From a virus: DNA of 22,796 nucleotides. The translations under genes were made by a program, and so were the position numbers. The DNA is taken from the IMG/VR virus record IMGVR_UViG_3300031974_000916, positions 1 to 22,796 of that record. The stretch is one strand, 5' to 3'. Of the stretch, positions 1 through 22,796 are shown piece after piece (positions within the stretch are counted from its first letter, which is position 1; each line of letters begins with the position of its first letter). The notes under the pieces were generated by a model. That model worked only from the letters and a program-made list of their open reading frames with translations, did not search any database and was not told where the DNA came from.

Positions 1-160
1 CTTGAGTTAATGCTAACAAGACTGTTCCAGTATCATTTAAAACATCAGGATTATAATCTGGATAACACTCGTCCTCGTCACAGTATGACGATATAGTTTT
101 GATGTAAGTAGCTATATTGATTAGCCCAAACACCTGCTTCTTAGTTATAGTAGTATTCAT
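1..160 (-). CDS. Unknown small protein, 3' end outside the window
   Basis: The reading frame starts with ATG at 160, two codons' distance after the primase-helicase stop (TAA at 166-164), and stays open for 53 codons to the left edge, so the gene continues outside the window. The visible protein begins MNTTITKKQVFGLINIATY and has an acidic Cys-containing stretch (SYCDEDECYP). I do not recognise it. By T7 gene order it lies between primase-helicase and DNA polymerase, so it may be a small accessory replication gene. The sequence over its start codon is an exact copy of the one at 7342-7362, which opens another small gene. There is no strong Shine-Dalgarno sequence; translation may be coupled to the upstream gene. 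Confidence 0.7.
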   Translation of the reverse strand, partial: MNTTITKKQVFGLINIATYIKTISSYCDEDECYPDYNPDVLNDTGTVLLALTQ

Positions 161-166
161 TATTTA
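146..166 (-). repeat. Start-codon repeat, copy 1
   Basis: 21 bases (TAAATAATG followed by AATACTACTATA on the minus strand) identical to 7342-7362. They cover the primase-helicase stop and the start of the next gene. Confidence 0.7.
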
Positions 167-1747
167 GAATGGTTCATTATTTGTTTCTTTATCGTTAAAG
201 GTACTAGCTCTCTCTTCCTCGGTGCATCGTCCGGTGTCTATGTTGTAATACAATGTACTACAGTGTCCGGTCTCCCCGCTGAATCGATTCTTCAGTACTC
301 TTACTTTTGTTTCGTTACTTAGCCTGTCGCTTTGTTGGTTGCGTTCCAATCCGATAACCATGTCCGATAACTGTGCGATTGCTTGGGACCCTCGGAGGTG
401 ATGCAGACTTACTCGTCCACCCTCTTCATGTCCAGTATCCACACGCTTCAAGTGACTGACCAATACCATACCACACCCTGTCTCCTCAACAAGAGATCGT
501 AGCTTGGTCATTGTATTATCAATCAGTCTGCGTTCATCGTCTCCTTGGATACCACTAACAACAATCGATAGGTGATCCAAGAATATCCATTTACAATCAA
601 AGCCCTTAATTAAGTACCTTATTTTGGACAGAAGATTGTCTGACTCCATCGATCCGAAGTGATCGTAGGTGTAGAACTTACCGTTGCCTACTGTCTTATC
701 GAACGCAGGTTTCAGTTCCTTTTCATCTAACATATCATCATCGAGATGCAGTGGTTTGTTCATGTGAATGCCCATGATACCTAGTGCTGTACGCCTGACG
801 GATTCTTCAAGAGCTATGTAACCTACCGTCTCACCCAATCCTAACAGATGGTGTGCTATCTCACGACAGAACAGACTCTTACCGATACCACTACCAGCAG
901 TGACAGTAACTAACTCTCCTAGTCGCATGCCGTGTGTTATGTGGTTCAGTCCGATAAACGGATACGGTTTGCTTTTGTGTACCTCCTTCTGAGAGATAAC
1001 ATCCCACAACTCCTTACCGTTTACGATGCCGTCTGGTCTGTACTCACGAGCGTCAAACAAACAGTTCACTAACTCTTTACTTCTGTTAGCAACAAGCATG
1101 TCGTTAGCATCCTTTAGTGGTAGCTCTGCGATGTGTGCTTTGCCAGGTGTTAAGAGTGCTGCACATTCTGCTGCTCCCTTGCGTCCGACATCATCCATAT
1201 CAAAACAGAAGACAACTTGTTCATAACGATCTAACCAATCAATGGCTTGTGCTATGAACTTCTTAGCTGCCCCTGCTCCGTTAGGTACACTGACGACTGG
1301 CCACTTGTTATCGAAAGCTTGGCTGATACTCAGAGCATCTACCTCTCCCTCGCATACAACCACTCGTCTGCCTCCGTCTCGCCACAGGTGCTGACCATAC
1401 AATCCAATCAGCTCTCCTCTAACTCTGAAACTCTTGTCAGCAAACCGTAGCTTCTGAGCACATGTCTTACCGTCTCTTGTTTTATAGTTAGCTATCTGTA
1501 CAGGTTGACCATCCACCACACCCATCCAATACCCCCACTTACGACAAGTATCTTCAGTCAGGTTTCTTCGGGCTATTGCTTGAGGCTGACCGCTTACAAA
1601 CTCTCTCGGTGTTGGTTCGCTCACTCGTCCTCCTCCTCCATCGTGACGGTTACAGCTGAAACAATGCCAGCTTCCGTCGTCGTTAGTGGCTCTTGCATCA
1701 CTTGATCCGCACTTAGGGCAGGGTTGGTGTGTGTTGGTGAAAGCCAT
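164..1747 (-). CDS. DNA primase-helicase (T7 gp4-like)
   Basis: 527 aa, close to the 566 aa of T7 gp4. The N-terminal zinc ribbon has CPKC at residues 10-13 and CFSC at 29-32, which in T7 reads the primase recognition site. A TOPRIM primase core follows, with VVVCEGEVDAL and FCFDMDDVG (acidic metal-binding residues). The C-terminal RecA-type helicase has Walker A AGSGIGKS (lysine 290), Walker B WIFLDH, the MVLVSH histidine motif, and a late GSQAIAQLSD motif. It should unwind the replication fork as a ring and lay down RNA primers for the phage polymerase. The protein ends in phenylalanine (NNEPF); in T7 gp4 a C-terminal phenylalanine contacts DNA polymerase, so the same contact is possible. 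The first 127 nt overlap the end of the endonuclease gene in another frame, and no Met occurs before residue 75 or so, so the zinc ribbon requires this start. Confidence 0.97.
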   Translation of the reverse strand: MAFTNTHQPCPKCGSSDARATNDDGSWHCFSCNRHDGGGGRVSEPTPREFVSGQPQAIARRNLTEDTCRKWGYWMGVVDGQPVQIANYKTRDGKTCAQKLRFADKSFRVRGELIGLYGQHLWRDGGRRVVVCEGEVDALSISQAFDNKWPVVSVPNGAGAAKKFIAQAIDWLDRYEQVVFCFDMDDVGRKGAAECAALLTPGKAHIAELPLKDANDMLVANRSKELVNCLFDAREYRPDGIVNGKELWDVISQKEVHKSKPYPFIGLNHITHGMRLGELVTVTAGSGIGKSLFCREIAHHLLGLGETVGYIALEESVRRTALGIMGIHMNKPLHLDDDMLDEKELKPAFDKTVGNGKFYTYDHFGSMESDNLLSKIRYLIKGFDCKWIFLDHLSIVVSGIQGDDERRLIDNTMTKLRSLVEETGCGMVLVSHLKRVDTGHEEGGRVSLHHLRGSQAIAQLSDMVIGLERNQQSDRLSNETKVRVLKNRFSGETGHCSTLYYNIDTGRCTEEERASTFNDKETNNEPF

Positions 1748-2121
1748 GATTTTGGTATAGTTTTATTTGCATATATTATGTTTTTCTTTTCGCACCAACG
1801 AGCGTATGTGGTGTCACTTCCTTTCCGTATCTTGTTAGAAGCATTCATAAATACGAGACGGATGTCTAGGTGTGGATGTTGTTCTCGTACTAGTAGATGC
1901 TTCTTCCTATCGTCCACCGTCCACACACCTTTAGCTTCAATGATGATGCCGTTAGGTAGTATGAAATCTGGAGTGTAGGTAGCAACCTTTCGGTATTCAA
2001 GCTTCAAAGTCTCGTACTCAAAAGCAACACCACTACGCTGTAGCTGGTTAGCTAATGTTTGTTCGAATCCAGAGCGGTACTTAGAAGTTGGCGATGACCT
2101 CTTCTTCCGTTTCTTCCGCAT
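1621..2121 (-). CDS. Endonuclease I, Holliday-junction resolvase (T7 gp3-like)
   Basis: 166 aa from ATG 2121, chosen because GAGGGTGG sits 5 nt upstream; a GTG three codons earlier (2130) is the alternative. T7 gp3 is 149 aa. The similarity is easy to see by eye: FRSGLE/YRSGFE, YTPDFLLPNGI/YTPDFILPNGI, ETKG/EAKG and DDRKKHLLIREQHP/DDRKKHLLVREQHP (T7 first). The T7 catalytic residues E20, D55, E65 and K67 correspond to E20, D52, E62 and K64. In T7 this dimeric enzyme cuts branched DNA, resolves recombination and packaging intermediates, and degrades host DNA. The N-terminus is very basic (RKKRKKR) and is encoded over the acidic tail of SSB. The C-terminal 42 codons overlap the primase zinc ribbon and lie beyond the catalytic core, ending EEEDE. 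Confidence 0.96.
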   Translation of the reverse strand: MRKKRKKRSSPTSKYRSGFEQTLANQLQRSGVAFEYETLKLEYRKVATYTPDFILPNGIIIEAKGVWTVDDRKKHLLVREQHPHLDIRLVFMNASNKIRKGSDTTYARWCEKKNIIYANKTIPKSWLSPTHTNPALSADQVMQEPLTTTEAGIVSAVTVTMEEEDE

Positions 2122-2710
2122 CGAATCCACCCTCTAAGTTTTCACCGCCATTAACAAATCCTTCTTCTTCAGTAGTGAATCCAAACGCAGATGCTGCGAT
2201 GCTGGATACTCCACCTTCCCCAAGTTTAAGGACTTGTACTGCTTGCAACTCAAAGGTCACCCCAAACCCAACAGCTGCTGTGTAGTAGAACTTAGGACGG
2301 AACGCTACATTGACTTCGCTTCCTCCCCAAACTTTTACATCTTGATCTAATGGTTTACCTTGTGAATCATACAGAGCAATCGACAAGTGATACTCACTGC
2401 CGTCCCGTCTGCGTCCGCCAGCTTTCATCTTTACTTTAATCAGGTATCCACCATCAACTTCATCAATCGGAAACTCACGCTGTGTAATCTTCTTACCAGT
2501 ATGTTGTTCCTGTACTTCACGCAACTCTTCCTCGTACAACGGACGAAGCTTCTGTTTGATAGCGTCTGCTTGTTCTTTATCGATGATGAGATCACAGCTG
2601 TACACACCAAACTCCGGATCAAACTTTTTGTTTGGTTCGTTAAGGTGACAGTACTTAGCCACGCCTTTTACTTTTATAATCTCATGTTTCTTTCTAGCTT
2701 TTAGTGCCAT
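2081..2710 (-). CDS. Single-stranded DNA-binding protein (T7 gp2.5-like)
   Basis: 209 aa; T7 gp2.5 is 232 aa. The OB-fold-like body has the T7-type anchor GVYSCDLII near residue 35 (T7 GVYKVDLTI), then WGGSEVNVAF and TAAVGFGVTFELQAVQVLKL (T7 GGGSKLKVKY and TAVGASVKLQLESVMLVEL). The C-terminal 30 residues are strongly acidic and end in phenylalanine (EETEEEVIANF). In T7 the acidic tail and terminal Phe compete with DNA and dock to polymerase and helicase, so those contacts are probably kept. Its place between RNA polymerase and endonuclease I matches T7. The last 41 nt overlap the start of endonuclease I. There is 21 nt between the RNA polymerase stop and this start. Confidence 0.93.
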   Translation of the reverse strand: MALKARKKHEIIKVKGVAKYCHLNEPNKKFDPEFGVYSCDLIIDKEQADAIKQKLRPLYEEELREVQEQHTGKKITQREFPIDEVDGGYLIKVKMKAGGRRRDGSEYHLSIALYDSQGKPLDQDVKVWGGSEVNVAFRPKFYYTAAVGFGVTFELQAVQVLKLGEGGVSSIAASAFGFTTEEEGFVNGGENLEGGFDAEETEEEVIANF

Positions 2711-2731
2711 AGTATTTATTTATTATCGGTG

Positions 2732-5059
2732 TTAAGACAACAGATACTTCATACGCTTTACTGCCGAGACATCTAAGTCTCCAAGTTCAGGCACGGATGG
2801 AAGTTCTGCGGTCGGGTTGTTGTTGTTGATTTGCTCCATTCTGAACTCGGTCAGGAGATCAACAGAAAAAGTTTTAGTGTATGCTTCACGCACTATTCGG
2901 TGTATTTGTTTAGCGTTACTTGCGTGTGTCACGAAACAGTCATGTATAGTAGCCAAGTCAAAGTCAACCTCATTAGCTACTTGGTGTACGATACATGCGT
3001 CTAAGCTGTGGATAAAGTTAGCAGTCACTGCGTTGCCGTGGTGCTTGGTATCTATGTCATCTGTCTCAGCGTAGGTATTTATATATACAGTGGTGTTATC
3101 AAATACAGATTCTATATTTAACTTCTTGTACTTACGAAAGCTCTGCTTAACTTTGAATCCTGTAGGTGTTGTCCAAGTGATACCGTTCTCGTAAGGTAAG
3201 CATCGAATAGTTTCACGCAGATACTTCATCACCTTGTTGACAGGTTTACACACCTCACCTGCTATCTTGTTTATTATATTACTGATCCAGATAACAGCAG
3301 TTAACATCTCACCTGTGCTACTCCACGGATGGTTAATACCTATACTCTTAAATAAATCTTGTACTAAGTTATAACTGGTAGCACCGTATGGTCTGTTCAT
3401 CACTGCCATCTTAGCGATCTTTCTTTTGATACCGTACTGCATCCAAGTCTTAGCGACAACACTACCGTCTTTCTTTAACTCATCATAGATACGATCAGCT
3501 ACATACTGGTACATGTCATTCGCTTTATCCTCTTCCACCAGGTTGCACATCCGTCCGGTATTCTTATCCCGTAACAACAAACTAAGTATCTGCATACCAT
3601 TATTGGAACAGTCTTGTCTTACAGGCAGGTAGCTAACATATCCGTATCCCTCATCTGTAAACTTCTTAAACTCTAAACAGAATCTCAGGAAACAGAACGG
3701 ATCACTAGCTTCAGTCCACCAATCAGTACCGTGTGGATCATTCGCTGCTTCCAATATAAACTTCTGTCGTTTACCTACCCACTCAAGTCTCTCCTCTCGT
3801 GTGCCCTTTACTCCCCACATGTTCGCACCGTGAATAAATACAGCTTCCAAGTCCTCTTCATCCACCACCTGCTGACCGTTCTTGAAGTCCAATAAACTCT
3901 TAGCTAAATCAGAACCCTGTGGATGTAAGTAGTAAGGAATAGCGTACACTCTGCCCCTGTAATCACAACGATACGGAAAGTAAATCTTGTCCCACTTGTT
4001 GTACATCTTAGCTAAGTGTAAGATACGACAAGCTTGGAATCTTTTGGAGCTGTTACTAGCGTTGGTAGTCTTTATATCTTTTTGCTTTAACTTCCACACA
4101 CTTAGCTCCTGCTCATCACCACCTGTATAGTACGGTTGCTCAGGTATCTCTCCAAATTGTGGAATGTTTCCTACTACCCTTTTGTTTTCCCAACACTTTA
4201 GAGTAATATCTAACATGTCCGTATTAACCTGCCACTCCACCTGTTGTAATCGGTTAACAGCACTCATTACATGCTCGTAGTTATTACCTTCAAACCATTC
4301 AACAGGTTTACCAGTAAAAAACTTCTGTGCAGGTAACTGTTCAATATTATATCCACCACCTATCAATCCGTGCCAGTCAACGGGTCGGTCAGGTAATGCC
4401 ATCTTAAACACTTGACCCGCTTCCTTCCACTTATCAAAGCGATGTATCCAATCCTTAAACTGTCTAGTAGGTAACACAAAGCGTTCAGGTATTTTTAAAT
4501 TACTTTTACCTTCACGGAATCCTATCTCAAACAGACCAGTACAACATCTGATCTCCTCAAGCAACCAGCACCCTAAACTAACTTTGTTCCTGTGATCCCA
4601 TAGTTCAAACCGTGTGTCTTCATACTTATAGAACTGCTTGATCTTACTTTGTTTACTGCGGTCATTTATAGCTAACAAGTCTTGCTTGTTGTGGCTCAGA
4701 TTCTCCAGTGCATACTTCCACCTAGCTTCATTCTCAAATGCCTTACCGATACGATGCCCCATCTTGCCAACAGCTAAGTGGTTGTCTAAGTTGTTAAGGA
4801 ATGTACGCAAAGCGATAACAGCTATCTCATACGGACACATGTCCATAACAAAGGTCAGGTAAAGTGGTGTTGTGTATCCTGGACTGGTAAACTGGTCGAT
4901 GATGTGCTTTACTCTGTCCCCTAACTTCGGACACATACTCTGTAACATACGCTTACACGATGCTGTGTGACTACTCTCTCCGTCCTGTCTGAGCTTTGCT
5001 TGGCGGTTACGATACGCTACCCGTCCCCACTCACGCATCCGTGCTACATGGCTACTCAT
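2732..5059 (-). CDS. T7-like single-subunit DNA-directed RNA polymerase
   Basis: 775 aa, about 110 shorter than T7 gp1 (883). All polymerase motifs are present: motif A VRQDCSNNGMQ with catalytic aspartate D483 (T7 D537), motif B KIAKMAVMNRPYG with K550 and Y558 (T7 K631 and Y639, the same 8-residue spacing), and motif C TIHDCF with D707 (T7 D812). The A-C distance is 224 residues against 275 in T7, so the fingers or palm insertions are trimmed. NAVTANFIHSLDA and the segment before it correspond to the T7 specificity-loop region. It should transcribe the middle and late genes from its own promoters. It starts with ATG 8 nt inside the preceding gene, suggesting coupled translation, and is expected to be made from early host-polymerase transcripts. 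Confidence 0.98.
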   Translation of the reverse strand: MSSHVARMREWGRVAYRNRQAKLRQDGESSHTASCKRMLQSMCPKLGDRVKHIIDQFTSPGYTTPLYLTFVMDMCPYEIAVIALRTFLNNLDNHLAVGKMGHRIGKAFENEARWKYALENLSHNKQDLLAINDRSKQSKIKQFYKYEDTRFELWDHRNKVSLGCWLLEEIRCCTGLFEIGFREGKSNLKIPERFVLPTRQFKDWIHRFDKWKEAGQVFKMALPDRPVDWHGLIGGGYNIEQLPAQKFFTGKPVEWFEGNNYEHVMSAVNRLQQVEWQVNTDMLDITLKCWENKRVVGNIPQFGEIPEQPYYTGGDEQELSVWKLKQKDIKTTNASNSSKRFQACRILHLAKMYNKWDKIYFPYRCDYRGRVYAIPYYLHPQGSDLAKSLLDFKNGQQVVDEEDLEAVFIHGANMWGVKGTREERLEWVGKRQKFILEAANDPHGTDWWTEASDPFCFLRFCLEFKKFTDEGYGYVSYLPVRQDCSNNGMQILSLLLRDKNTGRMCNLVEEDKANDMYQYVADRIYDELKKDGSVVAKTWMQYGIKRKIAKMAVMNRPYGATSYNLVQDLFKSIGINHPWSSTGEMLTAVIWISNIINKIAGEVCKPVNKVMKYLRETIRCLPYENGITWTTPTGFKVKQSFRKYKKLNIESVFDNTTVYINTYAETDDIDTKHHGNAVTANFIHSLDACIVHQVANEVDFDLATIHDCFVTHASNAKQIHRIVREAYTKTFSVDLLTEFRMEQINNNNPTAELPSVPELGDLDVSAVKRMKYLLS

Positions 5060-5297
5060 AATTGTTTTCGTTCTTAAAGTTGAACCATCCAGTATTCATC
5101 ACCCGCTGTTTCGAGGTACGATAAGCTATCAAGTTCCCGTTCTCGTCACGGACATATTCTCCGTTAGCGTCCCGCTTAAATCCGGTTATTTGATTGTTGT
5201 TCCAAAAGTACCGAAAACCATCATTCAAAGCCTTGTGGTCAATCGGTACAACAGGTACATCATTCCACTCGATCTCGTAATAATCTTCGGTGTTCAT
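5052..5297 (-). CDS. Unknown 81-aa early protein upstream of RNA polymerase
   Basis: Starts with ATG 5297, preceded closely by GAGAG, and ends in a stop that overlaps the RNA polymerase start by 8 nt. The protein is rich in Tyr, Trp and Asn, with a repeat-like pair of short turns (DANGEYVRDENGNLIAYR). No membrane segment, Cys cluster or known motif is visible. The tight overlap makes it part of the RNA polymerase operon. A regulator or partner of the polymerase would be guesswork. I do not recognise a family. Confidence 0.75.
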   Translation of the reverse strand: MNTEDYYEIEWNDVPVVPIDHKALNDGFRYFWNNNQITGFKRDANGEYVRDENGNLIAYRTSKQRVMNTGWFNFKNENNYE

Positions 5298-5314
5298 CTC
5301 TCAGTATATCCGCT

Positions 5315-5530
5315 TCAGCCTCCCAAAAGATGCCCGTGTGTGTCTCTTGGGTCTTCTTCGAGGTCGTGGTACACAAGGTAGTCTTCAATTTCCTGCTCGG
5401 TTTTAAGGACTGAAAGATTCTCAAGATGTTCTTTGATTCGTTCTTCTTCTTCGATGCGTTCTTTCTCTGATTCATAATAGTCTTGTTCGTAAGGTTCGGT
5501 TAACCAGTTGTCGTAGTTGTATCCTCTCAT
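5315..5530 (-). CDS. Unknown acidic coiled-coil early protein, 71 aa
   Basis: The chosen start is ATG 5530, which shares ATGA with the stop of the HNH endonuclease. A longer frame starting at GTG 5581 would overlap the HNH gene by 55 nt and is less likely. The protein is highly charged: residues 15-45 form a Glu/Lys/Arg-rich helix (YYESEKERIEEEERIKEHL) that looks like a coiled coil, followed by a second acidic helix (EQEIEDYLVYHDLEEDP). No enzyme motif is visible. It is followed 17 nt later by the next early gene. The family is unknown to me. Confidence 0.7.
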   Translation of the reverse strand: MRGYNYDNWLTEPYEQDYYESEKERIEEEERIKEHLENLSVLKTEQEIEDYLVYHDLEEDPRDTHGHLLGG

Positions 5531-6300
5531 AAGGTTATGGTTTTGTAGTTGTTCATTAAGATTGTCAACAAAACATACCACGGAATCTTATCACCCTTTG
5601 CACAATTATCTTTCTCCCATAACGGCTGAAGATTCTGCCAGTTAAAACATACCTTTTGATGACTCGGTTTGGTTAGGTCAAAGAATGCACACGGAAGAAT
5701 GTGATCGATATGCCACTTCCCATGATTATCCCAAGACATACCCTCAGTGAACTGAGCTTCAAGGTGATTACAACACTGTTCAATAGTACATCCTAATAGC
5801 TTGACTGTGGCTTCGCTTTTAAAACCAGGTCTGATTCTACGCATGTGATCTCTTAATCTTCTGCAAACCACTTTCTCAGGTATCGTGAGAGCCTTTTCGT
5901 ACACTTTTTTCCTAGCTGCTAAACCCTTCGGGCTGTTTTGGTACTTTTTTTGTGTTTTTTTATATTTTGAACTACGATGGTATCTAGCTGACGTTACCTT
6001 TCCTTTAAGGGATTGCTTGTATTTCTTTCGACTAGCTTTGTGAGCATCAGTATGTTTCGTCTTTTGATAATAATCAGATTTTTTTTTCTTAGCTTGATCG
6101 GATTGGAAGTATATATTTTTCTGTTCTGTAAAAGCTTTAAAACTATCTTCGTCAGCCCAATGCTCACCATCTGGATATAATTTTTTAAAAAACAAACCTT
6201 TAATAATAGGATGTTTATCTCCAGTTTTAAAAGTACCTCTAGGTTCTTCTGTTTGTACTTCTTTTTGTTTAATCCTTCCTCTTTTATCTCTCGGTATCAT
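5527..6300 (-). CDS. HNH endonuclease, probably free-standing homing type
   Basis: 257 aa. The C-terminal HNH (beta-beta-alpha-metal) domain is plain: WHIDHILPCAFFDL with H197 and H200, then FNWQNLQPLW and EKDNCAKGDKIPW supplying the conserved Asn residues. The middle (about residues 75-135) is a Lys/Arg/Tyr-rich string of repeated KYK-type segments, likely the DNA-binding arm. Such enzymes nick or cut specific DNA; in phages they are often selfish genes spread by homing, and some act in packaging. The location away from terminase favours homing. The gene looks richer in A/T than its neighbours (several T runs of 6-9 on the plus strand at 5940-6190), consistent with acquisition. It starts with ATG 6300, overlapping the preceding stop by one base, with GAGGAGGA just upstream. 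Confidence 0.9.
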   Translation of the reverse strand: MIPRDKRGRIKQKEVQTEEPRGTFKTGDKHPIIKGLFFKKLYPDGEHWADEDSFKAFTEQKNIYFQSDQAKKKKSDYYQKTKHTDAHKASRKKYKQSLKGKVTSARYHRSSKYKKTQKKYQNSPKGLAARKKVYEKALTIPEKVVCRRLRDHMRRIRPGFKSEATVKLLGCTIEQCCNHLEAQFTEGMSWDNHGKWHIDHILPCAFFDLTKPSHQKVCFNWQNLQPLWEKDNCAKGDKIPWYVLLTILMNNYKTITL

Positions 6301-6464
6301 TATTCCTCCTCCAGTTTCTCAAGGTGTTCTTTATAGAGTTGCAAGGACAGGTAAAGCTCAAGCCATCTTCCGTCCAACTCTCGGTTCATATCGTTGTTAA
6401 ATAGATGGAACATCAGCTCCTCTATCTGATCGATTGGATCAAGTAATATCTCTCGGTTAGTCAT
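6300..6464 (-). CDS. Unknown 54-aa early protein
   Basis: ATG 6464, MTNREILLDPIDQIEELMF, ending LEKLEEE. It is mostly helical and acidic by composition. The start lies inside the end of the upstream 23-aa gene (8-nt overlap), and the stop overlaps the next start as TAATG. The purine run that encodes the final Glu residues also serves as the Shine-Dalgarno sequence (GAGGAGGA) of the HNH gene. One copy of the repeated TACCTGTCC 9-mer lies inside it (6345-6353 on the plus strand), read as Y-L-S. No recognisable family. Confidence 0.7.
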   Translation of the reverse strand: MTNREILLDPIDQIEELMFHLFNNDMNRELDGRWLELYLSLQLYKEHLEKLEEE

Positions 6465-6528
6465 TGTATAAGATACATGTAAGGATAAGTCCGCAGATCA
6501 GCAGACAAAATAACATTGTTAAGGTCAT
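6457..6528 (-). CDS. Tiny single-pass membrane peptide, 23 aa
   Basis: ATG 6528 has the best Shine-Dalgarno sequence of the early region (GAAGGAG, 5 nt spacer). The peptide is MTLTMLFCLLICGLILTCIL plus three residues, essentially one hydrophobic helix with three Cys. An in-frame ATG at 6549 would add seven residues (MITEGEY) and would overlap the upstream stop as TAATG, but it has a poor ribosome site. The stop overlaps the following gene by 8 nt. Small hydrophobic early phage peptides can act on the host membrane or on membrane-bound defence proteins; which applies here is unknown. Confidence 0.6.
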   Translation of the reverse strand: MTLTMLFCLLICGLILTCILYND

Positions 6529-6548
6529 ATATTCTCCTTCGGTTATCA

Positions 6549-6752
6549 TTATTCTTGGACAGGTACAATTCTACCGCTTTGGTCAAAGTCATAACCTAGC
6601 TCGTCCATTATCCAAGCCATAGCAGTCTTTACATCGTCCACATCATGGCGTTTCTCTTCTGCATATGGTTCAAAGTGTTCTTCCCATTCGTGTATAACAT
6701 CCCATACAACTTCAAGGGATTCATCTACTCTAAAATTTGTCGGTTTATTCAT
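6549..6752 (-). CDS. Unknown acidic early protein, 67 aa
   Basis: ATG 6752, overlapping the upstream stop by one base (TAATG). The protein has about 19 Asp/Glu against 6 Lys/Arg, with helices around EVVWDVIHEWEEHFEPYAEE and DVKTAMAWIMDEL. The strong negative charge and early position are like those of small phage inhibitors of host enzymes, but no specific family is visible. Its last codons (VPVQE) carry one copy of the TACCTGTCC repeat, 8 nt before the stop. Confidence 0.72.
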   Translation of the reverse strand: MNKPTNFRVDESLEVVWDVIHEWEEHFEPYAEEKRHDVDDVKTAMAWIMDELGYDFDQSGRIVPVQE

Positions 6753-7009
6753 TATTCGGACAGGTAAGAGAATTGATAGTCAAAGGATAACCCGTTGCAA
6801 GAGTTTTCATTATACCAACGGATCAAAGTATTGATGTGCTTTATACCCCACATCTCTTCATCGTACTGGTCAACAAAAGGATCAACCTCTTTCAACCAGT
6901 CGTGTACTTTATCGATTAAACCCTCACAAGTATGACCTTTGAAAACCATTATGTCGGTTTCTCCGTCTCTGTGAAAGTCTAGTATAGTTATTTTGTTTTC
7001 TTCATTCAT
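6752..7009 (-). CDS. Unknown acidic early protein, 85 aa
   Basis: ATG 7009, with the upstream gene ending 8 nt inside it. The sequence has a beta-like start (NKITILDFHRDGETDIMVFKG), then an aromatic, acidic helical part (DWLKEVDPFVDQYDEEMWGI). A copy of the TACCTGTCC repeat lies 6 nt before the stop, read as Y-L-S. It sits in a run of similarly sized early genes joined by 1-8 nt overlaps. Function unknown. Confidence 0.72.
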   Translation of the reverse strand: MNEENKITILDFHRDGETDIMVFKGHTCEGLIDKVHDWLKEVDPFVDQYDEEMWGIKHINTLIRWYNENSCNGLSFDYQFSYLSE

Positions 7010-7172
7010 TAGTAGTATTGGTTCTATTTAGTAGCTCTTGCTGTAGCTCCACGAGCCTATCCCTAACAGTTAAGTTGTCAGGTAGCTTTTCACGGACACG
7101 TAAGTAGTGATCGATAAGCGTTTGCAAGCTCGGTTCATCAAGCGTGGATAAGTCGGATGGATCAGTTGTCAT
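7002..7172 (-). CDS. Unknown early protein, 56 aa
   Basis: The chosen start is ATG 7172 (MTTDPSDLSTLDEPSLQTL), overlapping the previous gene by 11 nt. A TTG at 7208 would add 12 residues and has AGGAAAG at a workable distance, so the start is uncertain. The protein is a probable helical hairpin (LQTLIDHYLRVREKL and VRDRLVELQQELLN), resembling small helical adaptor or inhibitor proteins. It ends NTTNE, and its last bases repeat the AATACTACTA element found at the starts of two other genes. No known family. Confidence 0.65.
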   Translation of the reverse strand: MTTDPSDLSTLDEPSLQTLIDHYLRVREKLPDNLTVRDRLVELQQELLNRTNTTNE

Positions 7173-7356
7173 TTCCTGTTGCGTTAATAAATGCTTCCCT
7201 AAGTTCAAGGATGTCTTTCCTCATGCTCTCAACAGTGTAGTCACCATTGGCTAAGTCCATAAAGGTTTCAACAATTCCAGAGTAAGACCAGTCAGGATCA
7301 CCCAACCACTCTATGATTTGTTCTTCGGTAAATTTAGTAGGTATAGTAGTATTCAT
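7162..7356 (-). CDS. Unknown early protein, 64 aa
   Basis: ATG 7356 overlaps the upstream stop by one base. The protein starts MNTTIPTKFTEEQIIEWLGD and looks like a small all-helical fold with a Trp-rich loop (GDPDWSYSGIVETFMDL). Composition is acidic. The 21 bases over its start (7342-7362) are identical to those at 146-166, over the start of the gene after primase-helicase; both proteins therefore begin MNTTI. No family recognised. Confidence 0.72.
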   Translation of the reverse strand: MNTTIPTKFTEEQIIEWLGDPDWSYSGIVETFMDLANGDYTVESMRKDILELREAFINATGNDN

Positions 7357-7362
7357 TATTTA
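7342..7362 (-). repeat. Start-codon repeat, copy 2
   Basis: Identical to the 21 bases at 146-166 and likewise placed over a start codon. Its AATACTACTA part occurs a third time at 7010-7019, just before the start of the 85-aa early gene. Confidence 0.7.
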
Positions 7363-7634
7363 TTAGTATTAGGTTCGGTTAAACAATCTGGACAGGTACT
7401 TTGACTCTCCATTTTAGGGTTTGTCAATCCGCAAGTGTCACAAGCAGGTAAAGATCGGTTCCGATAGTATTGTTTGAGTCTCTGTTTTATTTGCTCGTAC
7501 ATGTGCTCCATTGAATGAGCCTCGCCATGGACAGGTAAAGATTTACACTTCCAAACAATAACAGGTAAAGCTCGGTTAAAGCTATCGATACGATAAAAGA
7601 AAGCTAGGTTTTGATAGATAAATGATACGCTCAT
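7356..7634 (-). CDS. Small zinc-ribbon protein, about 92 aa
   Basis: The start ATG 7634 shares ATGA with the stop of the preceding membrane-protein gene; a TTG at 7667 is less likely. An internal ATG at about residue 43, with GAGG 8 nt upstream, could yield a 50-aa form. The C-terminus has a clear four-Cys zinc ribbon (CDTC at 65-68, CPDC at 81-84). The middle is a basic helix (EQIKQRLKQYYRNR). Together these suggest nucleic-acid or protein binding, for example a transcription or host-takeover factor. Three short (R/K)(S/A)LP segments in the same frame come from repeats of the TTTACCTG element. Function is inferred only from the ribbon. Confidence 0.65.
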   Translation of the reverse strand: MSVSFIYQNLAFFYRIDSFNRALPVIVWKCKSLPVHGEAHSMEHMYEQIKQRLKQYYRNRSLPACDTCGLTNPKMESQSTCPDCLTEPNTNK

Positions 7635-7777
7635 GACAGACAGATACTTGCCAGTATAGCCACCCAAAATGCCCCGACAATAAGCGGAACTATAACAGAT
7701 GATAACATCTCACAAGATTTGCTTGGTTTTAGCCAATTAGGATAACACAAGGATGAAGTGGTTTTGATTCTTTTCAT
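7631..7777 (-). CDS. Small membrane protein, 48 aa
   Basis: ATG 7777 lies 4 nt after the stop of the preceding gene. The protein has a basic, polar N-terminal half (MKRIKTTSSLCYPNWLKPSK) and one hydrophobic segment at about residues 25-47 (SSVIVPLIVGAFWVAILASI), so it is likely a single-pass inner-membrane protein with the N-terminus inside. The stop overlaps the next start as ATGA. No ribosome site stands out, so translation is probably coupled. A role in lysis or membrane takeover is possible but not shown. Confidence 0.62.
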   Translation of the reverse strand: MKRIKTTSSLCYPNWLKPSKSCEMLSSVIVPLIVGAFWVAILASICLS

Positions 7778-7781
7778 GGTA

Positions 7782-8132
7782 TTAGATTCTTTTGATGGTT
7801 CTAAGGATCAGGGAACAAGCTTGCTGTAAGGCTCGTGTTTGTACATCTAACCAAGTCGAATGCTTACTAGGTTGCCAATCACCGCCTCGTCTTGCTTTTA
7901 GTTCGGATGGAGTACAAAGAGCTTCTGCTATGTCGGCATCATAGATTAAGGCACAACCGCCATAGCTATAAGCTGACCAGTCAGAAGCACCATTTAAAAG
8001 CTTTTCTCTGGTGATGTTTAAGCAATCGTCTAAGCCGTCGATTAAATCAATAGCGTAGTTTTTAACACCCTTAGACCAAGCTGATCTGGCTTTGTGAGAT
8101 TCTAAGGCGGTGATGATAGTTTCTTTATTCAT
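7782..8132 (-). CDS. Conserved hypothetical early protein, 116 aa
   Basis: The chosen start is ATG 8132 (MNKETIITALESHKARSAW). A longer frame from TTG 8315 would run through the upstream gene and is rejected. The protein carries a signature I recall from hypothetical proteins in phages and mobile elements of other bacteria: RSAWSKGVKNYA, then SYGGCALIYDADIAE and LCTPSE, then WLDVQTRAL. I cannot name a tested function. The length fits a complete single domain, and the conserved Trp, Gly and Asp residues suggest a binding pocket. The early position implies a host-directed or regulatory role (inference). Confidence 0.78.
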   Translation of the reverse strand: MNKETIITALESHKARSAWSKGVKNYAIDLIDGLDDCLNITREKLLNGASDWSAYSYGGCALIYDADIAEALCTPSELKARRGGDWQPSKHSTWLDVQTRALQQACSLILRTIKRI

Positions 8133-8148
8133 TATTCTTTGGTGTTTA

Positions 8149-8409
8149 TTAGTTGAGTCCTGTGATTTTTCGGACGATCTCCCATGCTTTATCGCAAGGA
8201 TTATCAAAGTCAAGACCCCAATAAAGCCACTGATTATGAATCTTCCTGCGTTTGGCGTAGCTCGCATCTCTGAGATAATGTCTGAAATCATGATGCCAGA
8301 AGTAAGCAAGACCAATGTAATCAGGAGTCCTGACCAATTCCTTATCGAGTCTGAGAAGTTTTAAGTATGCCTCTGTTGAAAGAGCTTCTAAGTTAAGTAC
8401 ATCTGTCAT
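8149..8409 (-). CDS. First gene of the main early block, unknown, 86 aa
   Basis: ATG 8409, MTDVLNLEALSTEAYLKLLR. The C-terminal half is rich in aromatic and basic residues (YFWHHDFRHYLRD, KRRKIHNQWLYWGL). It is the first gene after about 530 nt of non-coding sequence that holds the best promoter candidates, including a T3/T7-like element ending about 40 nt upstream, so it should be among the first proteins made. There is no clear Shine-Dalgarno sequence. I recognise no family. T7 places its anti-restriction protein Ocr in this slot, but this protein is not acidic and no homology is claimed. Confidence 0.75.
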   Translation of the reverse strand: MTDVLNLEALSTEAYLKLLRLDKELVRTPDYIGLAYFWHHDFRHYLRDASYAKRRKIHNQWLYWGLDFDNPCDKAWEIVRKITGLN

Positions 8410-8427
8410 TTTGTATTTTGTTTCTAC

Positions 8428-8446
8428 ACTAGCGGAATTACTAGCG
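8428..8446. repeat. Direct repeat ACTAGCG x2, 12-nt period
   Basis: ACTAGCG occurs at 8428-8434 and 8440-8446 on the plus strand, separated by GAATT. It lies between the candidate phage promoter start and the first early ATG, so it could be an operator or an element of the mRNA leader. Confidence 0.5.
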
Positions 8447-8450
8447 ATAT

Positions 8451-8474
8451 TGTCCCTTTAGTCCTGATTTGATT
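8451..8474 (-). promoter_or_regulatory. Candidate phage RNA polymerase promoter
   Basis: On the minus strand the sequence reads AATCAAATCAGG directly followed by ACTAAAGGGACA. The core ACTAAAGGGA is identical to that of the T3 promoter (CACTAAAGGGAGA) and close to T7 (CACTATAGGGAGA); the predicted first transcribed G is at 8456, 47 nt upstream of the first early ATG. The upstream half does not match T3 or T7. I found no second near-exact copy in the other intergenic gaps of the window, which lowers confidence. Confidence 0.45.
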
Positions 8475-8528
8475 AAATATCGATAACAAAATGCAAACCT
8501 AAGTGAATTACCTATAATTCTAATAGTT

Positions 8529-8556
8529 GTTATAAGTTAGACTAATCATCAATCAA
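8529..8556 (-). promoter_or_regulatory. Candidate host sigma-70-type early promoter
   Basis: On the minus strand TTGATT (8556-8551) is followed after 16 nt by TATAAC (8534-8529). It would drive the early genes starting at 8409. The match is 4/6 and 5/6 to the E. coli consensus; the host is unknown. Confidence 0.4.
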
Positions 8557-8799
8557 GTGAGCTTTCAAGTTGTTCATTTGGTTCATTTATTTTTGAACTT
8601 AGAACATCGAAGAAGAAAAACAAATACACGAACAAACATCAACATATCATGATGAAGTGATGCGATAACATCAGGATTTGATGGAGCTATTGATGATCTG
8701 CTAATGCAAGTTAGTTGCAATAAGGAAAAAAAATAAGCAATAAAAGCTGATTTCTAGCCAATTTGTTTCATAAGTCGTTGATTACCAAGGCGAGTTCGG

Positions 8800-8828
8800 C
8801 TAATATGTATTATGTCTAATTATATCAA
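8800..8828 (-). promoter_or_regulatory. Candidate host sigma-70-type early promoter
   Basis: On the minus strand TTGATA (8828-8823) is followed after 17 nt by TATTAG (8805-8800), pointing to the early gene block. It lies directly downstream, in the direction of transcription, of the G/C-rich inverted repeat. The -10 match is moderate. Confidence 0.32.
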
Positions 8829-8869
8829 TACCCCCCGTCCTATAATAATCTTACGGGTATGCGGGGGTA
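8829..8869. other. G/C-rich inverted repeat in the terminus region
   Basis: TACCCCCCG (8829-8837) can pair with CGGGGGTA (8862-8869) with one bulged C. An alternative inner stem pairs CCCGT (8834-8838) with ACGGG (8853-8857). More G/C-rich sequence (CGCGGGCG) follows at 8875-8882. It stands out in an A/T-rich non-coding region. T7 has a comparable CCCCC/GGGGG inverted repeat close to its left end, so a role in terminus recognition or processing is plausible. No T run follows on the minus strand, so it does not look like a terminator. Confidence 0.6.
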
Positions 8870-8942
8870 ATTAACGCGGGCGTATATAGCGTAAGCCTCT
8901 CAGATTTTTTCGCCAAAACTTTTTAGGAGTCGTCTATATAAG

Positions 8943-9158
8943 TCAGAAGCTTGGGTCAAAGGTCTCGTCTGTATCGTCCTCTAATAGATCGTCTACTCCT
9001 TCAAAGATAACATCATCTGTTTCAGTTAACACCGACAGTTTAGCGAAGTCCAGGCATCCTGCTATGGTGTAATCGTTTAAGTCGTACTCTCGTTTGAATC
9101 GATACACGAGCTTTGCTAGTTCGTACTGGAAGGTGTCTGTTTGATCGTTAATGTTCAT
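8943..9158 (-). CDS. Acidic 71-aa protein encoded in the terminus region
   Basis: ATG 9158, MNINDQTDTFQYELAKLVYRF. The protein has 19 Asp/Glu and 5 Lys/Arg, with the acids concentrated in the C-terminal third (VDDLLEDDTDETFDP). The N-terminal part looks helical (YELAKLVYRFKREYDLNDY). It stands alone between two long non-coding stretches, downstream of terminase and upstream of the early genes. It may be the last late gene, or the first early gene in the slot where T7 keeps the DNA-mimic Ocr. The charge would suit a DNA mimic or a nucleic-acid-protein inhibitor, but there is no recognisable homology. No good Shine-Dalgarno sequence is visible. Confidence 0.65.
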   Translation of the reverse strand: MNINDQTDTFQYELAKLVYRFKREYDLNDYTIAGCLDFAKLSVLTETDDVIFEGVDDLLEDDTDETFDPSF

Positions 9159-9249
9159 CTGTAATAGTTATACTACTACATAACAGATATTGTTACTAGT
9201 CTTTTCGAGACCTTATGGTAGCATTTACAATGCGTTGCGTTCGCTATGC

Positions 9250-9276
9250 GAGACGCTCTTGAGACAGTATTGAGAC
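9250..9276. repeat. Triple GAGAC repeat with exact 11-nt period
   Basis: GAGAC occurs at 9250, 9261 and 9272 on the plus strand, each followed by six different bases; the last two units extend to TTGAGACA. Two further copies are at 9207 and 9342. The one-helical-turn spacing puts the copies on the same face of the DNA, as in protein-binding arrays. Confidence 0.6.
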
Positions 9277-9370
9277 ACCGATTCTTGACCAGTGTTTATC
9301 TAGGGTTTTAAATTTTATGCTTTACATGTTTCCTTCGGTGTGAGACCGTTATAATATTGATATTAAGATA

Positions 9371-9412
9371 GTACTTAAACTATACCTAAATATAATTATA
9401 GGTAAGAAGTAC
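9371..9412. other. Nested inverted repeat (two 6-bp arms)
   Basis: The outer arms are GTACTT (9371-9376) and AAGTAC (9407-9412); the inner arms are TACCTA (9383-9388) and TAGGTA (9399-9404) around an A/T loop. The 12-mer AATTATAGGTAA here (9394-9405) also occurs in inverse orientation at 8508-8519, so the two copies bracket the 71-aa gene. Confidence 0.5.
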
Positions 9413-9429
9413 AAGCAAGTGATTTAGAG

Positions 9430-9458
9430 AAGCATATAGCTGCTTACTGCTATAGCTT
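9430..9458. other. Hairpin with 10-bp stem and one bulge
   Basis: AAGC-A-TATAGC (9430-9440) pairs with GCTATAGCTT (9449-9458) across an 8-nt loop; the A at 9434 is unpaired. On the plus strand it is followed by a pyrimidine-rich run, but no plus-strand gene precedes it, so it is not called a terminator. Confidence 0.5.
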
Positions 9459-9520
9459 TCCTTTTAACAAAGATTACTTTATAGATTACTTCAGCTACCA
9501 CAGATTAGTTACAGCTGATG

Positions 9521-9551
9521 ATTTAGCTCATACTTCGTTCTTTCGCTAAAT
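9521..9551. other. Inverted repeat ATTTAGC/GCTAAAT
   Basis: Perfect 7-bp arms at 9521-9527 and 9545-9551 with a 17-nt loop, in non-coding sequence after terminase. Confidence 0.45.
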
Positions 9552-9698
9552 ACTTTAGACGGTTACTAATAACGATACTTTAACTTTACCTTTTAAGGAT
9601 AGGTGTGTCTATAAATAGACCTGTATTTAAACTAACTACAACAGCACCTTATATATCTACTAAAGAGATTTGTTATTAAAAAGTAGGAGCAGTAGCGA

Positions 9699-11390
9699 CT
9701 ACGACCAGAGGTAAGCAGAGACCTTATTACTTCTTTTATGAAAGCTATCAGTAAACTTTGTTAGTTCTTCTTCCAACAGTTCTTGTTGTCTATCAATCAT
9801 AGATTGGTTAACATCAGCAGCCATCTGCTGCACCCAATAACCAACAGCTATTGATAAAGCATCAAGACGGTCATCATGTACCAAGCTACCTCTATCTCTT
9901 GTTATCCTAGATAACTGATACATAAGCATGTACCTGGTTTGTTGTTCAATAGGATAGCTAAGAGCAGACCTGTAGTCATCCGTGATGACGGAAGGGTCTA
10001 CTATAAGTCTATGAGAGTTTAACACAGGTTCTAAAGTATCTACTATACGAAGCTCCTTCTGTTTGTTATGTCTGACTTCTTCTATTGTTACAGGATAGGT
10101 TGTTCTAAACAGAGGCTTAATCAGCTCCATAAACATACCGTCACCAAAGTTAGACTCTATCACCACTTTGTTAACTTTGTTATCCTTAGCGATAGCTACG
10201 AGTTGTTGAAGGGTCTTAGTATCGTAACCACCTCTTATCCCACCAGCATCCGGTACAAACAACTGACCGTTTAACATCTTCACTACAGCATACCCTGTTT
10301 CATCCTTACCACGACCAGACGGGTCAATAGATAGGACAGAGCCTGTGTACGGTATCATATCTCCAACAGTGTTAGCAGGTCTTCTGTATCGATCACCAGC
10401 CAGTCCTACATTAGGTAACTCTCTATCACAGTTATCAGGGTCGCTTGACCACACGATCTTTTCAGGAGCTACATCAACATCTACATCCATTACAACAAGA
10501 TCATTAATCTTTAGTGGGTATCTATCAGCGTCCGACAGCTTAGGATTAAGCATGAACTGTAGAGCGTACCCAGTGCGACCGTACGACATCTTTCTTTCTT
10601 CTAGGTCTAAGTCTGTAAACCGTAGGGGTTCTGTAGAAGTACCGATAGTCTCAGGTGTTATGTTATCCGCTATAAGGGGTGCTAGATCGCCTCCGTAGTT
10701 ATTTATAGCCTCAGTATCGTCTGGATACTCTGAAGACCATATACGGCTCTTGTAGCCCCTCTCTCGCAGCTTGTTGTATATACTGTCTTCACACTGTGGA
10801 GTACCAAGAAAGATGATCCTTGAGGAGTCCAAAGGTTTAATGATAGCGTCAAACTCTTTTACTTGTTCATCCAGCTTATCTCTCATTCCTTGTGTAGCAC
10901 TGTTGTTAGCTACCTCCACATCATCTGCTACAATTATATCAGCACGAGAACCTGTTAGCTGGGACGATATACCAAGGGACTTAACAGAGGGAGCGTGAGA
11001 CGCTGGAGCAGGTCCTACATCAAAAGCTATCTTACTGAATCGTTGGTTCTCTGATGGCTTTAATCCTTGTAAAATGGGAATCTCCTGAATGATTCGCAAG
11101 GTAAATGTAGAGAAGTCATCCGATCTATTCTTACTAGCTGATACAACAAGTATGTTCTTAGATGGGTCCAGCAGCAGCTGATGTACTACAAAAGCACTTG
11201 TTATCCAGGATTTGCCCACTCCACGGAACGCCATAATAACAGACCGCTTTGGACCGTGTTGCAGGTACTCAGCGATGTCGTATTGTAGCTCGGTGGGGTC
11301 AGGAAGATTTAGGTGCTTCCAAACCAGGTACAGGAAGTTTCTAAAGTCCCGTAGCTTGGGCGGTATCTCTTGGTGTTTCTTCTTCTTCAA
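9699..11390 (-). CDS. Terminase large subunit (T7 gp19-like)
   Basis: 563 aa; T7 gp19 is 586. The ATPase has Walker A AFRGVGKS at residues 54-61 (T7 SFRGIGKS) and Walker B IIVADD at 152-157, with the LGTPQ coupling motif later. The nuclease has the SIDPSGRGKDE aspartate (D356), VVIESNFGDG, and LVHDDRLDAL (D506, D507, D510). It powers DNA into the prohead and cuts the concatemer at genome ends. The start is TTG 11390; a stop lies in frame a few codons upstream and the next Met is residue 53, inside Walker A, so no better start exists. The first 50 nt overlap the small subunit gene. It is the last gene before the terminus region, as in T7. Confidence 0.97.
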   Translation of the reverse strand: MKKKKHQEIPPKLRDFRNFLYLVWKHLNLPDPTELQYDIAEYLQHGPKRSVIMAFRGVGKSWITSAFVVHQLLLDPSKNILVVSASKNRSDDFSTFTLRIIQEIPILQGLKPSENQRFSKIAFDVGPAPASHAPSVKSLGISSQLTGSRADIIVADDVEVANNSATQGMRDKLDEQVKEFDAIIKPLDSSRIIFLGTPQCEDSIYNKLRERGYKSRIWSSEYPDDTEAINNYGGDLAPLIADNITPETIGTSTEPLRFTDLDLEERKMSYGRTGYALQFMLNPKLSDADRYPLKINDLVVMDVDVDVAPEKIVWSSDPDNCDRELPNVGLAGDRYRRPANTVGDMIPYTGSVLSIDPSGRGKDETGYAVVKMLNGQLFVPDAGGIRGGYDTKTLQQLVAIAKDNKVNKVVIESNFGDGMFMELIKPLFRTTYPVTIEEVRHNKQKELRIVDTLEPVLNSHRLIVDPSVITDDYRSALSYPIEQQTRYMLMYQLSRITRDRGSLVHDDRLDALSIAVGYWVQQMAADVNQSMIDRQQELLEEELTKFTDSFHKRSNKVSAYLWS

Positions 11391-11598
11391 ATGGTAAAGT
11401 CTTTAAGTCATCAGCTAACGCATCTAATGGTGTGCCTACTCCGGAATCCATAACAACATTGTTATCTTTAAGGAACTGTCTAGCTCCGTTAAGCAGGGCA
11501 GCGTTGTACTCTCCCTCAGCCTCCATCAGATCAATACAGTTACGATATGCACCAGCTATCTTATCGTGCAGTTTACTTCCCTCTTTATGACTTAGCAT
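11341..11598 (-). CDS. Terminase small subunit (T7 gp18-like)
   Basis: 85 aa from ATG 11598; T7 gp18 is 89 aa. A TTG at 11637 would add 13 residues but would start in the T run of the preceding terminator, so it is rejected. The core ALLNGARQFLKDNNV is typical, as I recall it, of small terminases in marine T7-like phages. The C-terminus is acidic (PFEEEETPRD). In T7 the small subunit recruits the large subunit and DNA to the portal. The gene overlaps the large subunit by 50 nt, and the acidic stretch is encoded by the bases that give the KKKK start of the large subunit in the next frame. No clear Shine-Dalgarno sequence is present. Confidence 0.88.
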   Translation of the reverse strand: MLSHKEGSKLHDKIAGAYRNCIDLMEAEGEYNAALLNGARQFLKDNNVVMDSGVGTPLDALADDLKTLPFEEEETPRDTAQATGL

Positions 11599-11633
11599 AA
11601 TAGTTAGTGTATTAGTAGTTGTTATCTTTGTAA

Positions 11634-11665
11634 ACAAAAAGAGGCAGCCCGATTGGACTGCCCCT
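11634..11665 (-). terminator. Rho-independent terminator after the tail accessory genes
   Basis: On the minus strand AGGGGCAGTCC pairs with GGGCTGCCTCT (11-bp stem with two G-T pairs, loop AATC), followed directly by TTTTG. It lies 26 nt after the stop of the 338-aa gene and before the terminase start. By analogy with T7 T-phi it would lower expression of terminase relative to virion proteins. Confidence 0.9.
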
Positions 11666-11690
11666 TGATGATAGTATGAGCAATAAACTC

Positions 11691-12707
11691 TTAGCTTAAA
11701 GCAGACTCAAACTCAGCAACGGTTCCTAATTCAGTTCCGTTGTGGTAGAGGTTAGCGTCTAAGTCAGCAAGAGCAGCGGAGCTGTCGTCACCGTAGATGT
11801 CGGTGGAAGCAGCTGTAGCGGAAGTAGTAACTACTTTGAATTTGTCAGCAGACTCATCCCAGAAGAACGCAGCGTTCGACTCTGTAGAACCACGCTCGAT
11901 AACAAATCCACCGTCATTCGATGCAGTAGAACCTGAAGCAGCACCCTTAGACAAGTTGATAAGACTATCACTAACATCTAAGTTTGTTGTAGAAACAGTG
12001 GTGGTAGTTCCGGATACAGTAAGATTTCCGCTAAGAGTTAAGTCAGCAGCAGAAAGGTTACCGGAGAAGGAAGCGGAGTTACCGTCAGAAGCGAGCGATC
12101 CAGTTGCAGTTTGCAGATTGCTGATGTCCGTGTCGTTGCTGGATACATTCGATTGCAGAGTGGAGATGTCCGAATCATTCGAAGAGACATTGCTTTGCAG
12201 AGTGCTAACATCAGATTCAAGAGAAGTAATGTCAGACTGAGCAGTAGAAACATTTGACTGGAGAGTCGAGATGTCACTGTCGTTGGAGCTAACATTAGAC
12301 TGAAGAGTGCTGATGTCAGAAGAGTTAGTCGAAACGCTGGACTGGAGGCTGGAGATGTCTGAATCGTTAGAAGATACAGCGTCAGCAACACTTTTAAGTT
12401 GTGTATCAAGAGCTTCGTCAGCAGCTTTAAGGCTGGCTACAGAACCGAGATAGTTGGTACCACTGTTAGCGGAATAAGAACCGTCAGTACCAAGACCCGC
12501 ACCAGTTTGAGTAGCATCTACTTCGGACTGAAGAGAAGTTACACTTGAAGATACTGAATCAACATAAGCTTTGGTAGCAGCGTGAAGGGAGGCAGTAGGA
12601 GCACCTGAGAGCGTCAAAGCTCCGGTCATTGTTCCTCCTGCGAGGGCAAGCTTCTTATCAAGCTCTACTTTGGTTTTTTGACCCAATTGGGTAAGCAAAC
12701 TAGACAT
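11691..12707 (-). CDS. Coiled-coil tail appendage or adhesin, 338 aa
   Basis: ATG 12707 with AGGA 9 nt upstream. The N-terminus MSSLLTQLGQK is shared with the 114-aa gene upstream and may be a common attachment sequence. A fibre-type unit follows (GGTMTGALTLSGAP, HAATKAYVDSV), then about 100 residues of 14-residue repeats of the type NVSSNDSDISTLQS, which have heptad spacing of Ile/Leu/Val and should form a trimeric or dimeric coiled coil. The C-terminal part (LTLSGNLTVSGTTTTV onward, FVIERG, FFWDESADKFKV) resembles structural repeats of virion proteins of large marine phages. It is probably part of the receptor-binding apparatus or a head decoration. A terminator follows. Confidence 0.8.
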   Translation of the reverse strand: MSSLLTQLGQKTKVELDKKLALAGGTMTGALTLSGAPTASLHAATKAYVDSVSSSVTSLQSEVDATQTGAGLGTDGSYSANSGTNYLGSVASLKAADEALDTQLKSVADAVSSNDSDISSLQSSVSTNSSDISTLQSNVSSNDSDISTLQSNVSTAQSDITSLESDVSTLQSNVSSNDSDISTLQSNVSSNDTDISNLQTATGSLASDGNSASFSGNLSAADLTLSGNLTVSGTTTTVSTTNLDVSDSLINLSKGAASGSTASNDGGFVIERGSTESNAAFFWDESADKFKVVTTSATAASTDIYGDDSSAALADLDANLYHNGTELGTVAEFESALS

Positions 12708-12771
12708 AATATATAATCCTTTGTTGTGGGTTAGTTGTGTTAAAAAAGAGTATTAGCGGAACTTATGTGTG

Positions 12772-13116
12772 TCAAACAGGTTCAACAATAAGAATGTCTC
12801 CAACCTCTGTTGTTAAACTGTCTCCGTCTTCCGCAAGTATATGAGTAACAGTAGGTACTGCACCACCAAGCTCAATGATCTTCCAAGCTGTTCCGTCGTC
12901 AATCGCCAGACAAGGACCTCCGTTTCCGTCACCATCTGTTACATATATAACACGACCTGATGTACCTACGGTTGGTAAGGCAGACGATAGATACGATCCG
13001 AATTGTATAGATTGTGATACAGACAGATCACCACTTATCAACCCTCCTGACTTATCAAACTTATCACTAAGCTTGGCTTTAACCTTCTGTCCTAATTGTG
13101 TAAGTAAGCTACTCAT
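12772..13116 (-). CDS. Short tail-associated protein, 114 aa
   Basis: ATG 13116 with GAGGT close upstream. It begins MSSLLTQLGQKVKAKLSDKFD, matching the start of the 338-aa protein (MSSLLTQLGQKTKVELDKKLA), so the two N-termini come from a duplication. The rest has a beta-rich, virion-like segment (GRVIYVTDGDGNGGPCLAIDDGTAWKII), a pattern I know from phage tail and adhesin proteins. It probably uses the same docking site as the 338-aa protein. There are 64 nt between its stop and the 338-aa start. Confidence 0.75.
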   Translation of the reverse strand: MSSLLTQLGQKVKAKLSDKFDKSGGLISGDLSVSQSIQFGSYLSSALPTVGTSGRVIYVTDGDGNGGPCLAIDDGTAWKIIELGGAVPTVTHILAEDGDSLTTEVGDILIVEPV

Positions 13117-13137
13117 ACCTCGGTGTTATTACAGTAA

Positions 13138-13371
13138 TTACGGAGCAGAGATAGCATCAAGAAAGTCTTGGTAATCACCAACTTCCTCTTCGTGAGCGTC
13201 TAAGAAATAAGGCAAAGAGTTCCAAGCTGTACTTCCGTCTCCTATCTTAATTTTATTACGGGTACTATCTAATTCAATTCCTAGCTCTCCCTCTAAAAGT
13301 ACAGGGTTCTCTGTACTCCACTCACTAGCAGTTCCTCTTCTTAGTTGTATACGCTTTGTAAAACTAGGCAT
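13138..13371 (-). CDS. Small tail/adhesin base protein (Mtd N-terminal-like), 77 aa
   Basis: The start is ATG 13371 because a strong GGAGGAG lies 6 nt upstream; TTG 13389 is rejected. The sequence (QLRRGTASEWSTENPVLLEGE, GELGIELDSTRNKIKIGDGS, TAWNSLPY) is the short beta domain found at the N-terminus of phage adhesins, including the family of the Bordetella phage Mtd protein, and as small free proteins in marine phages. It probably forms a collar or base for receptor binding. The start overlaps the end of the preceding gene by 8 nt. Confidence 0.8.
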   Translation of the reverse strand: MPSFTKRIQLRRGTASEWSTENPVLLEGELGIELDSTRNKIKIGDGSTAWNSLPYFLDAHEEEVGDYQDFLDAISAP

Positions 13372-13591
13372 CTGGTGCTCCTCCGTCAAATATGTCAGTG
13401 TCGTCTACTACTGGTCCTCCTCCATCAATCGTAACAAAGAATGGATCACTCTCTAAAGATGTTACCTTTGATTCCAACTGTTCCGCTTCCTCTTTATTTT
13501 GTTGTGCTTGTGCAGCGGAAGTAGCAGCTATTGTTCGTTGTTGGAACGCAAGCGGAGATATACGGGCAACTGGTCGTGGTCTTCTAGGCAT
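13364..13591 (-). CDS. Small coiled-coil virion-associated protein, 75 aa
   Basis: ATG 13591, one base after the upstream stop. It has a Pro/Arg-rich N-terminus (MPRRPRPVARISPLAF), an Ala/Gln/Glu coiled coil at about residues 18-48, and an acidic Gly-rich C-terminus (DGGGPVVDDTDIFDGG) that also encodes the ribosome site of the next gene. It sits between the basic small proteins and the adhesin-like genes, so a tail-tip or fibre-linked role is likely. No named family. Confidence 0.72.
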   Translation of the reverse strand: MPRRPRPVARISPLAFQQRTIAATSAAQAQQNKEEAEQLESKVTSLESDPFFVTIDGGGPVVDDTDIFDGGAPDA

Positions 13592-13592
13592 C

Positions 13593-13835
13593 TCAGCACT
13601 TCCATCTACGCAACGCTAAAGCTTTTCTTGTAGGTCTACCTTTACTGTCTTTCATCGGTCCTTTGACTCCAGACATCCTCGCACAGAAGGAACGCTTTCT
13701 AGGACCGCCACCAGGTTGAGGAGCTTTAAGGTTGGAGCCAGTAGCACGATTGTACTTCCGTCTACCTTTAGCAGTGAGTCCTCCTTTACGGGACTTCTCA
13801 CCTCTACCGAGGGATAGTGAAACAGATTTAGCCAC
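13593..13835 (-). CDS. Small basic protein, DUF6321-like, 80 aa
   Basis: The start is GTG 13835; there is no other Met before residue 54 and the family-like sequence begins immediately. It has about 24 Lys/Arg and 2 acidic residues. The conserved-looking core is SLGRGEKSRKGGLTAKGRRKYN, then GSNLKAP, FCARMSGVKGPMKD and KGRPTRKALALRRW. I recall this as a domain of unknown function common in marine phage and environmental sequences (DUF6321, from memory). The charge and two Cys suggest nucleic-acid binding or internal packing, but no function is known to me. It overlaps the preceding gene by 8 nt. Confidence 0.82.
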   Translation of the reverse strand: MAKSVSLSLGRGEKSRKGGLTAKGRRKYNRATGSNLKAPQPGGGPRKRSFCARMSGVKGPMKDSKGRPTRKALALRRWKC

Positions 13836-13956
13836 GGCTTATTGCAAGCTTCTTGCGTTTCTTAACAGCCATCAGGTCTGCTTTAGTTATCTTCTTTTTA
13901 TCACCAGCCATAGCAGCTAGGCGTTTTTGTTTAGGACTGTATTGTGAGTAGGGCAT
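13828..13956 (-). CDS. Very small basic protein, 42 aa
   Basis: ATG 13956, MPYSQYSPKQKRLAAMAGDKK, ending RKKLAISRG. It has 13 basic and 2 acidic residues. I recall short proteins of this MPY...SxKQKxLAA type from aquatic podoviruses, always near terminase and fibre genes. AAGAAG lies upstream of the start. It is placed between two other basic genes with a 2-nt gap and an 8-nt overlap. Confidence 0.75.
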   Translation of the reverse strand: MPYSQYSPKQKRLAAMAGDKKKITKADLMAVKKRKKLAISRG

Positions 13957-13958
13957 CG

Positions 13959-14084
13959 TTACTTCTTTGGAAACCCACGCTTCATATTAGCGTAAGCTTT
14001 AGCAGATATAGTAGACTTCTTCTTACTACGGCTGATACCTAGTTTCTTTCGTCTGTTAATGTTTGCGTATAATCCTCTCTTCAT
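13959..14084 (-). CDS. Very small basic protein, 41 aa
   Basis: ATG 14084 shares ATGA with the stop of the holin-like gene, with AAAGAG just before it. The protein is MKRGLYANINRRKKLGISRS followed by a Lys-rich part ending YANMKRGFPKK; 15 of 41 residues are basic and none acidic. I recall this GLYANIN...YxNMKxGFP pattern from marine phages. It may bind DNA or RNA, or be a virion component. Function unknown. Confidence 0.78.
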   Translation of the reverse strand: MKRGLYANINRRKKLGISRSKKKSTISAKAYANMKRGFPKK

Positions 14085-14332
14085 CTCTTTACTAATACCT
14101 CCATCATACGATCCAGTTTGTTGTGAACTTCTTTAATTGCTTCCTCTACCTTGGCTATCCGTGCTTCAACAGCTATATCTCTTTCCCGTTGAGCAGCTAA
14201 CTCCACTTCTATCTTAGTCATCCGTTTCTCACCAATGTCCAGGCGTTCGATCATGCGTTTAATAATCCAACCGATAACTCCAAGGGCAATAGCTAGAGCG
14301 GTATTTAAAAGACCAGATAGAGATTCTATCAT
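14081..14332 (-). CDS. Membrane-anchored coiled-coil protein, holin candidate, 83 aa
   Basis: ATG 14332 overlaps the tail fibre stop by 4 nt (ATGA). One hydrophobic segment spans about residues 6-25 (SGLLNTALAIALGVIGWII), followed by a long charged helix to the C-terminus (KVEEAIKEVHNKLDRMMEVL) with heptad pattern. T7 has its class II holin (gp17.5, 67 aa) in exactly this slot after the fibre, so a holin or lysis accessory is the best guess. The long coiled coil is also compatible with a spanin-like or unrelated membrane scaffold. No endolysin is present in the window. Confidence 0.72.
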   Translation of the reverse strand: MIESLSGLLNTALAIALGVIGWIIKRMIERLDIGEKRMTKIEVELAAQRERDIAVEARIAKVEEAIKEVHNKLDRMMEVLVKR

Positions 14333-16104
14333 CCTACTACTACTACCTTTATGAATTTTGAAGCAAATGATACAACTGACATAGTACCTGAGGTTGATAA
14401 CTCTAAATAACCCCCACTACCTAGTTGAAGTTCAACTGAATTTGTACCTAAGCTTTGTATTTGTGCGTTATAACCGATTGAACCGCTACTACCTATCTCA
14501 GCACCGCCAGCTATTAATCTTGAATTAGCACCTGATGAATTAGTGGCAACAAAGACTTGAGCTGTAACATCAGTAGTTCCTAAGTTGTGAGTTATTGTGT
14601 GAGTACTACCGTTCGCTACGGTTACAGAGTCTATTGAGCTTTGCCATCCTGTGCTGTACTTAGAGACAGTAGCAGTTCCACTACTAGCAGCTGTTACTAA
14701 ACCTTTAGCGTTAACTGTAATATTAGCATTAGTGAACGCACCTACATTACCATTAACAGTAGCAAGCGTAAGAGCAGTAGAACCAGTAACATCTCCGGTG
14801 TGTGTAGCGTTGGATACCTTCGCTGTGTTTGCTGCAACTGCCGTATTATTAGCTACTTCTGTATCAAAGTCGGAGATCGTGGATGCAAGTTGTGTACCTG
14901 TGTGGTTAGCTCTGTTTAACAAAGTAGCGTCACTAGAGTTAGCTGTAGCACCTGTAGCAATGCCGTTTAGTTTCGTCTTGTCCTCATCAGTCATAGCTCC
15001 CCAAGCACTTGTTGTAGCAGCTGGGATGGAAGCGTTTGTACCTGTATCACTATTAACAGTTAAAGATGTTCCGTCGGCAGTTGTTGAAAGATTCGTAGTA
15101 CCAGTACCACCAGACCCGCTAGCAGCCACTGTGACCCGTCCGTTAACATCTACAGTTATATCTGCATTTGTATAAGTACCTGCTGGTGAGGGGTCTAGGT
15201 CTTCCAGCTTTGCTCCTGTAACTGCACCATCCGCAATCTTTGCCGTCTCAACTGCACCATCCGCAATATTAGCTGTTTGAATCTGACCACCTGGTACACC
15301 TGTTGAAATAGAAGACGCGATCTGTGCATCAACATAAGTTTTGTTAGTAGCATCAGTACCTGCAGTTGGAGAACCTAGATTCGTGACTTTATTATTAGTC
15401 ATCGCTAGATTGCCAGTCATCGTGTCCCCGCTCTTACTTACCTTATCGTTCGTCAAGGTAGCTGTGGCGTTATCTATGTAAGTCTTACGAGCTGCATCTG
15501 TATCGTCTACATACTTCTTGGTTGCAGCGTCTTGATTACTACCAGGATTAGCTATATTAGTAATAACATTATTACCCATAGACAGAGCACCTGTCATCGT
15601 GTCACCTGTTACATTTACAAACCTACCGTCTGCGTATCCTTTGTTAACTGCATCGTCGTCAGAGTCTGGATCAGCTAAGTTCTCAAGTCGTAATCCATCA
15701 GCATCAAACTGACCGTCTGTGTTCTTTACTAAAGCTCCTCCGGTGATACCTTCTTCTGCTTCTTCAGCGAGGTAACGGTTGTGTTCGTAGGAGTTATCCA
15801 GTTCTGTTTCGGTAAGTACTGATCCGTTAGCAAAGTCTACAATACCTGTACTAGCATCGCTATCTCTCAGTACTCGCACTCTTACATTGTTAGCAGGAGC
15901 TGTGACGAATCTAACAAAAGTACTAGGAGATGTCTCTACGGAGTAGTCAGTCGTCAAGGTCTTTCGCACCCATTTGTTTAAACCTCCTGCTCCCTGTCCT
16001 TCGTTTACTTCAACAACAACATGCGATGTCTTAATGTACGGAAAGGAAAAATTAAAGTCTGTTTCTGACCCGTTGCCAGTGTAGTCTACATAGGTGTTTG
16101 CCAT
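14329..16104 (-). CDS. Tail fibre protein (T7 gp17-like N-terminus)
   Basis: 591 aa; T7 gp17 is 553. The first 130 residues (YVDYTGNGSETDFNFSFPYI, VRVLRDSDAS, FANGSVLTETELDNSYEHNRYLAEEA) match the T7 fibre domain that attaches to the tail. Three fibre units follow, of the form GDTMTG-L-M-N-I-NL-P...DA..KKYVD (about residues 140-270), then Thr/Ser/Ala-rich repeats with a WGAMTDEDKTKLNGIATGA unit. The C-terminal 110 residues (TGWQSSIDSVTV onward) are probably the receptor-binding head. No chaperone gene is seen. No strong Shine-Dalgarno sequence precedes ATG 16104. Confidence 0.95.
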   Translation of the reverse strand: MANTYVDYTGNGSETDFNFSFPYIKTSHVVVEVNEGQGAGGLNKWVRKTLTTDYSVETSPSTFVRFVTAPANNVRVRVLRDSDASTGIVDFANGSVLTETELDNSYEHNRYLAEEAEEGITGGALVKNTDGQFDADGLRLENLADPDSDDDAVNKGYADGRFVNVTGDTMTGALSMGNNVITNIANPGSNQDAATKKYVDDTDAARKTYIDNATATLTNDKVSKSGDTMTGNLAMTNNKVTNLGSPTAGTDATNKTYVDAQIASSISTGVPGGQIQTANIADGAVETAKIADGAVTGAKLEDLDPSPAGTYTNADITVDVNGRVTVAASGSGGTGTTNLSTTADGTSLTVNSDTGTNASIPAATTSAWGAMTDEDKTKLNGIATGATANSSDATLLNRANHTGTQLASTISDFDTEVANNTAVAANTAKVSNATHTGDVTGSTALTLATVNGNVGAFTNANITVNAKGLVTAASSGTATVSKYSTGWQSSIDSVTVANGSTHTITHNLGTTDVTAQVFVATNSSGANSRLIAGGAEIGSSGSIGYNAQIQSLGTNSVELQLGSGGYLELSTSGTMSVVSFASKFIKVVVVG

Positions 16105-16120
16105 GATAATATATTATTAA

Positions 16121-19100
16121 CTATTGAGTTAGGAGTTCAAGCACATCTTCTCGTGAGACCCCTTGTTTATTATAACGCAGTGCTAATTCAGTGTTCCTAA
16201 TCTTTAAAGCAACATCAGGAAATTCTCTGAGCATATCACGCTGTGCTACTCTTTTATACTTATTTAGTACATTAGTTATCTGTTTTACTCTAGGGCTTTC
16301 AACTCCTAACTCTGCGTCAAATTTAGGTAGGTTCTGATACTTCGATGAATTAATTAATTTACTTAGAGTTTGTCTCAAGGTTCTTCCACCTATTCGAACA
16401 TCTTGTAATAATTCTAATCTACGGTCGTGAGCACTCTGACCTCTATCATTTTTATACTCAAGTAAGTCTACATTACCTCCAAGCATCTTGTGACTAGGCA
16501 TTCTGAAACCGTGCTGTAATTCTGCCATCTCTCTGAGTATAGGGTCTTCCTTAGCTTCAGAACTCATAATCGGATTGATGAAACCAAAAGTACCAAAATC
16601 AACAATCTTCTCTTCTCCTAGTATATTTCTTTTAGGATCAAGCAGTTCACGACCACCTGGTGTTTTTCTAAGCACAGCATCAGCAACGATTCTAACTTCT
16701 CGTATTGCTTGCTTGTCGTAATCTTGAGCTTGAGCAAACACATTAGGTATAACAGTACCAGCGTAGTTTCTAAGCACTCTATCACCGAAACGCTCAGGGT
16801 CTTGGAAAGCGTCTGCCCATAATTGAACACCAGCAAGATAAGACTTATTAGCTACATTTCGAGATAACGCAGTAGCCATAGCCATAAATGTCTGTTCTAT
16901 ACCTTCTTCGTTAGCCTCGTCATTTTCTTTCATCATTTCGCTGATGTCGGCTGTAGTACCTAACAATGTAGCGATTGGGTCTAACCTTTGGTAACTGTAG
17001 TATTTACCGTTATATAAAATACTGTATGGTCTCCACCCGGTTTCTTGAAGTATGTCACGCTGTCTAGTATCAGTAGGACCACCACCAGTAATAACAGGTT
17101 TCTCTCCATTATTATTATTAAATACCATATCAACGAATAAACCTAATGTAGTAAATGCTGTAGCTACTTTACCTCTTGTCGCAGCTTGAATAACAGGGTC
17201 TTCAGAATTAAAACCTTTTCTTAAAGACTCAGCTTCTGAGCGTAAGCCTGGTACATTCAGTATTTTATCAGTTCCTGGTATTTTAAAAGAAGCTGCTAAA
17301 GGTGATCTCTCAAAAGCAAAGCTTAACAGATTGGATGGAGTTCTAACAAATGGCATAACATATTTACCCATGGGCCATTGTTTAGTTAGGTTTTGTACTA
17401 CTTTACCTAATGTACCTTCTTCCAATTCTCTAGTGTGCGTAAAGTACTTTGCTTCATCTAAAGCGTAAGAAGCTAGTACTGAAGCGTCCTCATCAAAGTT
17501 TTGATCTACATAGTTTTTGATGTGGTCAGCCCTTTGTTTAGCAAACTGTACACCTACTAATCCTAAGTCATCAGCTTGTTTAGCTCCTTCTCGTATCAAA
17601 GCTTCTTGTGATAACACCTGCCCATTTGTCGTTACTACCTTTTTAAGCTTATCATTTACATACTTAGCTATGCCTTGAGAATCTTTAATCCCTAAGTTTA
17701 TAGCTTCCATACCAGCTTTTAATCTAGCTGCTCTTCTGAATGCTAACTGCTTAAATAGTTCATCACCTGTTAACAAACCCCTAGCTGGTAAATTGATAAC
17801 ACCACCTAAGACATCTATTGTTTTTTGGTTAAAGCTCTTTCCTTGTTCTAATCCTTTACCTAAATCAATAACATCACCGATAGCTTGGTTAGGTGCTTCT
17901 AGTGTTCTTGATCCTACATCTAGCACTTCTTTACCTGTAACTAATGTTTTGAATGCAGCAGATGTAGCCTCTTTAAACAAAGCGTAATCAGCCCACGAAG
18001 CGATAGCAGCTTTAGCTAACGGCATATTACCGCTTAATACACCGCCTACAGCCATCTCAATAGTACCTAGCATCTGAGTCAAAGCATTACCTAAAAAGTT
18101 GACTGCTTGTGTTCTAGGACCGCTGAGTAAAGAATTAATCCAAAACTCAGTAGTTACATCCATCATGCTTTTTCCTTGAATCTTCTTAGATAGTCCTAAG
18201 ATTTTCTGAATAGAAGCTTCAGCGTTCTCTGGATCGTACATCTCTTTGATAAGCTCTACAGCTTTCTTAGGAGACATACCACCTGATTGATTGTTTAAAA
18301 ATTCTTTAACAAGAGCTGTGTTCTGTAGTTCACTTCTTTCTAAACCTATCTTTCGATCCAAAGGTTTCTTCTGTCTACGCATTGCAAGATTCTTAGAATC
18401 CTCTGCACCCATCTGACGGTAGTAATCGTAGATTTCAACAAACTCACTTAACTGTTTTCTTAATTCAGCTTCTGATTGTAAACTTTCAGTTTCTTCAAAC
18501 TTCTTAACAGCTTCCATCAAGCGTTCGTTAGAACCTCTCAACAAGTCTTTGAATATCTCACTCTCTACCCGTATGCGTCTTCTATCTTGAATAGACTTTG
18601 CACCCAACTCAAACAACTGGTTTAAGTCGTCATCTAAGAAATCAGCAGGTGCTTCATCAAACTTTTTAAGTAACTCAGGGTTTTGTTTGTACTTCTCTGT
18701 AAGAATCTTATGAGCTGAATCTATATCACCAAGTACTTCTAATCTAGGTAGTGTAGGACTTTCTCCTTTTAACACAGCGTCCGTCCACTGCTGCCACTCT
18801 GGGTCTGTTTTTAACTTAGCCTTAAAGTCGGGCATCTCTGCTGTAGATTCAAAACCCTTAAGAGATGTTTTTCTTTGTACTTTTACATTACGCTGTTTAA
18901 GAAAGTCATTAAATATCTTCTGCCTTTGATCGATTCCTATCTTGGCTTTCAAAGACTCAAACATATCTTTAAACAATATAGCTACCTCTTGGACTAATCT
19001 TTTGAATGTACCGCTAGGAGCTAATTCAGCTTCGTCCATTTTCTTAAACCAAGCATCAGTCATTTCTTCAGCGAAGTATTCGTCTATATCTTTAAATCTA

Positions 19101-20617
19101 TAGTTTTTTGAATTAAAATCACCACGCTTACCTCTAAGAAACTTTTTAAGTTCATCAGGAATTTGTTTCATTTGTACAGTACCCGCATCAAAAGGACTGT
19201 CTAAATCTGCGACATCTATACCAAAGCTTTGTATGTATTTGTTACGCTCTCTATGAAACTCTTTTGTTAACTTAGTTAAATCTTCTTTAGGTAAATAACG
19301 ACTAAGACTATGCCACAACTCGTGCACCATAACTCTTTTGAGGTCTCCATCTTCTACGATAGATTGTCTTATCTTTAATAGATTACTTCCAAACTCAAAC
19401 TGACCACCAGCTGCTATCTTATTAGTAATCATAGGTTGAGCTACATCACTAAACAGACGCACACCCATAACCTTAATGAATTGTCTAATATCTCTTACAT
19501 CCTGTGCACTCGCTCCTTTTACAGGTTGCTCATTCATTAACCTACCAGTGATGTCTTCAGCACCTCTAGGTATAATATCTAACATCCCAGCATCTTCGTA
19601 AGTCTGGAATGGAGGAGGTCTAGTAGCTATAGCTTCCTCTAAGTCGTCAAAGGTTTCGTCTAGTTCTTCTATCCTTTCCTGTAGTTCAGGTTGTTCTTTA
19701 AAGGATTGTCTAGCTTTTTCAGCTTCTAAATTCTGTTTAACCTTTTCAATATTCTGACCAAAAAGTTCTACTCTTGATCTAAGTATATCTTCCATTAAGT
19801 CGCCAGGTTGTTCCTGCCCTTTCTCGACTTTCTGCATCCAGCTGTCTAAATCTTTTTGGGATTTTTCTAATGATTTTTCCCAAATGGCTGTGTATTTAGC
19901 GGCTTCTTCATCATCTCTAGGTTTTAGGAATATGCTGTCACCGTCGTCGAAATCAGGTACCTCAGCAATGTCTTCAAAAGCTTTACCACCTTCTAACGAA
20001 TCGGATGTAGCTTTATTAACTTCGTCTGGTCCTAACCCATCTATGTCTCTAGCTTTCTTACCAGCTTTCAATGCTCGTAAAGATTTCATAAACATAGAAA
20101 CAGTACCACCGATAGCACCCTCTAGGATCAAACCTTCAAGTACATTCTTCAGTCTTCCTTCTACTTCTGTTTCATCTGCATCGTGTGCTAGGAACTCTGT
20201 TACCGGATTCTGTAGTTCGGGAAATTGTTGTATGAGATTAGATAGTCTATCCTCTTGTCCTTTAAATGCAGCGAAGTCTGTAACAGCACCAGCAACAACA
20301 CCCCTAGTAACTGTACCTGCTTTAGCTAATGCACCTATCTTACCCGCAGCTCCGAAAATAGGGACGAATCCTGTAGCAAACTGTGATATACCTTCAACAA
20401 GAGAACCTGCTGTAGTTTTAGAAGTACCTAAGAAACGAGTATCCCAATCAGGAAGAACATCAAAAGCAACCATGTCTGCTAGGTTGTAAGCACCGTGCAA
20501 AGCACCCTCTACACCTCTGAATGGAGCTTGGACTACATCAAGAAATACACTTGGGTCTTCTTCCTGTGGTGCTACTTCTTCGGTAGGTAATACTTGTTCT
20601 TCTTCTAATTCGTCCAT
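16121..20617 (-). CDS. Very large internal virion protein with HExxH motif (gp16-like)
   Basis: 1498 aa; T7 gp16 is 1318. Position between a gp15-like gene and the fibre, size and hydrophobic segments (about residues 75-115 and 160-185, and in the C-terminal half) identify it as the DNA-ejection protein that crosses the host envelope. The N-terminus (FRGVEGALHGAYNLADMVAF, SNLIQQFPELQNPVTEFLA) and the segments WINSLLSGPRTQAVNFLGN and MPFVRTPSNLLSFAFERSP are ones I recall from internal proteins of marine podoviruses. I see no lytic transglycosylase motif like the one at the start of T7 gp16. Instead, residues 432-436 read HELWH, with DEYFAEE ending at 518, a layout seen in zinc metallopeptidases with a Glu third ligand. 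Protease activity is inference. Confidence 0.9.
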   Translation of the reverse strand: MDELEEEQVLPTEEVAPQEEDPSVFLDVVQAPFRGVEGALHGAYNLADMVAFDVLPDWDTRFLGTSKTTAGSLVEGISQFATGFVPIFGAAGKIGALAKAGTVTRGVVAGAVTDFAAFKGQEDRLSNLIQQFPELQNPVTEFLAHDADETEVEGRLKNVLEGLILEGAIGGTVSMFMKSLRALKAGKKARDIDGLGPDEVNKATSDSLEGGKAFEDIAEVPDFDDGDSIFLKPRDDEEAAKYTAIWEKSLEKSQKDLDSWMQKVEKGQEQPGDLMEDILRSRVELFGQNIEKVKQNLEAEKARQSFKEQPELQERIEELDETFDDLEEAIATRPPPFQTYEDAGMLDIIPRGAEDITGRLMNEQPVKGASAQDVRDIRQFIKVMGVRLFSDVAQPMITNKIAAGGQFEFGSNLLKIRQSIVEDGDLKRVMVHELWHSLSRYLPKEDLTKLTKEFHRERNKYIQSFGIDVADLDSPFDAGTVQMKQIPDELKKFLRGKRGDFNSKNYRFKDIDEYFAEEMTDAWFKKMDEAELAPSGTFKRLVQEVAILFKDMFESLKAKIGIDQRQKIFNDFLKQRNVKVQRKTSLKGFESTAEMPDFKAKLKTDPEWQQWTDAVLKGESPTLPRLEVLGDIDSAHKILTEKYKQNPELLKKFDEAPADFLDDDLNQLFELGAKSIQDRRRIRVESEIFKDLLRGSNERLMEAVKKFEETESLQSEAELRKQLSEFVEIYDYYRQMGAEDSKNLAMRRQKKPLDRKIGLERSELQNTALVKEFLNNQSGGMSPKKAVELIKEMYDPENAEASIQKILGLSKKIQGKSMMDVTTEFWINSLLSGPRTQAVNFLGNALTQMLGTIEMAVGGVLSGNMPLAKAAIASWADYALFKEATSAAFKTLVTGKEVLDVGSRTLEAPNQAIGDVIDLGKGLEQGKSFNQKTIDVLGGVINLPARGLLTGDELFKQLAFRRAARLKAGMEAINLGIKDSQGIAKYVNDKLKKVVTTNGQVLSQEALIREGAKQADDLGLVGVQFAKQRADHIKNYVDQNFDEDASVLASYALDEAKYFTHTRELEEGTLGKVVQNLTKQWPMGKYVMPFVRTPSNLLSFAFERSPLAASFKIPGTDKILNVPGLRSEAESLRKGFNSEDPVIQAATRGKVATAFTTLGLFVDMVFNNNNGEKPVITGGGPTDTRQRDILQETGWRPYSILYNGKYYSYQRLDPIATLLGTTADISEMMKENDEANEEGIEQTFMAMATALSRNVANKSYLAGVQLWADAFQDPERFGDRVLRNYAGTVIPNVFAQAQDYDKQAIREVRIVADAVLRKTPGGRELLDPKRNILGEEKIVDFGTFGFINPIMSSEAKEDPILREMAELQHGFRMPSHKMLGGNVDLLEYKNDRGQSAHDRRLELLQDVRIGGRTLRQTLSKLINSSKYQNLPKFDAELGVESPRVKQITNVLNKYKRVAQRDMLREFPDVALKIRNTELALRYNKQGVSREDVLELLTQ

Positions 20618-20633
20618 AACAATGTTTTAAATA

Positions 20634-22796
20634 TTAGAAACCAAATTGACTAACATAACCAGCAGGTCTAACAGATGTTTTCAACTCAGGATTAGGATAT
20701 GGTTTTTTGTTAGTGTTGTATTTTTTATATAACAGTTTTTGTTCAGCTACGAAATCATTAATATCACTTGTTCTTCCGATAGCTGCTGCTTTCCTTTTAA
20801 CCATATCAGAATCCGATCCAGCATCCATCTCTTGCTTGGTTAGTATAGGAATCATTTTAGCATTTAATAAATTAGGATTAAACTTACCAACTAAAGGTGA
20901 ATTACTACTCTCTAAAGCTTCTACATCCATGTACTCACCTCTAAAGATCATAGCTTGTCTTAGTAGTAAGTTGATCTCATCTCTTTCTTTAACACTAGCG
21001 TATCTACCTTTTAATTTAAAATTAGTTCTAAATACAGCAGGACTAAATGCAGCAGTTCTTGATACAGGAACATCTATACCAGAAAAACCTTTATCTGTAT
21101 CTTTAACTATCTTTCTTCTTCCGTTAGCTATTTCTACTAAAGGTACTAAATCTAAATCAGATATTAAATTATATGCTTTCTGAGATTGTAATGGATCAGC
21201 TGCGTCATTAAAAGAAACACCTACTAGATTCTTTAATTGCTCAACTTTGTTTACATATTCTAGTTTCGGATCAGTAAAAAACGGAAGCTCCTCCCAAAAA
21301 CTAGGCTCAATAACTTTTTCATTACCCGCATCTGATACAGTGGTTGTTATTAAATCGGTTGCCTTTTTATTATTAGAAGCTAACCTTCTGTACTCATCTT
21401 TGATGTCTTGTCTTTTATCTTTTATTAATTTCTTAGCTATAGGTCTTAATTCATTCTGTAGCTCAAAAGGATCATCAACTGTTAACGCAAGTCTATCAGC
21501 TTCGTCTCTTAAGTCATCTAAAACACTATATAAACCGTCAGATATTACTTGAGTATTTTGCTCTATAATATCAACAGCATTAGTAAATTCACTACTCAAC
21601 TCATTACTTAAACTCTCAACTAATGTACGAGTATCAAAAGCAGGTTCTACTAAGTCTTTGTTTAAATTAAAGAACGCACGATCTCTTCTAAGATCAGATG
21701 GTTTCCTAAAGCTATTAACATCAGCAATAAAACTCTTACGCAATCTAGCTTTGTTTGTTTCAAGAAAACTTTCATCACCGTAATTATTAACAGCTTTCTC
21801 TAACTCTGCTACAGTGTTATAAGTCTGCCCATTAAACTCACCAGGCTTACCGCTTTTAATATCTACTTGTGCATTGTAAGCTTCAGCTATTAAAGAGTCT
21901 GTTAATTCTTGTTGTTCTCGCTCGATGTCGTTCTCAGCTTTCTCCGCTACATTTTCTATAAACTCTTCGTATTCATTTTCTTCAATCTCAGACATAGCTG
22001 CGTTACCAAACTTCAAGTTGCCTCTAGCGTATATCAAAAGCTCTTCAGCTTCATTACGCATTCCTTGTTTAGCTAACTGCTGTAGAGTTGCTTTGAATAT
22101 CCGACGCTGTTCGTCTGGTGTGTGAGCGTTTGTATTAGACCATATTTCTTTAAATTTATCACCGTATAATCCGATTGATATATCTCCTTCTTTATAGTCA
22201 TCAGTTTTTAATAAACTTTCTATAGTATCAAAGAACTCAGAAGTTGTAGCTAACCCGCTTTCTCTTTTAGCAAGTGCTGTTTTCTTCCTTTCAAAGTTTA
22301 TAACAAGTTGTTGTACCTGTGGATTGATAGCTTCCTGTAATCCTTCTTGAGCAAATGTAGAGCCAGCTAGTGCGGGGTTGTTACTGATGTATTCATCTTG
22401 TAACATACGAGCTAACTCAAAGCCGTCTTCAGGATCATCGACTTGTGGGTTTTCTAACCTTGTGGTTATATCCACCATCAAAGCTCTACTAGCTGCCTTA
22501 CCTACCGCTCTTAACTTCCTCTTCTGATTCAACGGAGAAGTCAACCAACCCATAGCACCTCGTCGTACTTGTTTGTCTAGTTCCCCCTCCGTCTTCTTGA
22601 GCATGGCTTGTACTTCTTCCGGACTCTTCCGTGCCAGCTCCTCTTCAAACATTTCTGCTTCTTGTTCTGCTACTCCGATGTACTGCTGAAGGGTAGGATT
22701 AACCTGTGACAAAGCATCCGCTAAATCCATCAACTTGTTACGACCAGCTCGTTGCACCTGAATGCCGTACTGACCTGCTCGTTGAATGGTAGGCTG
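20634..22796 (-). CDS. Internal virion protein (gp15-like), 5' end outside the window
   Basis: The frame is open to the right edge: 13 more codons (QPTIQRAGQYGIQ) precede the GTG at 22757 with no stop, so the true start is probably outside the window; the visible part is 720 aa. T7 gp15 is 747 aa. It is mostly helical and highly charged, without membrane segments or Cys clusters, as expected of the gp15 tube component of the ejectosome. Its stop is 17 nt before the 1498-aa gene, matching the T7 order 15-16-17. A direct repeat at the visible start (QRAGQYGIQ/QRAGRNK) is short and may be structural. Identification rests on order and composition more than on motifs. Confidence 0.82.
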   Translation of the reverse strand, partial: QPTIQRAGQYGIQVQRAGRNKLMDLADALSQVNPTLQQYIGVAEQEAEMFEEELARKSPEEVQAMLKKTEGELDKQVRRGAMGWLTSPLNQKRKLRAVGKAASRALMVDITTRLENPQVDDPEDGFELARMLQDEYISNNPALAGSTFAQEGLQEAINPQVQQLVINFERKKTALAKRESGLATTSEFFDTIESLLKTDDYKEGDISIGLYGDKFKEIWSNTNAHTPDEQRRIFKATLQQLAKQGMRNEAEELLIYARGNLKFGNAAMSEIEENEYEEFIENVAEKAENDIEREQQELTDSLIAEAYNAQVDIKSGKPGEFNGQTYNTVAELEKAVNNYGDESFLETNKARLRKSFIADVNSFRKPSDLRRDRAFFNLNKDLVEPAFDTRTLVESLSNELSSEFTNAVDIIEQNTQVISDGLYSVLDDLRDEADRLALTVDDPFELQNELRPIAKKLIKDKRQDIKDEYRRLASNNKKATDLITTTVSDAGNEKVIEPSFWEELPFFTDPKLEYVNKVEQLKNLVGVSFNDAADPLQSQKAYNLISDLDLVPLVEIANGRRKIVKDTDKGFSGIDVPVSRTAAFSPAVFRTNFKLKGRYASVKERDEINLLLRQAMIFRGEYMDVEALESSNSPLVGKFNPNLLNAKMIPILTKQEMDAGSDSDMVKRKAAAIGRTSDINDFVAEQKLLYKKYNTNKKPYPNPELKTSVRPAGYVSQFGF

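What the first reader, a model, noticed from the sequence alone, without database searches (positions are those of the whole stretch)
6345..7570. A 9-mer (TACCTGTCC) repeated five times in 1.2 kb of small early genes, in different reading frames
Five exact copies and at least two near copies sit in consecutive small early genes, two of them 6-8 nt before stop codons. A given 9-mer is expected about 0.1 times per strand in a window of this size. Because the copies are read in different frames (YLS, VPVQ, TCP, LPV), protein conservation does not explain them. Options are a protein-binding or RNA-processing site, a transcription pause or start element, or short homology that lets small early genes be shuffled between phages.
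Basis: partly seen in the sequence, partly recalled or inferred. Interest (0 to 1): 0.6.

Follow-up and report, generated by a model that had tools for sequence, protein, structure and literature searches.

The report
Strand-specific words tagging early phage genes
A family of uncultured T7-like viruses of bacteria has two short DNA words written many times, always in the direction of reading, through one early stretch of its genome and almost nowhere else, which points to an unknown signal that tells early genes apart from late ones.

Summary
TACCTGTCC occurs five times, all on the minus (coding) strand. On the window alone this is marginal: in 44 of 300 codon-shuffled windows some 9-mer clusters as strongly. 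Relatives settle it. In 69 non-redundant loci of this T7-like family, TACCTG[AT]CC occurs 158 times in genes upstream of the RNA polymerase gene, against 7.4 expected when synonymous codons are shuffled; a second word, AACCGA, occurs 428 against 109. In six long contigs these are the top two enriched hexamers of the zone; outside it AACCGA is depleted on the coding strand (6 against 31), not clearly on the other (15 against 22). The zone runs from about -2.6 kb into the first third of the polymerase gene. The words ignore reading frame, survive to 61% polymerase identity, and are not enriched in seven sampled pelagi- and roseophages. Gene-insertion junctions do not lie at them, against shuffling homology. 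Best reading: a transcription-oriented cis-signal of the early unit, probably recognised in early mRNA by an unidentified factor. RNA versus oriented DNA is unresolved.

The parts
4000..7660 (-). Word-rich zone: small early genes plus about the first 350 codons of the RNA polymerase gene
   Evidence: Sense-strand density profile of both words in 40 loci and six long contigs; the edges are approximate
6345..6353 (-). TACCTGTCC copy, frame TAC CTG TCC (YLS), in the 54-aa ORF 6300..6464
   Evidence: codons frozen in relatives
6557..6565 (-). TACCTGTCC copy, read in VPVQ, 5 nt before the stop of ORF 6549..6752
6758..6766 (-). TACCTGTCC copy, read YLS, 3 nt before the stop of ORF 6752..7009 and just upstream of the next start
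7390..7398 (-). TACCTGTCC copy, read in STCPDC, ORF 7356..7667
7529..7537 (-). TACCTGTCC copy, read in SLPV, ORF 7356..7667
7090..7102 (-). Variant TACGTGTCCGTGA, in the gene where relatives have either TACCTGTCC or this form shifted by one codon
4853..4861 (-). TACCTGACC in the RNA polymerase gene (LYLTF)
4387..4395 (-). TACCTGACC in the RNA polymerase gene (ALPDRP)
4330..4336 (-). TTACCTG core in the RNA polymerase gene (QLPAQ)
7445..7451 (-). TTACCTG core
7562..7568 (-). TTACCTG core, preceded by AACCGA at 7572-7577
5397..7577 (-). Twelve AACCGA copies starting (low coordinate) at 5397, 5496, 5664, 6381, 6453, 6539, 6740, 6954, 7130, 7375, 7455 and 7572; one more in the polymerase gene at 4250
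   Evidence: enrichment in relatives
2732..5059 (-). T7-like RNA polymerase gene, the anchor of the zone
   Evidence: phrog_414, E 1.1e-168

Best explanation
In this family of T7-like phages the early transcription unit is tagged by many copies of two short words, AACCGA and TTACCTG(T/A)CC (often extended to ...TCCGTGA). SHOWN: they are selected as nucleotides, whatever the reading frame, only on the sense strand, at about 5 sites per kb from about 2.6 kb upstream of the RNA polymerase gene through roughly its first 350 codons; on the same strand they are depleted in the rest of the genome. INFERRED: they are recognition sites of a specific factor, probably phage-coded, that acts on early RNA (or on the elongation complex that makes it), marks early transcripts as a class and controls their fate, most likely their inactivation or turnover when the phage polymerase takes over; middle and late genes have lost the words and so are spared. 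The sign of the effect (shut-off or protection) and the factor are unknown.
For: Codon-shuffle null, 69 loci: TACCTG[AT]CC 158 against 7.4 (sd 2.5), AACCGA 428 against 109 (sd 10). Sense only: AACCGA 548 sense, 3 antisense in 168 kb of zone. Top two hexamers of the zone in six contigs without prior choice. Depletion outside the zone on the sense strand only: AACCGA 6 against 31, TAACCGA 0 against 9.6, TTACCTG 4 against 13.3, while CAGGTAA is 35 against 26.5 and TCGGTTA 5 against 6.2. Sites lie in 32, 25 and 167 unrelated sequence contexts for TACCTGTCC, TACCTGACC and AACCGA, are Poisson-spaced (CV 1.03) and differ in place from locus to locus, as expected if density matters more than position. 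AACCGA is recognised strictly. [quoted passage not shown]
Against: No factor is identified: the T4 RegB family gave no match in 9 records, but its control rang nowhere, so this is no test. Real sites are not more accessible in predicted RNA than the same words moved elsewhere in the zone (0.636 against 0.612, p 0.08; 0.473 against 0.476). The complement TCGGTT is low inside the zone (2 against 11.8), which an RNA reader does not directly predict. The first early genes carry neither word, so 'early tag' does not cover the whole early region. The depletion of AACCGA outside is strong but not unique: 18 of 1968 comparable hexamers are lower. No expression data.
Confidence: 0.4

Rival explanations
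1. Oriented DNA-binding sites at which a phage protein stops or slows elongating host RNA polymerase, as stoperators of cluster A mycobacteriophages do, here to silence the early unit.
For: Asymmetric sites, one orientation relative to transcription, many copies, some in short intergenic gaps. Stoperators lose function when reversed (PMC9283540, passages read). Low TCGGTT inside the zone.
Against: Most TACCTGTCC and AACCGA copies lie inside genes (90% and 80%). No integrase in 9 records, so no sign of lysogeny; no repressor was sought. Two unlike words would need two readers or a two-headed one. Spacing shows no pattern.
Confidence: 0.2
2. A positive transcript signal: antitermination, RNA protection or translation of genes without Shine-Dalgarno sequences. 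Genes elsewhere avoid the words so as not to titrate the factor.
For: TACCTGACC sits within 30 nt before a start codon in 57% of 47 copies against 11% for random zone positions; starts lack a Shine-Dalgarno signal; one orientation.
Against: TACCTGTCC does not prefer starts (8% against 11%) and AACCGA hardly (17%); three well-conserved genes just before the polymerase have almost no TACCTG word (0 of 38, 0 of 40, 1 of 38).
Confidence: 0.18
3. Chi-like or other oriented DNA-processing sites that steer host exonuclease or recombination near the entering genome end.
For: Oriented, short, zone-limited; on the other strand the words are G-rich (GGWCAGGTAA, TCGGTT). Chi sites are concentrated in one region of some lambdoid phages and avoided in others (PMC3784561, abstract and part of Results read).
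Against: The zone starts only about 2 kb from the presumed left end; two words; depletion on one strand elsewhere. TACCTGWCC is not over-represented in 13 genomes, nor TTACCTGWCC strongly in 198 genomes of the phylum of G014. The host is unknown and the AACCGA word was not counted in hosts, so this is a weak test.
Confidence: 0.1
4. Short homology that lets small early genes be shuffled between phages.
For: Early genes are mosaic between relatives; same orientation would be needed.
Against: Of 12 insertion junctions 3 have a word near, none on both sides; junctions lie at start codons. The words are as dense in the conserved 5' part of the polymerase gene, and they are depleted elsewhere.
Confidence: 0.04
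5. Binding sites of an antisense or guide RNA of phage or host.
For: Short, strand-specific, in many unrelated mRNAs.
Against: Variants that would still pair through G-U are not favoured in AACCGA (A>G 1.5, 1.1, 0.7; C>T 1.2, 1.0 times expectation). No complementary site is shared by the loci within 8 kb either side. Words are not specially unpaired.
Confidence: 0.04
6. Chance, codon bias or protein conservation.
For: On the window alone a cluster of five of some 9-mer arises in 44 of 300 codon-shuffled windows.
Against: Excess of 21-fold (TACCTG[AT]CC) and 4-fold (AACCGA) over codon shuffling in 69 loci, all frames, same dipeptide Asn-Arg coded AAC CGA in 83 of 100 rows near codon 17 and 5 of 100 at column 559 of the same protein.
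Confidence: 0.01

Closest known systems
T4 RegB target sites (GGAG in early mRNAs)
   Same: Short word in the RNA sense, mainly in early genes, also inside coding sequence; middle and late transcripts mostly escape (PMC3014915, passages read)
   Different: Different words, two of them; mostly inside genes and not in Shine-Dalgarno sequences; no RegB homologue seen (uninformative); cleavage not shown; RegB is from T4-like phages with no own polymerase
Start-associated sequences (SAS) of cluster K mycobacteriophages
   Same: Asymmetric 13-bp word, 11-19 copies, nearly all one orientation, only in the non-structural half, before unrelated small genes, function unknown (PMC3203893, passages read)
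   Different: SAS sit 3-7 bp before start codons; here only the TACCTGACC variant leans that way (57%), TACCTGTCC and AACCGA are inside genes; SAS contains AGGAG, these words do not
Stoperators of cluster A mycobacteriophages (L5, TipsytheTRex)
   Same: More than twenty asymmetric 13-bp sites whose orientation follows transcription (PMC9283540, passages read)
   Different: Stoperators lie across the genome in short intergenic gaps of temperate phages; here one zone, inside genes, no integrase found
Chi clusters in lambdoid phages
   Same: Short oriented word, over-represented and concentrated in one genome region (PMC3784561, abstract and part of Results read)
   Different: About 0.2 per kb there in Rec- phages against 5 per kb here; here two words, frozen codons, depletion on one strand elsewhere; no host excess found
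EcoP15I sites of phage T7, all in one orientation
   Same: 36 non-palindromic 6-bp sites, all the same way round, in a T7-like genome (PMC3874151, passages read)
   Different: There the orientation, not a zone-limited excess, is the feature; here 4- to 21-fold excess in one zone
T7 RNA polymerase class II terminator ATCTGTT
   Same: Short sense-strand word; 5 of 7 bases match ACCTGTC (ATCTGTT: PMC9624206, passages read; the comparison is my own)
   Different: Weak resemblance that could be chance; ATCTGTT itself is not concentrated in the zone

Membership tests
RegB-type early mRNA inactivation sites | Word concentrated in early transcripts, on the RNA-sense strand | tested here: met
   but the first early genes lack it
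RegB-type early mRNA inactivation sites | Cleavage at the word in infected cells | not testable with these tools
   No RNA data
RegB-type early mRNA inactivation sites | A RegB-family nuclease in the phage | tested here: inconclusive
   PF10715: 0 of 9 records, control rang nowhere; the records are fragments
Start-associated sequences | Word a few nt before start codons | tested here: not met
   TACCTGTCC 8% and AACCGA 17% within 30 nt against 11% baseline; met only by TACCTGACC, 57% of 47
Stoperators | One orientation relative to transcription | tested here: met
Stoperators | Intergenic sites spread over the genome of a temperate phage with a repressor | tested here: not met
   One zone, mostly inside genes, no integrase in 9 records; the repressor itself was not sought
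Chi sites | Over-represented in the host genome with replication-strand skew | tested here: inconclusive
   Host unknown; no strong excess of the longer word in 13 and 198 genomes; AACCGA not counted in hosts
Recombination seeds at cassette borders | Word at the junctions of gene gain and loss | tested here: not met
   3 of 12 junctions near a word, 0 of 12 on both sides
Phage RNA polymerase promoter | Present before middle and late genes | tested here: not met
   Near absence on the sense strand outside the zone in six contigs
Type III or other asymmetric restriction sites | A host enzyme that recognises the word | not tested
   Host unknown

The most novel reading that the evidence does not exclude
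A two-word code that sorts a phage's transcripts into classes: a dedicated, still unknown sequence-specific reader acts on any RNA carrying AACCGA or UUACCUGWCC; the phage writes the words densely through one early zone, including the start of its own polymerase gene, and keeps them out of everything that must be expressed later.
Probability: 0.3. Interest if true: 0.85.

Novelty: new variant of a known kind. Interest (0 to 1): 0.72.

Why it matters
Synonymous codons are frozen at many places over about 3.6 kb by a constraint that is not protein, in at least 69 distinct loci of an unstudied aquatic phage family. The strict hexamer and its scarcity outside the zone make the idea directly testable by synonymous recoding. 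It also shows that codon-level constraint in phage genes can come from overlaid signals.

Tried and rejected
Shuffling homology: 12 junctions, 3 near a word, none on both sides. Antisense RNA: no G-U tolerance, no shared complement nearby. RNA accessibility: a first comparison made AACCGA look unpaired, but its control was matched only for G+C; with the word moved to random places of the same zone the effect was small and not significant. General feature of marine T7-like phages: in 5 pelagiphages and 2 roseophages these words are not enriched; their own most asymmetric words looked hairpin-associated or clustered near the genome end. T7 class II word ATCTGTT: not concentrated in the zone. Host: a terminase search of genome contigs gave at best 63% identity, and 0 of 80 such loci had 3 or more copies of the 9-mer on one strand; no tRNA in 11 loci. 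Pfam gave nothing for 10 proteins of the early region. Paper searches for a known equivalent listed no description of such a zone; one search listed no paper and one paper on RNA viruses, seen only in the listing. That library holds open-licence papers only.

Rows dropped before counts: redundant loci (54 with at least 1 kb upstream, window included, reduced to 40; 36 with at least 700 nt reduced to 29). Polymerase rows under 380 aa were dropped, whose 100 rows are not de-duplicated. In one search I examined 76 loci numbered L066-L141, not the already known loci among the 92 stretches. The 'RNAP 5p' line rests on a single ORF and was not used. The context-merging rule was too loose and its counts are not used. 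Polymerase 'start' positions are tblastn match starts, up to 6 codons inside the gene. Genes in scripts are longest-ATG ORFs chosen mechanically.

Full report
WHAT THE WINDOW IS. The window is a complete 22.8-kb IMG/VR virus fragment. The main genes run on the minus strand. It carries a T7-like RNA polymerase (2732-5059), a Gp2.5-like SSB, an endonuclease, a primase/helicase, the terminase large subunit (9699-11390), a tail fibre and an internal virion protein. The polymerase is about 29% identical to its nearest named isolates. Small genes fill 5.05-9.16 kb between terminase and polymerase, the early region of a T7-like genome (inference from gene order). The host is unknown.

THE OBSERVATION. 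TACCTGTCC is present exactly where stated, five times, only on the coding strand. On the window alone the evidence is modest: some 9-mer clusters as tightly in 44 of 300 codon-shuffled windows.

RELATIVES. A search with the polymerase gave 60 loci. Of 40 non-redundant loci (window included), 38 carry the exact 9-mer within 3 kb upstream of the polymerase gene. Over all 60 loci, not de-duplicated, it was found 4 times downstream on the sense strand and 8 times antisense, all 8 in two recurring sequence contexts inside sense ORFs. A wider search gave 29 more non-redundant loci at 69-74% polymerase identity; 26 of 29 carry TACCTG[AT]CC and 29 of 29 AACCGA. Of 72 terminase-selected loci examined, 14 contain a polymerase match, down to 61% identity, and 14 of 14 carry both words. 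From a 14-mer scan of viral contigs I examined 76 loci: 23 had the family polymerase or were rich in a word; 17 of these had the family polymerase, and the two others with three or more copies of the 9-mer on one strand (L122, and L125, whose contig is also L259) carry the family terminase.

TWO WORDS, ONE ZONE. Unbiased k-mer counts show a second word, AACCGA. Position profiles show both words dense on the sense strand from about -2.6 kb to about +1.0-1.3 kb of the polymerase start, and close to zero elsewhere and on the other strand. In 168 kb of zone AACCGA occurs 548 times sense and 3 antisense, TACCTG 374 and 26. The gene families of about -4.5 to -2.6 kb have almost none. Mean density is 5.0 sites per kb; 69 of 69 loci have AACCGA and 64 of 69 a TACCTG-type word; spacing is Poisson-like.

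NUCLEOTIDES, NOT PROTEIN. In the LYLSLQ gene 49 of 54 sequences use TAC CTG TCC while the neighbouring Leu and Gln codons vary (not de-duplicated). In the polymerase gene AAC CGA encodes Asn-Arg near codon 17 in 83 of 100 rows, but in 5 of 100 at alignment column 559, where 92 rows have Asn-Arg. The window itself is one of the exceptions at codon 17. With synonymous codons shuffled the zone should hold 7.4 TACCTG[AT]CC and 109 AACCGA; it holds 158 and 428. Polymerase codons 1-350 hold 60 TACCTG[AT]CC against 1.9, codons 400-770 hold 5 against 0.7 (48 loci). The copies fall in 32 (TACCTGTCC), 25 (TACCTGACC) and 167 (AACCGA) unrelated contexts, and TACCTGTCC and AACCGA are read in all three frames.

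DEPLETED ELSEWHERE, ON ONE STRAND. In six long contigs, outside the zone, AACCGA is 6 against 31 and TACCTG 20 against 38 on the sense strand; the reverse complements are 15 against 22 and 110 against 76. TAACCGA is 0 against 9.6 and TTACCTG 4 against 13.3. AACCGA is among the lowest 1% of comparable hexamers without common palindromes, but 18 are lower and GACCGA is as low, so part of this may be general. Against a purely RNA-level reading, TCGGTT is also low inside the zone (2 against 11.8), which fits oriented DNA sites or avoidance of self-pairing.

ANATOMY. AACCGA is strict: no single-base variant exceeds 3 times expectation. The longer word allows T or A at its seventh place (TACCTGWCC) and some change elsewhere. 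TACCTGACC is a spacer word, 57% of 47 within 30 nt before a start (baseline 11%); TACCTGTCC is a coding word, 90% of 155 inside genes. Starts show ATGA and no Shine-Dalgarno signal.

MECHANISM. A signal that is wanted in one transcription unit, scarce elsewhere, and blind to frame and exact place is what a sequence-specific reader of early RNA, or of the early elongation complex, would impose. [quoted passage not shown] Stoperators are the nearest DNA logic (PMC9283540, passages read). A positive signal remains possible. Shuffling homology is disfavoured by insertion junctions, an antisense RNA by the lack of G-U tolerance, a phage promoter by absence from late regions. A Chi-like role has a precedent for zoning (PMC3784561, abstract and part of Results read), but no sampled genome stands out for the longer word. 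Predicted RNA structure gave no support for an RNA reader.

LIMITS. Shown: presence, strand, zone, nucleotide-level selection, depletion elsewhere, conservation. Inferred: a reader, its action and its sign. All main genes face one way, so RNA and oriented DNA are not separated. Gene calls are mechanical. The six long contigs share ancestry, so their counts are not independent. No host and no transcription data are at hand.

Noticed in passing
window 1-22796: The tetranucleotide ACGT is almost absent: 1 in the window's coding sequence against 60 expected from codon shuffling, and 54 against 383 in the zone of 69 loci; GGCC is also low (2 against 14.6; 14 against 94). It looks like avoidance of host restriction sites and may help to find the host.
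   Followed up: partly
window 5527-6300 (-): HNH/endonuclease VII-like gene (phrog_1035) inserted among the early genes, with its boundary at a start codon; the cluster occurs in 13 of 40 loci. It holds AACCGA in 9 of 13 members but a TACCTG word in only 2 of 13.
   Followed up: partly
window 13138-13389 (-) and 13593-13835 (-): Small proteins with a major tropism determinant N-terminal domain (Mtd_N) and with DUF6321, between tail fibre and terminase.
   Followed up: no
relatives of the window, about -9.0 to -4.2 kb from the polymerase start: CTGCTG is in excess on the sense strand of the late region (63 against 32 by codon shuffling), and AGCAGC is nearly absent from the early zone (1 against 14.6). 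Homologous genes inflate such counts.
   Followed up: no
L264 685-1439, L266 2339-2991, L268 2043: Pelagiphages repeat CTAGACG on the sense strand of their early region; several copies look like one arm of terminator-like hairpins between genes.
   Followed up: partly
early genes of the family: Start codons are followed by A (84%) and lack an upstream Shine-Dalgarno signal, which hints at a host that makes little use of it, such as Bacteroidota (recalled, not tested).
   Followed up: no
window about 2740 (-) and the same place in 3 of 5 other long contigs: TATCTGTT, which contains the T7 class II terminator word, occurs at the very end of the polymerase gene in 4 of 6 contigs; the conserved protein end could explain it.
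   Followed up: no

Follow-up and report, generated by a model that had tools for sequence, protein, structure and literature searches.

A probable zinc metallopeptidase domain in an exchangeable segment of the gp16-like ejection protein of a marine T7-like phage

Introduction

T7-like phages are common in the sea, and gp16 is one of the earliest phage proteins to reach the interior of a host. What is a zinc-peptidase-like motif doing in the middle of such a protein? The window analyzed here (the whole 22,796-nucleotide stretch of IMG/VR record IMGVR_UViG_3300031974_000916) comes from a marine T7-like phage and encodes a gp16-like internal virion (ejection) protein of 1,498 residues (positions 16121 to 20617, minus strand). 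A preliminary description of this DNA had pointed to HELWH at residues 432 to 436 and to a DEYFAEE segment ending at residue 518, and had likened them to a gluzincin site made of two histidines and a glutamate. Here, we ask whether this site is genuine, to which family it belongs, and what it could do during infection.

Results

The carrier protein belongs with the T7 gp16-like ejection proteins by both family sequence match and gene position. PHROG 6651 (internal virion protein) matches it with an E value of 4.7e-53, and its neighbors are a gp15-position open reading frame on one side and a T7-type tail fiber on the other; the tail fiber profile PF03906 is matched within the window and PF24072 (T7_gp14) in the related record L028. 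The conserved N-terminal block (residues 1 to about 212; 19982 to 20617, minus strand) is 86 to 90% identical in DNA to L003 and L004, a similarity that stops at gene nucleotides ~633 to 656, and contains two hydrophobic stretches in the hydropathy profile (residues 70 to 112 and 158 to 180). The conserved C-terminal block, or gp16 hub (residues 600 to 1498; 16124 to 18820, minus strand), is supported by PHROG 6651 and by identity to relatives; it is 62 to 96% identical among the closer relatives, whether or not a peptidase is present, and resembles internal virion protein D of pelagiphage. Gp16-like proteins do not all have an N-terminal lytic transglycosylase, and in this lineage gp14, gp15, and gp16 matched no profile of a transglycosylase or lysozyme, including in Pfam searches of gp16 and gp15. 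By analogy with T7, the gp16-like protein would be ejected into the host (PMC8954989).

Both motifs lie exactly where they had been described. HELWH (19310 to 19324, minus strand) is the only HExxH in the 1,498 residues, far above the ~0.007 expected by chance from composition, and DEYFAEE (residues 512 to 518; 19064 to 19084, minus strand) stands at the start of a predicted second core helix. Public viral contigs supplied 67 unique homologous domains, in all of which H432, E433, L434, W435, H436, D512, and E513 are unchanged. We refer to the HELWH domain of the window as type 1 and to two more distant HExxH domains, which occupy the corresponding position in sister proteins, as types 2 and 3. 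When all three types are aligned (alignment A6), only H432, E433, H436, Y506, E513, and G561 remain invariant; Y506 (19100 to 19102, minus strand) lies seven residues N-terminal to E513 (19079 to 19081, minus strand), and the glutamate equivalent to E513 is also unvaried in ten cultured-phage relatives (alignment A8). In contrast, the sister types have other residues in place of E517 and E518, and E518 is not constant even inside the window family. Since E513, and not E517 or E518, is invariant across the sister types, it is most likely the third zinc ligand, next to the putative ligands H432 and H436 and the putative general base E433. The gluzincin reading and the expected conservation in homologues thus hold for H432, E433, and H436, but the glutamate had been sought a few residues too far downstream, at E517/E518, which we reject as ligands. 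Placed on the second helix, E513 would provide the glutamate third ligand of gluzincins, as its conservation suggests. A metzincin site (HExxHxxGxxH) was rejected, as the sequence reads HELWHSLSRYL, with no third histidine. The block LSRYLP that follows the motif is conserved and specific to the HELWH type.

Of two structure predictions of the kind proposed for this site, the second agrees with a zincin. The AlphaFold2 model built from A6 (mean pLDDT 68, pTM 0.64) places a predicted core at residues 371 to 529 (19031 to 19507, minus strand), with a helix (371 to 388), three strands (393 to 398, 405 to 408, and 413 to 417), the HExxH helix (426 to 441), a further helix (444 to 463), and the Glu helix (511 to 529). 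This is the zincin order of helix, three strands, HExxH helix, and Glu helix, with HELWH and E513 carried by two core helices behind the sheet. Neither of the two checks by which the preliminary description would have had the site refuted, conservation in homologues and placement in the predicted fold, spoke against it. The first AlphaFold2 run, from the window family alone (alignment A2), gave an essentially all-helical model in which the zincin order was absent and for which a PDB fold search returned no match. We judge that alignment to have been too shallow, because the sister domains, once added, gave the sheet. For the A6 model, the Foldseek PDB list includes projannalysin, selecase, SprT-type proteins, LTA4 hydrolase, PPEP-2, and BlaR1, and the viral list a zincin-fused crAss RNA polymerase, a PolyVal metallopeptidase, internal protein D, and a SprT-like protein, none of them with a significant E value. 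On the model and the residue conservation together, we consider it highly likely that the fold is a zincin and the HExxH...E513 site genuine.

Curated families do not recognize the domain. When scanned against Pfam, NCBIfam, and PHROG, the window protein matched no peptidase family; in Pfam, this includes the peptidoglycan endopeptidase profiles (M15, M23), and MPTase-PolyVal (PF18818) had no match at an E value of 10, either in the window or in six related records. Searching for the domain in cultured phages by tblastn gave no real match, a scan of bacterial and archaeal genomes gave none, and the HELWH alignment, searched against PDB sequences, gave chance matches only. Profile-profile comparison did connect type 1 to type 2 (P = 1.8e-6), with HELWH aligned to HEILH and DIDEYF to DLDEFL, whereas its direct match to the metallopeptidases of cultured phages was weak (P = 3.4e-4; negative control, 0.56), and no direct link to type 3 was found. 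Type 2, in turn, matched the cultured-phage metallopeptidase set (2.4e-21), the internal virion protein of PDB 9sfn (2e-7), and the virion RNA polymerase PHROG 2206 (7.7e-11). Via its sister domains, the window family joins, at the level of sequence profiles, the metallopeptidases of phiKMV gp37, the N4-type virion RNA polymerases, and DarB-like polyvalent proteins; the profile likeness to the known polyvalent members (N4-type and DarB-like) is weak directly and strong through type 2. We regard the window domain as a divergent branch of the phage polyvalent and ejection-protein metallopeptidases, that is, a new variant of a kind already known.

The domain lies in a module (residues 301 to 599; 18821 to 19717, minus strand) defined by its DNA identity to L008, which reaches 94.3% over gene nucleotides 901 to 1796, while the flanks show no detectable DNA similarity except in the last 42 nucleotides. 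At the protein level the flanks are only 32 to 40% identical to those of L008, and identity in residue windows rises from ~0.35 to ~0.95 and falls back at the module borders. Compared with its two closest copies, the module has a dN/dS of ~0.06 to 0.08, indicating strong purifying selection. Among related gp16s, some have a different HExxH domain, some add ART-PolyVal or HTH to the peptidase, and some have no peptidase (ART in 5 of 49, HTH in 5 of 49). In L036 and L072, ART-PolyVal scores above the Pfam cutoff and adjoins the HELWH domain, and the gp16 of L068 contains HTH_40; such fusions to effector domains are found in relatives and were not seen in the window protein. Four intact gp16s (L097, L104, L106, and L107) lack any peptidase but keep both the N-terminal and C-terminal blocks. 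Many homologues also have a linker of variable length N-terminal to the domain. These sequence comparisons show the putative peptidase domain to be an exchangeable cassette; its slot is flanked on one side by the conserved N-terminal block and on the other by the C-terminal hub.

Discussion

The segment is very probably a zinc-dependent protein-cutting domain. Our full best explanation, to which we give a probability of about 0.6, is a gluzincin-type zinc metallopeptidase domain in the middle of gp16 with accessory delivery to the host. Within residues ~371 to 575, H432, H436, and E513 would bind Zn2+ and E433 would activate water; the domain is likely a catalytically active protease. Because gp16 precedes the DNA out of the capsid, it would bring the domain into the envelope or cytoplasm of the host just as infection begins. 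Once inside, the domain may cut a host protein, in defense or takeover, or gp16 itself, freeing the cassette. It looks like an exchangeable, host-delivered tool and not like a constant component of the injection machinery, since related phages swap the segment for other enzymes or lack it. This speaks more for an accessory protease that is injected, and then acts against the host or releases itself, than for an essential enzyme of assembly or of peptidoglycan cutting. Virion processing, cutting of peptidoglycan, and action on host defense had all been raised for this protein; the exchange pattern weighs against the first two as the main role. It is this pattern alone that suggests a host-directed accessory function as the main role, which we consider an even bet.

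Among the other readings, a self-processing protease would cut gp16 or its partners in the ejectosome, either ahead of packaging or following ejection, and free the cassette or the hub. The variable linker would suit such cleavage, but the peptidase-free gp16s retain both conserved blocks, and processing is therefore dispensable for the core job; moreover, the N4 virion RNA polymerase is packaged unprocessed (PMC5512222). We consider self-processing unlikely as the main role, and likewise a peptidoglycan or other main role. For peptidoglycan specifically, the domain would be an endopeptidase cutting peptide cross-links at entry, in place of the transglycosylase at the N terminus of T7 gp16 (PMC8954989). 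The missing transglycosylase and lysozyme profiles in gp14 to gp16 fit this idea, as does the annotation of phiKMV-like homologues as an endolysin or exotransglycosylase domain (PMC11440229). However, no peptidoglycan peptidase family was matched, the kin are N4 virion RNA polymerases and DarB-like proteins rather than wall hydrolases, relatives lack the domain or have ART and HTH in the same region, and PhiM1 gp49 has a lysozyme-like domain of its own, making a wall endopeptidase quite improbable.

Two further readings deny any catalysis. As a structural remnant, a dead zincin fold would be retained within the core stack to fill space or to contact DNA, and the absence of the domain from some gp16s speaks for this reading. 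Against this stand the full invariance of the catalytic residues in 67 domains down to 35 to 40% identity and in ten cultured relatives mostly ~20% identical to each other, as well as the strong purifying selection, and we hold a remnant to be very unlikely. A chance HExxH in a helical protein would accord with the lack of a curated family and with the all-helical first model, but the expectation of 0.007, the invariance in the 67 domains and in A6, and the profile link between types 1 and 2 refute it.

More tentatively, and with somewhat less than an even chance of being right, we suggest that marine T7-like phages have a recombination hot spot in the central part of gp16, a "warhead slot" for whole enzymes acting on the host at DNA entry, before phage gene expression. 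It would be filled by one of three types of metallopeptidase or by ART, DNA-binding, or other domains, or would lack a peptidase. If gp16 does carry exchangeable enzymes, T7-like phages would own a pre-expression effector system of the sort suggested for N4, P1, and plasmids, and the injection machine that houses it would be the simplest and best studied. The hypervariability reported for internal virion proteins in populations of marine phages (PMC3909814, PMC10504331) would then be easier to understand. The "endolysin/exotransglycosylase" domain of phiKMV-like phages would then be the same kind of peptidase and not a wall hydrolase, a likely functional mislabel in many deposited phiKMV-like records.

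The zincin-like metallopeptidases (MPTase) of polyvalent proteins, described by Iyer et al. 2017 (PMC5512222), have a three-stranded sheet followed by two C-terminal helices, the first bearing HExxH and the second Glu, as predicted for the window domain. They are likewise housed in large multidomain phage proteins, and ART-PolyVal is a partner in some gp16s. Unlike them, the window domain is not matched by PF18818, resides in a T7-like gp16, a type of protein that the main text of PMC5512222 does not mention, and has the LSRYLP block of the HELWH type. phiKMV gp37 (a 1,337-residue chain in PDB 9sfn) and PhiM1 gp48 (PDB 8vb2) are also gp16-position ejection proteins, with HExxH...E[LF] in the same region; phiKMV gp37 and its relatives connect to the window domain through type 2, the direct match being weak, and differ in bearing an annotated endolysin/exotransglycosylase domain. 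In phiKMV gp37 (chain G of 9sfn), the HExxH histidines are residues 423 and 427, and the downstream Glu belongs to a KELV helix. The related domain also occurs in vB_PpuP-Kompost-1, a phage of P. putida KT2440. The C1 domain of N4-type virion RNA polymerases is similarly an HExxH with a downstream Glu in an ejected virion protein, but there it is fused to an RNA polymerase, in Schitoviridae, in a protein that is not a gp16 homologue. Finally, the window shares with T7 the order of a gp14-like protein, a gp15-position protein, a gp16-like protein, and a tail fiber. As the preliminary description stated, in agreement with PMC8954989, T7 gp16 (internal virion protein D) has a transglycosylase, an N-terminal lytic one with no profile counterpart in gp16 or gp15 of this lineage; the window protein has an internal putative peptidase module instead.

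Results

A single ORF of 1,498 residues fills positions 16121-20617 on the minus strand, and its match to PHROG 6651 (E 4.7e-53) identifies it as a gp16-like internal virion protein; its C-terminal half is matched at 22-30% by pelagiphage and roseophage internal virion protein D. An ORF in the gp15 position comes before it and a T7-type tail fibre (PF03906) after it, a T7_gp14 gene (PF24072) lies upstream on a related contig, and the phage encodes a T7-type RNA polymerase whose best match (29%) is to a pelagiphage. Elsewhere in the window, a virus record of 22,796 bases, two adjoining proteins (11691-12707 and 12772-13116) have near-identical starts, MSSLLTQLGQK(T/V)K, the longer one carrying repeated NVSSNDSDISTLQS units. 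A basic 80-aa protein with DUF6321 (13593-13835; PF19846, E 9.5e-26) is encoded beside the tail genes, and, upstream of the gene for the RNA polymerase, an ORF of 257 aa (5527-6300) contains an HNH-like stretch, WHIDHILPCAFFDL...NWQNLQPL, and had no match in a Pfam search.

The preliminary description placed HELWH at 432-436 and DEYFAEE at 512-518, and the 1,498-aa translation bears out both positions. No HExxH other than HELWH occurs in the protein, and its composition predicts 0.007 such motifs. Running the domain alignment over 2.9 million viral contigs yielded 80 loci, and H432, E433, L434, W435, H436, D512, and E513 are invariant across the 67 unique domain sequences; the scan patterns were the HELW or the DEYFAEE stretch, which builds in some selection for each motif, and the catalytic residues of a motif are still present in loci lacking that motif's pattern. 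The dN/dS (NG86) of the module is 0.06-0.08 against two related loci, L001 and L008. The HELWH domain also occurs, at about 33-40% identity, in giant proteins of 2,122-2,266 aa (L019, L090, and L091), in which BLAST detected nothing matching the C block of gp16 (residues 600-1498).

Other gp16s join the same N and C blocks to a different HExxH domain, either type 2 (mostly HE[ILM]LH) or type 3 (HE[SGA]TH). By hhalign, the window type aligns with type 2 (P 1.8e-6; HELWH on HEILH, DIDEYF on DLDEFL) and type 2 with type 3 (1.2e-14), the negative control for such comparisons being 0.56; direct profile comparison of the window type with type 3 gave no alignment. Across 44 sequences of the three types, H432, E433, H436, Y506, E513, and G561 are invariant. 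The two histidines and E433 of the proposed gluzincin-like site thus stood, whereas E517/E518, suggested as its third ligand, are rejected: E518 varies even within the HELWH family, where E517 is retained, and both are replaced in types 2 and 3. Since E513 is invariant over all three types, it is most likely the third zinc ligand. One 1,807-aa gp16 (L004:2900-8320) carries a tandem pair of different HExxH domains, HESTH and HEILH.

The window and L008 proteins share 40% identity over the N block (residues 1 to about 212) and 32% over the C block, against 96% for the domain, and their DNA is alignable only over gene nucleotides 901-1796 (94.3%) and the last 42 nt. L040 and L015 show the opposite pattern (N, 97%; C, 100%; domain, only 59%). 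Among 46 proteins, pairwise identities correlate at 0.86 for N-C, 0.49 for N-domain, and 0.38 for domain-C, with some incomplete ORFs, L027 and L050 among them, distorting individual C values. Of 35 full-length nonredundant gp16s retrieved by the C block alone, 20 carry HELWH, 8 carry types 2 or 3, and 7, all uninterrupted ORFs, have no peptidase; one of these (L097) matches the window protein over residues 599-1498 (68%) and again over the N block, with about 350 residues absent in between. ART-PolyVal (PF18760, above cutoff) accompanies the HELWH domain in L036 and L072, as does HTH_40 in L068, and each is found in 5 of 49 variable segments. Putative ADP-ribosyltransferase-like stretches (FHGTPH..., YHRTNQ...) occupy the peptidase site in L005:1-1000, L006:1-1000, and L123:4700-5200; a profile search with them gave no match.

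AlphaFold2 run on the HELWH family only placed helices where the sheet would be, and a PDB fold search with that model found no match. With sister domains added (mean pLDDT 68, pTM 0.64), the predicted core comprises a helix (371-388), three strands (393-398, 405-408, and 413-417), the HExxH helix (426-441), and the Glu helix (511-529). This modeled order agrees with that reported for polyvalent metallopeptidases, in which an N-terminal helix is followed by three strands and then by the HExxH and Glu helices (PMC5512222). Foldseek searches of two libraries with this model returned nothing significant, though each list has several zincins among its better matches. A zincin fold of the window domain is therefore supported, not proven, by the prediction, the core order appearing with the sister domains and not with the family alone.

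Discussion

We show that an ejection protein carries a conserved gluzincin signature and that the module holding it is exchangeable. The type 2 profile also matched an internal virion protein (PDB 9sfn_G, 1,337 aa; 2e-7) and PhiM1 gp48 (8vb2; 0.015). The stretch matched in 9sfn_G is also present in phiKMV gp37 (locus 5567-9580; 1,337 aa, HEAVH at 423), labeled "with endolysin domain"; that in PhiM1 gp48, whose domain 268-528 was named endolysin/exotransglycosidase-like (PMC11440229), has HEAAH and, further downstream, HEF. Cultured-phage records retrieved with the phiKMV gp37 domain number 144; virion RNA polymerases (E about 1e-8) are among them, as is a DarB-like protein (E 6e-7). In an alignment of 10 such proteins (phiKMV, phiNV3, LIMElight, F5, CB4 and Littlefix vRNAP, Parlo DarB-like, Alcala, YMC_BP, and MKPT02), HExxH and a downstream Glu occur in 10/10, with H, E, H, N, E, and L invariant; it matches type 2 (2.4e-21), the three types combined (2.6e-12), and the window type alone (P 3.4e-4, catalytic parts in register). 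Type 2 likewise matches PHROG 2206 (virion RNA polymerase; 7.7e-11) at profile positions 2046-2246, and the N4 metallopeptidase was located at 2130-2448 (Iyer et al. 2017, PMC5512222). Because the domain combines HExxH and a conserved downstream Glu with matches to virion RNA polymerase and DarB-like metallopeptidases, its "endolysin/exotransglycosylase" label in phiKMV-like internal virion proteins is probably wrong.

Zincin domains were already known in polyvalent phage proteins, such as N4 vRNAP and P1 DdrB (PMC5512222). The main text of that study nowhere mentions gp16, internal virion, or T7-like, and searches of the open-access literature on polyvalent proteins and peptidases in connection with internal virion proteins or pelagiphages turned up no account of such a gp16 domain; what is new here is therefore the carrier, a T7-like gp16, together with a clear swap site.

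T7 gp16 exits the capsid before the DNA, its N part reaching the periplasm and its C part the cytoplasm (PMC8954989). By analogy, the window gp16 would do the same, and since the module sits between these parts, it could act in either compartment. The module is dispensable for the core injection function, because module-less gp16s exist and the same region holds other enzymes. This favors an accessory role directed at the host, or a self-cleavage that frees the cassette, over the weaker but still plausible explanation of a wall hydrolase. Accessory host activity and self-release are the same two options put forward for polyvalent metallopeptidases in general (Iyer et al. 2017, PMC5512222).
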